Assembly (NCBI RefSeq): GCF_009601505.1
Contig: NZ_WITC01000042.1
Coordinates: 1 to 56,810, forward strand
Reading direction: 5' to 3'
DNA length: 56,810 bases
Source: Sinorhizobium terangae
GTDB lineage: Bacteria; Pseudomonadota; Alphaproteobacteria; Rhizobiales; Rhizobiaceae
The notes beneath the pieces are model-generated. The model did not search any database. It was not told the origin of the DNA and saw nothing but the letters and a program-made list of their open reading frames with translations. The position numbers and the translations under genes were made by a program. Numbering within the stretch: position 1 is the stretch's first letter; every line of letters starts with the position of its first letter. This document shows positions 1 to 56,810 of the stretch, one piece after another.

Positions 1-2
1 AA

Positions 3-1780
3 TGTCACAGCTATTTAAAGATGAGACAAAGTAGTCAAATTAGAAACGCGACGTCATCCTACTCCTTATTACTTCGTTTGCAAGTTGCTATATTTACAAA
101 GTACGCAGACGATAGCCGCCGGCCGGGTGGAGCTGGTCAGGGTTGCGCAGCCCGGTCGGCGGCGGATGGCTCCAGCGGCAAGATAAACTTTAGCTTTGAC
201 ACCCCGATCACTCCGCCGCCTTCAGCTGCGCAAGGGCTTGCTGGCGCTTGGCGATGACCACCGGATCCTTGGTAAAATCCGTCCTCCGGCCAGGCTTGGT
301 GCCGCGCTTTTGGTAGCCATTGCTTTGGCTGCCGTCGCGTATGCCGAACATGTGGTCCGTCTGGCCGGTGCGGCGCGGCCCGCCCTTGCTGCGCTGTTGC
401 TCTCGTCCGGCCTGCATCTCGGCGACCACGGCCAGCATGTCATCAAGGCGCTTGTTCTCGACCACCTCGGAGCGGTGCACCGACCGTAAGGTGTCGAAGG
501 CTCTGTAGGGCAGGGACGTCCCCTCATGGGTGATCTCGAGGCGGCCGTCGGGATAGTCGCAGACAATGAGCTTCTTGCCGGCGAGCGCCGTGGCGAGGTC
601 GGTCGGATCGAGGATGAACATCACCTTGTCATAGCGCAGCGTCAGCGACTGCGACAGCTTGCGGACCTCCTTGCGGCACATGGCGCCATCGAGGTTCTCA
701 TGCGCGGCAAACGGCCGATGCATGTCCTTCGGATTGCGCGGCGCCTTGCCAAAGCGGCGATTGAAGTCGGCCATGAACTCCGGCGCATAGGCATTGGCCG
801 CCGCGATCGAGTCGATGCCGCGCAGCCGCAGTTCCTTGACCAGCCGATCCTGCAGCGTCTGGTTGGCGCGCTCGACGCGCCCCTTGGCCTGCGGGGTATT
901 GGCGCAGATGATGTCGATGTTGAGCTCATAAAGGGCCCGGCCGAACTGCGTCAGGCCACTGGTTCTGTCCTTCTTGGAAGCATGGGTGGTGCGGAAGATG
1001 CCATGCTTGTCGCTGTAGAAGGCGATCGGCTTGCCCCATTGCTGCAGATAGGCCTTCGTCGCGTGCAGATAGTCGAAGGTGTTCTCCGATCCGGCGAAGC
1101 GCAGATGCAAGAGCTTGCCGGTGGCATCGTCGATATAGACGAGCAGGGCGCATTTGGGTCCGCGGTTCTCGAACCACCAATGAAGCGAGCCGTCGATCTG
1201 AACGAGTTCGCCGAAACAATCGCGCCGGCCGCGCGGCTGGAAAACCCGCTTCTTGCGCTCGCGTCGCGACACCCAGATGCCGGCTTCCATCATCCACTGA
1301 CGCAGCGTCTCCTTGCTGACGGCAATCCGGTGGCGTTCGAGCAGCTTCTCGGCGGCCAACGTCGGTCCAAAATCCAGGTAATGCTCACGCACCAGGTCGA
1401 GCACCAGGTTGCGGAAGTCCTCGCTGTAACGCCGGTTGCTCGGACGGCCGCGCTTCTTCGAGACGAGACCGTCGGCGCCGGCCTGGTCATAGGCCTGCAA
1501 CAGCCGGTGGACCTGACTGCGGCTAAGACGAAGCAACGCGGCCGCCTCGACGACGGTCAGGCTGCGCCCGCGAATCCGCTGGATCAGTTCAAGACGATGC
1601 AATTCCTTCTGCGACATGGTGATCAAACAAGACATGACGACTCCGAACGCTCATGGTCTCAACCACGCTTCACCTCGCCAGTCTTCCTTCCAAACGTTGA
1701 CGTTTGACCAGCATCCCAAGAGGCGACGACTGTCGCATCTCTAACTGGCTCATATGTCGCATCTCTAAACTGCCGCTACA
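3..1780. mobile_element. Insertion sequence, copy A (ISNCY-like)
   Basis: The element is bounded by imperfect inverted ends of about 50 bp: the left end begins TGTCACAGC at base 3, and the right end finishes CCGCTACA at 1780. Reverse-complementing the right end aligns it to the left end over its whole length. Each end carries two copies of a motif like TTAGAGATGCGAC about 24 bp apart, probably transposase-binding sites. It holds one transposase gene on the minus strand. The family name is inferred from the transposase type. Target duplications cannot be judged because the left flank is only 2 bases. Confidence 0.75.
208..1635 (-). CDS. ISNCY-like DDE transposase, copy A
   Basis: This 475-aa protein is predicted to catalyse movement of the surrounding element. 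An N-terminal helix-turn-helix (residues ~10-60, with SLTVVEAAALLRLSRSQVHR) is followed by a second HTH-like region ending near TLRQWMMEAGIW. An integrase-type core contains the acidic triad: Asp in VQIDGSLHWWF, Asp in AFYSDKHGIFR and Glu in KGRVERANQTLQDR. The first ATG (1635) is preceded on its strand by CGGAG at good spacing, so it is preferred over the internal Met 6 codons later. The frame is complete and undamaged, so the element could be active. It resembles the neighbouring copy B transposase throughout but is clearly a different member of the family. Confidence 0.9.
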   Translation of the reverse strand: MSCLITMSQKELHRLELIQRIRGRSLTVVEAAALLRLSRSQVHRLLQAYDQAGADGLVSKKRGRPSNRRYSEDFRNLVLDLVREHYLDFGPTLAAEKLLERHRIAVSKETLRQWMMEAGIWVSRRERKKRVFQPRGRRDCFGELVQIDGSLHWWFENRGPKCALLVYIDDATGKLLHLRFAGSENTFDYLHATKAYLQQWGKPIAFYSDKHGIFRTTHASKKDRTSGLTQFGRALYELNIDIICANTPQAKGRVERANQTLQDRLVKELRLRGIDSIAAANAYAPEFMADFNRRFGKAPRNPKDMHRPFAAHENLDGAMCRKEVRKLSQSLTLRYDKVMFILDPTDLATALAGKKLIVCDYPDGRLEITHEGTSLPYRAFDTLRSVHRSEVVENKRLDDMLAVVAEMQAGREQQRSKGGPRRTGQTDHMFGIRDGSQSNGYQKRGTKPGRRTDFTKDPVVIAKRQQALAQLKAAE

Positions 1781-1785
1781 TCAAC

Positions 1786-3452
1786 TGTGGCGGCGAGGTT
1801 GAAATGTCCGCTGTTGCGCAAAGTAGAAATGTCACTTTGGGCGCGTCTTCAGCCAGTTAGAAATGCGACACTCGACATGTCCACCTGCACTGAGGCAAGC
1901 CCCCGACCGGACCGGCTGGGCCGGGTTGCAAGGGAAGGGAGGGGGCGGGTGAGACGCACCATCCGGCTTTAGCTTTGACAGTTGGAGCAGCCGATCATTC
2001 CGCCGCATCGAGGTCAGAGAGCGCTTGTCGCCGTCGGGCAATGACGGTGGGGTCGTTCATAAAATCCGCCTTCCGACCCGGCTTGCCGCCCCGCGGCGTG
2101 TAGCCGATCTTCTCGCTGTTGGTCTTGACCTTCGGCGTTAGTCGCTGATCCTGACGCTCCTTGATATAGGCCAGCACATCGGAAAGCCGCTTGTTCTCGG
2201 TGATCGCCGCATGCGTCACCCGCTGGTCCTTGTCGAACGTCCTGTAGGGCAGGGAATGCCCCTTCCAGCGCACGTCCAGCCGGCCATCGGCGAAGGCATA
2301 GGTCTCGACATAACGGCCCACCAACCCACGCGTCACCTCGTTCTCTTCCAGCATGATCCGCTGGCGCTCGAACGAAAACGTCAACTGGGCACCGACATAA
2401 CGCTGCTCACGTTTGCACAGGACGTCGCGCAGCCGATCCGGGGCAAGGTTCAGCGGCCGATGCAGATCATCGGCCCGGGCAGGGGTAATGGCAAACTGCC
2501 GGTTATAGCGCTCCATGAACCTTGGCAGGAAAGCGTTGCCGTCGTCCATGCCGCAGATACCCTCCAGGCGCAGATCCTTGATCAACCGATCCTGGAGCGT
2601 CCGGTTCATCCGCTCGACTCGGCCCTTGGCTTGGCTCGAGTTTGCGCAAAGAATCTCGATGTTTAGCTCACAAAGCGCACGCCCGAACTGGGTCATGCCC
2701 TGGCCGCCCTTGGCGTCCTTCTTCGCCACCCGGAACACCGAATGCTTGTCGGAATAAAAGGCGACCGGCGCACCATGCGCCTTCAGATAGAGCTCCAGCG
2801 CCTCGAAATAGCTGAAGGCGCTTTCCGAGCGTACGAACCGCAACTGCATCAGCTTGCCGGTCGCATCGTCGATGAACACCAGCAATGAACATGGGTCACC
2901 GCGATCCTCGAACCAGCGATGCTCGGATCCATCGATCTGCACCAGCTCGCCATAGGCCTCGCGCCGCAATCGCGGCTGATGAAAAGTCCGCCGCTGCTCG
3001 CGCGACAGCCACAGGCCGGCCTCCGACATCCATTGGCGCAACGTCTCGCGCGAGACACGCAATCCATCGCGCTCGGCGAGCTTCTCGGCCGCCAGCGTCG
3101 GCCCGAAATCCGTATAGCGCTCGCGAACGAGTGCCACTGCATAATCCCGAACACCGTCGCTGATCCGGTTGTTCGATGGCCGGCCGATCGCCTTGTGCCG
3201 GATCGACGCCGCACCGCTCGTCTCAATCCGATCCATCAGACGACGTACCTGGCGGGTACTCAGATCAAGCACATGTGCCGCCGACACAAGCGTCATGCGC
3301 CCGGCGATCACCTTCGACAAAACTTCTATCCGCTGCAGATCGCGCTCGCTCATCGCAATCAATCCCATCCGCAATCTCCCAGGTCATCGAAAACCCGGGG
3401 AGAGTGACATTCTTACTTTGCAGGATCAGGACACTTTAACTTTGCGGCTACA
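1786..3452. mobile_element. Insertion sequence, copy B (ISNCY-like)
   Basis: The left end starts TGTGGCGGCGAGG at 1786, and the right end finishes GCGGCTACA at 3452. Reverse-complemented, the right end aligns with the left end over about 50 bp, including two iterated motifs (GTTGAAATGTCC and AGTAGAAATGTCAC on the left). A third, weaker copy (GTTAGAAATGCGAC) lies at about 1856-1869 and resembles the copy A motif more closely. Only 5 bp (TCAAC) separate it from copy A. The flanks TCAAC and CCAAA do not form an obvious target duplication. Confidence 0.75.
1995..3368 (-). CDS. ISNCY-like DDE transposase, copy B
   Basis: This 457-aa transposase has the same architecture as the copy A protein: an N-terminal HTH (MTLVSAAHVLDLSTRQVRRL), a second DNA-binding segment ending TLRQWMSEAGLW, then the catalytic core. 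The triad is visible as Asp in VQIDGSEHRWF, Asp in AFYSDKHSVFR and Glu in GRVERMNRTLQDR. The ATG at 3368 is chosen because GGGAG lies 7 bases upstream of it; a TTG two codons earlier and an ATG five codons later are alternatives. The frame is intact. Divergence from copy A rules out a recent duplication; two related elements inserted side by side. Confidence 0.9.
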   Translation of the reverse strand: MGLIAMSERDLQRIEVLSKVIAGRMTLVSAAHVLDLSTRQVRRLMDRIETSGAASIRHKAIGRPSNNRISDGVRDYAVALVRERYTDFGPTLAAEKLAERDGLRVSRETLRQWMSEAGLWLSREQRRTFHQPRLRREAYGELVQIDGSEHRWFEDRGDPCSLLVFIDDATGKLMQLRFVRSESAFSYFEALELYLKAHGAPVAFYSDKHSVFRVAKKDAKGGQGMTQFGRALCELNIEILCANSSQAKGRVERMNRTLQDRLIKDLRLEGICGMDDGNAFLPRFMERYNRQFAITPARADDLHRPLNLAPDRLRDVLCKREQRYVGAQLTFSFERQRIMLEENEVTRGLVGRYVETYAFADGRLDVRWKGHSLPYRTFDKDQRVTHAAITENKRLSDVLAYIKERQDQRLTPKVKTNSEKIGYTPRGGKPGRKADFMNDPTVIARRRQALSDLDAAE

Positions 3453-3720
3453 CCAAACGATCGCATAATCTATGTTATGGAACTGTACGGTCGTTTAGGT
3501 ACACTGGACCGATCACCCACGCGATCGACCCAAGAGTCGCCAATCCGCATGCTGATTGTTTGGTTACTCGCACGTACCAACTGCGTACTCAGCATACAGG
3601 CGAAATGGTACATGCTCGTCCAGCAGGAATATGCCCCAAAGTCCAATTTCGACCGTAACGCTTTTTCGGTTAGATTGAGCCGCAGCAATCACCAACTGGT
3701 TGAATCGGAATGGATATTGA

Positions 3721-3918
3721 TTTTACCCGCTCCGGGGTTTGGTTTGCGTCGAAACGCGTCCTGGCGTCTACGACTGTTCGGGAAGCAACCCCGGCTGGCA
3801 CTCCACGGGGCAATCGGTCACCGTCAACCTGCTCCCGGGCGGGAGCTTTTTTGGCGATTCCGAGTTCCAGAGCCCGGGGACGAGCGTGTCCAACAATGAT
3901 GGTACGGTGTCGAACTGA
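3721..3918 (+). pseudogene. 3' remnant of an unidentified gene
   Basis: An open frame without a start codon ends at the TGA at 3916-3918. Its last 51 codons (from 3766) read like a genuine secreted or surface protein end: VYDCSGSNPGWHSTGQSVTV, then LPGGSFFGDSEFQSPG, then NNDGTVSN and stop. It is rich in Gly, Ser and Asn. The frame is closed by a TGA at 3718-3720, and the start is missing. IS copy B ends about 270 bp upstream, so insertion plus deletion probably removed the 5' part. No family is recognised. The stretch 3453-3720 shows nothing else I can support. Confidence 0.4.
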
Positions 3919-3998
3919 AGAAGGCCTCGGCTTGGGTATTTAGGTCACCTTAAAGTGGTCATGGCGCCGAGCGCTTCAGTTATTGGTTGTGGTATCCC

Positions 3999-4379
3999 TT
4001 AAGCCGCGACGTCGCCGATCAACGCGCCAGCGGGAATGTTCCATTCCTTGCTGAGCTTTCGGATCTGATCCAGATTAATTTCCCGCTTGCCGTTCAAAAG
4101 ATCGGCCGCCCGCGCTTTGGAGCCAATAACCGCAACGAGATCGGCGCGCGTGTAATTGTTCGCAGCCATCACCGACTTGACCACCTCAACCGGGCTCGCC
4201 GTCGGGATTGGATAGTGCTTACCTTCGTACTGTTCGATTAGAAGCACGAGCGCGTCAAAGTGTGCAGCTTCCTCAGAGCCTTCATCGGGTTCGTTCTCGA
4301 AATACGGCCGAACTTCCTTCAGCGCGGCGTTGTACTCGGCCTCACTCTGAAGCGTTCGAAAAGCTTTCAAATCCAACAT
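3999..4379 (-). CDS. higA: HigA-type antitoxin with C-terminal HTH
   Basis: This 126-aa protein is predicted to neutralise the upstream HigB-like toxin and repress the shared promoter. The N-terminal half is acidic (FENEPDEGSEEAAHFDALVLLIEQYE), as in HigA relatives with an added N-terminal region. A Cro/C1-type helix-turn-helix occupies residues ~72-120 (YTRADLVAVIGSKARAADLL, then NLDQIRKLSKEWNIPAGALIGD). It follows the toxin by 17 bp, the toxin-first order typical of higBA. The start Met is followed by LDLKAFRTLQSEAEYNAALK, the usual beginning of this subfamily. Identity as an antitoxin is well supported by the gene pair; the name is by family resemblance. Confidence 0.88.
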   Translation of the reverse strand: MLDLKAFRTLQSEAEYNAALKEVRPYFENEPDEGSEEAAHFDALVLLIEQYEGKHYPIPTASPVEVVKSVMAANNYTRADLVAVIGSKARAADLLNGKREINLDQIRKLSKEWNIPAGALIGDVAA

Positions 4380-4396
4380 GTCGACTTCCTTTCACG

Positions 4397-4708
4397 TCAG
4401 AGGTCTTTGACGTCAATCGCATCGTACTGGGCGTGCGTCCCGACAAACAGAACGAAAATCCGCTTTGACCGAAACGCGACCAGCCCCACGATGCGGTACT
4501 TGTTGCCACCGACGTCGAAAATAACCTTGTTGCCCGCCACGATATCAGCCGAGTTAAATGTCTTCTTCAGCTCACTAAAGTTGCTCCAACTCGCCTTCGA
4601 TGCGGTGGTGTACCATTCCGTCATCGCGGCTTCCGCGGTCTCTCTGGGAGCTCCTTTCGGCAAGCTGTTCCAAAAATTCACCAGCGCGGATTTAGCGATA
4701 ACGTTCAC
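4397..4708 (-). CDS. higB: HigB-type mRNA-interferase toxin
   Basis: This 103-aa protein matches the HigB_toxin type of the RelE-like superfamily, toxins expected to cleave mRNA, often at the ribosome. It begins MNVIAKSALVNFWNSLPKGA, has the Trp-rich helical section (MTEWYTTASKASWSNFSELK), and ends in the beta-sheet core with NKYRIVGLVAFRSKRIFVLF followed by GTHAQYDAIDVKDL. Length matches the family. It is the first gene of a two-gene unit; twin palindromic operators lie directly upstream. The module sits in an otherwise broken stretch between insertion sequences and a truncated wgaJ, consistent with horizontal gain. Confidence 0.88.
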   Translation of the reverse strand: MNVIAKSALVNFWNSLPKGAPRETAEAAMTEWYTTASKASWSNFSELKKTFNSADIVAGNKVIFDVGGNKYRIVGLVAFRSKRIFVLFVGTHAQYDAIDVKDL

Positions 4709-4727
4709 TCGAACTCCTATTTAGCGC

Positions 4728-4770
4728 GTTCCCAATTTGGAAACAAGCGTGAAGTTCCCAATTTGGAAAC
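4728..4770 (-). promoter_or_regulatory. Twin palindromic operators of higBA
   Basis: Two identical 17-bp copies of GTTCCCAATTTGGAAAC occupy 4728-4744 and 4754-4770, 26 bp centre to centre. Each is an inverted repeat with one mismatched pair around a single central base. They begin 19 bp upstream of the toxin start codon, where a HigBA complex would be expected to bind and autorepress. The repeat is seen directly; binding by HigA is inferred. Confidence 0.75.
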
Positions 4771-5018
4771 TTTGTTGGCGGGCACTCTCAACTACCACCA
4801 AAGCAACATCGACGGAATGCAGTCTAGGAGAGCTTTTGGCGCGAAACTGGCCGGAATGAGCCGCCCTGGCATGTCAACCTCGGCTGTCCTTTCGTAACCA
4901 AGTCTCGTCCGCCTCGACGACCTTCGACTGCATTAAGAAATCCAGGCTATGTCAATCGACGTTTCAAAGTAGCTTAGCTCGTTTCCCTACATTCAATTTG
5001 CCGCGCGGGGACCCTCCG
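4771..5018. other. Scar region with possible transposase fragment
   Basis: No intact gene is visible between the higBA operators and truncated wgaJ. On the minus strand, around 4898-4950, one frame reads MQSKVVEADETWLRKDS. This resembles the Asp-Glu-Thr motif region of ISXO2/IS1595-type transposases (VEADET). It may be a fragment of such an element, but it is short and flanked by stops, so the assignment is weak. Confidence 0.2.
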
Positions 5019-5204
5019 TCATGGAACTTCTCTAGGGCTAGGCGCCGGACGACAACCGCAACGAGGAAACCGTATCGTTTCCGCGCGGGCCAAATCGAGA
5101 TCCGGCCTCCCGACCGCGATGACCTCGCTATTCGGCCGCCCACGCGCCCGTTCTACGAGGCTTTCTGCCAGCTGCGCCTTGCAGCCTGTCACGACAATTT
5201 TCAC
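5019..5204 (-). pseudogene. wgaJ: Truncated dTDP-4-dehydrorhamnose reductase
   Basis: A GTG at 5204 overlaps the wgaI stop codon (GTGA). It opens a frame whose first 44 residues match the N-terminus of RfbD/RmlD reductases: KIVVTGCKAQLAESLVERA, then EVIAVGRPDLDLARAETI. After that the sequence changes abruptly to RFPRCGCRPAPSPREVP and stops, for 61 codons in total. The intact family is about 290-300 residues. The catalytic Tyr-Lys region and substrate domain are missing, so no reductase can be made. The glycine-rich loop is also unusual (TGCKAQLA rather than TGxxGQ(L/V)). This gene would have ended the dTDP-rhamnose set. The break lies near ~5072, and the DNA beyond it shows no rfbD in any frame I could read. 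Confidence 0.8.
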
Positions 5205-6271
5205 GCAACACTCCGATGGCGTCCGCCGAGACGTGCGCCGTCGTAGCGCTCGCGCCGGATCGGCTCCCACCACCAGCCGTTGGCGAGATACCAATCGACC
5301 GTGTCGCTCAAACCCGCCTCGAAGTCCCGCGTCGGCCTCCAGCCAAGCTCATGCTCGATCTTGGAAGGGTCGATCGCATAGCGCCGATCGTGACCGGGCC
5401 GGTCGGCGACAAGCGTGATGAGATCGCGATAGCTCTTTCCGCCCTTGCGCGGCAGGCGGATGTCGAGCAGGTCGCAGATGCTCTCCATCACCGACAAATT
5501 GTTGCGCGTGGCCCGGGCGCCGATGTTGTAGCTCTCCCCTGGCCTCCCCTTCCTCATCACGAGATCCAGCGCGCGTGCATGGTCGTCGACGTGGAGCCAG
5601 TCGCGAACGTTCGCTCCCGATCCGTAGAGCGGCAGCGGCTTTTCCTCGATCGCATTGATGATCGTCAGGGGGATAAGCTTCTCGGGAAAATGAAACGGTC
5701 CGTAATTGTTGGAGGAGTTCGAGAGCACCACGGGCAGCCCATAAGTCTGATACCAGGCACGAACGAAATGATCCGCCGCCGCCTTGGAGGCGGCGTAGGG
5801 GGACGAAGGCGCGTAGCGCGTCTCTTCGACGAAAACGCCGCCGGAGAATGGGAGGTCCCCGAACACCTCGTCGGTGGAGACATGGTGAAAGCGAAACCGC
5901 TCGCGCGCTGTTGGGCCAAGCTCCGACCAGTAGGCCAATGCCGCTGAAAGCAGGCGGACCGTGCCGAGGACGTTTGTTTCCGCAAATGCGCCGGGCCCGT
6001 CGATCGATCGGTCGACATGGCTCTCGGCCGCGAGATGCATGACAGCATCGACGCGCTCGAGGCGCATGATGTCGAGCAGCGATTGCTCGTTGCGGATATC
6101 CGCCCGGTAGAAGACATGGCTCGGGTGATTGTCCACCGCGCGCAGCGACTGGAGATTGCCAGCATAGGTCAGCTTGTCGACATTGACGACCCGCTCGGCG
6201 CCATTGGCAACAAGATGCCGGCAGACCGCAGAGCCGATGAAGCCGGCGCCACCTGTGATGAGAACACGCAT
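5201..6271 (-). CDS. wgaI: dTDP-glucose 4,6-dehydratase (RfbB type)
   Basis: This 356-aa cytoplasmic enzyme is predicted to convert dTDP-glucose to dTDP-4-keto-6-deoxyglucose, the second step towards dTDP-rhamnose. The Rossmann NAD motif is at the very start (RVLITGGAGFIGS). The family signature STDEVFGDLPFSGG and the catalytic YAASKAAADHFVRAW (Tyr-x-x-x-Lys) follow. RPGHDRRYAIDPSKIEHELG is near the C-terminus. The start at 6271 is the Met immediately before the Rossmann strand; a further upstream ATG would add an unrelated 13-residue tail. It lies 10 bp after wgaH and overlaps wgaJ by 4 bp. Full length for the family. Confidence 0.95.
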   Translation of the reverse strand: MRVLITGGAGFIGSAVCRHLVANGAERVVNVDKLTYAGNLQSLRAVDNHPSHVFYRADIRNEQSLLDIMRLERVDAVMHLAAESHVDRSIDGPGAFAETNVLGTVRLLSAALAYWSELGPTARERFRFHHVSTDEVFGDLPFSGGVFVEETRYAPSSPYAASKAAADHFVRAWYQTYGLPVVLSNSSNNYGPFHFPEKLIPLTIINAIEEKPLPLYGSGANVRDWLHVDDHARALDLVMRKGRPGESYNIGARATRNNLSVMESICDLLDIRLPRKGGKSYRDLITLVADRPGHDRRYAIDPSKIEHELGWRPTRDFEAGLSDTVDWYLANGWWWEPIRRERYDGARLGGRHRSVA

Positions 6272-6281
6272 GCTTGCCCCC

Positions 6282-6845
6282 TCACCGGCCAAAATCGAAG
6301 AGCTTGGCATCGGCCAGCAACGATGCGTCCCGATCCTTCGCGGACAATCGCAAAAGATCGGCGTCCACGGGCCACTTTATCCCGATTTGCGGATCGTCGA
6401 AGCGGATCGCGCGCTCATGTTCTGCGGAATAGTGCTCGCTCACCTTGTAGAGGACCTCCGTCTCCGGTTCGAGGGTGACAAAACCATGGGCGAACCCCAC
6501 GGGCACCAGAATCTGGTTCCATCTTTCGGCCGAGAGTTCGAGACCAATCCACTGCGCGAATGTCGGCGAGCCCTTGCGGATATCGACGACCACGTCGAAC
6601 GCCCTCCCCCGCACGACCCGAACGAGCTTGGCCTGAGCGCGTGGCGGAAGCTGGTAGTGCAGGCCGCGCAACGTGCCCACAATTGCGGAATAGGAGTGGT
6701 TGTCCTGCACGAAAGCGAGCCGGATGCCATGCGCCAGCAAAGCCTCGGCATTGTAGGTCTCCGAAAAGAAGCCCCGCTCGTCGCCGAACCTGCGTGGTAT
6801 GATTTCCAGAACACCGTCGAGGCCCAGGGCTCTTATCTCAGGCAT
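6282..6845 (-). CDS. wgaH: dTDP-4-dehydrorhamnose 3,5-epimerase (RfbC type)
   Basis: This 187-aa cupin epimerase acts on the product of the dehydratase, giving dTDP-4-keto-L-rhamnose. Visible signatures are [33 protein letters not shown] (with the catalytic His), [15 protein letters not shown] and [20 protein letters not shown] (with the catalytic Tyr). Length is normal. The ATG at 6845 is chosen because the protein then begins [20 protein letters not shown], like its relatives. It overlaps the end of wgaG by 8 bp, so the two are translationally coupled. The epimerase product has no reductase partner here because wgaJ is truncated; a second rfbD elsewhere would be needed. Confidence 0.95.
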
Positions 6846-7719
6846 CGGCAAGCTCCCTGATGCGTCGCTGAAGGTAGATCGTGTATTCGTTCTTGCCGAG
6901 TAAGGCAGCGCGCTTGAGCACCTCATCGGCAGAGACATAGCCGAGCTCGAAGGCGATCTCTTCCGGGCACATGATCTTCACGCCCTGGCGATGCTCGATC
7001 GTACGCACGAAGGAGGCGGCATCGTGCAGGCTGTCATGGGTACCGGTATCGAGCCAGGCGTAGCCCCGGCCGAGACGGCAGACATGAAGGTCCCCCCGGT
7101 CGAGATAGGCGCGATTGACGTCGGTGATTTCCAGTTCGCCGCGGGCGGACGGTCTGATCGAGGCCGCAACGTCGAGCACGCTGTTCTCGTAGAAGTAGAG
7201 GCCCGTCACGGCCCAGCTCGATCCCGGGCGTTCCGGCTTCTCCTCGATAGTCTCAGCGCGGCCGCTGCGGCCGTTGAAGCTCACGACCCCGTAACGCTCC
7301 GGGTCGTCCACGCGATAGGCGAAGATCGTGGCGCCGCTTTTTCGGGCCGCGGCCTCCCGGCAGAGCTCAGGAAGGCCTGCGCCGTAGAAGATATTGTCTC
7401 CGAGGATCAGCGCGACCGGACTTTCCCCGACGAATTGCCGGCCGATGATGAAAGCTTCCGCAAGGCCGTTCGGCTCGGACTGCTCCGCATAGGAGATCGA
7501 GAGGCCGAGTTGACTTCCGTCGCCAAGCAACTCCTCGAACAGCGGCCTGTCCCTCGGCATGGTGATCACCAGAAAATCGCGAATTCCCGCCAGCATGAGC
7601 GTGCCGAGCGGGTAATAGATCATCGGCTTGTCGTGGACCGGCAGCAACTGCTTCGAAACCGAGATCGTCACCGGGTAGAGCCTGGTCCCCCTGCCGCCTG
7701 CAAGAATGATCCCCTTCAT
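6838..7719 (-). CDS. wgaG: Glucose-1-phosphate thymidylyltransferase (RfbA type)
   Basis: This 293-aa nucleotidyltransferase is predicted to make dTDP-glucose from dTTP and glucose-1-phosphate. It starts with the nucleotide-binding motif [15 protein letters not shown] and continues with [31 protein letters not shown] and [13 protein letters not shown], then [20 protein letters not shown]. All are standard for RfbA/RmlA. The start at 7719 places the motif at residue 2; longer forms add an unrelated leader. It is the first of the dTDP-sugar genes on this strand, 52 bp after wgaF. Confidence 0.96.
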
Positions 7720-7771
7720 GCGGTGTCTCCTGTCGCCGTTGAACTCCGCCCGCGGCTGGTGAACGTTCCCG

Positions 7772-8884
7772 TCATCTCGCCCGCCCTTCGATTTCGGCAG
7801 GCCGGATCGCGGCGGCACCGGCGGGGCTCAACTTACCGCAGCGCCAGAGTCTGTAGGTGGGTTCCGTGTCCCAATCGTAGTAATAGGCTGCCGACAATCG
7901 ACCCGTCGCCATCAGTTCGCCGAGCGTTGCGCGCATGGCACGCACCGCTCCCTCTCGCGCGCGATCGTCGACGGGGCACGAACGCGCGGTATTGGCAATG
8001 CCCCATTCCGTCACCCAACAGGGCTTGCCCTGATCGGCTCCCTGGCAGAAATCGAGGAGGCTGTTCACACGGGTCGCCAGCGCTCCCGCCGCTTTCCGGC
8101 CCGGATAGATGTGGATGCCATAGGCATCGATGAAGCTCTCGGCGCCCCGATTGCGAAGCGCCGCGACGAACACGCGCGGATCGAGCCGTTCCAGGCCGCG
8201 CTTGTCGGCCTCCTTGGCGCTCGCGTCGGAAAGCCCGGCGGAAACGACGGTTGCCTTGCGGCTGTGCACCGTGGCACGCACTTCCTCGCGGCTGATCTCC
8301 AGAACGCGGACGTAATTGTCCAGCCCCCGTTCGAACGCCAGCCGGTCCTTAAGATCGGCGATCGTGCGTGGCGTCGGAGCGCCCGGCTTCCGGTAGACAG
8401 CAAGGTCCCCGTTGTAGCCGGCATGGTTGATCTCGTTGCCGGGCTCGATAGCCTCCAGGCGAATGCCCAGCGCATCGATGCGCCGGAGCGCATCGCGCAA
8501 ACCCTTGCGATACCGATCGATATCGAGATCGGAGAGACGATAGACGTCCCATAGACGCCCGAAGCCTGTCCGCGGGCGGGCACTCTCCGGGTAGTAGCTC
8601 TTGTTCGCAAGCTGGATTTCGAGAAGGATCCTGAGACCAAGCCGACTGGCAATGGCCAGCGCCTCGATACTCTTGTCCACCGGTCGCGACAGGGAAAGGC
8701 GCACGTCGGTCGCTCCACTCGCGGCGATATCCTTGAGTACCCTCTCCTGCTCGCTGTGAGACAGCCATCCAAGATTTACGCGGTTTATCCCGATCCGAGC
8801 AGCCGGGACGTCGTCGGCACAGGCAGGCTGGACGAGCGCAAGCCATCCGCTGAAGACGACTGCCGCCGGCCCTTTCCACAGCAT
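7772..8884 (-). CDS. wgaF: Secreted glycoside-hydrolase-like protein
   Basis: With the ATG at 8884 the protein has 370 residues and a likely signal peptide ([19 protein letters not shown], cleavage near ACA|DD), so it would act in the periplasm or outside. The rest reads as a TIM-barrel glycosidase: [46 protein letters not shown] (acid/base Glu of the Asn-Glu type), [12 protein letters not shown] and [12 protein letters not shown] (nucleophile Glu). Both candidate catalytic glutamates are present. It may trim or edit galactoglucan chains. The start codon abuts an intergenic palindromic repeat, leaving no clear ribosome-binding site, so the true start could differ. The symbol is from synteny (old expA6). 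Confidence 0.8.
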
Positions 8885-8988
8885 AGAGCGGGATGCACTC
8901 AGGTGCGTTCGCGCAACCGATCTACCTGTTTGTTTTTGCCGCACTTGTGCGACGACAGGTGATTCCACCTGACTGCATAATGCTCTAG
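8881..8988. repeat. Palindromic intergenic repeat, interrupted
   Basis: The outer arms (AGAGCGGGATGCACTCAGGTG at the left; CACCTGACTGCATAATGCTCT at the right) are imperfect inverted repeats ending in CTAG at 8985-8988. The middle holds about 65 bp of other sequence. The arms resemble the common rhizobial short palindrome ending AATGCTCTAG. It fills the wgaE-wgaF gap and touches both coding ends. It may act as a hairpin in the transcript. Confidence 0.6.
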
Positions 8989-10157
8989 AGGCCGACATGC
9001 GCGAGAGCAGTGCGGAAGTTGGCCTCACAAGCCGAGTACCGGTCGATGACTGCCTGCGAGTCGATCTTGGAAAGGAAATTCCCAAGATAGGCCCTCCTGT
9101 CCGTCTCGCGGTTCCAGATCGCGGCCTCCATATAGGGAAAGCCGATGAACTCCAGCATCTCGCGCATGCGATCGTCGACCGCGATCATGAGCGAAGGCAC
9201 TCCGGCCTGCATGCCGATGATGCAACCATGGAACCGGCGGCCGAAGCAGAGATCGCGCGAACTGACCCAGCTTCGCCACTGATTGGTGTCGAAGAAGACC
9301 AGCAGCTCATGCTTCCTCTGCCACTTCTCGGAATGCTTGTATTCGGTCTGTCCCGTAATACGTCCGCTTGCCCGGTCGTAGACATGCACGTCGTCCTCCC
9401 CGGGCAGGGAGAGATTGTAGGCGACCACCTCGTCCTGGACGACGTAGCTTGCAACGCTGTCGGGCTTCAGGAGCGCATGGGCATCGACGATGGTATCGGC
9501 CACGCTGCCGAGATAGCCGCCGAAGGCGATCTTTTGGGCCGTCGCCAGCTCCGGATTGGCGAGAGCGGTGAGCGAGCGCTTCATCTCGTTCGGAGCAAAG
9601 AAAAGCGACGGGCAGCCCGTGGGCCTCACGGATTTCATGCCTTGCTCGCGGAGGAACTCGGCGGTGAAATAACCACGGGTCAGGAAGAAGCTCTCTTTGT
9701 TTCGGAGCACATCTAGGAATTTGAGGGTGCCGGCCGGCAGATTTTCCTTGAGCCCTTCCCTGCGCTGTATGCCGATGCCCATCACCACCACGGGCATCTT
9801 CAGCTTGTCGAATACTTCCGCTTCGAGATCCGCAGAGTAGCCGGGCCGCAAGAGATTGGCCGAGGCGAAGACGCAGATGTCGAACTCCTCGTTGAAGCGC
9901 GCGTAGACCTCGTCAGAGTTGCGGCTGTTGGCGAGATGCCAGAACGGCACATAGGTGACGTCGTGTCCACGCAAAGCGCTGGCCGCTCCTTCGCCGATCA
10001 GATAGTTGCCGGTATTGGCGATTTTCCGCACCTGGTCGATGAGATCCTTCTTTGTCCTGACCTCATCGAAATAGGGCCTGTGGCGGACCTCCGACCCGGA
10101 TACGCCCGCGACGGTACGCTGCAGATATGACGGGATTCCTGTAAGCAAGACACGCAT
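8985..10157 (-). CDS. wgaE: Polysaccharide pyruvyltransferase family protein
   Basis: This 390-aa protein belongs to the polysaccharide pyruvyltransferase family (CsaB/ExoV/WcaK type), which adds ketal-linked pyruvate from phosphoenolpyruvate to sugars. Galactoglucan is known to carry 4,6-pyruvyl-galactose. Visible blocks are TGNYLIGEGAASAL near residue 50, VVVMGIGIQRREGL, KESFFLTRGYFTAEFLREQG, VRPTGCPSLFF and FGRRFHGCIIGMQAGVPSLM followed by DDRMREM, the conserved C-terminal active region. It is a tandem paralogue of wgaD, sharing most of these blocks. The start MRVLLTGIPSYL aligns with the wgaD start. Symbol from synteny (old expA5). Confidence 0.88.
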   Translation of the reverse strand: MRVLLTGIPSYLQRTVAGVSGSEVRHRPYFDEVRTKKDLIDQVRKIANTGNYLIGEGAASALRGHDVTYVPFWHLANSRNSDEVYARFNEEFDICVFASANLLRPGYSADLEAEVFDKLKMPVVVMGIGIQRREGLKENLPAGTLKFLDVLRNKESFFLTRGYFTAEFLREQGMKSVRPTGCPSLFFAPNEMKRSLTALANPELATAQKIAFGGYLGSVADTIVDAHALLKPDSVASYVVQDEVVAYNLSLPGEDDVHVYDRASGRITGQTEYKHSEKWQRKHELLVFFDTNQWRSWVSSRDLCFGRRFHGCIIGMQAGVPSLMIAVDDRMREMLEFIGFPYMEAAIWNRETDRRAYLGNFLSKIDSQAVIDRYSACEANFRTALAHVGL

Positions 10158-10202
10158 CGAAACACCTGATTTTCTGAAGTCCGGGACCGCGCCCGCGAAG
10201 GT

Positions 10203-11381
10203 TTATTGCCCGATCCCGATTTCGCGCAGCGCCGTGCGGAAGGTGCGCTCGCGATCGGAATATCTGTCGATGAGTTCGGATGCGTTGAGCCCGGCCAGGT
10301 GATCGGCGACGAACTCGGCCCGATCTTCCGCGTTATCCACATCGATGGCATCGACCGCGGGCAGGCCCGTATAGCCGAGCATCTCGCGCATCCGGTCGTC
10401 CACCGCCACCATCAGGCTTGGCACACCCGCCTGCATGGCGATGATCGAGCCGTGGAAGCGCCGCCCGAAATTGAAGTCCATGGACGACGCCCATGCGCGC
10501 CACTGGTTCGTGTCGAAGAAGGTGCGGATGTCGAAGGATGTCTTCAGCCGATCCGTGCCCGGATAGCTGAGCTCGCCGAGCATCGAACCGGAGGCGGAGT
10601 CATAGACGCGCCCGTCGCCATTTTCCTCCACGTTCATGTCGAAGTGCAGGAACTCGTCCTGGATCACGTATTGGGGGCGCGAGTCTTCGGGCGCCAGAGC
10701 ATGGGCATCGACAATCGTATCGTGATTGGCGCCGAGATAGCCGGAGAAGATCGTCCGCGCCTTGCCGATCTTCACATGCGGCAGCTTCTTCAGCGACGCG
10801 CGCATGTTGTGCGGCATGAAATAGACGGAGGGGCAGCCCGTCGGCTGGACGTAGGTAAAGCCCTGGTCCTTGAGGAAGCCTGCCGTCTCGAATCCGCGCG
10901 TGAGGAAATAGTGCTCCCGCTCTTTCAGAACGTTCAGGAGCCGCTTCGTGCCCTCGGGCAGGCTGTTCTCGAGATCCCGGCGATTCTGTAGACCGATGCC
11001 GAGCATGACGATCGGCATCTTGAGCTTGCTCAGGACCTCGGCTTCCGCGTCGGCGGAGAGGCCCTTGCGCAGAAGGTTAGCGCAGGTGAACACGCATATG
11101 TCGAAATTAGCGTTGAACTCCTCCAGACCAACACCGTTCTTGCTGCAATTGTAGAGATGCCAGAACGGCACCTGCTTCGCATGCGGCGCGATCGCGCGGA
11201 GCGCCCCTTCGCCGATCAGGTAGTTTCCGGTGTTGCTGATGTTGCGAAGCTCCTGAAGAAACTCCTCCTTCGTCTCCGGCTGTTTCTGCCGCTCCGAATA
11301 GGACACCGACAGGCCGTGAGCGCCGTTGGCAAGGCGCGTGTAGTGGCCAGGAATTCCCGTCACGAGGATTCTTGGACGCAT
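10203..11381 (-). CDS. wgaD: Polysaccharide pyruvyltransferase family protein
   Basis: This 392-aa cytoplasmic enzyme is a second member of the pyruvyltransferase family. Conserved blocks are RILVTGIPGHYTR at the start, NISNTGNYLIGEGALRAIA, IVMLGIGLQNRRDL, REHYFLTRGFETAGFLKDQG, VQPTGCPSVYF and FGRRFHGSIIAMQAGVPSLM with VDDRMREMLGYTGLP. The ATG at 11381 gives an N-terminus matching wgaE; an in-frame upstream start would add 18 unrelated residues. The gap to wgaE is 45 bp. Two copies in tandem suggest either two acceptor sugars or a heteromeric enzyme; the sequence does not decide which. Symbol from synteny (old expA4). Confidence 0.88.
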   Translation of the reverse strand: MRPRILVTGIPGHYTRLANGAHGLSVSYSERQKQPETKEEFLQELRNISNTGNYLIGEGALRAIAPHAKQVPFWHLYNCSKNGVGLEEFNANFDICVFTCANLLRKGLSADAEAEVLSKLKMPIVMLGIGLQNRRDLENSLPEGTKRLLNVLKEREHYFLTRGFETAGFLKDQGFTYVQPTGCPSVYFMPHNMRASLKKLPHVKIGKARTIFSGYLGANHDTIVDAHALAPEDSRPQYVIQDEFLHFDMNVEENGDGRVYDSASGSMLGELSYPGTDRLKTSFDIRTFFDTNQWRAWASSMDFNFGRRFHGSIIAMQAGVPSLMVAVDDRMREMLGYTGLPAVDAIDVDNAEDRAEFVADHLAGLNASELIDRYSDRERTFRTALREIGIGQ

Positions 11382-11418
11382 GCAATAGACCCTTCTTCTT
11401 GAAACCGGCGCGGGCTTG

Positions 11419-14097
11419 TCAGCCCACCGCCGCAACCTCGGGATTGGATGTCTCGCGCTGACGTATGACCGTCGAGCGCGAAAGCGATGAATTGTTCACT
11501 GAGCGGTCGCACCAGCCGAGGAACTCGGAAAAGGAGGATGCCCATGAGCGGCGTGCAGCGGTTCTCAGGCACCCCTCCATGAGAGGCGCGAGTTTCTCGC
11601 GATTGTGGGCCACTTCCGCGATGACCTTCGCCATGTCGCGCACCACCTGTGGATCGGCGGCAGCGTCGATCAGGATGCCGTCCTCGCCATCGATTATGAG
11701 CTCGTCGACGGCGCCGACGGCGGTCGCGATCGGAACGCAGCCGAGTTGCTGCGCCTCGGCGATCATCAATGGCGCCCCTTCCCATCGCGATGGCATCAGA
11801 AGAACATCCGCCCAACCCAGGGCTTTGATGAGGTCCTTGCTCGCAAACACCGGCGGGCGCACGTCAACGCCAAGATCCTTCAGTCGATCCGTCCACGATA
11901 TGGTGGCGTCCGCGAGGATCTCGCCGCCAATCGCCCGGGCGTCGAAAGGTACGCGCGAGGCCCTGAGCTCCGCGATCGCAGCAGCCAGGCGGTCGATCCC
12001 TTTCTGTTGGTCGAGCCGGCCCATGTAGAGGACCCGGAGCCGATCGTCCTTGCGCTCGATCCGCCTGACCGACAGAACCTCTGCCAGGACCTTGGGCGGC
12101 ACGGAGAAGCTCGCGCCGTTGGGGACAGCAAAGGTCTTCTCGTGCGGGACGCCGAAGCTGTGCAGATAGATTTTGAGCTGCTCCGAGCAGGTCAGGAACG
12201 CGTCATAGCAATGCTCATGCGCAATTGCCGCGAACGGCTGTCCGGCGGGCCTCTTGAAGCCCGTATTGTCGACGACGTGAAGATAGCAGGCGGTGCGGGT
12301 ACCTTCGGAGCGCAGGCGCGCGATGAGCGGGTGCACCGCCATGACATGATTGTTGATTAGGAGGTCGAATCCGGAAAGCTGACCCTTGAGTGCCGACCAA
12401 TCGACCTCATGCCCCTCGGCTATGAAGTCCTGCCCCAGAAAAGAGCCCGAGCCGCCCCAGGCGGGAATGCCCTGGTCCCAGAAGTGTATGTAATCAAAGC
12501 TCGCGTCGAACTCGTCGATTACGTCCATCCTGGACGTGCCCAACACAAACAGATGGGTCTCGTAGCCATTCGCCTTCAATTCACGCGCCGCAGCATAGAC
12601 GACCTTCTCGGCGCCACCGAATGACGCGTTCGGAACGAGCAGTGCCGCGGTTCGTTTGCCTCCTTCGCTATGCCCGAGCGGCAGCACCGGCGAGCCGCCG
12701 AGCTCGTGGCGAAGTGCCTTGTGGAGTTCTGCGTAAGGCACGAGCCGCGCCGGGCGCCAGGTCCAGCGCCGGCCGGCCGTCCGGCGTAGCGGACTGGTCG
12801 CGATGGCGTTGACACAATTGATCATCACCTGCTGCGGCGTGATCAGCGAGCGGCGCGGCAGGGTTCTCGGGAAGGGAAAGCGCACCTTCAGCACCGCCGA
12901 TGTGGGCCATACCTGCTGGTTGCCGATCGACGCGAACCAGTCGAGCGCATTGTTCTGGATCACGTCGCGCACGAGCGAGGTCGGCAAGAAGATGAGATCG
13001 GCATGCCCCACATGCGCCCCGGCCTCATGGAAGACCGGCTCGATCTTGCGCTGTGCGGCGTCATTGCCGAGCTGGACGAAGACGACATTGGCCTTCTCGC
13101 TCAAGCGCTCCAGATGCGAAAGCACGTTCGGTAGCATGCGCGAGCGCAGCAGGAGATCGAGGGTGGCGCCGCTTCCGGCAATCAGGAACGGCGGGAAATG
13201 GACGTTGTCCGGCTCGCCGATACTTGCCCAAAAGGACGGGATGATATCGTCGAGGCGAAGCTTCTGCGGCGACTTGGTCGGATCGGTGAAGAAGGAGATC
13301 GCCGCGTCTTCCGTCCGCGCAAAGAGATAGCGCGGGCATTCCTCATGTTCGAAATCAACGAGCATAGGACGCTGGAAAAGTGCCCTGTGGCGTTTCCTCA
13401 AGAAGCTCACCGAGGCGGCACGATCCCTGTTCGCCTCCTTGAAGCGGCTTTCCGCTCGTAGCCGGTATTCGAACGTCGTGTCGTGACACGGCGTTCCGAC
13501 GAAGCCATGTTCGATGCAGGACAGCCAGAACTCCCAGTCTTCGAAACCGTTTTGCCTGTCGTCGTTGAAGCGCACGCCGGCACGGAAGACGTCGATCGAG
13601 ATCATCGAGCCCGTGTCGCAGATGTTGTCGGTGATGCAGTGGACAAGCCGCGAGTAGCGGTTGCCGTAGTGCGCCCGCCAGCTCACTGAGAAGGTGTCAA
13701 TATTGGTGTAGACCCAGCCGCAGCCGCTTGAGGCAAGCTGGCGGTAGAGGGTTTCGATCGTGCCCGGCAGGACGCGGTTGTCGGCATCGAGGAAGTAGAC
13801 CGCTCGCGCCTCCGGCAAGTTTTCGAGCACATAGTCGATCGCGCGGTTGCGCGCGCCACCCGGTCCGGCATTCGCTCCGAAAAGCACATGGACCGTCGGA
13901 TGGGCAGCAGCATAGAGGAGCAACTGGTCGAAGGTCTCCTGCCGCGGATCGCCGTCGACCGACACGACCACCGCAATCCTGCATTCGGAGACGGCCGATG
14001 CGAGCACCGATTCGATCGCCTCCAGCACAAGGGCCGCGTGACCGTAGAGCGGCATGGCGACCGCGATCAGGTCCGAAACGTCCTTATTGCCGGACAT
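11419..14097 (-). CDS. wgaB: Fused GT2-GT4 glycosyltransferase
   Basis: This 892-aa protein joins two glycosyltransferases. The N-terminal ~250 residues are a GT-A/GT2 domain: IAVAMPLYGHAALVLEAIES, NAGPGGARNRAIDY, AVYFLDADNRVLPGTIETL (DxD-type metal motif DAD) and NGFEDWEFWLSCIEHGFVG. The C-terminal part (from ~residue 500) is GT-B/GT4: NASFGGAEKVVYAAARELKA, LRVLYMGRLDQQKGIDRLAA and LLMPSRWEGAPLMIAEAQQL, the nucleotide-sugar motif. The middle ~200 residues are not recognised. A single chain with two transferases could build the alternating glucose-galactose disaccharide of galactoglucan; that is inference. It overlaps wgaA by 14 bp. It matches the merged expA23 gene of S. meliloti. Confidence 0.9.
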   Translation of the reverse strand: MSGNKDVSDLIAVAMPLYGHAALVLEAIESVLASAVSECRIAVVVSVDGDPRQETFDQLLLYAAAHPTVHVLFGANAGPGGARNRAIDYVLENLPEARAVYFLDADNRVLPGTIETLYRQLASSGCGWVYTNIDTFSVSWRAHYGNRYSRLVHCITDNICDTGSMISIDVFRAGVRFNDDRQNGFEDWEFWLSCIEHGFVGTPCHDTTFEYRLRAESRFKEANRDRAASVSFLRKRHRALFQRPMLVDFEHEECPRYLFARTEDAAISFFTDPTKSPQKLRLDDIIPSFWASIGEPDNVHFPPFLIAGSGATLDLLLRSRMLPNVLSHLERLSEKANVVFVQLGNDAAQRKIEPVFHEAGAHVGHADLIFLPTSLVRDVIQNNALDWFASIGNQQVWPTSAVLKVRFPFPRTLPRRSLITPQQVMINCVNAIATSPLRRTAGRRWTWRPARLVPYAELHKALRHELGGSPVLPLGHSEGGKRTAALLVPNASFGGAEKVVYAAARELKANGYETHLFVLGTSRMDVIDEFDASFDYIHFWDQGIPAWGGSGSFLGQDFIAEGHEVDWSALKGQLSGFDLLINNHVMAVHPLIARLRSEGTRTACYLHVVDNTGFKRPAGQPFAAIAHEHCYDAFLTCSEQLKIYLHSFGVPHEKTFAVPNGASFSVPPKVLAEVLSVRRIERKDDRLRVLYMGRLDQQKGIDRLAAAIAELRASRVPFDARAIGGEILADATISWTDRLKDLGVDVRPPVFASKDLIKALGWADVLLMPSRWEGAPLMIAEAQQLGCVPIATAVGAVDELIIDGEDGILIDAAADPQVVRDMAKVIAEVAHNREKLAPLMEGCLRTAARRSWASSFSEFLGWCDRSVNNSSLSRSTVIRQRETSNPEVAAVG

Positions 14098-15568
14098 GCG
14101 ACGCCCCTGCGGATTGCTTGACCAACCGGAAGCCGGACACCTTGAGCCACGAAAAATCGACCGTGTCCGTTACAGCGCGGCTGAGGATCATCAGATCCAT
14201 GGGCTCGCGCACGGGTTTATCCAGTTGAAAGTTGATGTTGATCGCCTGCTGGGCAGTGACTTCGCGCCAGCCGCTGAAGAATGCCGAAGGCTTGGCCGCT
14301 CCCTTGCGCGCCAGCTCCGCCACCTCGGATCGCGCATTCGAATTGGCGGGCGCGAGCAGAAAGCTCACGGCCGCGGGCGCGCCCTGCGGATGGTCGATGA
14401 CGGCGCTTGCCGAGAAGGAAATCGTGCCAGGGTCGACGGCGCGACCGATGGTGCCGGCCGAAATTCCGCTCGGCAGCGGGTGACAAACCACGGCGTGCTC
14501 GTGCTCAAGAAAGCGGACGGTTTGGAACTCAGGAACCACAGGCGTGACGGACACGTCGACAATCTGGCTCAAGAGCTCGACCGCCAGACGATAGTCTTCG
14601 ATGAAATGCCCTTCGAGCAAGGCGGTCGGCGCGATCATGTTGGGCATGCGCGCCGGTCTGACGCCGGCAAGCCCTGTAAACACCCGGAATGCAAGCGGCC
14701 GGAGGTCGAGATCGGCATGAGCGGCGTCTGACCGGGCCGTATAACGCTCGCTTGCGATCGGATAGCCGAGCGAGAGCCCCACCATCTCCGTACCGGTTGT
14801 GGAGACCCTGAGCCGCAGCGTCCTTGCTCCGCCTCCGCAAGCCCGCGGCAGTGCGAAGAAATTCCAGCCTGCGGCCACCTGTGCGTAGGGCACGGTCCAC
14901 TCGGCCACGCCCTCCCCGCTCTCGACATAGCCGAGCATCACGACCAGCTCGCCACCATCCTTCGGGACGGAGTGGAGATGTAGCGCGACGCCCGCCACGC
15001 CAAGACTGGAGACCGGCAGGAGTTGTTCGACATACCCGGTCGCGAGAAGCTGCCCTATGCCTTCGTCCTTCGGATCGACATAAGGATCGTGCGCGAAGAT
15101 CTCGGTGACCGGCTCCCAGTTGCGAGCCTGGAACGCGTCCTCGAGCGCGCGGTAGTTCTCAAGCAGCGCCTCGCGCTCGCGCCGGAGGATGGCGAGCTCG
15201 GACGTTACCGAGGCGGCGAAGCCGGCAAGCCGCCCCACCCCGCCTTCGACCAGCGCACGAACGAGCGCCAAGCTCTCCGTCTTTCTCCTCGCATCGAGCC
15301 GCTGAAGCGGTATCTCGGGGATCGTTCCCAAGGCACGCAGGGACGCGAGTCCCTCGGTCAGGTCCGCCTCCGCCTCGTCAGAAAAAGCGAGCGCAATCAG
15401 CGGGAACGCGTTCTGTAGAGGAATGCGGGAGTCTGTTTCCGCCTTGAGATAGTGGACCAGATGCTCGATGTCGCTTCCTTCGACATCTGCCCGGTCCCGA
15501 TCGGATGCTACAACCAGCCTTCGCTTCGCCGGCGATTGCCTCACGCTAGAAGACGTCAATTCTTGCAC
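14084..15568 (-). CDS. wgaA: Exopolysaccharide-cluster protein of unknown function
   Basis: This 494-aa protein is not recognised as an enzyme. It begins with a polar segment, then has a helical, coiled-coil-prone section (TSELAILRREREALLENYRA, residues ~145-165). The rest is rich in beta strands, with LPVSSLGVAGVALHLHSVPK and AGWNFFALPRACGGGARTLR, suggesting carbohydrate-binding-like sandwich domains. No signal peptide or membrane segment is evident, so it is probably cytoplasmic. The start is GTG at 15568; the ribosome-binding site is poor and a later start is possible. It heads the wga operon, 148 bp from a WggR-type palindrome, and overlaps wgaB. The place matches expA1. Confidence 0.7.
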   Translation of the reverse strand: MQELTSSSVRQSPAKRRLVVASDRDRADVEGSDIEHLVHYLKAETDSRIPLQNAFPLIALAFSDEAEADLTEGLASLRALGTIPEIPLQRLDARRKTESLALVRALVEGGVGRLAGFAASVTSELAILRREREALLENYRALEDAFQARNWEPVTEIFAHDPYVDPKDEGIGQLLATGYVEQLLPVSSLGVAGVALHLHSVPKDGGELVVMLGYVESGEGVAEWTVPYAQVAAGWNFFALPRACGGGARTLRLRVSTTGTEMVGLSLGYPIASERYTARSDAAHADLDLRPLAFRVFTGLAGVRPARMPNMIAPTALLEGHFIEDYRLAVELLSQIVDVSVTPVVPEFQTVRFLEHEHAVVCHPLPSGISAGTIGRAVDPGTISFSASAVIDHPQGAPAAVSFLLAPANSNARSEVAELARKGAAKPSAFFSGWREVTAQQAININFQLDKPVREPMDLMILSRAVTDTVDFSWLKVSGFRLVKQSAGASHVRQ

Positions 15569-15715
15569 GCAGCGGCCCCAGAATAAATCGATTGTGTCGA
15601 GGATGAAGCTTGCTCAGCGAATGAATAAATTCGCCCCCGAAATTCATCGCTCAACACCTATCGAGGCATGCCGCACTGCACAATAGTAAAATCTTGGGGT
15701 TTCTCTTCGATTTTA

Positions 15716-15735
15716 TACTTCAAAACTTGAAGCAA
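15716..15735. promoter_or_regulatory. Putative WggR (ExpG) binding palindrome, wga promoter
   Basis: TACTTCAAAACTTGAAGCAA lies between the wgcA stop and the wgaA start. Its core CTTCAAAACTTGAAG is an inverted repeat. An identical 20-mer lies upstream of wggR/wgdA, and a close variant lies upstream of wgeA. The identity is seen; binding by the MarR protein WggR follows from what is known of the S. meliloti system. Confidence 0.7.
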
Positions 15736-15738
15736 TAT

Positions 15739-16986
15739 TCACGCAAATTGCGTCTCTGCCGAAAAAGCCGTTGTCTTTCCGGTAGTATTACCGATCAACG
15801 TCAACTGCCGCGCGAGGCAATCCTCCAGCCTGAACCTTTGTTCGACCGTCCTGCGTGCGGCAGCGCGCAGTGCACGGAAATCGTCCGGACGTTCGAGCAC
15901 TCCGAGTATCGCTTCGGCGAGTGCATCCGTGTCGAAGAATGGGACAAGAAGGCCGTTGCGGCCCGACCGGATGACCTCCTGAACCGGGGTCGTGTCCGAT
16001 CCGATAACGAGCGCGCCGCACGCCATCGCCTCGAGCACCGACCAGGACAGGACAAAGGGATAGGTCAGGTAAAGGTGGGCCGCGGAGATCTGAAAGAGCT
16101 GGCGAAGCACGGAATGTGCCACGACGCCCGGGAAAATAACCCTCTCGCGCGGGAGATCCAGTGACGCAAGGAGGTGGTCCTTCCACGGTCCTCCACCGGG
16201 AGGCGGCGCTCCATAACTCACGCCGTCGCCGCCGACAAAAACAAACAGCGCATCCGGATGCCGCCGGACGACCTTTGCGGCCGCCTCTAGCGCCTGTGGG
16301 AAACCCCGATAAGGCTCGAGGTCGCGCGCGACGAAGGTGATAACGGGGTCGCCGGCCTTGAGCACGCGCCCATGGGGAAGTCTCAGCGAAGCCGCGGGAT
16401 CCGGTCGGAAGCGTCGTGTGTCGATGCCTTCATGGCACACCGCAATGCGCTGCTGCGCGTCGGCCGGATAGAGGTTTCTCTGCCAATTGGTCGGGCTGAT
16501 ACCCCCCTCGATCGCCTCCAGCGACAGGAGCTGTGCGATGTTGCGCAGACGCAATCTCTTGCGGGTCTCCGAATCGGGCTTGTCATCCGGCGCGAAGCCG
16601 ACATCCGCCCCTTCGGCACGATAAAAGAACTCGCAATATCCAAGTGCGGGTACGCGCGGCAGCACATCCTTCACAAACATCATGCTGCCCCATCCTATGT
16701 GGCCGAGGATGACATCGGGGACCTGGCCGAGGCGTGCCATCGCGTCGAAGGTCTCCGCGACCCGATGGCCAATCCTCACATGGTGGTCGGGCGCGCCGAG
16801 ATGTCGCGCCATTTGCGGATGGGCCCGCGGACCCGGTTCCGCCCGGTGCCGGACCACCCGGACCGAAGGGATCCGTTGATCCACAGTCTCGGTCACGATG
16901 GTCACCTCGTTGCCCGCCTCTGCCAGATGGCGAGCGAGGGCCGCGAACTGGCCGAAACCGCGCCGGTGCACAAATGCTACATGCAT
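15739..16986 (-). CDS. wgcA: GT4 glycosyltransferase
   Basis: This 415-aa GT-B transferase probably adds one sugar during galactoglucan synthesis in the cytoplasm. The N-terminal Rossmann half begins MHVAFVHRRGFGQFAALARH, with ALGYCEFFYRAEGADVGF in the acceptor side. The C-terminal half has ITFVARDLEPYRGFPQALEA, ALFVFVGGDGVSYG, and HLYLTYPFVLSWSVLEAMAC, which carries the conserved Glu of the nucleotide-sugar site (ExxxxG-like). It closes with VIGSDTTPVQEVIRSGRNGL. It stands alone between wggR (45 bp upstream) and the WggR-type box in front of wgaA, so it may be cotranscribed with wggR. Symbol from synteny (old expC). Confidence 0.88.
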   Translation of the reverse strand: MHVAFVHRRGFGQFAALARHLAEAGNEVTIVTETVDQRIPSVRVVRHRAEPGPRAHPQMARHLGAPDHHVRIGHRVAETFDAMARLGQVPDVILGHIGWGSMMFVKDVLPRVPALGYCEFFYRAEGADVGFAPDDKPDSETRKRLRLRNIAQLLSLEAIEGGISPTNWQRNLYPADAQQRIAVCHEGIDTRRFRPDPAASLRLPHGRVLKAGDPVITFVARDLEPYRGFPQALEAAAKVVRRHPDALFVFVGGDGVSYGAPPPGGGPWKDHLLASLDLPRERVIFPGVVAHSVLRQLFQISAAHLYLTYPFVLSWSVLEAMACGALVIGSDTTPVQEVIRSGRNGLLVPFFDTDALAEAILGVLERPDDFRALRAAARRTVEQRFRLEDCLARQLTLIGNTTGKTTAFSAETQFA

Positions 16987-17031
16987 GTTCTCAAACCCGC
17001 CGCAAAACAGGAACCGTTGCCCGAAGACGCA

Positions 17032-17616
17032 TCAAATGCCGTAACGAGCGGCATTGCCCCAGACCAGTTCGAGACGGTGCAGTGTTTGGAAGGCGGTCTC
17101 GAGATTTCGCCGGTCCTGCTCCCCATGGGTAAGGGCGCGCTCATAGGACTTCGCCGCTTCGCGCAGGCTGGCGCAAAGCTTTCTGCCTTTCTCCGAAAGC
17201 CGGATGCGGGCTGATCGCTTGTCGCGCTGCGAAGCGATTCGGTCGATGTAATCGCCGTCGCCGAGCTGCTTCAGGTAATAGGAGATGTTGGACCCCATGT
17301 AGTAGCCGCGGTCCAGGAGCTCGCCCACCGAGAGCTCCGCCTCCCCAATCGCCAGAAGTACCATCGCCTGCGCCGGCCCGATGTCGTCGACGCCGATCTT
17401 GGAAAGTTCCGTGCGCAGCAGGCCGGAAAAGCGTCGGCTGGCGCGCTCCATGACACGAGCCAGCTCGAAATAGCTGATCAGCGGACCGTCTGCGTCGCGA
17501 TCGCTTTCAGGGTTGTCTGGTATCTTCCTCATCGTGTCGCTGGCAGGCAGGACTGCCACCGTGTCTGCGAAGTTTGCGAACGGATAGTGAATCCTATGAT
17601 TCATCCCTCTCTCCAT
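17032..17616 (-). CDS. wggR: MarR-family regulator of galactoglucan genes
   Basis: This 194-aa protein has a MarR winged-helix domain at residues ~75-160: IGPAQAMVLLAIGEAELSVG, then GSNISYYLKQLGDGDYIDR (recognition helix) and the wing ASQRDKRSARIRLSEKGRKL. An extra ~50-residue N-terminal extension precedes it. In S. meliloti the equivalent ExpG activates wga, wgd and wge under phosphate limitation and quorum sensing. Its place between wgcA and divergent wgdA is the same here, and near-identical palindromes lie upstream of three transcription units. The start at 17616 is followed by a second ATG four codons later (17604); either could be used. Confidence 0.92.
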   Translation of the reverse strand: MERGMNHRIHYPFANFADTVAVLPASDTMRKIPDNPESDRDADGPLISYFELARVMERASRRFSGLLRTELSKIGVDDIGPAQAMVLLAIGEAELSVGELLDRGYYMGSNISYYLKQLGDGDYIDRIASQRDKRSARIRLSEKGRKLCASLREAAKSYERALTHGEQDRRNLETAFQTLHRLELVWGNAARYGI

Positions 17617-17624
17617 TGGGAACT

Positions 17625-17665
17625 TACTTCAAAAATTCGGAAATTTACTTCAAAACTTGAAGCAA
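17625..17665. promoter_or_regulatory. Putative WggR boxes in the wggR-wgdA divergent region
   Basis: A full copy of TACTTCAAAACTTGAAGCAA lies at 17646-17665. A degenerate copy (TACTTCAAAAATTCGGAA) lies at 17625-17642, about 21 bp away, so two dimers could bind on one DNA face. They sit 9-50 bp upstream of wggR and 146 bp from the chosen wgdA start, fitting autoregulation as well as control of wgd. Confidence 0.65.
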
Positions 17666-17810
17666 ATTCATGATGCCCCTGCCCCCCGAATTTCCTGATC
17701 TTGAGCAAGCGATCTTTATTGTGCCACACTGATCGCAGCAATACTGTGATTTGAGTGAATCTGACCCAGATCGCGCCCTCGCTTACACCCCTTATCCGGA
17801 AAAATCGCCA

Positions 17811-19577
17811 ATGCGTAATACTGTTCCGAATCAAATGATTAGCAAGGGCCAAATCGGGCCAAAGCCGTCGCAAAACGGGACGATCAACCCAAGGATGTTA
17901 GTCTTGCGTGCCCGTCGCGTCTTTGTTGTGACACTTCTTTATGCAGCTTTGCTCAGCGCCTGTATCAACCTCCTGCAACTCACCATGCCGCTCTACATGA
18001 TGCAGGTACATGACAGGGTGTTGAATAGCCAGAGCATGGACTCGCTCGTGATGCTGACGATCCTGGCACTCGGCGCGCTTGTCGTTCTCGGCGTGCTCGA
18101 TTTCATCCGCGCCCTTACCTTTCAGGCGATGGGCAGTGCCGTGGTGCGCTGGTTGAACCTGCCGGTTCTCACCGCTGCGGTGCAAGCCTCGGCCGATCAA
18201 GGGCTTGCCCGCGCGACGCAGTCGTTGAGGGACCTGACCGAACTGCGCGGTTTTCTGACCTCATCGGCGGTCAGCGCTCCGCTGGACGCTGCCTGGTCAC
18301 CTATTTTTCTGGGCGTGCTTTTTCTGCTGCACCCACTCTTCGGGATGATTGGGGCGATTTCCGTGGCGGTGCTTGTCTGCTGCGGCCTCCTCAACGACCT
18401 TTTGACCCGACAGCTCATGAAAGAGGCAAGCCAGGCTAATATTGAGGCAGTCTCGAAAATAGGTGCGACATTACGCCACGCCGAGGCCATAGAGGCGATG
18501 GGAATGCTGCCGGCTCTCGCGAATAAGTGGCGCGCCGCGCAGTTGCACGCCCTCAGCGTGCTGGAGGCCAGCGGAATCAGAAGCAGGGCGATGGCCTCGA
18601 TTACCCGCAGCCTGCGCTTTGCCATTCAGATGATATCGCTCGGCGCGGGCGCCCTGCTCGTGATGAAACAGGAGATCTCCCCCGGCGCGATGATGGCGAC
18701 GACCATTCTCGTCGGGCGCCTGCTGCTGCCCTTCGATTCCGTCATCGAGAATTGGCGGCAATGGATACTGGCTATAGCCGGCTGGCGCCGGATCCAGACA
18801 GCGCTCGGCGAAGACCTTGCGGTCCGCCAGACCATGCCGACTCCGCGCTCCGAGGGCGACCTGGTCGTGGACAAGCTGGTCTACGCCGCTCCCGGCGTCG
18901 ACGTGCCGATCATTAAGGGCATCTCCTTCTCGCTGTCACCCGGGGAGGTCCTGGGTATCGTCGGCCCCTCGGCCGCCGGCAAGTCCACCCTGGCGCGGCT
19001 GCTTGTCGGCATCCTCAGGCCCAGGGCTGGTGGCGTCTTCCTTGACGGCAACAATGTCTATCTCTGGGAGCGCAGTTCATTCGGAAAGGTGGCAGGCTAC
19101 CTCCCCCAGTCTGTTTCCCTCCTCGAGGGAACGATCCGCGAAAACATCTCCCGCATGGAAGAAAGCGATCCCCACATGGTGCTCGATGCGGCACGGCTCG
19201 CCGACGTCCACGACATGATCGGGCGCCTGCCGCTCGGCTACGATACGCCGGTGGGCGAAGGGCAGCTGACGCTTTCCGGCGGGCAGAGGCAGCGCATCGC
19301 GCTCGCCCGCTGCCTTTACGGCCGCCCGCGTCTCATTGTCCTCGATGAACCCAACGCCAATCTTGATGCGATCGGCGAGCGAGCCCTCATCCGCGCGGTC
19401 GAAGACGCACGCCGCGACGGAGCCATTGTCATCCTCATCGCCCACAGGCCGGCCATCATGCAGGTCGCCGACAAATTGCTCGTGCTCGAAGGCGGCCGCG
19501 TCACCCAGTTCGGCCCGCGCACGGACGTTGTCGCATCCATGATCCCGGGTGAAACACGTCGCGAAGGTACCGCCTGA
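17811..19577 (+). CDS. wgdA: Type I secretion ABC transporter (fused TM and ATPase)
   Basis: This inner-membrane protein (588 aa from the ATG at 17811) is a type I secretion ATPase of the PrtD/HlyB class. Six or so membrane segments occupy residues ~30-310 (for example VFVVTLLYAALLSACINLLQ). The ATPase domain follows, with Walker A GPSAAGKSTLARLL near 385, signature LSGGQRQRIALARCLYG and Walker B LIVLDEPNANLD. No peptidase C39 domain is present, so the substrate should have an uncleaved C-terminal signal. An in-frame TTG at 17751 gives 20 more residues and cannot be excluded. The start codon overlaps the adaptor gene end to end. WgeA, an RTX protein, is the likely cargo. Confidence 0.93.
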   Translation: MRNTVPNQMISKGQIGPKPSQNGTINPRMLVLRARRVFVVTLLYAALLSACINLLQLTMPLYMMQVHDRVLNSQSMDSLVMLTILALGALVVLGVLDFIRALTFQAMGSAVVRWLNLPVLTAAVQASADQGLARATQSLRDLTELRGFLTSSAVSAPLDAAWSPIFLGVLFLLHPLFGMIGAISVAVLVCCGLLNDLLTRQLMKEASQANIEAVSKIGATLRHAEAIEAMGMLPALANKWRAAQLHALSVLEASGIRSRAMASITRSLRFAIQMISLGAGALLVMKQEISPGAMMATTILVGRLLLPFDSVIENWRQWILAIAGWRRIQTALGEDLAVRQTMPTPRSEGDLVVDKLVYAAPGVDVPIIKGISFSLSPGEVLGIVGPSAAGKSTLARLLVGILRPRAGGVFLDGNNVYLWERSSFGKVAGYLPQSVSLLEGTIRENISRMEESDPHMVLDAARLADVHDMIGRLPLGYDTPVGEGQLTLSGGQRQRIALARCLYGRPRLIVLDEPNANLDAIGERALIRAVEDARRDGAIVILIAHRPAIMQVADKLLVLEGGRVTQFGPRTDVVASMIPGETRREGTA

Positions 19578-21001
19578 TGATGAAAGAACCGATCCTGCCC
19601 GTTCGCGTGGATGCTCAGCCCCTCGTCAAGGCCGACAATCCGGAACGCCGCCTGCCGGTCCGTGCAGGTGCGCCGCTTTCCGCGGCCGCGCCTGAACACG
19701 ACCTCCCGGAGGACCATACCCGTTCACCCATCAGGCGCCTCGTCATTGCGGGGCTGACGACGATCCTGGTTGCTTTCGGAGGATTCTTCGGCTGGGCCTT
19801 CTCGACGGAGCTCAGCAGCGCCTCGGTCAGCAGCGGCACCGTCGTCGTCGACTCCAAGCGCAAGACGATCAGCCATTTCGAAGGCGGTGTCCTGAGCCGC
19901 GTCCTGGTTCAGGAGGGCGATCACGTCGTGGCCGGGCAGCCGGTCATCAAGCTCGAGGACACGCGTGCCCGCTCCGACCTCCAGGCACTGCAAAGCCGGC
20001 GTGTCGGTCTGATCGCAAAGCTTGCGCGTCTCAGGTCCGAACAGGCAGGAGCGGCGGAGATAGCCTTTCCCGTCGATCTCGACGGCACGGACGACACGGC
20101 CGCTCACGATGCCGTCATGGCAGAGACAGCGTTCTTCGAGAAGCGCCGCGAAGCCAAGAGGGGCAAGGTAGAGATCCAGCGCAAGACCATCGAGGAATAT
20201 TCCGAGAAGGCCAAGTCTCTCGCCGCGCAGCTTCAGGCGACCGAGCGCCAGATCGAGCTCATGAACGAGCAGCGGAGCGCAATCGCAACCTTGGTCGACA
20301 AGGCATTTGCCCAGCGCTCGAAGCTCATCGAGATCGATGGCAGGCTCAGCGAACTTGCCGCAACGCGCGGTGAAGTCGCCGGTGACAAGGCCCAGGCGGA
20401 AAAAGCCATGGCCGGCGCCGAGCTCGCGCTGACCGGAATAGAAAGCGACTTCCAGTCGGAGATCGCCGGAGAGATCACCACCGCGCGGCTCGAGCTCGCG
20501 GATGTCGAGGAGCGAATGATCGCCGCGGAGGACGTCCTGCGCCGCCTCGATATCCGCTCTCCCCAGGCCGGCGTCATTGCCAACATACAGCTGCGGACGC
20601 CCGGCAGCGCGGTCACCCCCGGCCAGCCTCTGCTCGACATCGTCCCCGAGGACGAGCCGCTGCTTGTCGAAATGCATGTCAGCACGCGCGACATCGACAG
20701 CATAACAATCGGCTCCAAGACGCAGATCCGCCTGACCGCCTATAATCAGCGCACCCATCTGCCACTCGACGGCAAGATCACCTATATCGCGGCCGACCAA
20801 TCGGTGGATGAGAAATCCAACGTCTCCTACTTCGTGGCACGTGCCGAGGTCGCCCCGGAATCCCTCGCCGCCAATCCCGATATCCGCCTCTATCCCGGCA
20901 TGCCCGCCGAGGTGCTGATCGTGCACAAGGCCCGTTCGGCAATCGATTATCTCGTTTCCCCGGTCACCGACAGCTTCAACCGGGCATTTCGGGAAGATTG
21001 A
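19577..21001 (+). CDS. wgdB: HlyD-family membrane fusion protein
   Basis: This 474-aa adaptor spans the periplasm between WgdA and an outer-membrane TolC-type channel encoded elsewhere. A single N-terminal membrane segment (LVIAGLTTILVAFGGFFGWA, residues ~55-75) is followed by the biotinyl-lipoyl half VVDSKRKTISHFEGGVLSRV and a long coiled coil (~residues 130-300, heptad-rich, KRGKVEIQRKTIEEYSEKAK). The second lipoyl half IRSPQAGVIANIQLRTPGSA comes next, then the beta-barrel and LYPGMPAEVLI near the end. Its ATG shares its first base with the wgdA stop, so the pair is translationally coupled. Full length for the family. Confidence 0.94.
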   Translation: MMKEPILPVRVDAQPLVKADNPERRLPVRAGAPLSAAAPEHDLPEDHTRSPIRRLVIAGLTTILVAFGGFFGWAFSTELSSASVSSGTVVVDSKRKTISHFEGGVLSRVLVQEGDHVVAGQPVIKLEDTRARSDLQALQSRRVGLIAKLARLRSEQAGAAEIAFPVDLDGTDDTAAHDAVMAETAFFEKRREAKRGKVEIQRKTIEEYSEKAKSLAAQLQATERQIELMNEQRSAIATLVDKAFAQRSKLIEIDGRLSELAATRGEVAGDKAQAEKAMAGAELALTGIESDFQSEIAGEITTARLELADVEERMIAAEDVLRRLDIRSPQAGVIANIQLRTPGSAVTPGQPLLDIVPEDEPLLVEMHVSTRDIDSITIGSKTQIRLTAYNQRTHLPLDGKITYIAADQSVDEKSNVSYFVARAEVAPESLAANPDIRLYPGMPAEVLIVHKARSAIDYLVSPVTDSFNRAFRED

Positions 21002-21013
21002 CGGAAAATTCCA

Positions 21014-21117
21014 CTGCAGCGCCGCGCGTCCAATCGGACGCGCAAAGGCCGCTGTAGCACTTTCAATCGCTGCATGTTCTTATTGTTAAATCGGGATCCG
21101 ATTTAAGGAAGCATGCG
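21014..21117. repeat. Rhizobial intergenic mosaic repeat (RIME-like) 1
   Basis: Two palindromic modules are visible. The first, CTGCAGCGCCGCGCG...CGCAAAGGCCGCTGTAG, forms a long stem with its centre near 21036. The second, CTGCATGTTCT...GGAAGCATGCGG, encloses TTAAATCGG-ATCC-CGATTTAA-like arms. The same two-module unit recurs at 46742, 54300 and 56729 in this window. It follows the wgdB stop by 12 bp and could act as an imperfect terminator. Confidence 0.8.
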
Positions 21118-21143
21118 GTAGACGACGATCGCATCGCACAAAT

Positions 21144-21163
21144 TACTTTGAATTTTGAAGCGA
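21144..21163. promoter_or_regulatory. Putative WggR box upstream of wgeA
   Basis: TACTTTGAATTTTGAAGCGA matches the wga and wgg boxes at 14 of 20 positions and keeps the TACTT and TTGAAGC arms. It lies 219 bp upstream of wgeA, in an AT-rich stretch (21144-21300) that stands out from its surroundings and probably holds the wge promoter. Confidence 0.6.
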
Positions 21164-21382
21164 TTTACGAGCATTGCGATAATAATAACTCCTAAAAATA
21201 TATTGTACCAATATTGGCACATATTCCGACTCTTCGTAAAAATACGAAAATAATGTCGAAACTACACGATTTTATTCCTGTTCTGGATGTTGCCTTCCCA
21301 TTTTTTGCGATGCACACTCCGGCACGCAATCTCGGCTCCCTGCCGATGATGCATGCATCAAACGACGAAGAGGAGTAAGCAG

Positions 21383-22042
21383 ATGGCCACTTTAGAAGGC
21401 GGCGCATACGACGACGCCCTGTTTGGCTCTCGCTTTGACGATTTCATTCGCGCCCACGGGGGTGATGATTTCGTCAACGGAGGCAAGGGGCACGACATCA
21501 TCTTCGGAGACGGAGGTGACGACTTGCTGTTCGGCGGCGACGGAAACGACACAGTTTTCGGCGGCGAAGGCACAGATCTTCTCTATGGTGAAAAGGGTAA
21601 CGACAACCTGGTCGGCGGAGCGGGCGATGACCTGCTCGACGGCGACAAGGGTAACGACATCCTTCTTGGCGGCGAAGGCAACGACTTCCTCGTCGGCGGC
21701 AAGGGCAGCGACCTGCTCTACGGTGGCGCCGGTAACGACATCATCAATGGCGGCGAAGGCAACGATCTCCTGGTCGGCGGCCACGGCAGCGATGTCTTCG
21801 TGTTCGATGGCGGTGGCGGCAACGACGTTATCCTCGACTTCACCCCCGGTGAGGACGTTCTGCAGATCGCAAAGGGCATCAATGGTCTGGACGTCACGGC
21901 GCCCGAGGATCTCGCTTCACGCATCACCCAGGTCGGCGGCAATGTCGTGATCGACCTCGGCCATGGCGACACCCTGACGCTGGTGAACGCGGACGCCGAA
22001 GATATTCAGGCTCATCCCGAGAACTATTTCACCGTCCACTAA
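21383..22042 (+). CDS. wgeA: RTX calcium-binding secreted protein
   Basis: This 219-aa acidic protein is mostly a run of about 13 nonapeptide repeats (residues ~25-150) of the form GGxGxDxLx, such as GGDGNDTVF, GGEGNDFLV and GGAGNDIIN. These fold as a calcium-loaded beta-roll. The last ~65 residues lack repeats and should carry the type I secretion signal. No N-terminal signal peptide is present. The ATG at 21383 is preceded by GAGGAG at ideal spacing. WgdA/WgdB lie directly upstream and are the likely exporter. In S. meliloti the homologue ExpE1 is secreted and needed for galactoglucan, though its exact job is not settled. Confidence 0.93.
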   Translation: MATLEGGAYDDALFGSRFDDFIRAHGGDDFVNGGKGHDIIFGDGGDDLLFGGDGNDTVFGGEGTDLLYGEKGNDNLVGGAGDDLLDGDKGNDILLGGEGNDFLVGGKGSDLLYGGAGNDIINGGEGNDLLVGGHGSDVFVFDGGGGNDVILDFTPGEDVLQIAKGINGLDVTAPEDLASRITQVGGNVVIDLGHGDTLTLVNADAEDIQAHPENYFTVH

Positions 22043-22114
22043 GTTTGAACGGGCGCGCCCTGCCTCCTCCCGTGGGGCGTGCCATCTCTTGCAAACCGTC
22101 CAGAGGAGTGGCGT

Positions 22115-24358
22115 GTGACGTTCGACGACCGTACGAGGGGCGCCAGCGTTGTTTTCGGCGATGCGAAGGCCTTTCGGCTCGGCTCCGATGTAGCCGTATT
22201 GATCCTTGATGTTCCCGCCAGGCTGCCCTCCGCAGCCAAGTGTACACTCGTCATGCAAGACCAACCGGTCCCGCTTGTCAGCACCACGCTTTCACTCACC
22301 ACCGGCAGCCAGCGCATCCTCTGGGCCATGCGTCCCGGCGAGCAACCGGCCCGCGGGCAGATTTCGACCGAGAGCGGCAACCTTCAAACGGTTACCCTTC
22401 GGCCCGTCGGTGAACTGCCCCCCTTCGATGTCGAGGCCCTGTTTGCCGAGCTTGCGCCGGAGGGCTGCATCAAATTTCTGAGCAATCTGCTGACCGCCTG
22501 GCGAAGCGCGTTCCGAATGTCCAGGGATCCGCTTTTTGTCGGCGTTGTCGAGGACGCGCTTCACGCGCTCACCTCGCGGTCGAGGCCCGCCAAGGTCGCC
22601 TGCCCCGTCGCTGAAGGACGATACCTTGTCGAGACCGCCATCAGTGCTGATTTCGGCGAGATCAGCGCCGTCTACGCCCTCAGCGCGAACGTCCTTCTGC
22701 CGCTCGCTTCACAGTCTCGCATTGGCATCCACGGGGAGAAGAACCTGAGGCCGTGCCATTTGATCGTCGAATGTTCGAGGCTCCCTCAGTCTTTGGTGCT
22801 GCAGGGGAAAAGGGGCGTTGCGGTCCGAGAGTTGATTCCCGGCAATCCGCGTTACCCGAGCCTTCAAGCCTGGTGGACCGAACGTGGCCGCGCACCCGAA
22901 CTGCGCGAGTTTGTCGTCCGCTCACTGTCGGGTGTGCCGGAAGGCGGCGCGGCAATGGCCGCCGACCTGCAGCTTCGCACCCCGCTTCCTGCACGCCAGA
23001 TCGGCAAATCGCCGATGCATCCCGCCGCCGAGGTCGACCTTGCTCTCGCCCTTTCGGGCGGTCTGCTCGCCGGTGGCTGGTCGCACGACCCCACGGGCAT
23101 TCTCGCCGGGATCGACTACCTGAAAGAGGATGGCACGGTGGTGCCACTCGATGGCAACTGGTATGAGTTTCCCGCCTGGGCGCGTGGAGCAAAAGAGGAC
23201 TCCAGAACGGACGTTACCGGCTTTGTTGCCTGGCTGCCGCTCAATGAGCCATTGGGCACCCTCCTCCAGCCGCGCTTCCAGATGCGGCTTGCCTCCGGCG
23301 CAGTGAAGCCTCTCGTGCCGAAGCCGCAGCCCTTCGAGCCCACGGCACAGCGCAACCGCATCCTGCGTGCAGTCCCGCCGCAGCACGCCATCGACCAGGC
23401 CTTCCGCACGATACTTGCCCCGGCGCTGCAGGATGTGGAACGGCGCCTGGGCAGGACGATAGAGGTCGACTACACGAAGGACTACGGCCTGCCGCAGGAG
23501 GCGCCGATCGTCTCGATCGTCGTGCCGTTGTACCGGGTTCTCGATTTCCTGCGCTTCCAGCTCTCCGGCATGGCGACGGACCCTTGGCTCGCGAAGAACG
23601 CAGAGATCATCTATGTGCTGGATTCTCCCGAAATCCAGGACGAGACGGAACACCTGCTTGGCGGCTTCCATCTGCTCCACGGCCTGCCGATGAAGCTCGT
23701 GGTCATGAACCGCAACGGCGGCTATGCCCGGGCCTGCAACGCCGGTGCGCGCTTTGCAAGAGGCACCGTGCTGGTGATGCTCAATTCCGACGTCGTGCCC
23801 ACATCAACCGGTTGGTTGCAGGCGCTCATGCGGCCGCTCATGGAACAGAAAGGGCTCGGCGCCATTGGTCCGAAGCTCATCTTCGAGGACGGTTCACTGC
23901 AGCATGCCGGGCTTTACTTCGCGCGCGACCGGCACGGCGTGTGGCTCAACCACCACTTCCACAAGGGCATGCCGGGTGACTATGCGCCAGCGCAGGTCGC
24001 TCGCTCCGTTCCGGGCGTTACCGGCGCATGCCTGGTCACGCGGCGGGATATCTACGAACGCGTTGGCGGATACACCGAGGACTATGTCATCGGCGATTAC
24101 GAGGACAGTGATTTGTGCCTCAAGATCCGCAGGTGCGGCTACGACATTGGCTATGAGCCATCGGCCTGCCTTTATCATTTCGAGCGCCGGTCGATCCGCC
24201 GCAGCCAGGACTACATGCGCGGTGTCGCCAGCCAATACAATTCCTGGCTGCACTCCGAGCGCTGGAACGACGACATCGCCGACCTGATGGCTGCCGGCAG
24301 CGGCAGTGAAGGAATCGCCTCCTTCGGCGGCGAAGCAGAAGCAAGGAGTGCCGCATGA
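22115..24358 (+). CDS. wgeB: GT2 glycosyltransferase with N-terminal accessory domains
   Basis: This is a 747-aa protein from the GTG at 22115, chosen because GAGGAG sits 6 bases upstream; another GTG lies 12 codons earlier. The first ~430 residues are not a known enzyme. They include a beta-rich segment with GGLLAGGWSHDP (~residue 313) that recurs in WgeE and WgeF. The C-terminal ~290 residues are a GT-A transferase: PIVSIVVPLYRVLDFLRFQL, NRNGGYARACNAGARFARGT, VLVMLNSDVVP (metal motif NSD), PGVTGACLVTRRDIYERVGG, and GDYEDSDLCLKIRRCGYDIG with the catalytic Glu-Asp. It probably transfers a sugar in galactoglucan assembly. Its stop overlaps wgeC by 4 bp. Confidence 0.88.
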   Translation: MTFDDRTRGASVVFGDAKAFRLGSDVAVLILDVPARLPSAAKCTLVMQDQPVPLVSTTLSLTTGSQRILWAMRPGEQPARGQISTESGNLQTVTLRPVGELPPFDVEALFAELAPEGCIKFLSNLLTAWRSAFRMSRDPLFVGVVEDALHALTSRSRPAKVACPVAEGRYLVETAISADFGEISAVYALSANVLLPLASQSRIGIHGEKNLRPCHLIVECSRLPQSLVLQGKRGVAVRELIPGNPRYPSLQAWWTERGRAPELREFVVRSLSGVPEGGAAMAADLQLRTPLPARQIGKSPMHPAAEVDLALALSGGLLAGGWSHDPTGILAGIDYLKEDGTVVPLDGNWYEFPAWARGAKEDSRTDVTGFVAWLPLNEPLGTLLQPRFQMRLASGAVKPLVPKPQPFEPTAQRNRILRAVPPQHAIDQAFRTILAPALQDVERRLGRTIEVDYTKDYGLPQEAPIVSIVVPLYRVLDFLRFQLSGMATDPWLAKNAEIIYVLDSPEIQDETEHLLGGFHLLHGLPMKLVVMNRNGGYARACNAGARFARGTVLVMLNSDVVPTSTGWLQALMRPLMEQKGLGAIGPKLIFEDGSLQHAGLYFARDRHGVWLNHHFHKGMPGDYAPAQVARSVPGVTGACLVTRRDIYERVGGYTEDYVIGDYEDSDLCLKIRRCGYDIGYEPSACLYHFERRSIRRSQDYMRGVASQYNSWLHSERWNDDIADLMAAGSGSEGIASFGGEAEARSAA

Positions 24359-25197
24359 GCGAGATCGCGCTGCGTCAAGAGAGCACGCCGGCCTCGGCGC
24401 CTGCCCGTGAGGATCGGGTTGAGTGGTTACAGGACGCCGTCCTGCGCAACCGCTTTCTGCCGCAACCGGCCCCCGATAGCGTTTTCGTCGGCGATGGCGA
24501 CTTCAAGGCGGTCGGTGCCGAATTCCTCGGCCATTTCATACGGATGGGCGGATTGCTGCCGGAAAGCCGCGTGCTCGACATCGGTTGCGGTATCGGCCGG
24601 ATGGCGGTTCCGCTCACCCAGTATCTGGACTTCGAGAAGGGGCGCTACAGTGGCATCGACCCCGTCGAAGGCGGCATCGCCTGGTGCCGGCGCTTTGTCA
24701 CCCCCGCCTACCCGAACTTCGCGTTCCAGCGGGTCGACATCGCGCACGACCTCTACAATCCGCAGGGCAAGATCAGCGGCAAGGCATTGAAACTGCCCTA
24801 TGCCGACCGTCACTTCGATTTCGTCATCATGACATCGATCGTGACTCACCTGCCGCCGGACGAGGTCCTCGTCTATCTGAGCGAGATCGGCCGGCTCCTT
24901 CGTCCGGGCGGACGCCTGTTCATGACCGCCTTCGTTGTCGACTCCGTTGCAGCAGCAAATGAAACGGGCAGGCGCGATCCGCGCCTGGCGTTCCAGCGCG
25001 ATGGCGACGGGCCCTGCTGGTTCGTCCCCGAGCTGCCCCGGCTTGCCGCGGTTGGCTTCGACGACGGTTTCCTCGACGGTGCTCTTGGCCGGGCCGGTCT
25101 CACAGCGATCACAAAGTCGCTCGGCTCCTGGCGCGGGCAGGCCGCGGATCACTATCAGGATGTCTTTGTTGCCGAGCAGCGGGGGAGCGGCGCTTGA
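24355..25197 (+). CDS. wgeC: Class I SAM-dependent methyltransferase
   Basis: This 280-aa cytoplasmic enzyme has a class I methyltransferase fold. Motif I is SRVLDIGCGIGRMAVPL (residues ~62-78), followed by the acidic loop SGIDPVEGGIAWC, motif-II-like LPYADRHFDFVIMTSIVTHL, and motif III LSEIGRLLRPGGRLFMTAFV. The substrate is unknown; in this setting it may methylate a sugar, lipid carrier or chain end. It is joined to wgeB and wgeD by 4-bp overlaps (ATGA and TTGA), so translation is coupled. It occupies the position of expE3. Confidence 0.87.
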   Translation: MSEIALRQESTPASAPAREDRVEWLQDAVLRNRFLPQPAPDSVFVGDGDFKAVGAEFLGHFIRMGGLLPESRVLDIGCGIGRMAVPLTQYLDFEKGRYSGIDPVEGGIAWCRRFVTPAYPNFAFQRVDIAHDLYNPQGKISGKALKLPYADRHFDFVIMTSIVTHLPPDEVLVYLSEIGRLLRPGGRLFMTAFVVDSVAAANETGRRDPRLAFQRDGDGPCWFVPELPRLAAVGFDDGFLDGALGRAGLTAITKSLGSWRGQAADHYQDVFVAEQRGSGA

Positions 25198-26456
25198 GCA
25201 TGCGCATTCTCGTTGCCGCCCACAACCATCCGGCACTCCATCCCGGAGGCACCGAGATCTTCGCGCACGACCTGTTCCGAGCCTACCGGCGGGCCGGCTG
25301 CGAAACGCTCTTCCTCGGCGCCGTAAACCAGATCCATCGCCAGGCGCGGCCTGGCACGAGCTTTCAGGGGATCGGCCCCGCAGGCGATGAAGTTTTGTTG
25401 TGGTCCGGTCACTTCGACCGCTTCTTCATGAGCCAGATCGATCTCTACGGCGTCGTTGCGGACCTCGCGGAACTGTTGCGCGAGTTCCGGCCAGACGTGG
25501 TGCACATCCACCATCTGCTCCTGCTCGGCGCGGAGTTCCCGCATATCGTCCGCCGCACATTACCGGAGTGCCGGATCGTCATGACGCTGCATGACTACTA
25601 TCTTATCTGCCATCACGACGGGCTGATGGTGCGCACAACCGGCAAGGAACTTTGCCACAAAGCAAGCCCCGACCGCTGCCACGCCTGCTTCAAGGACATA
25701 GCCCTCGACCGCTTCGTATTGCGCGAAAGTCATCTGAAGGCCCTGCTTCGCGACGTGGACCGTTTCGTTGCACCGAGCCGATTCCTCCGGCAGCGCTTCA
25801 TAGAATGGGGGCTAGAGGAAGATGCAATCAGCGTCATTCCGAACGGACTGCCACGGAAAGACGCCCCCGCCGCCCCGCCTCGGATCAATGCAGACCGACC
25901 CGTATTCGGCTATTTCGGCAATCTCAATCCGTGGAAGGGCGTACCGGTGCTGCTGGAGGCGGCGAGACAGCTCATTGCCGACGGCGTACCGTTCGAGCTG
26001 CGCGTCCATGGCGGTGCCCCTTTCCAGAGCGAAAGTTTCAGGGAAGAGATCACGCGGCTGTTTGGCGAAACGGCTCCCGTGGTGCAACAGCGCGGCCCGT
26101 ATCGCCGCGAGGATGTCGCCGACCTCATCGCCGCGGTCGACTGCACGATCGTTCCCTCGATCTGGTGGGAGAATGCGCCACTGGTCATCCAGGAGGCGCA
26201 GGCCCTCGGCCGGCCAGTCATCGTCAGCAACATCGGCGGCATGGCCGAGATGATCGCCGACGGTGTCAATGGACTTACCGTCGCGCCCAACGATCCGCGT
26301 GCGCTGGCATCCGCCATGCGCCGCTTCGTGGAAGATCCGGCCTTGGGCCAGCGCCTTTCCACAAACGCCCGCGAGCCCGACGACATTGATACGACCGCAC
26401 GACGCTATCTCGACCTGATCGATGCGATCGAGCCGGCACGTATCGAAGCGGCATAG
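25194..26456 (+). CDS. wgeD: GT4 glycosyltransferase with Cys motif
   Basis: This 420-aa GT-B transferase shows NHPALHPGGTEIFAHDLFRA at the start, DVVHIHHLLLLGAEFPHIVR, the C-terminal donor domain FGYFGNLNPWKGVPVLLEAA, and IVPSIWWENAPLVIQEAQAL with the conserved Glu pair. A cluster LCHKASPDRCHACF at ~residues 153-167 is shared with WgeG and could bind metal. TTG at 25194 has GGGGGAG 6 bases upstream and overlaps the wgeC stop; ATG at 25200 is an equally plausible start. Linkage and sugar are not readable from the sequence. It is a paralogue of wgeG four genes downstream. Confidence 0.88.
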   Translation: MSMRILVAAHNHPALHPGGTEIFAHDLFRAYRRAGCETLFLGAVNQIHRQARPGTSFQGIGPAGDEVLLWSGHFDRFFMSQIDLYGVVADLAELLREFRPDVVHIHHLLLLGAEFPHIVRRTLPECRIVMTLHDYYLICHHDGLMVRTTGKELCHKASPDRCHACFKDIALDRFVLRESHLKALLRDVDRFVAPSRFLRQRFIEWGLEEDAISVIPNGLPRKDAPAAPPRINADRPVFGYFGNLNPWKGVPVLLEAARQLIADGVPFELRVHGGAPFQSESFREEITRLFGETAPVVQQRGPYRREDVADLIAAVDCTIVPSIWWENAPLVIQEAQALGRPVIVSNIGGMAEMIADGVNGLTVAPNDPRALASAMRRFVEDPALGQRLSTNAREPDDIDTTARRYLDLIDAIEPARIEAA

Positions 26457-26466
26457 AGGAAAATCG

Positions 26467-27198
26467 ATGTCTGTTGTTGCCGAAAAATCAACCGGCGCCC
26501 CGGAACAGGACAATGCGAGGCCCATGAACGGCCGGGTGGACGCGATCGATCAGGGCCGCGTCTTCGGTTGGGCATTCGATCCGGCCACGCCCGACAAGCG
26601 GCTCACCATCCGCGTGATCCTCGATGGCAGCGTGATCGCCGAGGCGGTCGCCGACCGCAATCGCCCCGACCTCAAGCGTAACGGCATCGGCGATGGCAGC
26701 CACGCCTTCGAGATCGCTCTGCCGGAGGCGGCAGCCACGCGCACGTCCGAACTCATCGTGACGGCCCTGGATGGACGAGGCACGGAGCGGAGACTTCGTG
26801 TCCCCCGCCCCGACGAGCAGGCGGCCGAAGCCCTCATTGCCGCGCCGCTGACGAAGGTTCTCGACAAGCTCGACGTCCTGATGGCAGCGCAGCGACAATT
26901 GCAGGTGTCGCAGCGCTCTCTCCTACGCACGCAGAACGACGAGAGCGGCGAAACAGAGACACAAGGTTTGACCGCGATCGGCGATGCCGTTGCAAGCCTC
27001 CGCTCCGAAGTCGCGCAACGGCTGGACGATCTCGATGTCCACCTCATGCGGCTCGATGGCGTCGTGGCGGCAATGGAGAAGAACCTTGGCGGCTTGCAGA
27101 AGCGCTCGAACGCGGAGTTGAAGCCCTTGCTGCTCTTGCTTTTCGTTCTCGTGGGCTTTGCCGCCGGCGCCGGCCTCGCACTTTTCACGGGCGCGTGA
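26467..27198 (+). CDS. wgeE: Coiled-coil protein with C-terminal membrane anchor
   Basis: This 243-aa protein has three visible parts. Residues ~18-115 form a beta-rich domain with GRVFGWAFDP, related in pattern to segments of WgeB and WgeF. Residues ~120-215 are helical and coiled-coil-prone (PLTKVLDKLDVLMAAQRQLQ, then ASLRSEVAQRLDDLDVHLMR). The C-terminus is a hydrophobic anchor (PLLLLLFVLVGFAAGAGLAL) that would leave the body in the cytoplasm. It may recruit the Wge transferases to the inner membrane; that is inference. The ATG follows AGAGGA at good spacing. It lies 10 bp after wgeD and 10 bp before wgeF. Confidence 0.72.
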   Translation: MSVVAEKSTGAPEQDNARPMNGRVDAIDQGRVFGWAFDPATPDKRLTIRVILDGSVIAEAVADRNRPDLKRNGIGDGSHAFEIALPEAAATRTSELIVTALDGRGTERRLRVPRPDEQAAEALIAAPLTKVLDKLDVLMAAQRQLQVSQRSLLRTQNDESGETETQGLTAIGDAVASLRSEVAQRLDDLDVHLMRLDGVVAAMEKNLGGLQKRSNAELKPLLLLLFVLVGFAAGAGLALFTGA

Positions 27199-27208
27199 GG
27201 GGCTCGAC

Positions 27209-29428
27209 ATGGTCGCTGTAGAACAAGCCCTTCCTTTTCCCTCCCAGCTTGCCGCCAGGATCATGAGGGGTGGGCGAGTGCTCGCCTCCCCCATCGACGA
27301 AGGACTTCTGCTCGTCATCGGCACCGGCGAACCGATGGCCGGAACCTTTTCGGCGGAGATCAACGACGACGTAGCCACCCGGGTGACGGCCTCCATCACC
27401 GGCTGGCGCTTGGCCTTGCCTTCTACTGCGGCCACACATGGGTTCGCGGCGTTGCTGCCGATAAAGGAAACCGATCGCCCGCTCGCGACCCTTCGCTTCG
27501 GCGAGGAGGAGTCCGGCAAGCGATTGATCTTTACGCCGCGGTCAGTCCCGGTGAGTGATGCCTCCGCGATCCTGGCCGAACTTGCCGGGGATCAACTCGG
27601 CAGTGTGCTGGATTCGCTGGTCGACGGGCTGATGCAAGAGTCCATCGGCCCGCGAAGGCTCTCGGCGATAATCGTTCTGCTGCAGTCCCGAAAGGGAAGC
27701 GACGGCTTCGTAGAACTCCTTGGCGAAACTCACGATGGAGTAATCTTCGTCAAGGGATGGGGCCGCAACATCGAACCCGGCGTTTGCCGCGTGTTGGTGA
27801 ACAGCGGCAAGCCCGTGGTTTGCGACTGTGGGATTGCCGCCTTTCTCCGTCCGGACGTTCCGGCGGGAGGCTCGGGTTTCGTCGGGCTGCTTTCAACAAA
27901 AGAGCCGCTCCGTGTTCGTGACATCGAGGGGCTCGTCTATCGCGGGCGCGGAGGTTGGCGATATGCGCCGGTCCATGAACACCGGCAGATTGCCGGCCCT
28001 TCGGAGACCCCCGGCCATGTTCGCTCCGTGCTGCTTCAGACCCGCAGCTCGCCGCAGGTTCTTCTGGAACTGCGCGCCGCCGCAAACAGCTTCGAGGGCC
28101 GCGAGACCGTCTCCACCCTCCCCGTTCCCGTGCGGATGGGAGTCGACCTCGCCTTTCAGGCAAACGGCGGCGCTCTCCTGATCTCGGGCTGGCTGCTCGA
28201 CCCCGAAGCCCACGTCAAGAGCGTCAAGCTCTGTGCCGAGCGGACAGCAGCGCGGATCGACGATCGTTGGACCCGGATCGAGCGCTCCGACGTGACGGAA
28301 GCATTCGCCGACGAGCCGGCGTTCCGGAGCGCATTCGGCCATGGAAACCATTCTCACGGTTTCATCGCCTTTGCGAGCGGCCTCGGTTGGGATTCGGCTG
28401 CACCCCTCCATCTGGAGCTGACGCTCACGGATTCCCGTCGCGCCTTCATACCCCTCACACCGGTGCGCGTTCCGCCTCGCATGGCCGCCCTTCGCCAGAT
28501 CAGTTCCATCGATCCGGAACACTGGGGGCTCGCGGAAATCGTCGATCGCCAGATCGTTCCGTTCCTGTGCGCATCGGAGAGGAATTCTCCATGGATTGGG
28601 GCCACCGTCGACGCTGGTCCTTTCGAGCAGGCAGGCGGTCCGCCGATCATCATCGCAGCTGAGGACTCCGAAGACGGAGATATTGCCCCCCTCCTAGGAC
28701 TCTTGGCGCTCGATCCAGAGACCCGCGTGGCGCCTATCGTGCTCGTCATGCCCGCGGAACGCTTTCGGCGGCAGGCCGGCCGCATCAAGGAACTCGCGCA
28801 ATTCTACCGGCTGTCGCTCAAGCTCATGGCCGCTGAGGAGACCGGTGATCTCTACGACCTTCTGGAAGCGGGGGTACGGGCACTGTCACAAGAGACAGTG
28901 GTTCTGCTTGCCGGCACGCTGTTGCCGCTCCGAGGCGGCTGGTACGGCAAGCTCGTGGCCGCCCATGAAGCACAAGGGGGAGTCATTTCCCCCACGCTTG
29001 CCTATGAGGACCATTCGGTCCGTTGGGCCGGAAGCTGGCCGGCCGGCCAATCGGAGTATCCGGCATCGAGTCGGTATGCGGGCTATCCGCTGAGCGCCGT
29101 AACCGGCCTCAAATTGACCCAGGTCGCGGCAGCGTCGTTGGAGTGCTGCATCATGCCGCGCGAAGCCTTCCTCGCCGCCGGAGGTTTTTCCGGCGGTTAT
29201 CTCGGCTCCCAGCAAAAAGGGCTGGACCTTGGCCTCAGGTTCAACCGCGCGGGAATACCCTCCTACTGGCTACCATCGGTGCAGATGCTGGGGGCCGATG
29301 AAACGTCCAGCGCAGCGACGGCGACACTCGCTCCCCTCGTTGAGCGGATCGACCGAAGAATATTCGCTGCGCGTTGGGCTTCGGCCTCGGAAAGTGCAGG
29401 CAATTGGCTCGAAGAGGTCTCCGCATGA
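27209..29428 (+). CDS. wgeF: WgeB-like protein, probable pseudo-glycosyltransferase
   Basis: This 739-aa protein parallels WgeB. Around residue 310-330 it has the segment GGALLISGWLLDP, matching GGLLAGGWSHDP of WgeB. Its last ~250 residues follow the WgeB GT-A domain: QETVVLLAGTLLPLRGGWYG aligns with the WgeB stretch that holds NSD, YEDHSVRWAG with EDGSLQHAG, and ECCIMPREAFLAAGGFSGGY with ACLVTRRDIYERVGGY. The metal motif (NSD replaced by AGT) and the acidic base (EDSDLCLK replaced by KGLDLGLR) are missing. It may therefore be a structural or scaffolding partner rather than an active transferase. Start ATG follows GTGAGGGG. It overlaps wgeG by 4 bp. Confidence 0.72.
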   Translation: MVAVEQALPFPSQLAARIMRGGRVLASPIDEGLLLVIGTGEPMAGTFSAEINDDVATRVTASITGWRLALPSTAATHGFAALLPIKETDRPLATLRFGEEESGKRLIFTPRSVPVSDASAILAELAGDQLGSVLDSLVDGLMQESIGPRRLSAIIVLLQSRKGSDGFVELLGETHDGVIFVKGWGRNIEPGVCRVLVNSGKPVVCDCGIAAFLRPDVPAGGSGFVGLLSTKEPLRVRDIEGLVYRGRGGWRYAPVHEHRQIAGPSETPGHVRSVLLQTRSSPQVLLELRAAANSFEGRETVSTLPVPVRMGVDLAFQANGGALLISGWLLDPEAHVKSVKLCAERTAARIDDRWTRIERSDVTEAFADEPAFRSAFGHGNHSHGFIAFASGLGWDSAAPLHLELTLTDSRRAFIPLTPVRVPPRMAALRQISSIDPEHWGLAEIVDRQIVPFLCASERNSPWIGATVDAGPFEQAGGPPIIIAAEDSEDGDIAPLLGLLALDPETRVAPIVLVMPAERFRRQAGRIKELAQFYRLSLKLMAAEETGDLYDLLEAGVRALSQETVVLLAGTLLPLRGGWYGKLVAAHEAQGGVISPTLAYEDHSVRWAGSWPAGQSEYPASSRYAGYPLSAVTGLKLTQVAAASLECCIMPREAFLAAGGFSGGYLGSQQKGLDLGLRFNRAGIPSYWLPSVQMLGADETSSAATATLAPLVERIDRRIFAARWASASESAGNWLEEVSA

Positions 29429-30744
29429 GCGACCGGCTCCGCGTTCTCGTTGTTTCACATGGCCACCCGGCGATGTCGCTCGGGGGCGCGGAGATTGCGT
29501 CCCATAGCCTTCACAAGGGCCTGAACGCCTTGCCGGGTGTCGAATCGATCTATCTGGCCCGCGTAGGCCATCCCGTCCCACGCCATGGTGCGTCGGCGCT
29601 CATGAGCCACCGTCTCGCACCTGACGAAGTCCTCTTCCACCTCGACGACTACGATCACTTCTTCCTCTCTAACGGTGATACCGAAGCGATCCGTCGCGAC
29701 CTCCTGCGCTTTGTCGGCGACGTCACACCTCATGTGGTCCACTTCCATCACCTGATCGGCATGGGGGTGGAGGCACTCTACGCCCTTCGCGAGGCACTAC
29801 CGGAAGCGATTATCGTGGTGACCTTCCACGAATATCTGTCCATCTGCCATAATCACGGGCAAATGGTGAAGCGACCGTCAGGTCAACTCTGCAGCAAGGC
29901 TTCTCCAATCAGTTGCCACGGATGTTTTCCCGAAATCCCCGTCCCCCGTTTCCTGAAGCGCGAACAGTTCTTGCGCGGCATGCTCGGCCTTGCCGACGCC
30001 TTCGTCTCTCCAAGCATGTTCCTCGCCACGCGGTATGTCGAATGGGGAATCGACGCGGAGAAACTCTCTGTGATCGACAATGGAATAGTGCCTGGCGAGA
30101 TCGCGCCGCTGCGAGACCTGCCGGCTCAGACCGGCCGGCGAAACCGCTTCGCCTATTTCGGGCAGATGACGCCGTTTAAAGGCATTGATGTGTTGATCGA
30201 TGCTGTTTCACGCGTGCCGCAGGAGATATGGGGCGAGGACTCCTGCCTGATGATCTTCGGCGGCAACCTTGAACGCCAGCCAACGGAATTCCAGGACAGG
30301 ATCAAGAAGCTTATCGATGAAGCCGGCCGCAGGGTGCGCTTCTACGGTGCCTATCAAAATGGGGACATGCCGCGGTTGATGCGTTCCGTCGACTGGGTGG
30401 TCCTGCCGTCCATCTGGTGGGAAAACTCGCCCGTCGTTATCCAGGAGGCCTTGCATCACCGTCGGCCGATCATCTGCTCCGACATCGGCGGCATGGCCGA
30501 GAAGGTTCGGGACGGAAGGGACGGGCTGCATTTTCGTGCCGGCAGCGCCCAGGACCTGGCCGATCGGATCATCGAAGTGCTTGGCGAGCCGAAGGTTTGG
30601 GATCGGCTGCATGCAACCCTGCGGCGGCCGATCAGCCATGTCGATGCCGCCAGCGCCCATGCAGACCTCTATCGCCGGCTGCTCGGGGAAAAGCGGAGCG
30701 CGATGGCTGGTGGACATTACGATCCGGTCCCGCTGCCCGCCTGA
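29425..30744 (+). CDS. wgeG: GT4 glycosyltransferase with Cys motif
   Basis: This 439-aa GT-B transferase is similar along its length to WgeD: HGHPAMSLGGAEIASHSLHK, HVVHFHHLIGMGVEALYALR, FAYFGQMTPFKGIDVLIDAV and VVLPSIWWENSPVVIQEALH with the donor-site Glu residues. The cysteine cluster LCSKASPISCHGCF (~residue 155) is retained. The ATG overlaps the wgeF stop (ATGA). Two related transferases four genes apart imply duplication, with possible specialisation on different sugars or chain positions. Symbol from synteny (old expE7). Confidence 0.88.
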   Translation: MSDRLRVLVVSHGHPAMSLGGAEIASHSLHKGLNALPGVESIYLARVGHPVPRHGASALMSHRLAPDEVLFHLDDYDHFFLSNGDTEAIRRDLLRFVGDVTPHVVHFHHLIGMGVEALYALREALPEAIIVVTFHEYLSICHNHGQMVKRPSGQLCSKASPISCHGCFPEIPVPRFLKREQFLRGMLGLADAFVSPSMFLATRYVEWGIDAEKLSVIDNGIVPGEIAPLRDLPAQTGRRNRFAYFGQMTPFKGIDVLIDAVSRVPQEIWGEDSCLMIFGGNLERQPTEFQDRIKKLIDEAGRRVRFYGAYQNGDMPRLMRSVDWVVLPSIWWENSPVVIQEALHHRRPIICSDIGGMAEKVRDGRDGLHFRAGSAQDLADRIIEVLGEPKVWDRLHATLRRPISHVDAASAHADLYRRLLGEKRSAMAGGHYDPVPLPA

Positions 30745-30811
30745 ACCGCGTTGGGAGGAAACGCGTCATATTTCCCGAAGAGTGAAGTGATATCGAGGCC
30801 CGGAGTTCCAC

Positions 30812-31765
30812 ATGCTCATCTATTCCGACGAAAACCTCGAGGTGATACATCGCCCCGGATCGTCGGCGTACCTTCTCGTCACCTTCAATGAAATGGAAAT
30901 GCAGGCGAACGGCCACCGCTTCTGGGGTCAGCGGCTCTGCGAGAAAGCGGACATTGCCGCGCTCGGTTTCATCAGCAGGCGGCCGAACTGGTTTCCCGCA
31001 GCAAGCGTCGTGAAGGCGGTGAGCGCGGCGGTGCCGATACTTCGCGCAGCGTCGGAGCGCATCCTCTACGGCCATTCGCAAGGCGGCTACGCGGCGCTGC
31101 GCTACCGGCGCCGCTTCGACGCCACCGTCGCCATCGCCTTTTGCCCGCAACTCTCGATAGACCCCAAGGCCGTGCCTTTCGACGGCCGCTTCACGCGTCA
31201 TTTCGTGCCCGATCTCCATGCCAATATGGGGATTGCAGCGGACCACGCTGCCGGCAGCGCCTATATTTTCTACGACCCCTTCCATGCCGTCGATCGTCGC
31301 CACGCCGAGAGGATTGCGACGCTACAATCGGATACGCGCCTCATCCCGGTGCACATGACGGGGCACGGCACGGTCCGGGCATTCACCGGAACCGCGCGCG
31401 CCCTTTCGCTTATCGAGGCCTGCCGAGCAGACGACGGCCGGAGCCTGCACACCCTGGCCCACGCAGCCCGGGTCGACGCACCCATGCGTCCCTATCAGAT
31501 CGCGATCGCGGCAATCGCCCGCCATCCCGCCTGGGCCGACCGGGTTCATCGGCGCTTTGGCGGCGGCTTTTCGGCCATCGAACGGGTCAACTTCCTCTAT
31601 CACCGCGCCAACCGCCATATCCGCGACGGGGAACTTGCGGTTGCTCGCGACAAGCTAGCCGAGGTCGTGGCGCTGCGACCGGGCGATCCAGGCTTCGCGC
31701 GCCGGCTACAAGAGCTTGATAGCCGCATGGCTTCGCACAATCTAGAGCGCCGCGCGTTCAAATGA
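30812..31765 (+). CDS. wgeH: Alpha/beta-hydrolase-like protein
   Basis: This 317-aa protein has the serine-hydrolase elbow ILYGHSQGGYAALRYR (Ser near residue 92), a likely acid in YIFYDPFHAVDRRHAER and a candidate catalytic His in VHMTGHGTVRAFTG. All sit in the order expected of an alpha/beta hydrolase. The last ~80 residues are helical (RDGELAVARDKLAEVVALRP), like one TPR-type repeat. No signal peptide is seen. Galactoglucan carries O-acetyl groups, so an acyl-transfer or esterase role is possible but unproven. The gene starts 67 bp after wgeG. Its last codons (from about 31743) and stop lie inside an intergenic repeat module. Position matches expE8. Confidence 0.75.
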   Translation: MLIYSDENLEVIHRPGSSAYLLVTFNEMEMQANGHRFWGQRLCEKADIAALGFISRRPNWFPAASVVKAVSAAVPILRAASERILYGHSQGGYAALRYRRRFDATVAIAFCPQLSIDPKAVPFDGRFTRHFVPDLHANMGIAADHAAGSAYIFYDPFHAVDRRHAERIATLQSDTRLIPVHMTGHGTVRAFTGTARALSLIEACRADDGRSLHTLAHAARVDAPMRPYQIAIAAIARHPAWADRVHRRFGGGFSAIERVNFLYHRANRHIRDGELAVARDKLAEVVALRPGDPGFARRLQELDSRMASHNLERRAFK

Positions 31766-31848
31766 ATGCGCAAAGGACGCTCTCGAACTTTGAATCTAGA
31801 GCATCTTTTCTGCTTTCAGTGATTCCACTTGAAAGCAGGATGCTCTAG
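31743..31848. repeat. Mosaic repeat overlapping wgeH end, with strong palindrome
   Basis: The first module (31743-31785, CTAGAGCGCCGCGCG...CGCAAAGGACGCTCTC) resembles the first half of the RIME-like units elsewhere. It is followed by a different module: a near-perfect palindrome at 31796-31848 with arms CTAGAGCATC / GATGCTCTAG and inner arms TGCTTTCA / TGAAAGCA around an 11-base loop. It may end wge transcription. Downstream, 31849-32043 shows nothing further that I can support. Confidence 0.78.
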
Positions 31849-32043
31849 GCACGGGACCCTCAAGTCACCTTGGGGGAGCTCCGTAGCGGCGAAAGAGAAC
31901 TTCAGGTCCTGCGGACTGCAAGCCCCTCCACTATCCGACGTCCTTCGAACAACTCGCGCGCTTGCAGGCATGCAACGCTCCAGCCGCGGCGCAGCGCGGC
32001 GTCGGCACGGCGGCCAGATCGCATGTAGCCGTGTGGCGATCCT

Positions 32044-33828
32044 TTATGGCAGCGTGTTTTGCGCCACATCGTTGCGACTATGCGAAGAGGCGACGTGAGC
32101 AATCTCGCCTGTCGCCGGCGAAGACGGGAGCCCTGCGGCACACGTTCGATCAACCAGGCTCGCTGTTATCGCTGCATCCTCGAAAAGCTCCTGCATGCGC
32201 AAATACTCGACCGAGAGCGTCGGGTCGAGCGCAAGGGCCTGCGAGACGAGCTGCCTGGCGCGGTCGAGGTCTGAACAGGCCATGCGCGCTGCGATCCGAT
32301 AAATGTAAGTGCGTCGCGTCTGGAATGGCAGTTTGTGCGAGACCTCGAACATCTCCTGGTAACGTCCGAGCGTGTACAGTGACGCGACGCGCTCCTCTGT
32401 TATCCAAACCGGTAGAAACGGATCGAGCGTTTCCGCGCGGTCAAGAAGCTGGAGCGCTCGTTCGGGCTCGCCTGCAAAGAGATAAAACGCGGCGCATCGC
32501 CCGATCGTGTAAGCATCGTTCGGCGCCATCTCGATGGCTTTCTCATGATGGAAGCGCGAGGCGGCGAAATCGCCCCTTTTCATCTTGAGCGAGCCCATGA
32601 CACGGTGCGCCTCCGGGTCTGTCGGGTCGAGTTCCAGCGCATGCGCCGTCTGCAACTCGCCGAGACGGAGATCGAAACTCGGCAGCGAACTCCAGGAGCA
32701 GACATGCATCGCGAAGGGCCGGCCGAAGCTCGGATCTGCCTTCATCGCCTTCTCGAACCAGTGCATCGCCTCGTGAAGGTGAAAGTCGGCCACCCCAGCC
32801 AGCCGATGATGGTCGAGGCCGCGGAGATAATGTTCGTAGGCGGACATGCTTTCTGGCCGCTTCAGACGCGCTGCGGCGAGTTCGGACTGTTCGATCCGAC
32901 CGGAAACGGTTGCCGCAACGCGGGCGGTGATCTCGTCCATGACGTCGAGAATTTCCTCGAAGGGACGTTGAATGCGATCCGACCACACCAGGTGCCCCCG
33001 CTCCGTCCCTGCGAGCGAGATGTTCAGCCGGACATAGCTGCCGGCCTTGCGGATGGAGCCTGCAACGACATAGTGCACGCCGAGCGACTTACCGATCTCA
33101 ACCGGATCGGTCGTTCGCAACACCATCGAGGCTGAGCGCGAGGTGACGAAAAGGCTCTTCAGGCGGCTGAGTTCGAGCGTCAGGTCGTCGGTCATCCCCT
33201 CTGCAAGAAACGTTTGGTCCTGATCCGCGACCGACGCCGTCGTGAACGGAGCGACAGCCACGGAGGTCGGCCTGATTGATGAAGGCGGTGGCGCCCGCGT
33301 CGGCGCGACCTGGAAGCGGTGGCGGTCCATGGCGGCGCCGACGCGGTAGATTTTGACCGGCTCCGACACGCCCTTCAGGTGCCGTTCGCCGATCGCTTCA
33401 AAGGCGCAGGGCGATACGCGCCGGACCTGATCGTAGAGCGCCTCCGAGACCTCGATCTCCCCCGGTTCGGCGGAGGCTTCGATACGTGAGGCAATGTTCA
33501 CGCCATCGCCGCGCAGGTCGTCGCCGACGACCGCGACGTCGGCGAGATGCAGGCCAAAGCGCATGTCATGCGTGCACGTGCGCGGCACGGATCCGATGGC
33601 CAGTCGCGCCTCCATCGCCGCCCTCAGCGCATTCACCGGGCTCGAAAATTCGGCAAGGATCGCGTCTCCTGCCGTGTTGAACACCCTACCGCCAAAACTC
33701 GCCACGACCTCGCCGATGAGGCTCATACAGTAGACGACGCGCGCGATCGTCTGCTCCTCGTCGAGCTCCATCGCCGACGTCGAAGCCACGAAGTCCCCAA
33801 CCAGAATTGCAGCCAGCTTCCGATGCAT
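32044..33828 (-). CDS. Class III adenylate cyclase with TPR repeats
   Basis: This 594-aa protein is predicted to make cAMP from ATP. The cyclase domain fills residues ~1-165, with the two metal-binding aspartates at D12 (AAILVGDFVAST) and D55 (FNTAGDAILAEF), and GDGVNIASRIEASAEPGEIE further on. A FlgO-like segment follows (~200-310; VAPFTTASVADQDQTFLAEG). Then come several tetratricopeptide repeats (~330-560; HEAMHWFEKAMKADPSFGRP, AHALELDPTDPEAHRVMGSL). No membrane segment is seen, so it is cytoplasmic. Rhizobia carry many such cyclases; the stimulus sensed by the C-terminal part is unknown. It is divergent from the small gene at 34151 and ends towards wgeH. Confidence 0.9.
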   Translation of the reverse strand: MHRKLAAILVGDFVASTSAMELDEEQTIARVVYCMSLIGEVVASFGGRVFNTAGDAILAEFSSPVNALRAAMEARLAIGSVPRTCTHDMRFGLHLADVAVVGDDLRGDGVNIASRIEASAEPGEIEVSEALYDQVRRVSPCAFEAIGERHLKGVSEPVKIYRVGAAMDRHRFQVAPTRAPPPSSIRPTSVAVAPFTTASVADQDQTFLAEGMTDDLTLELSRLKSLFVTSRSASMVLRTTDPVEIGKSLGVHYVVAGSIRKAGSYVRLNISLAGTERGHLVWSDRIQRPFEEILDVMDEITARVAATVSGRIEQSELAAARLKRPESMSAYEHYLRGLDHHRLAGVADFHLHEAMHWFEKAMKADPSFGRPFAMHVCSWSSLPSFDLRLGELQTAHALELDPTDPEAHRVMGSLKMKRGDFAASRFHHEKAIEMAPNDAYTIGRCAAFYLFAGEPERALQLLDRAETLDPFLPVWITEERVASLYTLGRYQEMFEVSHKLPFQTRRTYIYRIAARMACSDLDRARQLVSQALALDPTLSVEYLRMQELFEDAAITASLVDRTCAAGLPSSPATGEIAHVASSHSRNDVAQNTLP

Positions 33829-34150
33829 GCGCCGCCCAGCTCGATGAAACGCCGAATGGTATCACACGGTCTCGCCGAAGGCATTATCGACCGCAAACAG
33901 GCGTAGCGCGCGTCGAGCCGGAACGGCGAGGCCGGCGTGGGCTCGCCGAGCGATAGCCTCAACCGATGCGCAGTGTTGAACAAGGCGGTGCCAAGCGCGT
34001 ATAAATATCATGGACATCGGTTGGACGAGCGCCTCGTTTCGCGAAGGCCTGTGTTTCGGGAACGTCCATGCGCCCGGAACGTTTCGGATATGCAGTATCC
34101 GGCGAGGCGCCGCCGAGTCGAACACCCCGGAACAGCCTGGAGTGAGGGCC
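33829..34150. other. Intergenic region between divergent genes
   Basis: No gene, repeat or clear operator is visible. The stretch should hold the promoters of the cyclase and of the short gene at 34151, but I see no convincing -35/-10 pair to report. Confidence 0.5.
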
Positions 34151-34363
34151 ATGGAACGAACAAACGCTTGCAAATTGGCAGAAGAATACCTGCGCCTCGG
34201 CGGTCATCGCCGGGTGGTGATCGACGATAACCAGACCTCGGTCAGAAACTGGGAGCCGGAGCCTGTGGCGGCCGAGGCGTTCTGGAGGAAAAACGTCGAG
34301 ATACTGGGACCGGAAAGACAGCGCGAGGTACAACTCCTGCTGCCTACGATCAATCGCGCATGA
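34151..34363 (+). CDS. Short hypothetical protein (70 aa)
   Basis: From the ATG at 34151, preceded by GGAGTGAGGG, the frame encodes 70 residues: MERTNACKLAEEYLRLGGHR, then VVIDDNQTSVRNWEPEPVAA, then EAFWRKNVEILGPERQREVQ and LLLPTINRA. It is soluble, helical at both ends and has one cysteine. No family is recognised. An in-frame upstream ATG (34010) would add 47 residues of low-quality sequence and is not preferred. It precedes the three-enzyme operon by 147 bp on the same strand, so it could be a leader gene, a substrate or an unrelated small protein. Confidence 0.5.
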   Translation: MERTNACKLAEEYLRLGGHRRVVIDDNQTSVRNWEPEPVAAEAFWRKNVEILGPERQREVQLLLPTINRA

Positions 34364-34510
34364 GGCGGAAGCCCGACTGATTTCGCATGAGGGCCAGACT
34401 GTGCCGCGCGACGCGGCTCATCTTTTGCGCCCATGCGCGGAACCGAAAAGTTCATTTCTGAATTGTAGCTGTGTCACCGATACGCGGAATACGGCTGCGA
34501 AAGCGTTGAG

Positions 34511-35341
34511 ATGAATAGACCGGATTGCCCGAGCAAGGTGTTGACGGAGTGTCTCGACGACGAATGGTGGACACAGCATCGTGGTGACTCTCCGATCCTC
34601 GCCACGGCCATTCACAATGGCCACGCGGTGCGCGGCGCGGTCGAACGTCTCATTACTCTATCGGCCGCGGAGCGGCTGCGCGAGGAAGATCCCTTCACCG
34701 AGTTCATCATCCGCGATTTCCCGAACCGGATTGTTGTTCATCGGTCGAGATTTGAGGTCGATGTCAATCGCCCCCGCGACGGTGCGATATATGTGAGGCC
34801 GGAGCAGGCCTGGGGTCTCAAAGTCTGGACCCGTCAGCCCCCGCACGATTTGGTCGAGGCATCGCTGGCGATGCATGACGAATATTATGCGATGCTCGAA
34901 GCGATGCTGGCGGGCATCGAGCGGCGCCATGGGCGTTTCGTCGTTCTCGACGTCCACAGCTACAACCACCGGCGCAGCGGCCCCGAAGCGGAAGCGACGC
35001 GAGCGGAAGCCGCACCGGAGGTCAATATCGGCACGTTTTCGATGGATCGCGTCAAATGGGCAAGAGTGGTGGATGCTTTCGTCAAGGCCTTGCGCTCCAC
35101 CGACTTCCACGGGCGGCGGCTCGACGTCCGCGAAAACATCGCATTTCAGGGCAGAGGTGAACAGACGCGATTTATCCATGAGCGCTTCCCCGACACGGGC
35201 TGCGCCATTGCCGTCGAATTCAAGAAATTCTTCATGGACGAGTGGACGGGCGAGCCGAACATGGAGGCGCTTGTAGCCCTGAGGAAGCTCGTCTCGTCGA
35301 CGCTGCCGTCGCTTGTCAACGCTTTGGGAGCGGACCAATGA
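34511..35341 (+). CDS. N-formylglutamate amidohydrolase-like protein
   Basis: This 276-aa protein belongs to the N-formylglutamate amidohydrolase (FGase/HutG) family of zinc amide hydrolases. Visible features are TAIHNGHAVRGAVERLITLS near the N-terminus (metal His), VHRSRFEVDVNRPRDGAIYV with the Arg-Asx substrate motif, VVLDVHSYNHRR (D147, H149), and CAIAVEFKKFFMDEWTGEPN with the C-terminal Glu. Unlike HutG it is not near histidine-catabolism genes. It is fused by a 4-bp overlap (ATGA) to a DUF1704 peptidase-like gene and then an ATP-grasp ligase. The context favours a peptide or amino-acid-amide substrate rather than histidine breakdown. Confidence 0.85.
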   Translation: MNRPDCPSKVLTECLDDEWWTQHRGDSPILATAIHNGHAVRGAVERLITLSAAERLREEDPFTEFIIRDFPNRIVVHRSRFEVDVNRPRDGAIYVRPEQAWGLKVWTRQPPHDLVEASLAMHDEYYAMLEAMLAGIERRHGRFVVLDVHSYNHRRSGPEAEATRAEAAPEVNIGTFSMDRVKWARVVDAFVKALRSTDFHGRRLDVRENIAFQGRGEQTRFIHERFPDTGCAIAVEFKKFFMDEWTGEPNMEALVALRKLVSSTLPSLVNALGADQ

Positions 35342-37212
35342 AACGTTCCGCCGCGCCCGCGCCTCGGGACACTCCAGATACGCCCGACTGGCTCGCCGAG
35401 ATCCTGGTATGCCTCAAGGCCGGAAAGGCCGTGCGAAAGGACCTTCCTGACGGCGGACGGCTGCATATCGACCGCGCGCTTCCTTTTCTTTGCCTGCACA
35501 TCTTCGGCGACGAAGACGGTCCGGTCGCCCGCGAGATTGCCCAAGCGAATGCATCCTACCTCATTGCGCCCGATGCCAAGGTTGCCGCCTCGGTCGTCGA
35601 AGCCGTCGGCGCGCTGCTCAAGAGGCGTCTTGGTGCATTCATGGTTCTGGAAATGGGCGAACTTGCGCGCGACGAACTGTTGACCGACGACGCGCCATAC
35701 CTTCCGCCATTCAAGATCGAGGTCACGGCAAGCCCGGAAGGGCCCGCCCGGATTGCCGCCAAGGCATTCGCCAATGCCGCCGAGGCGACCGAAGCGAAGT
35801 TCCGCACGCCGCGTGTGGAACTTCGTGAAGCCGACGGGCTCGATCTACCGTTTCCCTGTCTTCGGGTGCGGTTTGCACCGATCTATCGGCAACGTGAGTC
35901 CGGCAACATCTATCCGCAGCTTCGTGAACGGTTGATCGCCAGTATCTTCGATGCGGGCCTGCAAGCCTTCGCGGCTTTCGTCAGGGCCACCAAAAGCATG
36001 AACATCTCGACGCATCGAGCGCTCGGCAGGAAGGCCTTCATCGACGCCGTGGTACGCGCCGATCGGCATATCGACGAGGTCGCCTCGACGTTCGATTTCC
36101 TGCTCGCGGTGACCCCGATCAATGCCGACGCGGCATGGAGCGACTTTGCCGCGAGCGAGTACCGGCGAGCCCCGCGCTTTCTCTACCGGCCGTTGACGCT
36201 GGAGGTCGAGAAGGCGAAGAAAAAGCTCTTCTCTATCGCCTTCGATCACCTCGAAGACCCGGTGCTGTACCAGCTCTATCGCGAAAAGCAGCAGGAGCTC
36301 GACCTTCAGCTTTCGTTGCTTTCGGCCCGGGAGAGCGCAAAATTCATCGAATTCGGCCGTGCCCTCTATGGCCCTGTCGAACGGGAACTCTTGCGGGCTG
36401 CGCGGGATATTCTGACCCGTACTGGTGATGGAGACGCTAATCGAGGCCAAGGGCGCGTCGCGGAGCGCCACGCCGATTGCTATTTCGTTGAGCAACAGGC
36501 GCGCGCGATGATCGCCGAGTATCGGCGGCGTTATGCCGGCTTTGACGCCACCGTTGAAGTGCGTGATGACCTTCCCTCGGGCCTCATGGTTTCCGGCCAC
36601 CGCCTGCTCATTGCACGCAGCACGGCGATGGAAGTCGAACGCGTCGAGCCGATCTTGAGTCACGAGATCGGCGTCCACCTGCTGACCTATTTCAACGGCT
36701 CGGCGCAGGGCTTGCGCCTTTTCCGCTCGGGCCTCGCCGGATACGAAGGCATGCAGGAGGGGCTGGCGGTCTTCGCGGAGTTTCTGACAGGCGGCTTGAG
36801 CAGCGAGCGGCTGCGCCTCATCGCCGCCCGTGTCATCGCCTGCGCCGCGATGCTTGATGGCGCATCGCTGCCGGAAGCTTATCGACTGCTTGTAGAGGAC
36901 CACGGGTTCTTGAAGGCCGATGCCTTCAACATCGTCCTGCGCGTCTATCGCAGCGGGGGTCTCGCCAAGGATGCGATCTATCTGCGCGGCCTTCTGCAAC
37001 TCCTCGCCCATCTGGCGGCCGACGGCGCCTTGGAGCCCTTCTGGATGGGAAAGATCGCCGCTTCGCATTTTGGCGTCATGCAGGAACTGAGTGCCCGTGG
37101 GCTGCTTGGTGTGCCGGCCGTGCACCCTATATTTCTTGATAATCCGGAAGCACCTTCGCGCCTGGCCAGAGCACGCGCGGGTATGTCGCCGCTCGACATG
37201 GTCGAACATTAG
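35338..37212 (+). CDS. DUF1704 / QEGLA-motif (MATCAP-like) putative metallopeptidase
   Basis: This 624-aa protein carries the two hallmarks of the QEGLA family (DUF1704): an HExxxH metal motif at residues 442-447 (ILSHEIGVHLLTYFNG) and GMQEGLAVFAEFLTGG around residue 473. The Glu in QEGLA is the likely third ligand. Some database entries call it a flavohemoglobin-expression modulator; the vertebrate MATCAP branch removes the C-terminal tyrosine of tubulin. Residues ~1-430 are helical and unassigned. No signal peptide is seen, so it is cytoplasmic. The ATG at 35338 overlaps the preceding stop; a longer form would start inside that gene. A bacterial substrate is not known to me. Confidence 0.88.
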   Translation: MKRSAAPAPRDTPDTPDWLAEILVCLKAGKAVRKDLPDGGRLHIDRALPFLCLHIFGDEDGPVAREIAQANASYLIAPDAKVAASVVEAVGALLKRRLGAFMVLEMGELARDELLTDDAPYLPPFKIEVTASPEGPARIAAKAFANAAEATEAKFRTPRVELREADGLDLPFPCLRVRFAPIYRQRESGNIYPQLRERLIASIFDAGLQAFAAFVRATKSMNISTHRALGRKAFIDAVVRADRHIDEVASTFDFLLAVTPINADAAWSDFAASEYRRAPRFLYRPLTLEVEKAKKKLFSIAFDHLEDPVLYQLYREKQQELDLQLSLLSARESAKFIEFGRALYGPVERELLRAARDILTRTGDGDANRGQGRVAERHADCYFVEQQARAMIAEYRRRYAGFDATVEVRDDLPSGLMVSGHRLLIARSTAMEVERVEPILSHEIGVHLLTYFNGSAQGLRLFRSGLAGYEGMQEGLAVFAEFLTGGLSSERLRLIAARVIACAAMLDGASLPEAYRLLVEDHGFLKADAFNIVLRVYRSGGLAKDAIYLRGLLQLLAHLAADGALEPFWMGKIAASHFGVMQELSARGLLGVPAVHPIFLDNPEAPSRLARARAGMSPLDMVEH

Positions 37213-37221
37213 GAGCCGGAC

Positions 37222-38268
37222 ATGCGCATCGCCTTTTTCGTCAATTCCATCGAAGGCGAGGCCACCTATTACGCCACGACCTGGCTTGCGCTCGCTGCGC
37301 TCGCCCGTGGCCACGATGTTTGCTACGTCATGCCGGGGGATTTCGTGCTGCGTTCCGACGACAGCCTGATAGTCCGCGCCACGACCCTGCATGGCCCGAA
37401 ACCGAAAAAGCCGGAGACGTTGCTCAATGCGCTCAAGGACGAGCGGGCAAAGATCAAGACAATCGACGCCAATGACATCGACGTGCTTTTTCTGCGCAAC
37501 GATCCTTCGGAAGATGCCGAAAAGCGTTCTTGGGCGGCCTATGCCGGCGTGAATTTCGGACATCTGGCAGCCGATCGCGGCGTGATCGTCGTCAACGATC
37601 CGGCTGGCTTGGCGAGTGCCCAGAACAAGCTCTATTTGCAAGGTTTTCCGGAAGTTGTTCGCCCCGTCTCAATGATCTCCCGGAGCATCGAGGAGATCCG
37701 GGACTTCATCGATGCGCATCCTGATGGCGTGATCCTGAAGCCACTGCAGGGATCAGGCGGCAAGAACGTTTTCAAGATCAGTTCCAGGGAAGAAGCCAAC
37801 CTCAATCAGATATTCGAGGTTGCCAGCGGCGAAGGGTACCTGATCGCCCAGACCTACCTGCCCGAAGCGACTGCCGGTGACGTCCGCCTTTTTCTCATGA
37901 ACGGACGGCCATTGGAGCGCGATGGCGTTCATGCCGCGCTCCGCCGGGTGCCGGCCAAGGGTGATGTGCGCTCGAATATGCACGCCAGCGGTACGCCCGA
38001 AGCGGCAACGGTCACGCCGGAAATCCTCGCCCTGGCGGAAAAGCTCCGACCAAAACTCGTGGAAGACGGAATGTTCCTGGTCGGCCTCGACATCGTCGGC
38101 GACAAGATACTGGAGATCAATGTCTACAGTCCCGGAGCCCTCCCGGAGATCGCCGCGCTTTACGGCGTGGACTTCAGCGAGGACATCATCATCGCGCTGG
38201 AAAACAAGCTGAGCATCCGACAACTCTATTCGGGGACATTATCGAACCGCACGCTGGCGACGCTTTGA
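37222..38268 (+). CDS. Glutathione-synthetase-like ATP-grasp ligase
   Basis: This 348-aa enzyme has the GshB/ATP-grasp layout. The N-terminal domain (MRIAFFVNSIEGEATYYATT, then VLFLRNDPSEDAEKRSW) is followed by NDPAGLASAQNKLYL, the ATP-binding strand VILKPLQGSGGKNVF (K173), AQTYLPEATAGDVRLFLMNG and GDVRSNMHASGTPEAA. Metal ligands sit near the C-terminus in GLDIVGDKILEINVYSP (E298, N300). It would join a carboxylate to an amine using ATP. It starts 9 bp after the DUF1704 gene with AGGAG in front. Glutathione synthesis is an alternative, but this location beside a putative carboxypeptidase suggests a different acceptor. A RIME-free 129-bp gap precedes the next operon. Confidence 0.87.
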   Translation: MRIAFFVNSIEGEATYYATTWLALAALARGHDVCYVMPGDFVLRSDDSLIVRATTLHGPKPKKPETLLNALKDERAKIKTIDANDIDVLFLRNDPSEDAEKRSWAAYAGVNFGHLAADRGVIVVNDPAGLASAQNKLYLQGFPEVVRPVSMISRSIEEIRDFIDAHPDGVILKPLQGSGGKNVFKISSREEANLNQIFEVASGEGYLIAQTYLPEATAGDVRLFLMNGRPLERDGVHAALRRVPAKGDVRSNMHASGTPEAATVTPEILALAEKLRPKLVEDGMFLVGLDIVGDKILEINVYSPGALPEIAALYGVDFSEDIIIALENKLSIRQLYSGTLSNRTLATL

Positions 38269-38397
38269 CTCGTCAAGTGGCCGCCCGATTTCTGGCGCGA
38301 ATATGCGGGATGATTTCAAACGTGAGTTTACAAAAGTAATATTATATGATTTTTTCTCTGCAGCTGCATGGAGAGCAGCTTTCATTGGGAGGAAATC

Positions 38398-39360
38398 ATG
38401 AAATTTGCGAAGGCACTCGCGAGTGCAACGATTCTTGCTGCCTGCACTTTTGGCAGCGCATCGGCCGCGGAACTCGTCGTCGGCTTTTCCCAGATCGGAT
38501 CGGAGTCCGGCTGGCGCGCCGCTGAAACGACGCTGACGAAGCAGCAGGCCGAGCAGCGCGGAATCGATCTCAAATTCGCCGATGCGCAGCAGAAGCAGGA
38601 AAACCAGATCAAGGCCATTCGTTCCTTCATCGCGCAAGGCGTGAACGCTATCCTTGTCGCTCCCGTGGTCGCGACCGGCTGGGACGAAGTCCTGCAAGAG
38701 GCGAAGGATGCGGAAATTCCTGTCATCCTGCTCGACCGCACGGTTGACGCATCCGACGATCTTTATTTGACCGCTGTGACCTCCGATCTCGTCCACGAAG
38801 GCAACGTCGCCGGCAAGTGGCTTGCCGATACCGTTGCCGGCAAGCCCTGCAACGTCGTCGAGCTTCAGGGCACGACTGGTTCGTCGCCGGCGATCGACCG
38901 CAAGAAGGGCTTCGAACAGGCCCTCTCTGGCCACGACAACCTGAAGATCATCCGCAGCCAGACCGGCGACTTCACCCGCACCAAGGGTAAGGAAGTCATG
39001 GAAAGCTTCCTGAAGGCGGAAGGCGGCGGCAAGAACATCTGCGCGCTCTACGCCCATAACGACGACATGGCCGTCGGCGCGATCCAGGCCATCAAGGAAG
39101 CCGGCCTGAAGCCGGGCAAGGACATTCTCGTCGTCTCAATCGATGCCGTTCCGGATATCTTCCAGGCCATGGCCGCGGGCGAAGCCAACGCGACGGTCGA
39201 ACTGACCCCGAACATGGCCGGTCCCGCCTTCGACGCCCTTGCCGCCTACCTCAAGGATGGCAAGGCGCCGGCAAAATGGATCCAGACGGAATCGAAGCTT
39301 TATACACAAGCCGATGATCCGATGAAGGTCTACGAGGAGAAGAAGGGCCTCGGCTACTGA
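38398..39360 (+). CDS. ytfQ: Sugar ABC transporter substrate-binding protein (YtfQ type)
   Basis: This 320-aa periplasmic protein starts with a signal peptide (MKFAKALASATILAACTFGS, cleavage near ASA|AE). It has the type I periplasmic binding fold of the ribose/galactofuranose group: VGFSQIGSESGWRAAETTLT, IRSFIAQGVNAILVAPVVAT, VILLDRTVDASDDLYLTAVT and HNDDMAVGAIQAIKEAGLKP. The first block is characteristic of YtfQ, which binds galactofuranose in E. coli. GGGAGG lies 5 bases before the ATG. It leads the operon ytfQ-ytfR-ytfT-yjfF-gntR. A sugar related to galactose would fit the nearby galactoglucan genes, though no link is proven. Confidence 0.9.
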   Translation: MKFAKALASATILAACTFGSASAAELVVGFSQIGSESGWRAAETTLTKQQAEQRGIDLKFADAQQKQENQIKAIRSFIAQGVNAILVAPVVATGWDEVLQEAKDAEIPVILLDRTVDASDDLYLTAVTSDLVHEGNVAGKWLADTVAGKPCNVVELQGTTGSSPAIDRKKGFEQALSGHDNLKIIRSQTGDFTRTKGKEVMESFLKAEGGGKNICALYAHNDDMAVGAIQAIKEAGLKPGKDILVVSIDAVPDIFQAMAAGEANATVELTPNMAGPAFDALAAYLKDGKAPAKWIQTESKLYTQADDPMKVYEEKKGLGY

Positions 39361-39368
39361 TCTCGTTT

Positions 39369-39400
39369 GCGACCCGCCCGGCAGATCCGGTGCGGGTCGC
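39369..39400 (+). terminator. Hairpin after ytfQ (attenuator or mRNA stabiliser)
   Basis: GCGACCCGC and GCGGGTCGC form a perfect 9-bp stem around a 14-base loop, starting 8 bp after the ytfQ stop. Only a weak T-rich run follows (TTCTGCCCTTCTG). Such stem-loops after binding-protein genes often keep that gene more highly expressed than the rest of its operon. Confidence 0.65.
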
Positions 39401-39502
39401 TTCTGCCCTTCTGCAAAGAGAGTCCTACCGGAAACGAGCAGGCGTCGCCGCGATGCGGCACTGTTGTCTCCATCCGGTCTCGACTTTCCTGAGACGGTAT
39501 CC

Positions 39503-41020
39503 ATGCAAGCCAGCAGCGACAACATTCTTACGGCGGTCCGGATCGACAAGGGCTTTCCCGGAACCAAGGCCTTGGACAAGGTCGACTTCCATCTCCAGCG
39601 AGGCGAAGTTCACGCGCTTCTCGGCGAAAACGGCGCCGGCAAATCGACGCTCATCAAATGCCTGACCGGCGCCTACCGCCGGGATGGCGGCAGCATCCTG
39701 CTCGACGGGGTCGAAGTCGACCCGCGCGACACCTTCGATGCCCAGCGGCTGGGGATAGGAACAGTCTATCAGGAGGTGAACCTGTTGCCGAACCTCAGCG
39801 TCGCCGAGAACCTGTTTCTTGGACGGCAGCCGCGCCGCTTCGGCATGGTCGACATCCGGGCGATGAACCGCATGGCACGCGAGCTTCTGTCCGAATACGA
39901 GCTCGAGCTCGACGTCACCCGCGCGCTCGCGAGCTATTCGGTCGCCATCCAGCAGGTCGTCGCCATCGCCCGCGCCGTCGACCTTTCGGGCAAGGTGCTG
40001 ATCCTCGACGAGCCGACGGCGAGTCTCGATGCGCATGAGGTCGCGATGCTCTTTCGCATCGTCCGGCGCCTCAAGGCACGCGGCCTCGGCATCATATTCA
40101 TCACCCACTTCCTCGAGCAGGTCTACGAAATTTCGGACCGCATCACGGTGCTCAGGAATGGGCGGCTTGTCGGAACGCGCAACACCGCCGACCTCGACCG
40201 CCGCGATCTGATCGCAATGATGATCGGCCGCGAACTCGCGGCGGAGATTCACGCAGCCGAGGCTCACGCAGCGGAAGGCGAGCCGCGCTACCGGTTCAGG
40301 AACTACGGCCGGCGAGGACGCATCGATCCTTTCGATCTCGACGTCAGGGCGGGTGAGGTCGTCGGCATAGCCGGTCTGCTCGGTTCGGGCCGTACCGAAA
40401 CGGCAGAGGTACTTTTCGGTGCCCATCGAGCCGACAGCGGCACAGCGGAAATCGACGGCCGCCGCGTCGAGTTGTCGTCGCCTCGTGCCGCCATTCGCCG
40501 AAAATTCGGCTTTTGCCCGGAGGACCGCAAGACCGACGGCATCGTCGGCGATCTCTCGGTGCGCGAAAACATCGTTCTTGCTCTGCAGGCGAGACGGGGC
40601 TGGACGCGGCCGATCTCGCGCGCGGAGCAGAACCGGCTGGCCGACCTCTATATCCGGGCACTGGATATCCGAACGGCCGACAGGGAAAAGCCGATCAAGC
40701 TGCTTTCCGGCGGCAACCAGCAGAAAGCCATCCTCGCCCGCTGGCTGGCCACCGAACCCGAATTCCTGATCCTCGACGAACCGACGCGCGGCATCGATGT
40801 TGGCGCACATGCCGAGATCGTCAGGCTGATCGAATCGCTGCGTGAGAAGGGCATGTCACTGATCGTCATTTCATCGGAACTCGAAGAGCTGGTCGCCTAC
40901 AGCACTCGGATCATTGTTCTTCGCGACCGCGCCCACGTCGCCGAACTCGACGGAGAGCGCATTACCGCGCATCAGATCGTCGAGGCGATTGCCGCGGCCA
41001 ACGAGCGGAGGGCATCGTGA
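39503..41020 (+). CDS. ytfR: Sugar ABC transporter ATPase, two-domain (YtfR type)
   Basis: This 505-aa cytoplasmic protein has two fused ATPase domains, as in all ribose-class importers. The first has Walker A GENGAGKSTLIKCLTGAYR, SYSVAIQQVVAIARAVDLSG and Walker B VLILDEPTASLD. The second has the usual degenerate Walker A (GLLGSGRTETAEVLFG), CPEDRKTDGIVGDLSVRENI, LSGGNQQKAILARWLATEPE and FLILDEPTRGIDVGAHAEI. The ATG at 39503 gives the normal N-terminus (ILTAVRIDKGFPGTKALDKV). It overlaps the next gene by 4 bp. Confidence 0.93.
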   Translation: MQASSDNILTAVRIDKGFPGTKALDKVDFHLQRGEVHALLGENGAGKSTLIKCLTGAYRRDGGSILLDGVEVDPRDTFDAQRLGIGTVYQEVNLLPNLSVAENLFLGRQPRRFGMVDIRAMNRMARELLSEYELELDVTRALASYSVAIQQVVAIARAVDLSGKVLILDEPTASLDAHEVAMLFRIVRRLKARGLGIIFITHFLEQVYEISDRITVLRNGRLVGTRNTADLDRRDLIAMMIGRELAAEIHAAEAHAAEGEPRYRFRNYGRRGRIDPFDLDVRAGEVVGIAGLLGSGRTETAEVLFGAHRADSGTAEIDGRRVELSSPRAAIRRKFGFCPEDRKTDGIVGDLSVRENIVLALQARRGWTRPISRAEQNRLADLYIRALDIRTADREKPIKLLSGGNQQKAILARWLATEPEFLILDEPTRGIDVGAHAEIVRLIESLREKGMSLIVISSELEELVAYSTRIIVLRDRAHVAELDGERITAHQIVEAIAAANERRAS

Positions 41021-42042
41021 TACCGATCCTCCGGACCTATCTCGCCCGATTGCTGCCGCAACTGATTGCGCTTTCGGCTATTCTCATCGCGATTTCAATG
41101 ACATTTCCCGGTTTTCTCAACCTGGAAATTCAAAACGACCGCCTCTACGGCAGTCTGATCGACATCCTCAACCGTGGCGCTCCTGTCGTGCTGCTGGCGA
41201 TCGGCATGACCGTCGTCATTGCAACCAAGGGCATCGACCTTTCCGTCGGCGCGGTCATGGCGATTTGCGGTGCCGTAGCCGCGTCCTTTATCACGGCCGG
41301 CCATTCGCTCTTCGAGACCCTCCTCATAACGATTGCGGTCGGCGTCCTCTGCGGCATGTGGAATGGCATTCTCGTCGCCGTGCTCGACATTCAGCCGATC
41401 ATTGCGACGCTTGTGCTGATGGTCGCCGGGCGAGGCATCGCCCAGTTGGTGACCGAAGGCGCGATTCTCACCTTCAATGATCCCGGCCTCATCTTCATCG
41501 GCAGCGGTTCCTTTGCCGGCCTACCGATGCCGGTCGTGGTCTGGCTGGTCTTCGGAGTCCTCGTCGCACTGCTCGTCAGGCAAAGCGCGCTCGGCATGCT
41601 GATCGAGGCGATCGGCGTCAATCGCCAGGCGAGCACGCTGTCGGGGGTTCTCACGCCGGTGCTTCTGATTGCCGCCTATATGCTTTCCGGCCTCAGCGCC
41701 GCGATCGCCGGGATCATCGCCGCTGCCGATATCAGGGGGGCCGACGCCAACAATGCAGGCCTCTGGCTGGAGCTCGACGCCATTCTGGCCGTCGTCGTCG
41801 GCGGCACGTCCCTTCTCGGCGGCCGCTTCAGCATCGCCGCGTCAGTGCTCGGGGCGATTATCATCCAGGCGATCAATACCGGCATCCTGCTTTCCGGTTT
41901 CCCGCCAGAGTTCAACCTCATCATCAAGGCGGCAATCATCGTCTTCATCCTGGTGCTTCAGTCGCCGCGCTTCCGCACCGCCTTTGCCTTCCTCGCTGTC
42001 CCACGGCGAGCGGCCAAAACGACCGAGCAGGAGGCGAAATGA
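41017..42042 (+). CDS. ytfT: Sugar ABC transporter permease (YtfT type)
   Basis: This 341-aa inner-membrane protein has about eight to ten hydrophobic segments. It carries the ribose-class permease signature VVLLAIGMTVVIATKGIDLS followed by VGAVMAICGAVAASF, and later DAILAVVVGGTSLLGGRFSI with GAIIIQAINTGILLSGFPPE. The GTG start overlaps the ATPase stop. It pairs with yjfF to form the membrane pore. Confidence 0.92.
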   Translation: MIPILRTYLARLLPQLIALSAILIAISMTFPGFLNLEIQNDRLYGSLIDILNRGAPVVLLAIGMTVVIATKGIDLSVGAVMAICGAVAASFITAGHSLFETLLITIAVGVLCGMWNGILVAVLDIQPIIATLVLMVAGRGIAQLVTEGAILTFNDPGLIFIGSGSFAGLPMPVVVWLVFGVLVALLVRQSALGMLIEAIGVNRQASTLSGVLTPVLLIAAYMLSGLSAAIAGIIAAADIRGADANNAGLWLELDAILAVVVGGTSLLGGRFSIAASVLGAIIIQAINTGILLSGFPPEFNLIIKAAIIVFILVLQSPRFRTAFAFLAVPRRAAKTTEQEAK

Positions 42043-43007
42043 AGCAGAAATATCTGCCGCTTACGGCAACGATCTTAATCTTCGTCTTAAGCTACGCGCT
42101 TTGCGCCGCCCAGTATCCGAACATTCTCTCCACCCGCGTCATCGGCAATCTGTTAACCGACAATGCCTTCCTCGGCATCGCGGCCGTCGGCATGACATTC
42201 GTCATTCTTTCGGGAGGCATCGACCTCTCGGTCGGATCGGTCATCGCCTTCACCGGGGTCTTTCTGGCGGTCGTGCTGGAACATACGAGCATGCACCCGC
42301 TCATGGCCTTCGCGCTGGTCCTCGCGATAACCACGCTTTTCGGCGCGCTGATGGGAATGATCATCCATTATCTCGAAATGCCGGCCTTCATCGTGACGCT
42401 GGCCGGAATGTTCCTCGCTCGCGGCATGGCCTTCGTGCTGTCGATCGATTCTATTCCGATCAAGCATCCGTTCTACGCAATATTGAAAGGGCTCTATTAC
42501 AAACTGCCAGGCGGCGGGCGCATCACCCTCATCGGCGGGCTGATGCTGCTCGTCTTCGCCGTCGGCATCCTCATCGCTCACAGGACCCGGTTCGGCACGA
42601 ACGTCTATGCGCTCGGCGGCGGCACGGCGACGGCGAAGCTCATGGGCGTCCCGGTCGCAAGCACAACGGTCAAGATCTATGCCCTCTCGGGGCTGCTCGC
42701 GGGCCTCTCCGGCATCGTTTTCTCGCTTTACACGTCGGCTGGCTATTCGCTTGCCGCGGTCGGCGTCGAGCTTGATGCGATCACCGCCGTCGTCATCGGA
42801 GGCACGCTCTTGACCGGTGGATCGGGCTTTGTTGCCGGAACGCTTGTCGGCATCTTCATCCAGGGCCTCATCCAGACCTACATAACCTTCGACGGATCGC
42901 TCTCCAGCTGGTGGACAAAGATCCTGATCGGCGCGCTTCTCTTTGCCTTTATCCTTCTGCAGAAGGGGATCATCCACCTGTCGCGCGATGCCCGACAACG
43001 CGCCTGA
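42039..43007 (+). CDS. yjfF: Sugar ABC transporter permease (YjfF type)
   Basis: This 322-aa inner-membrane permease shows GIAAVGMTFVILSGGIDLSV, GSVIAFTGVFLAVVLEH, GTNVYALGGGTATAKLMGVP and DAITAVVIGGTLLTGGSGFV, all diagnostic of the YjfF subgroup. It begins with the ATGA overlap to ytfT. With YtfQ, YtfR and YtfT it completes a four-part importer in the E. coli order. Confidence 0.92.
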   Translation: MKQKYLPLTATILIFVLSYALCAAQYPNILSTRVIGNLLTDNAFLGIAAVGMTFVILSGGIDLSVGSVIAFTGVFLAVVLEHTSMHPLMAFALVLAITTLFGALMGMIIHYLEMPAFIVTLAGMFLARGMAFVLSIDSIPIKHPFYAILKGLYYKLPGGGRITLIGGLMLLVFAVGILIAHRTRFGTNVYALGGGTATAKLMGVPVASTTVKIYALSGLLAGLSGIVFSLYTSAGYSLAAVGVELDAITAVVIGGTLLTGGSGFVAGTLVGIFIQGLIQTYITFDGSLSSWWTKILIGALLFAFILLQKGIIHLSRDARQRA

Positions 43008-43027
43008 GCGAGCGGAGGACCGTGTGA

Positions 43028-43783
43028 ATGCCGCCGGAAACCTTCGCCAAACGACCGGGGAAGCGCACAAGTCACCAGCTCGTCGTCGATGAGTTGGGCC
43101 AGGCAGTGGTCGGCGGCGAATTTGCCGTTGGCGACATACTGCCTGGCGACGCGGAGCTTGCGGCGCGCTTCAGAGTCTCGCGCACGGTCCTGCGCGAAGC
43201 GATGAAGACGCTGGCTGCCAAGGGGCTCGTTTTTCCGCGTGCGCGCATCGGGACGCGCGTCATGCCGCGGACGAATTGGAACCTGTTCGACGGCGATGTC
43301 CTCTCCTGGCATTTCAATGCAGGCGTCGACCGGGATTTCCTGCATCACCTGAGCGAGGTGAGACTGGCCCTCGAACCCTATGCCGCGGGGCTGGCGGCAC
43401 GGCGGGCGTCCGAAGCGGACATCAGCCAGATGATGCGGCTTGCCGTTGCCATGGGCGACGCCGGGCACAGCGCCCAGACGCTGGCGCACGCCGACCTCGA
43501 ATTCCATCTCCATTTGCTCGAAGCCTCCCTCAATCCCTTCATGCGGACGGTGGGGAGCCTTATCGAAGCAGCGTTGATCGGCGTTTTCAAACTTACGAGT
43601 CCAAGCCCCGAGGAGGCGGACATCGACCGTGTCGCGATGGCGCACATCCGCATCGTCGAGGAGATCCAACGCCGCGATGAGGACGGTGCCCGAAGTGCTA
43701 TGGAGAACGTGATCCGGGTGGGCCAGGAACGACTTATGCTTGACCTAAGGGTAGGCACGATCCCTCTTCAGAGTGGATCGTGA
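43028..43783 (+). CDS. GntR-family regulator, FadR subfamily
   Basis: This 251-aa regulator has an N-terminal winged helix (residues ~18-80): QLVVDELGQAVVGGEFAVGD, PGDAELAARFRVSRTVLREA and MKTLAAKGLVFPRARIGTRV. The C-terminal helical FCD ligand domain shows EVRLALEPYAAGLAARRASE, ADLEFHLHLLEASLNPFMRT and AMENVIRVGQERL; its His and Asp pattern suggests a metal and carboxylate or sugar-acid ligand. It is the last gene of the importer operon, 20 bp after yjfF, and probably controls it. An in-frame GTG two codons upstream is closed by TGA, so the ATG at 43028 is the start. Confidence 0.88.
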   Translation: MPPETFAKRPGKRTSHQLVVDELGQAVVGGEFAVGDILPGDAELAARFRVSRTVLREAMKTLAAKGLVFPRARIGTRVMPRTNWNLFDGDVLSWHFNAGVDRDFLHHLSEVRLALEPYAAGLAARRASEADISQMMRLAVAMGDAGHSAQTLAHADLEFHLHLLEASLNPFMRTVGSLIEAALIGVFKLTSPSPEEADIDRVAMAHIRIVEEIQRRDEDGARSAMENVIRVGQERLMLDLRVGTIPLQSGS

Positions 43784-43838
43784 AACGCCGGACGCCTGGA
43801 TGCACAAAAACAAAGCGTTATGGCGATTTTCTCAGATG

Positions 43839-43864
43839 AGGCAACCGCCTGAATTGGCGATTGC

Positions 43865-43866
<2 letters not shown>
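43839..43866. terminator. Bidirectional terminator hairpin
   Basis: AGGCAACCGCC and GGCGATTGCCT form an 11-bp stem with one mismatch around TGAATT, between the convergent gntR and ugpC-like genes. The stem overlaps the last codon of the minus-strand gene. On the plus strand no T run follows; on the minus strand GAAAATCGCC and a later TTTGTTTTTG follow. Confidence 0.6.
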
Positions 43867-44997
<1,131 letters not shown>

Positions 44998-45001
<4 letters not shown>

Positions 45002-45825
45002 TTGAGGGCTCCCGAGGTGAGGCCGGAAACGATGCGGCGCTGCAAGAGGATGAAGGCGGCAAGGATGGGGGTCACATAGATCGTGGCATAAGCCATGATG
45101 TTGTTCCATTCATTGGTGTTCGGTCCCATGAAGGAATTGAGCCCGACGCTCGCAGGCTGCAGTTCGACGGCCTGGATCATCGACTTCGAATAGACGAACT
45201 CACCGAAGGCCTGCATGAAGATCAGGACGGCGCTGACGAGGATGCCGTTCCTGGCAAGCGGCAACACGATGTTGAAGAAGGCGCCGAAACGCGAATTGCC
45301 ATCGACGAGAGCCGCCTCCTCAAGCTCCATCGGCACGCTCATGAAGGTCGCCCGGACGAGGACTACGAAGAACGGCATGCTCTTGGCCGCTATCGCCAGG
45401 ATGACGGCAAGCCGCGGCGTTTCGAGCAGGCCGATCTGCGAGAAACCGACGAAGATCGGCGTCACCATCAGCGAGGCCGGCAACACTTGCAGCATCAGGA
45501 TGAGGAACAGCCCGATATCCACCCAGACATTGCGGTAGCGCGCCAGCACATAGGCGCAACCGACGCCGAGCACCGAGATGATCGACACGGCCCCTACTGC
45601 GATGACCAGCGAGTTCCAGAGGTAGCGGCCCATGTTGCGGCTTTCCCAGACATAGGAGTAGATGCTCCATTGCGGCTCGCTGGGCAGAAATTTGGGTGGG
45701 GTCGCGAACATCGCCGAGCCGGTCTTCAGCGCCGTGATATACATCCAGTAAAGCGGGAAGAGGTAGATGGCCGCGAGCAACAATGCGACGGCGAGCATTA
45801 CCCGATTGCGCAATTGATCACTCAT
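44998..45825 (-). CDS. Carbohydrate ABC transporter permease (MalG type)
   Basis: This 275-aa inner-membrane protein has six predicted membrane segments, beginning VMLAVALLLAAIYLFPLYWM. It has the EAA loop ELEEAALVDGNSRFGAFFNI followed by VLPLARNGI, which contacts the ATPase. It ends with IAAFILLQRRIVSGLTSGALK-like features (FILLQRRIVSGLTSGALK), as MalG relatives do. It overlaps both neighbours by 4 bp. Confidence 0.92.
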
Positions 45826-46724
45826 CCTCGGACCTCATGGCGGGTGGAGCGCACATAGACGACGGAAGCGAGCATCACGAAGACGATCATGATCACCGAG
45901 ATCGTCGCACCCTTGGCGAAGTCGTATTGCCGGAACGAAAGGTCCCAGGCCCAATATTGCGTCACGTTGGACGAGTTGTTCGGTCCGCCCGAGGTGATGC
46001 CGGCGAAGAGGTCGAACTGCCGCAGGGTGAAGATCAGGCCGAGCGCGACGATCGCCCCGATCGTCGAACGCATCATCGGTAGGGTGATCGTGAAGAACCG
46101 CTGGAGCGCGTTGGCTCCGTCGAGCTCGGCTGCTTCATAGAGGTCCTTCGGTATGCCCGATAACCCGACCGAAAGCAGGATCATGTTGAAGGACGTGCCT
46201 AGCCAGATATTGGCGATGATGACGGCCCAGAGGGAATAGTTCGGATCGGAGCGCCAGAAGATGTTGCCTTCGATGACACCCGTCTCCCGCAGGAAGAAGT
46301 TGAGCACGCCGAAATCGCCAGAGAGAATCCAGTTCCAGATGGCGCCGACGACCAGGCCGGGCATGACCCAGGAAACCAGAAAGAGCCCACGCAGCCACGA
46401 CGCTCCCGGAAAATTCATCCAGAAGAACAGAGCGAGGCCGAAGCCGATGAGGAACTGACCGGCGATCGAGGCGCTGACGAAGAGCGCGGTGTTGAGGAGA
46501 ATGGGCCGGGTTTCGGGCTGCGCGAACAGGTCGACATAGTTCTTGAAGCCGACGAAAGGCCGGACGATGCTGCCGAGGCTGAACATGTCGACCTCCTGAA
46601 AGCTCATCACGACGTTGTAGACGAGCGGCAGGCCGGACATCGCGAAAAGGAAGGCGAGCGGTAACAGCACGAGGCCGATGTCGAAGCCTTTTCCGTCCGT
46701 CACGCTGGCTAGGATTCTCTTCAT
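45822..46724 (-). CDS. Carbohydrate ABC transporter permease (MalF type)
   Basis: This 300-aa inner-membrane protein begins with IGLVLLPLAFLFAMSGLPLV and holds the EAA motif DLYEAAELDGANALQRFFTI with TLPMMRSTI. It pairs with the MalG-type permease next to it (4-bp overlap). A RIME-like repeat lies between this gene and the upstream binding-protein gene, which may lower expression of the membrane genes relative to the binding protein. Confidence 0.92.
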   Translation of the reverse strand: MKRILASVTDGKGFDIGLVLLPLAFLFAMSGLPLVYNVVMSFQEVDMFSLGSIVRPFVGFKNYVDLFAQPETRPILLNTALFVSASIAGQFLIGFGLALFFWMNFPGASWLRGLFLVSWVMPGLVVGAIWNWILSGDFGVLNFFLRETGVIEGNIFWRSDPNYSLWAVIIANIWLGTSFNMILLSVGLSGIPKDLYEAAELDGANALQRFFTITLPMMRSTIGAIVALGLIFTLRQFDLFAGITSGGPNNSSNVTQYWAWDLSFRQYDFAKGATISVIMIVFVMLASVVYVRSTRHEVRG

Positions 46725-46741
46725 TGGCTACCCCTGCCCCT

Positions 46742-46852
46742 TACAGTGCCGCGCGTCTGCTCAGACACGCAAAGGCCGCTGTAACGCTTTGAAATTTCCT
46801 GCATAGTCCCTTAAATCTGAGCCGATTTAAGGGACTATGCAGTGGCGATCCC
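46742..46852. repeat. Rhizobial intergenic mosaic repeat (RIME-like) 2
   Basis: Module one (TACAGTGCCGCGCGTC...GACACGCAAAGGCCGCTGTA) and module two (CTGCATAGTCCCTTAAATC...GATTTAAGGGACTATGCAG, a near-perfect 20-bp-armed palindrome) fill the gap inside an operon, between the binding-protein and MalF genes. The unit matches those at 21014, 54300 and 56729. Confidence 0.85.
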
Positions 46853-46946
46853 GGCCGAAGCCGGAGATCGCCTCTCTCGGGAGGAAACTCGTGCGGACCT
46901 CATGATCCGCCGGTGATTGCCGCCGCTACCGAAGCGGCGGCTCTTC

Positions 46947-48176
46947 TCAGCCCAGAACCGCCTTGATCTTTTCGGCTGCCTGGTCAAGCGCTTCCTTGGA
47001 GCTCATCTGACCCGTCAGCGCCGCCTGAATCGCGTCCTGGATGGCCTTGGAAATTTTCGGCCATTCCGGGTGCGGGCCACGCGGCTTGGCATATTTCAAC
47101 TGTTCGAGGAAAACCTTGAGCGCCGCATCTTTCAGCGGCTGGCCGGTCGGCGGGATAGCGACATCTGAGCGGGCCGGCAGTTGGCCGAAATCCTTGAACA
47201 TCCTGTCGTCCTGCGAAACGAAGTATTCGAGCACCTTGAAGGCTTCTTCGGGATGGTCGGTGCTGGAAAAAATCGCCCAGTTGAAGTCACCCATCGCCGA
47301 GGAGCGTTCGGCGCCGATGTCGGGCACCGGCAGCAGCGCTACGCCCCAGTCGAATTTCGCCTCCTGGATCATCCGGTCGAGTTCCCACGGGCCGGAAATC
47401 GCCATCGCCGCATTGCCGGAATTGAACGTTCCGGTCGAATCCCATTGGCCGCGTGTCAGACTATCCGGAGAGGCGAGTTTCTCGTCGATAATCGTCTTCC
47501 AGGTGTCGAGCGCCTTGACCGCGCCTTCCGTATTGATGTTGTCATAGCCGCCGCCGGCCATCTGCGCCCAGGGAAGGAACTGGAATGTCCCCTCCTCGTT
47601 CGCCTTGGCGGAGAATGCGAGACCGTAGACATTCGCGGCCGGGTCCGTCAGCTTGCGCGCGGCCTCCACCAGTTCGTCCCAGGTCTGCGGCGGTTTGTTC
47701 GGGTCAAGGCCTTTCGCCTTGAACATGTCCTTGTTGTAGTAGAGCGCGATCGTGTTGGTCGCCTTGGGAATCCCGTAATATTTCCCTTCCCAGGTCACCG
47801 ACGCGAGCGGTCCCGGAAAGTAATTCTCGGCCTTAACGACCGACGATTTTGCAATCATGTCTGTGAGATCGAGGAACGCGCCGCGCGACGAAAAGAGCGC
47901 GTGTTCCGGATTGTCGACCGCTATGATGTCCGGTGCCTGTCCCGTCGAATAGGCGCGCATGGCCTCGCTGACGACGTCGTCGAACTGGATCTGGCGATAT
48001 TCGACTTTAATTCCGGTGTTCAGCTTGTTGAAATCTTTGATCAAGTTCGGCGCCGGCTGAATGTCCCGATCCAGCGACCAAACACTGATCGTCACATCGT
48101 CTGCATTGGCGGCGAATGCCGCCAACGAGGTGCCGAGGGCGACGGTGCCCAGGATTGCAAATCTGCGAATACCCAT
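46947..48176 (-). CDS. Extracellular sugar-binding protein (family 1 SBP)
   Basis: This 409-aa periplasmic protein has a signal peptide ([20 protein letters not shown], cleavage near ANA|DD). The mature part is a MalE-like binding protein: [60 protein letters not shown] and [20 protein letters not shown], which are classic family 1 blocks. It supplies the importer encoded downstream. The substrate is not readable, but the linked isomerase and dehydrogenase suggest a polyol, inositol-like or rare sugar. Confidence 0.92.
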
Positions 48177-48198
48177 AGTCTCCTCCTCTCATGGTTCT

Positions 48199-48231
48199 CC
48201 CCGACCGGCATCCTCCATGCCGGTCGTCGGG
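48199..48231 (-). terminator. Intergenic hairpin before the binding-protein gene
   Basis: CCGACCGGCA and TGCCGGTCG(T)CGG form a stem of about 12 bp around TCCTCCA, in the 61-bp gap between the isomerase and binding-protein genes. On the minus strand it would follow the isomerase stop by 6 bp. It may stabilise or attenuate the message; no T run follows. Confidence 0.5.
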
Positions 48232-48237
48232 CATGTC

Positions 48238-49140
48238 TCAGACCGGATGGACGACGAAATCGCCGCCCCGGCAGGTCTTCAGGTAATTGAGCGCGTGGAC
48301 CTGGCCGGTCATTTCAAGCGCATCGCGATAGACCGGATCGTGCCAGCCTTCGATGTCGATCGAGCCGGACCAACCGGCGAGCCTCAGTTCCGAGATGATG
48401 TCGGTCCAGTTGCTGTCGCCGAAACCCGGCGTACGCATGAAGACGAATTTTTCCTTGCCGAAGATGCCGTGCTCGCGGATGACGTCCCAGCGGATCGTCG
48501 CGTCCTTGCCGTGCACGTGAAAAATCTTCGACGCCCATTTGCGGATCTGCGGCAGAGGATCGATCAGGTAGACCATCTGGTGGCAGGGCTCCCATTCGAG
48601 ACCGATATGCTCGTCCGGGGTCTCGTTGAAGATGAGTTCCCAGGCATCTGGGTTGTGGGCGATGTTCCAGTCGCCGGTCGCCCAGTTGCCGTCCATGGCG
48701 CAATTCTCGAAGGCGATCTTCACGCCCTTGTCGGCAGCGCGAGCGGCGAGCTCCCGCCAGATCTTCCGGTAGCGCGGCAGGCTGTCGGTAAGCGGACGAT
48801 TGCGGATGCGGCCGGTGAACCCCGCGACGCAGGTCGCGCCGAAGTGATGCGCATTGTCGATGCAATCCTTCCAGCCTTGCAGCGTCTGCAGGTCGATGTC
48901 GGTCTCCTCCAACGGATTGCCGAACATACCGAGTGTCGAGATCGTGATGTCGCGATCGCCGATCGCTTCCCTGCAGCGCTTGCCAAGCTCGGCGAGGTCC
49001 TGCCCGTTGGTCGTCTGCCAGAAGAACGGCTCGAAGCTTTCGAAGCCCATGTCGGCGATCTGGCCGATGCGTCTGGCCGCGTCGCCTTTGGTGGCGCTGA
49101 CCATCGTGCCGATGCGGATGGATTTGGCTGGATTGCTCAT
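48238..49140 (-). CDS. Sugar phosphate isomerase/epimerase (TIM barrel)
   Basis: This 300-aa cytoplasmic protein belongs to the xylose-isomerase-like TIM-barrel family (AP endonuclease 2 fold). Metal-site residues are visible in VKIAFENCAMDGNW (Glu), EHIGLEWEPCHQMVYLIDPL (Glu and His), KIFHVHGKDATIRWDVIREH (His) and WSGSIDIEGWHDPVYRDALE (Glu, His). The start at 49140 gives MSNPAKSIRIGTMVSATKGD. The exact substrate is unknown; the company of a Gfo/Idh/MocA dehydrogenase suggests oxidation and isomerisation of a cyclitol or keto sugar. It is 8 bp downstream of the dehydrogenase. Confidence 0.9.
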   Translation of the reverse strand: MSNPAKSIRIGTMVSATKGDAARRIGQIADMGFESFEPFFWQTTNGQDLAELGKRCREAIGDRDITISTLGMFGNPLEETDIDLQTLQGWKDCIDNAHHFGATCVAGFTGRIRNRPLTDSLPRYRKIWRELAARAADKGVKIAFENCAMDGNWATGDWNIAHNPDAWELIFNETPDEHIGLEWEPCHQMVYLIDPLPQIRKWASKIFHVHGKDATIRWDVIREHGIFGKEKFVFMRTPGFGDSNWTDIISELRLAGWSGSIDIEGWHDPVYRDALEMTGQVHALNYLKTCRGGDFVVHPV

Positions 49141-49148
49141 CAGATACC

Positions 49149-50177
49149 TCAAATTGTCACGCGCTGCCGGGTGCGAGCGCTTTCGATCGCCGCAAACACC
49201 ATGGCAAGGCTGTTGATGTTGTCGTCGCTCGCCGTTTCCGGCTTCTTGCCGGAGCGGATGGCCGCAACGAAATCTGCGATCACGCTGGCGTGGCCATGCG
49301 TCTCTGCCCGATCGGCCGGTTCCGGGACCTCGATCGGGAGCAGTTCGCGGAAAAAACCTTCGCTGCCGGCGACCCTGTTGGCTTGGAAGCTCTCGGCTCC
49401 ATCCCACAGCAACGTGCCCTCGGTGCCGATGATCCGCCACTGGCTCTCCCAACTCGTATTGGCGCCCTCGGCGCACCACGAGCCGCGATAGGTGAAGGTG
49501 ACGTCGTCCGACAGCTCGAAGATGGCGTTCGCGGCTGCACCGTGCGCGTACCAGGAGCCGCGCGGATTGCTTTCGTGGCAATAGACCGCGAGCGGCGTCT
49601 TGTCGGCGATAAAGCGCGCCGCATCGAAAGTGTGGATTGCCATGTCCAAGAGCAGCACGTTGTCCATCTCTTCCCGGAACCCGCCGAAATGCGCGCCGAT
49701 GAAGAAGTCGCAATGGAGACCGGTCAGTTTGCCGATCGCGCCGCTTTCCACGAAGCGGCGGATACGGCGCACGCCGGAGATAAAGCGGCGATTCTGAACG
49801 ACGGCGTGGATCTTTCCTGCCTCGCCCGCAAGGCGGATGAGTTCCCGGCCGGCGGCAAGCGAGGTCGCCATCGGTTTCTCGCTCAGCACGTGGCAGCCGT
49901 GCCTGAAGCCTGCAGCAACCACCTCATGACGGGCAGTGGGCACGACGATGTCGAAAAGCAGGTCCGGTTTGGTTTCGCTCAGCACGGCATCGAGATCGGA
50001 GTCGATGATCACGTCCGCGATATCGAACTCCCTGGCAAGCGCCCGGGCCGCATCGATATTCACGTCGACGAACCCGACAATGCGGATCGATGATTGAAGT
50101 TCGCGGTTTGCGGCGATCGCCTTGAGCCAACCTTTGGCCATAGCTCCGCACCCGCACAGAACTGCGCGCAAAATCAC
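49149..50177 (-). CDS. Gfo/Idh/MocA-family oxidoreductase
   Basis: This 342-aa NAD(P)-dependent dehydrogenase begins with a Rossmann motif (RAVLCGCGAMAKGWLKAIAA, a CGxGxxA variant). It continues with the family motif GCHVLSEKPMATSLAAGREL, whose Lys is catalytic, and VVQNRRFISGVRRIRRFVES; the C-terminal half is the beta-sheet substrate domain (LLLDMAIHTFDAARFIADKT). It heads the minus-strand operon with the isomerase, binding protein, two permeases and the ATPase. Its start lies 44 bp from a perfect palindrome shared with the divergent lacI-type gene, so it is probably repressed by that product. Confidence 0.9.
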   Translation of the reverse strand: MILRAVLCGCGAMAKGWLKAIAANRELQSSIRIVGFVDVNIDAARALAREFDIADVIIDSDLDAVLSETKPDLLFDIVVPTARHEVVAAGFRHGCHVLSEKPMATSLAAGRELIRLAGEAGKIHAVVQNRRFISGVRRIRRFVESGAIGKLTGLHCDFFIGAHFGGFREEMDNVLLLDMAIHTFDAARFIADKTPLAVYCHESNPRGSWYAHGAAANAIFELSDDVTFTYRGSWCAEGANTSWESQWRIIGTEGTLLWDGAESFQANRVAGSEGFFRELLPIEVPEPADRAETHGHASVIADFVAAIRSGKKPETASDDNINSLAMVFAAIESARTRQRVTI

Positions 50178-50220
50178 GTTTCTCCTCCCGCAAGCCTCCG
50201 AAATCGCCTTGTTTTGGCGA

Positions 50221-50236
50221 CCGTAAACGTTTACGG
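50221..50236. promoter_or_regulatory. LacI-family operator, perfect palindrome
   Basis: CCGTAAACGTTTACGG is a perfect 16-bp palindrome with the central CG typical of LacI/GalR operators. It lies 44 bp upstream of the oxidoreductase and 77 bp upstream of the chosen lacI start. It is the obvious target of the adjacent regulator, controlling both directions. Confidence 0.85.
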
Positions 50237-50312
50237 AACTATGCGGAGTTTCCGAAACATGTCAATAGGGATTCGGACACGAGTGGACGAACGGCGGAGG
50301 ATAACGGTCGGG

Positions 50313-51350
50313 ATGAAGGGAATTCGGCGCCTTGCGCAACATCTCGATATTTCCATAGGAACCGTCTCGCGGGCGCTCAACGGCAAGCCTGACGTCAATG
50401 AAGAGACCCGTAAGCGCGTGCTGCAGGCTGCCGCGGACCTGGGTTACGTCCCGAACCAATCGGGCCGCAGCCTCCGGCAGGGCACGACCAATATCATTGG
50501 CTTCATGATGCAGACCGGCACGGAGATCACCGGCCAGGGCGACATATTCTTCATGAGCGTTTTCGATGGCGTTCAGGCGGTCTTTGCCAGACACAAACTC
50601 GATCTCGTCGCCCTGCTCTGCTCGTCGCAGGAGGATCCGAACGATTATCTGCGCCGCGTCGTGGCCCGCGGCTTCGCCGACGGGCTGATCCTCTCGGCAA
50701 CCCAGCGGGACGATCCCCGTATCGAATTCCTGGCCGAACGCAACATCCCCTTCGTCACGCTCGGCCGAAGCCTGACGGATGCCGGCCAACCCTGGCTCGA
50801 TCTCGATTTCGAGGGCATGGCGCAGGCATCGATCGACCGGCTGGTTGCGCGCGGGCATCGGCGCATTGCCGTCACGCGGCCGCACGACGACGTGAATCTC
50901 GGCTACATCTTCGTCGACCGCTGCCGCCGGGCGCTGGCGGAGCACGGACTACCCCTGGAGGAGGATCTGATCTTCCGCTCGACGCCGAACGAGGCGGGCG
51001 GCTACCAGATCGCTCGTGACCTACTCGCACTCGACGAACCGCCGACGGCGATCGTGCTGATCAACGAGACGATCGCGATCGGATTCTACCAGGCGCTTTC
51101 CGAGGCTGGCATGAAGCCAGGGCGCGACATCGCCGTGATCGGCCGCTACAGCCCGCACGCGCATTTCCTCTCGCCACCACTCACGTGCTTCCGCCTGTCG
51201 CTGCGCGACCTAGGCATCGCGCTGGCGGAAACCCTGCTTTCCGCCATGCCGGCGTTCAAAGATCATTACCCGGACGCGCCGGCAAACATGGTCTGGCCCA
51301 TGGAACTTGTCGAGGGCGAGAGCGATGCATTCCTCATCCCGCAGCGCTGA
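50313..51350 (+). CDS. LacI-family transcriptional regulator
   Basis: This 345-aa repressor begins with a LacI helix-turn-helix and hinge: IRRLAQHLDISIGTVSRALN, then GKPDVNEETRKRVLQAAADL, then GYVPNQSGRSLRQGTTNIIG. The periplasmic-binding-like ligand domain follows (FMSVFDGVQAVFARHKLDLV, RGFADGLILSATQRDDPRIE, AIVLINETIAIGFYQALSEA). The ATG at 50313 puts the HTH at residue 3, as usual; upstream in-frame starts add unrelated sequence. It is divergent from the sugar operon and shares a palindromic operator with it. Confidence 0.92.
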   Translation: MKGIRRLAQHLDISIGTVSRALNGKPDVNEETRKRVLQAAADLGYVPNQSGRSLRQGTTNIIGFMMQTGTEITGQGDIFFMSVFDGVQAVFARHKLDLVALLCSSQEDPNDYLRRVVARGFADGLILSATQRDDPRIEFLAERNIPFVTLGRSLTDAGQPWLDLDFEGMAQASIDRLVARGHRRIAVTRPHDDVNLGYIFVDRCRRALAEHGLPLEEDLIFRSTPNEAGGYQIARDLLALDEPPTAIVLINETIAIGFYQALSEAGMKPGRDIAVIGRYSPHAHFLSPPLTCFRLSLRDLGIALAETLLSAMPAFKDHYPDAPANMVWPMELVEGESDAFLIPQR

Positions 51351-51512
51351 GTGACCGCATCCTCCCCGCGGCTGGCGTCGTTGTAGCCGCCCCCCGAATT
51401 GAACATGTGCCGACCGACGCAACGGATCATTTCAGCGATTCCGGCGTTTGGGGAATTAGGTCAATTGTCGGCTTCCCATTCCCCGTCGGAGCCGTCCTGA
51501 AAGGAGATCGCG

Positions 51513-51815
51513 ATGCGCGGAATTTTCCTCGTCCCTGCCCTTCTCGGCTTGTCAACGACCGCCTTTGCCCATGACGCCCCTAGCGGATGGAAATACCCGA
51601 ATTCCTGCTGCTCAAACTTGGATTGCCGGCAGGTCACCCAGACGGCAATAAGCGAACGTCCGCAAGGCTATATCATCAGGGCCACCGGCGAAGTGTTGCC
51701 CTACACCGACGGGAGGGTGCGGATCTCGCCGGACGGCTTTTACCATTGGTGCTCCGCCGCGGGTGAGGAACACAGCAAGACAATTTGTCTGTTCGTGCCG
51801 CCGCGGGCCTATTGA
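51513..51815 (+). CDS. Small secreted cysteine-containing protein
   Basis: This 100-aa protein has a signal peptide (MRGIFLVPALLGLSTTAFA|HD). The mature part has five cysteines: a CCSNLDC group near residue 34, HWCSAAGEE and TICLFVP. It also has one His-containing N-terminus (HDAPSGW), which could bind copper or another metal. Relatives are short proteins of unknown function in Rhizobiales; I do not recognise a named family. AAGGAG precedes the ATG. It stands alone between lacI and the protease gene. Confidence 0.75.
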   Translation: MRGIFLVPALLGLSTTAFAHDAPSGWKYPNSCCSNLDCRQVTQTAISERPQGYIIRATGEVLPYTDGRVRISPDGFYHWCSAAGEEHSKTICLFVPPRAY

Positions 51816-51965
51816 ACTTTTTTGAAGCAACTCGACCGTCGCAATTGGAAATCTTCGCCATATCGAAGCCGAGGTGATCGACTATCATAGCGTTGTCGGC
51901 ACGTCGGCCGAAGTCATCGAAGAGGACGCCTGCCTGCCGGCAACTGGACGCGGGAGCGGACGCAC

Positions 51966-53096
51966 ATGGGTTGGTCTCTCAGGATTGGAACGATTGGCGG
52001 CACGGCGATACGGCTGCATGTCACCTTCGCGCTCCTGCTTGTCTGGATATGGCTGATGCATTACCGCATCGGCGGCGCGCCTGCCGCATGGGAAGGCATC
52101 GTTTTCATCATCGCCGTCTTTGTCTGCGTCGTGCTGCATGAATTCGGGCACATCGCCGCCGCGCGCTATTTCGGAATCAGGACGCCGGATATCACGCTGC
52201 TGCCGATCGGCGGCGTGGCCCGCCTCGAACGCATGCCCGAGGAACCGCGCGAGGAGTTTGTGATCGCCATTGCCGGTCCCCTCGTCAACGTCGTGATCGC
52301 GGGACTCATCTTTCTTGCGCTCGGCGGAACGGTCGGCATGGAGCAGATGGCCGGAGTCGAAGATCCCGGAAGGAGCTTTCTCGCAAGGCTTGCCGGGGTC
52401 AATGTGTTTCTCGTGCTTTTCAACATGATCCCGGCCTTTCCGATGGATGGGGGCCGCGTGCTGCGCGCAGCGCTTGCCTCGCGCCTCACCTGGGCACGGG
52501 CAACCGAAATCGCCGCGGCAATCGGCCAGGGTCTCGCTTTTGTTTTTGGTTTCATCGGCCTGTTCTATAATCCGCTGCTGATCTTCATCGCCATCTTCGT
52601 CTATCTGGCTGCGACGGCCGAAGCACAGAACGCGCATATCCGCGCTGTGTCGGGCAGTGTACTCATCGCCGATGTCATGATCACCGAATTCGCAAGGCTC
52701 GACCGCTCGGCGAGCATCGATGAGGCGATCGAGATGCTGCTTGCAACGACGCAACGCGAGTTCCCCGTCGTCGACGCCACCGGGCGTTTCGAGGGCCTGC
52801 TGACACGCGACGACATGATCCGCACTCTGAAGGAAAGAGGAGCCGAGACGCCGGTCGTCACCGCGATGCGCAACGACATACCGCGGATCCACTATCGCAA
52901 ACGTCTCGAAGAGAGCCTGAAGCTGATGCAGCAGACAAGTTCTCCCGCTGTTGCGGTGGTCGACGGTTCGGACCATCTCGTCGGTCTCATGACCCATGAG
53001 ACGATCGGCGAAATGATGATGGTCCGCGCGGCCGCATCCGGCAGCTTCCGTTTCGGCCACCTGCGCCGGGACAAGGGTGAATACACCCATTTTTGA
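51966..53096 (+). CDS. Site-2 protease (M50) with CBS domains
   Basis: This 376-aa inner-membrane metalloprotease has a membrane segment near residues 18-32, then the zinc motif VCVVLHEFGHIAAARYFG (HExxH) in a second segment. FVIAIAGPLVNVVIAGLIFL follows, and the third ligand is in NMIPAFPMDGGRVLRAALAS (NxxPxxPMDGG). The last ~140 residues form a pair of CBS domains (VMITEFARLDRSASIDEAIE; AVVDGSDHLVGLMTHETIGE), which usually sense nucleotides. It may cleave a membrane-bound regulator; the substrate is unknown. The start at 51966 gives MGWSLRIGTIGGTAIRLHVT, the standard subfamily opening. Confidence 0.9.
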   Translation: MGWSLRIGTIGGTAIRLHVTFALLLVWIWLMHYRIGGAPAAWEGIVFIIAVFVCVVLHEFGHIAAARYFGIRTPDITLLPIGGVARLERMPEEPREEFVIAIAGPLVNVVIAGLIFLALGGTVGMEQMAGVEDPGRSFLARLAGVNVFLVLFNMIPAFPMDGGRVLRAALASRLTWARATEIAAAIGQGLAFVFGFIGLFYNPLLIFIAIFVYLAATAEAQNAHIRAVSGSVLIADVMITEFARLDRSASIDEAIEMLLATTQREFPVVDATGRFEGLLTRDDMIRTLKERGAETPVVTAMRNDIPRIHYRKRLEESLKLMQQTSSPAVAVVDGSDHLVGLMTHETIGEMMMVRAAASGSFRFGHLRRDKGEYTHF

Positions 53097-53172
53097 ATCT
53101 TTCAGCGGCGAATGCATGGGAACCGAACATGGGATGAAGCGTTCGACCCCTGAAGCGGAAACGGGTTCGACA

Positions 53173-53676
53173 ATGTTCCTTGCCTTGCAGGTTCTGACGA
53201 TCACCATCGTGGCTGTCGCCATGGCGCTGGCGCTGGCGCATGCGCTCGAATTGCCGGGCAAGCTCAGATTGGCCAGGGAACAGTATTTCGCCATTCAACC
53301 AATCTACTATCCCGGCTTTTTTACCATCGGAGGTGCGGCCGAACCTCTCGGCCTGTTGTTCAGCGCCATTCTCCTGTTCTTGACGCCTCCCGGCACGCTG
53401 GCTTTCTGGCTGATAGCCTCAGCCTTCATCGGACTATTGGCCATGCAGGCGACCTACTGGGCCCTGACGCATCCGGTGAACAATTTCTGGCTGAAGGATG
53501 TCGAATTGAGAGGCGTGAGTGCCGGATTCTTTTCGCTCGCCGCTTCGCGCGATCCTGCTCAATCCGATGATCCGGATTGGACCAATCTGCGTGATCAGTG
53601 GGAATTTTCCCATGTCGCACGGGCGGTGTTTGGCTTGATCAGCTTCATCCTCCTTGTGATGGCTGTCGCGCTCTGA
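53173..53676 (+). CDS. Four-helix membrane protein (DUF1772-like)
   Basis: From the ATG at 53173 this 167-aa protein has four hydrophobic segments: LTITIVAVAMALALAHALEL at the N-terminus, GLLFSAILLFLTP, AFWLIASAFIGLLAMQATYW, and VFGLISFILLVMAVAL at the end. WALTHPVNNFWLK between segments 3 and 4 is the family-like conserved loop. Function is unknown. ATGs at 53134 and 53077 are possible earlier starts; none has a strong ribosome-binding site. It converges with another protein of the same layout, 5 bp away. Confidence 0.75.
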   Translation: MFLALQVLTITIVAVAMALALAHALELPGKLRLAREQYFAIQPIYYPGFFTIGGAAEPLGLLFSAILLFLTPPGTLAFWLIASAFIGLLAMQATYWALTHPVNNFWLKDVELRGVSAGFFSLAASRDPAQSDDPDWTNLRDQWEFSHVARAVFGLISFILLVMAVAL

Positions 53677-53681
53677 GCCAT

Positions 53682-54155
53682 TTACGGCAGCCGCGGCCCC
53701 AGCACTGCTATGCCTATCGACGCGAAGGCCAGGAATTTTGCCGCCGCGACCACCATATGTCCCGTTTCCCATTGCAACCGAATCGACGCGAAATCGCTCG
53801 GGATGGGACCAGGCGTCCAGCTATCCAACACGGCGTTCACCGGTGCAACGAGTGTAAACCACGCTCCGAGGCCCAGTACCAACAGACAGGTGCCCGCCAA
53901 GGCAAACCAGACGGCAGGGCGCTCACCCGCGAGCAGATAAGTGAGCAACGCCGCCGCCAACATTGCCGCGACGTCCAGCGGGCCACCGATCCGGGCAAAG
54001 AGTTCGAATTGACCGTTGAAGACTGTCGCCTCTCGCCAGAGTTCAGGCGACCACACGATAAGCCGCGGCGGCGCCTCCAGCACATGGGCAAATGACGGGC
54101 CGAGACTGAGCGCCGTCAGCAAGAGCGTGGCAAGTGCAGTCAGGTATAAGGGCAT
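53682..54155 (-). CDS. Four-helix membrane protein (DUF1772-like)
   Basis: This 157-aa protein (163 aa from an earlier ATG at 54173) has four hydrophobic segments (YLTALATLLLTALSLGPSFA, VAAMLAAALLTYLLAG, FALAGTCLLVLGLGAWF, FLAFASIGIAVLG). The loop FTLVAPVNAVLDSW parallels THPVNNFWLK of its convergent neighbour, and both end with an Arg/Trp-Glu helix (IRLQWETGHMVVA versus LRDQWEFSHVARA). They are distant paralogues facing each other. Function unknown. Confidence 0.72.
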   Translation of the reverse strand: MPLYLTALATLLLTALSLGPSFAHVLEAPPRLIVWSPELWREATVFNGQFELFARIGGPLDVAAMLAAALLTYLLAGERPAVWFALAGTCLLVLGLGAWFTLVAPVNAVLDSWTPGPIPSDFASIRLQWETGHMVVAAAKFLAFASIGIAVLGPRLP

Positions 54156-54299
54156 TGTTCGTCTTTCAGCCATGACAAATCACCGAACATTGCCCGCCTG
54201 GGCGTTGTTCCCGGCTGCGCTCACAAACCACCGGAAGCGCCGCGACATCACGGAATGTTGTTTGCCAACGTCGCAATCCAGCCGCGGTTTCGCCGATAC

Positions 54300-54403
54300 T
54301 ACAGCGCCGCGCGTCTCCATTGGGCGCGCAAAGGACGCTGTAGCACGTTGAATTACTGCAGGTTTTTATCCCTAAATCGGCGACGTTCTAGGGAAACATG
54401 CAG
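54300..54403. repeat. Rhizobial intergenic mosaic repeat (RIME-like) 3
   Basis: Module one (TACAGCGCCGCGCGTC...GCGCGCAAAGGACGCTGTA) is joined to module two (CTGCAGGTTTTTATCCCTAAATCGG...TAGGGAAACATGCAG). It ends 28 bp before the S41 gene start and fills the promoter-proximal region of that gene. Confidence 0.85.
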
Positions 54404-54431
54404 CAGCCGAAACAGAAACGGAAATCGGCCT

Positions 54432-55676
54432 ATGCGCGCAAGGACGGTCGGCTCCCTCCCCTTCATCTTTTTGCTATTTCTCACAACCGGGCACGCCTTC
54501 GCCCTTGAGCCGCCGCGATCGGGACATCCGGTCTTCGACCGAGCCGTGCAGCTCGTGGTCGACAACTTTCATGACACAGCGGCGCTCGATCGGTTTGCCG
54601 CGACGGTGCGTCACGAGATTGAAGATGTGCCGCTAACCGCCAAGAGTTCGCAGGCCGAGGTCGACAGGGCAATCGACACGATCCTCGCCAGTCTCGGTGC
54701 GTCCCATACCGCCCGCTTCAAACGCGATACGATCGACTACTTCGAACTCGTTGATATATTCCGCTTTGCCATACGCAACGACATGCGGCGATTGTTTCCG
54801 CCTGACGGCGAAGTGAACTATGCCGGCATCGGCATGGTCACACAAAGCACTGGCCCGCGGTTCGTCACCGATGTCTATGACGGGTCACCCGCCGACCGCG
54901 CGGGAATTCTCGTTGGCGACGAGATTCTCTCGGTGGATGGCGCCCCCTACCGGGAAGTCGAGTCCTTTCGGGACAAGGCCGGGCGAAACGTCGAGGTGCG
55001 GTTGCGGCGTCAGGCGGGTGCCGAGCCCATCGCCGTCAAGGTTGCCGTCGAGCGGCTGAGGCCGCTGCGGACATTCGAGAGGGCGATCGAGAACAGCGTC
55101 AAAGTGACGGAGCATGATGGGCGGCGGATCGGTTATCTTCGGCTGTGGACGCTCTCGACCGCAGACGGACTGGACATTGTCGCACGCGAGCTTGCAACCG
55201 GGCGCCTCAAGGATGCTGAGGGCGTGATCGTCGATCTGCGCGGCCGGTGGGGCGGCGGGCCGGCCGATGCGGCCGAGCTTTTCGTTGGCGACACGCCGAC
55301 TTTCCGGCTGATCAATCGGAATGGCAAGGAGACGCTCGCCAATGTGCGCTGGCGCCGGCCGGTGGTGGCGATCATCGACGAAGGCGCCAGAAGCGGGTTG
55401 GAACTCTTCGCCTATGCCTTGAAGGTGAACGGAATTCCGCTCGTCGGCACGCGAACGGCCGGTGCTCTGCTCGCCGGCCGCGCTTATCTGCTGCCTGACG
55501 ACAGCCTGCTGGAACTGGCAGTCTCGGATGCCGTCATCGACGAGGGGCTGCGGCTCGAAGGGCGAGGCGTTGAGCCCGACATTCCGGTGCCATTCAGCCT
55601 GCCCTACGCGGCGGGAAAAGATCCGCAGTTCGACGCCGCGATCGAGGAGATGCGGCGCGTTCTGGCGAAGGGCTGA
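54432..55676 (+). CDS. PDZ-containing S41-family peptidase-like protein
   Basis: This 414-aa exported protein has a signal peptide (VGSLPFIFLLFLTTGHAFA). It then has a helical N-terminal part, a PDZ domain (~residues 125-220; SPADRAGILVGDEILSVDGA) and a tail-specific protease core. The candidate nucleophile is S321 in DEGARSGLELFAYALK. The Lys expected shortly after in CtpA-type enzymes is absent: GTRTAGALLAGRAYLLPDDS has no Lys. It may use the alternative IRBP/tricorn-like arrangement or be inactive. The ATG at 54432 is the first Met before the signal peptide; longer frames read through the repeat. Confidence 0.82.
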   Translation: MRARTVGSLPFIFLLFLTTGHAFALEPPRSGHPVFDRAVQLVVDNFHDTAALDRFAATVRHEIEDVPLTAKSSQAEVDRAIDTILASLGASHTARFKRDTIDYFELVDIFRFAIRNDMRRLFPPDGEVNYAGIGMVTQSTGPRFVTDVYDGSPADRAGILVGDEILSVDGAPYREVESFRDKAGRNVEVRLRRQAGAEPIAVKVAVERLRPLRTFERAIENSVKVTEHDGRRIGYLRLWTLSTADGLDIVARELATGRLKDAEGVIVDLRGRWGGGPADAAELFVGDTPTFRLINRNGKETLANVRWRRPVVAIIDEGARSGLELFAYALKVNGIPLVGTRTAGALLAGRAYLLPDDSLLELAVSDAVIDEGLRLEGRGVEPDIPVPFSLPYAAGKDPQFDAAIEEMRRVLAKG

Positions 55677-55701
55677 GCGGCAGTTCCGATGAGGCTGGTG
55701 C

Positions 55702-56700
55702 CTATTCGCTCTGCCGGAAATTGCGGATCCGGTCGAACAGGACGGCGAGCACCGTGGCGCCGCCGATGAAGGTGCCCTGCCAGAAGGCATTGATGCCGAG
55801 CAGGCCGAGACTGTTGCGGATTACCTCGATGAGCGCCGCTCCGATCAATGCTCCGGAGGCCGTGCCGACACCGCCGGCGAGATTGGCACCGCCGATCACC
55901 GCCGCGGCAATCACCTGAAGCTCCATTCCAGCGCCGATATTGGTGGTGACGGCACCGAGCCAGCCGGTCTGAATGATGCCGGCGATCCCGGCCGCGAGCG
56001 CGGAGATCATATAAACGGCGACCTTGATCCTTCTGACCGGGACGCCCGTGAGGGTGGCCGCCTGTTCGTTGCCGCCGATGGCAAAGACGTAGCGGCCGAA
56101 CTTGGTCCAGCGCAGCACGAAACCGGTGAGGAGCGCCAGCGCGACCATGTAGAGCACCGGGTTGGCGATGCCGAGGAACCATGCGCCGCCGCCGAGGGCC
56201 AGCAACTTGTCATGGTCCGGTCCGAACTGAAAAACGACGGTGTTGTTGGACGCCACCATCGCCAGGCTGCGTGCGATCGACAGCATGCCGAGCGTGATCA
56301 CAAAAGGCGGAAAGCCCAGATAGGCGATCATGACCCCGTTGAAGGCACCGATCAGAAGCGCGGTGCCGATCGAGGCGGCGATGCCGACCTCGATGCCATA
56401 GCCGGCGTGCATGACGACCGCGAGTATCATGCTGCACAGGCAAAGCACGGATCCGACGGACAGATCGATGCCGCCGGTAATGATGACGAGGGTCATGCCG
56501 AGAGCGATGATCGCGACGAAAGTCACGTTGCGGGTGATATTGTAGAGGTTCTTCGCCGTGGCGAACGAGTCTGTAGCGAAGGACAAGAATATGCAGGCGA
56601 AGATCACCGCGATCAGCACCCAGAAAGTCTGGCTCGCGAGCAACGCCGCCGGCCAGGTTTGTTGTCTGTGTTCTATGGTCCGTTCCAGCGTTGTTGCCAT
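55702..56700 (-). CDS. Ribose-class ABC transporter permease (RbsC type)
   Basis: This 332-aa inner-membrane permease has eight to ten hydrophobic segments and the class signature IIALGMTLVIITGGIDLSVG, followed later by LQVIAAAVIGGANLAGGVGT and GAALIEVIRNSLGLLGINAF. The start at 56700 gives MATTLERTIEHRQQTWPAAL; a longer frame reads back through the repeat. Its ATPase and binding-protein partners should lie upstream on this strand, beyond the window. It converges with the S41 gene, 25 bp apart. Confidence 0.9.
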   Translation of the reverse strand: MATTLERTIEHRQQTWPAALLASQTFWVLIAVIFACIFLSFATDSFATAKNLYNITRNVTFVAIIALGMTLVIITGGIDLSVGSVLCLCSMILAVVMHAGYGIEVGIAASIGTALLIGAFNGVMIAYLGFPPFVITLGMLSIARSLAMVASNNTVVFQFGPDHDKLLALGGGAWFLGIANPVLYMVALALLTGFVLRWTKFGRYVFAIGGNEQAATLTGVPVRRIKVAVYMISALAAGIAGIIQTGWLGAVTTNIGAGMELQVIAAAVIGGANLAGGVGTASGALIGAALIEVIRNSLGLLGINAFWQGTFIGGATVLAVLFDRIRNFRQSE

Positions 56701-56728
56701 CGTCGACCTTCGTCTCTCTCCGCGGCCA

Positions 56729-56810
56729 CTGCATGTTTCCTTAAATCGTGGCCGATTTAAAGATAAAAACATGCAGCAATTCAAAGTGCTACAGCGTCCT
56801 TTGCGCGTCT
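56729..56810. repeat. Rhizobial intergenic mosaic repeat (RIME-like) 4, partial
   Basis: Module two in reverse order (CTGCATGTTTCCTTAAATCG...TTTAAAGATAAAAACATGCAG) followed by the start of module one (GTGCTACAGCGTCCTTTGCG), cut by the window end. It lies 28 bp upstream of the RbsC-type permease start, the same distance as unit 3 from its gene. Confidence 0.8.

Follow-up and report, generated by a model that had tools for sequence, protein, structure and literature searches.

In bacteria, the ligase RimK and the eraser RimB have been shown experimentally to attach Glu and remove it again, and a RimB-RimK hybrid exists, according to the cited part of the description (PMC11957791). The same system (RimABK), which is responsible for polyglutamylation of the ribosomal protein S6/RpsF, encodes both an ATP-grasp ligase and its own dedicated protease at a single locus, adds and removes C-terminal residues, and includes the domain fusion RimBK (cited parts of PMC11957791 and PMC12239564). 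The RloABC operon of Pseudomonas aeruginosa likewise encodes an ATP-grasp enzyme, RloC, together with a protease (PMC12239564, part cited). Human TMCPs/MATCAP take C-terminal Tyr, and Glu chains as well, off protein tails but leave the branch-point Glu in place, as reported in the cited part of that study (PMC10499314).

The locus described here lies in a 56,810-nucleotide stretch of the Sinorhizobium terangae genome (the window) and resembles RimABK and RloABC in that an ATP-grasp ligase is encoded with predicted hydrolases. Its enzymes are of other families. The RimB eraser is a retropepsin-like aspartic protease, whereas a MATCAP metallopeptidase and an FGase-family enzyme are predicted here, and no operon protein had a retropepsin-like protease match in Pfam at E <= 0.1. 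RimBK joins ligase and protease, whereas the fusion found in relatives of this locus joins two hydrolases. RloABC has a secreted retropepsin and an inactive transglutaminase membrane protein (PMC12239564, part cited), neither of which is among the three genes. Compared with the tubulin code (TTL/TTLL; MATCAP/TMCP, CCP), the ligase is of the GshB type, the FGase-like protein is nearest to FGase and not to CCP, and there is no tubulin. The module would be a ligase-eraser system of a new enzyme set.

Our literature search found no paper joining DUF1704 or FGase to ATP-grasp enzymes or describing the trio, and no reaction for bacterial MATCAP-family proteins, which databases label "flavohemoglobin expression-modulating QEGLA motif protein". 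In 2009, Iyer and colleagues surveyed amidoligases, and that work reportedly predicts peptide-tagging operons. COG3930 is, as we take it, the DUF1704 group. The DUF1704-ligase pairing has already appeared in a published table, in which the COG3930 protein VV2_1203 of Vibrio vulnificus stands next to the glutathione synthetase VV2_1204, without comment in the cited part of that source (PMC3091676).

The operon and its genomic setting

The source genome (7.08 Mb in 139 contigs) has a single MATCAP locus. There, the FGase-like gene (FG), the DUF1704 gene, and the ligase gene follow one another on the plus strand (Table 1), FG and the DUF1704 gene overlapping by four bases (ATGA) and the ligase gene starting after a 9-bp gap, which confirms the tight packing described in an earlier note on this DNA. 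The overlap results from the DUF1704 start at the ATG at 35338, and this start gives the same protein length, 624 aa, as that of the identical database protein P0001. At E <= 0.1, the three proteins matched only FGase, MATCAP, GSH-S, and ATP-grasp models in Pfam, all of the assigned families scoring over their cut-offs; the family identities given in the earlier note (FGase-like, DUF1704, GshB-like ATP-grasp) therefore stand.

The earlier note placed the operon start at 34151, but FG begins 360 bp further downstream, and 34151 is the ATG of a 70-aa ORF (34151-34363) without a Pfam or NCBIfam match at E <= 0.1. We considered this ORF as a precursor peptide or modified substrate and rejected it because it was detected (tblastn, E <= 1e-4) beside only one of 17 loci from the window's family (L053), where it is on the opposite strand and faces away from the operon. 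No sigma-70-like promoter was found, and the terminator-like sites, which numbered 4 against 4.6 expected by chance, carry no information. A sugar ABC transporter gene adjoins the operon in the window and in its four closest relatives.

Table 1. Positions of genes, domains, and presumed active-site residues of the operon in the window.
Feature	Position	Strand	Remarks
FG, FGase-family (PF05013) amidohydrolase-like gene, 276 aa	34511..35341	+	predicted eraser/amidase
FG His35, candidate metal ligand	34613..34615	+	invariant in 38/38; metal role predicted from the fold
FG His149 (DVHSYN), candidate metal ligand	34955..34957	+	invariant in 38/38; putative metal role
DUF1704/MATCAP protein, 624 aa	35338..37212	+	PF08014 and TIGR02421 matches; ATGA overlap with FG
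Degenerate FGase/carboxypeptidase-fold domain, residues 31-219	35428..35994	+	
MATCAP peptidase domain, C-terminal, residues 269-614	36142..37179	+	
HEIGVH, HExxxH metal motif, residues 442-447	36661..36678	+	H442, E443, H447 in 42/42
QEG motif, residues 473-475	36754..36762	+	E474 in 42/42
GshB-like ATP-grasp ligase, PRK12458/NF009110, 348 aa	37222..38268	+	NF009110 475.7 bits; predicted writer
Ligase D290, E298, N300	38089..38121	+	aligned to 1gsa; D 46/46, E 45/46, N 46/46

Two predicted hydrolases

MATCAP is the current Pfam name of DUF1704 (PF08014), and the DUF1704 protein matches this model with 300.5 bits (gathering cut-off 27) and TIGR02421, the QEGLA proteins, with 354.6 bits (curated cut-off 338.65). 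The closest named homologue, from Sinorhizobium garamanticum, is 92% identical. The protein shares the fold of human MATCAP at a sequence identity of 19%, and its AF2 model has a pLDDT of 92.1. The HExxxH and QEGLA motifs pointed out in the earlier note are both in place, with their key residues invariant in an alignment (A5) of 42 long-type rows from DUF1704 ORFs of the 80 loci described below, from which the frame-broken L141, ORFs whose beginning or end was uncertain (L118, L126, L137, L152, L158, L161, and L165), and many close relatives had been left out. By a putative residue pairing, QEG likely corresponds to the EEG motif in TMCP1/MATCAP; the human TMCP1 (MATCAP) has this motif, and its E281A and E316A mutants are inactive, as described in the cited part of the source (PMC10499314).

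The N-terminal part of the protein is a second, degenerate domain, which the earlier note had not described. Profile comparison related it to FG with a probability of 70% at first and of 94.1% with deeper alignments, and to the FGase domains of fused proteins (see below) with 98.5%; the latter value may be flattered because the alignment from which the fused rows were taken also contained the window protein, whereas the 94.1% is independent of that. The catalytic positions of FGase are lost in this domain.

FG itself has the FGase fold and matches PF05013 with 86.9-87.4 bits (gathering cut-off 28.9), the weakest score of the five FGase-family loci in the genome (the other four have 152.3-253.4 bits). 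Family and fold are common to FG and HutG, the N-formylglutamate deformylase of histidine degradation, but FG lies below the HutG equivalog TIGR02017 (25.4 versus 278.75 bits), and the four stronger FGase-family loci are elsewhere in the genome. Residues H35, E58, D84, D147, H149, and E236 are all kept in the 38 aligned rows of alignment A6. FG bears a weak resemblance to CCP5 (E 3.2e-3, TM 0.32).

A ligase of the GshB family

The ligase comprises a GSH-S_N domain (43.5 bits, cut-off 21.3) and a GSH-S_ATP domain (177.9 bits, cut-off 23), and it passes the curated cut-off of PRK12458/NF009110 (475.7 versus 408 bits). Its closest solved relative is GshB, which acts on a small peptide, and the alignment to the E. 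coli enzyme covers residues 24-330 of 348. Both domains and the catalytic D, E, and N are shared with prokaryotic GshB. Residues D290, E298, and N300 align with residues of 1gsa that we take to be Mg-binding, and the intact metal ligands noted earlier are conserved across the 46 rows of alignment A7 with one departure, a Glu-to-Asp change at 298 in L152. Nevertheless, the ligase scores under both glutathione-synthase equivalogs (TIGR01380, 197.4-197.7 versus 299.05 bits; NF003573, 211.7 versus 272 bits), and SPG directly follows the conserved Asn, as opposed to SPT/APT in E. coli GshB and in the genome's own GshB. The latter, a canonical GshB encoded at a second locus (G000:C17:19628-20554; 386.3 bits, cut-off 299.05), means that the operon ligase is not the sole GshB-family enzyme of the genome; the case that the earlier note had set against its own reading, an ordinary glutathione synthetase in a genome with no other, does not apply. 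NCBI names the NF009110 subfamily glutathione synthetase, and PRK12458 was counted as GshB in the cited part of a published survey (PMC3462692).

The ligase is far below the RimK equivalog NF007764 (35.8 bits, cut-off 331), and no TTL model was among its Pfam matches at E <= 0.1. The parallel with tubulin tyrosination drawn in the earlier note thus extends to the MATCAP fold of the peptidase; it fails for the ligase, which belongs to the PRK12458 subfamily of GshB and not to TTL, and we therefore keep the parallel as a working principle only.

Conservation of the trio

In the window's family, Rhizobiaceae, the spread of DUF1704 is patchy (19 of 199 genomes). The order FG-DUF1704-ligase on one strand, with the 4-base FG/DUF1704 overlap, recurred in all 17 family loci fetched (13-15 kb each, gene starts chosen by script), and conservation of this overlap exceeds chance. 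The ligase gene starts 8-14 bp 3' of the DUF1704 gene in 15 of them and 69 or 173 bp away in the other two. Together with the window and L011, a 3,054-bp contig of genome G176 with a partial FG, the DUF1704 gene, and a partial ligase, the trio is found in all 19 DUF1704-bearing genomes. Conversely, a PRK12458 ligase over the cut-off occurs in 18 of the 199 family genomes, all of them among these 19, and the nineteenth is the truncated G176. Two genomes have an extra ligase (L169, L170), and the 16 kb fetched around it contain neither FG nor DUF1704.

A one-genome-per-species scan with the DUF1704 alignment yielded at least 573 confirmed relatives, the best 80 of which, selected by similarity to the window's long-type protein, were examined. 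All 80 have a ligase within 1.5 kb, and in 75 it lies on the same strand at most 100 bp downstream; the exceptions are L101 (173 bp), L141 (genes in pieces), L145 (1.4 kb off), L150 (start chosen by the script), and L152 (ligase on the opposite strand, genes rearranged). FG is present in 76, clipped by a contig end in L147, L155, and L161, and absent from L157, L158, L164, and L151, whose contig starts at the DUF1704 gene. These best 80 relatives, several of them from metagenome-assembled genomes, belong to Pseudomonadota, Planctomycetota, Gemmatimonadota, Acidobacteriota, Verrucomicrobiota, Bacteroidota, Calditrichota, Campylobacterota, Myxococcota, and Poribacteria; the trio thus recurs in about ten bacterial phyla.

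Since these loci had been picked by similarity, samples not so picked were also examined. A Pseudomonadota sample, in which few places were left out, mostly fragments, had DUF1704 in 47 of 398 genomes. Outside the window's family, 11 of its 12 long or fused loci (11.5-15 kb) have a ligase, and FG is separate in four (1.5-2 kb away in two), fused in six, and not found in two, namely L074 and L072, the latter a long DUF1704 gene that also lacks the ligase. At the short-type loci of this sample (9.8-15 kb), neither ligase nor FG was detected in any of eight at E <= 1e-4, and among 30 short-type loci with 1.5-kb flanks one (L041) has an ATP-grasp match of 27%, on the other strand. In the phylum of Planctomycetes bacterium Pan216, DUF1704 was found in 38 of 199 genomes at 45 places, 30 of which were examined with 1.5-kb flanks. 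A ligase adjoins all ten long-type genes (L191-L200; MATCAP at least 359 bits against long-type queries; L199 has a 396-aa frame only) and one of 20 short-type genes (at most 286 bits), there as a 51-bit match, the two groups having been defined after the scores were seen; FG was found within the flanks of five of the ten long-type loci. Linkage to the ligase is therefore a property of the long type, and for this type the worry raised in the earlier note, that the three genes might rarely co-occur in other genomes, proved groundless: the neighbourhood survey shows a conserved unit.

Fusions, also beyond the scope of the earlier note, connect the two hydrolases directly. Six loci (L069, L076-L080) encode FGase and MATCAP in a single ORF of approximately 660-670 aa with the ligase upstream, and both Pfam domains exceeded their cut-offs in all five that were scanned; the FGase part of L077 lacks the DxHS motif and looks degenerate. 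Both domains were marked in all 120 listed relatives of one fused protein (968 found), and the named ones among those listed are mostly from Thalassotalea, Colwellia, and kin. The FGase-MATCAP fusion beside a ligase is strong evidence for one pathway.

Some loci bear tandem ligases: L146 has two, L156 has three, and L163 has the order FG-MATCAP-ligase-ligase-MATCAP-ligase. The first ligases of L146, L156, and L163 form a separate clade with the ligase of L157 (support 100/100), and the tandem ligases keep D290, E298, and N300, given that L152 is the only departing row of A7. We also considered whether ligase and MATCAP subtypes are matched in such operons, as L157 and L163 suggest, and dropped this as support because L158 breaks the pairing, with a type-A MATCAP followed by a type-B ligase.

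A fourth constant gene was not found when flanking ORFs of at least 60 aa were clustered by BLAST in 81 loci: the largest clusters covered 20, 10, and 6 loci, and the 14 largest were scattered in distance and strand or confined to one clade. A short acceptor peptide of less than 60 aa in the flanks could escape this clustering.

Discussion

We tentatively propose, with a probability of about 0.4, that the trio is a conserved module in which the ligase adds a residue to a protein or peptide at a carboxyl end and the MATCAP-type and FGase-like enzymes remove it. The computed support is that the genes travel together, that the presumed active-site residues are kept, and that FGase and MATCAP are fused in other bacteria; RimK-RimB, as an analogue, shows that such an add-remove cycle exists in bacteria. 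Following the chemistry of its family, the ligase would activate a carboxylate as an acyl phosphate and join an amino acid to it. By analogy, the added residue would most likely be glutamate, since RimK adds Glu, TMCP/MATCAP remove Glu chains, and FGase is named for N-formylglutamate. The MATCAP domain may then trim C-terminal residues, as its human relatives do, and the separate FG, given the amide cleavage by FGases, may cut the branch-point or first amide, that is, the last residue left by the carboxypeptidase. In the MATCAP protein, the degenerate FGase domain probably serves to hold either the substrate or FG itself. Some planctomycetes and gemmatimonads have tandem ligases from two clades, which fit successive additions or the addition of different residues. 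Overall, the interpretation given in the earlier note is partly supported.

Nearly as likely as tagging, given a GshB-like ligase and the failure to find a protein acceptor, is that the ligase builds a small non-ribosomal peptide (a glutathione analogue, a dipeptide osmolyte, or a gamma-glutamyl peptide) that the MATCAP protein and FGase degrade. The domain pair and the long alignment to E. coli GshB suit such a product, as do the lack of a linked protein substrate among the flanking ORFs and the two-clade tandem ligases of L146, L156, and L163, which fit stepwise peptide building of the kind argued for linked ligases in the cited part of an earlier study (PMC4431377). Yet no widely recurring neighbour is available for the first step (the largest cluster of flanking ORFs of at least 60 aa covers 20 of the 81 loci), those MATCAP relatives whose function is known act on protein tails (PMC10499314, part cited), and it would be unusual for one small product to need two different hydrolases.

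We consider it improbable that the operon serves peptide scavenging or detoxification, in which case the hydrolases would cut a peptide that is modified or N-acylated, and a product would be conjugated or re-synthesised by the ligase. The patchy spread within the family and the varying neighbours, including the adjacent sugar transporter gene, would agree with such a role, but the near-complete phyletic coupling with the ligase and the fusion of the hydrolases suggest one tight cycle. Ordinary glutathione metabolism, with the ligase as a second glutathione synthetase and the hydrolases as unrelated neighbours, is very improbable despite the name of the NF009110 subfamily and the published assignment of PRK12458 (PMC3462692, part cited), as a canonical GshB is encoded elsewhere, the ligase fails both equivalog cut-offs, and a gene order kept across about ten phyla is hardly expected of unrelated neighbours.

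A bolder version of the tagging module, which we regard as unlikely, is a widespread and so far undescribed bacterial "glutamylation code" in which an ATP-grasp writer and two erasers of different folds, MATCAP for chain trimming and FGase for the first residue, would reversibly mark a conserved protein or peptide; the MATCAP erasers of the eukaryotic tubulin code would descend from this bacterial machinery.

With this survey, the long-type MATCAP members acquire two partners, a ligase and an amidase, and thereby a testable reaction cycle. If the small-peptide reading is true, a peptide metabolite common to about ten phyla awaits discovery. If the tagging reading is true, the trio would join RimK-RimB as another widespread ligase-eraser system of bacteria and would give the enzyme family that, in animals, edits the tails of tubulin a place in prokaryotes.

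Genes flanking the operon

The genes on either side of the Sinorhizobium operon, together with other features discussed here, are listed in the table. The small ORF upstream of the FGase-like gene has a relative (57% identical) beside the operon in only 1 of the 17 fetched loci of the same family (L053), where it lies on the other strand. The substrate-binding protein encoded 3' of the operon scores above the galactofuranose YtfQ cut-off, and the ORFs that follow its gene look like the remainder of an ABC transporter. Four of the best 80 DUF1704 relatives (L089-L092) share the binding-protein gene, at a distance of about 100 bp.

Features in the window and in other fetched loci
Feature	Locus	Position	Strand	Remark
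Cyclase-domain gene (guanylate/adenylate) with TPR repeats	window	32044-33828	-	divergent, 5' of operon
70-aa ORF	window	34151-34363	+	no family match (Pfam, NCBIfam at E <= 0.1)
Ligase C-terminal end	window	38245-38265
Substrate-binding protein gene, then ABC-transporter-like ORFs	window	38368-43007	+	immediately 3' of operon
Split operon	L141	7137-10908		plasmid copy
Extra ORF	L145	5763-7180
Second ligase	L169	7489-8532
Second ligase	L170	7524-8561

Variant operons and the ligase

All three genes are split in two in Rhizobium sp. RCAM05350 (L141), an operon that is either decayed or mis-sequenced, and in L145 the MATCAP gene is separated from the ligase gene by an ORF whose product resembles the magnesium transporter MgtE. 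Two genomes of the window's family carry a second ligase of the PRK12458 subfamily; in each, the 16 kb of sequence retrieved contain neither an FGase-like gene nor one for a MATCAP protein.

We take COG3930 to be the DUF1704 group. Among the putative clade-specific genes tabulated for Vibrio vulnificus, VV2_1203 (COG3930 hypothetical protein) and VV2_1204 (glutathione synthetase) have consecutive locus tags (PMC3091676). Photobacterium damselae A0J47_RS17025, a QEGLA-motif protein, is tabulated under hypothetical proteins in a low-salinity transcriptome, with a fold value of 27.51 (PMC10308900, table).

The C-terminal end of the ligase is conserved across the 46 aligned sequences (final TL in 29), and the ligases of loci with FGase and MATCAP fused in one ORF end differently. 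The conserved C-terminus is possibly a docking tail or a self-modification site.
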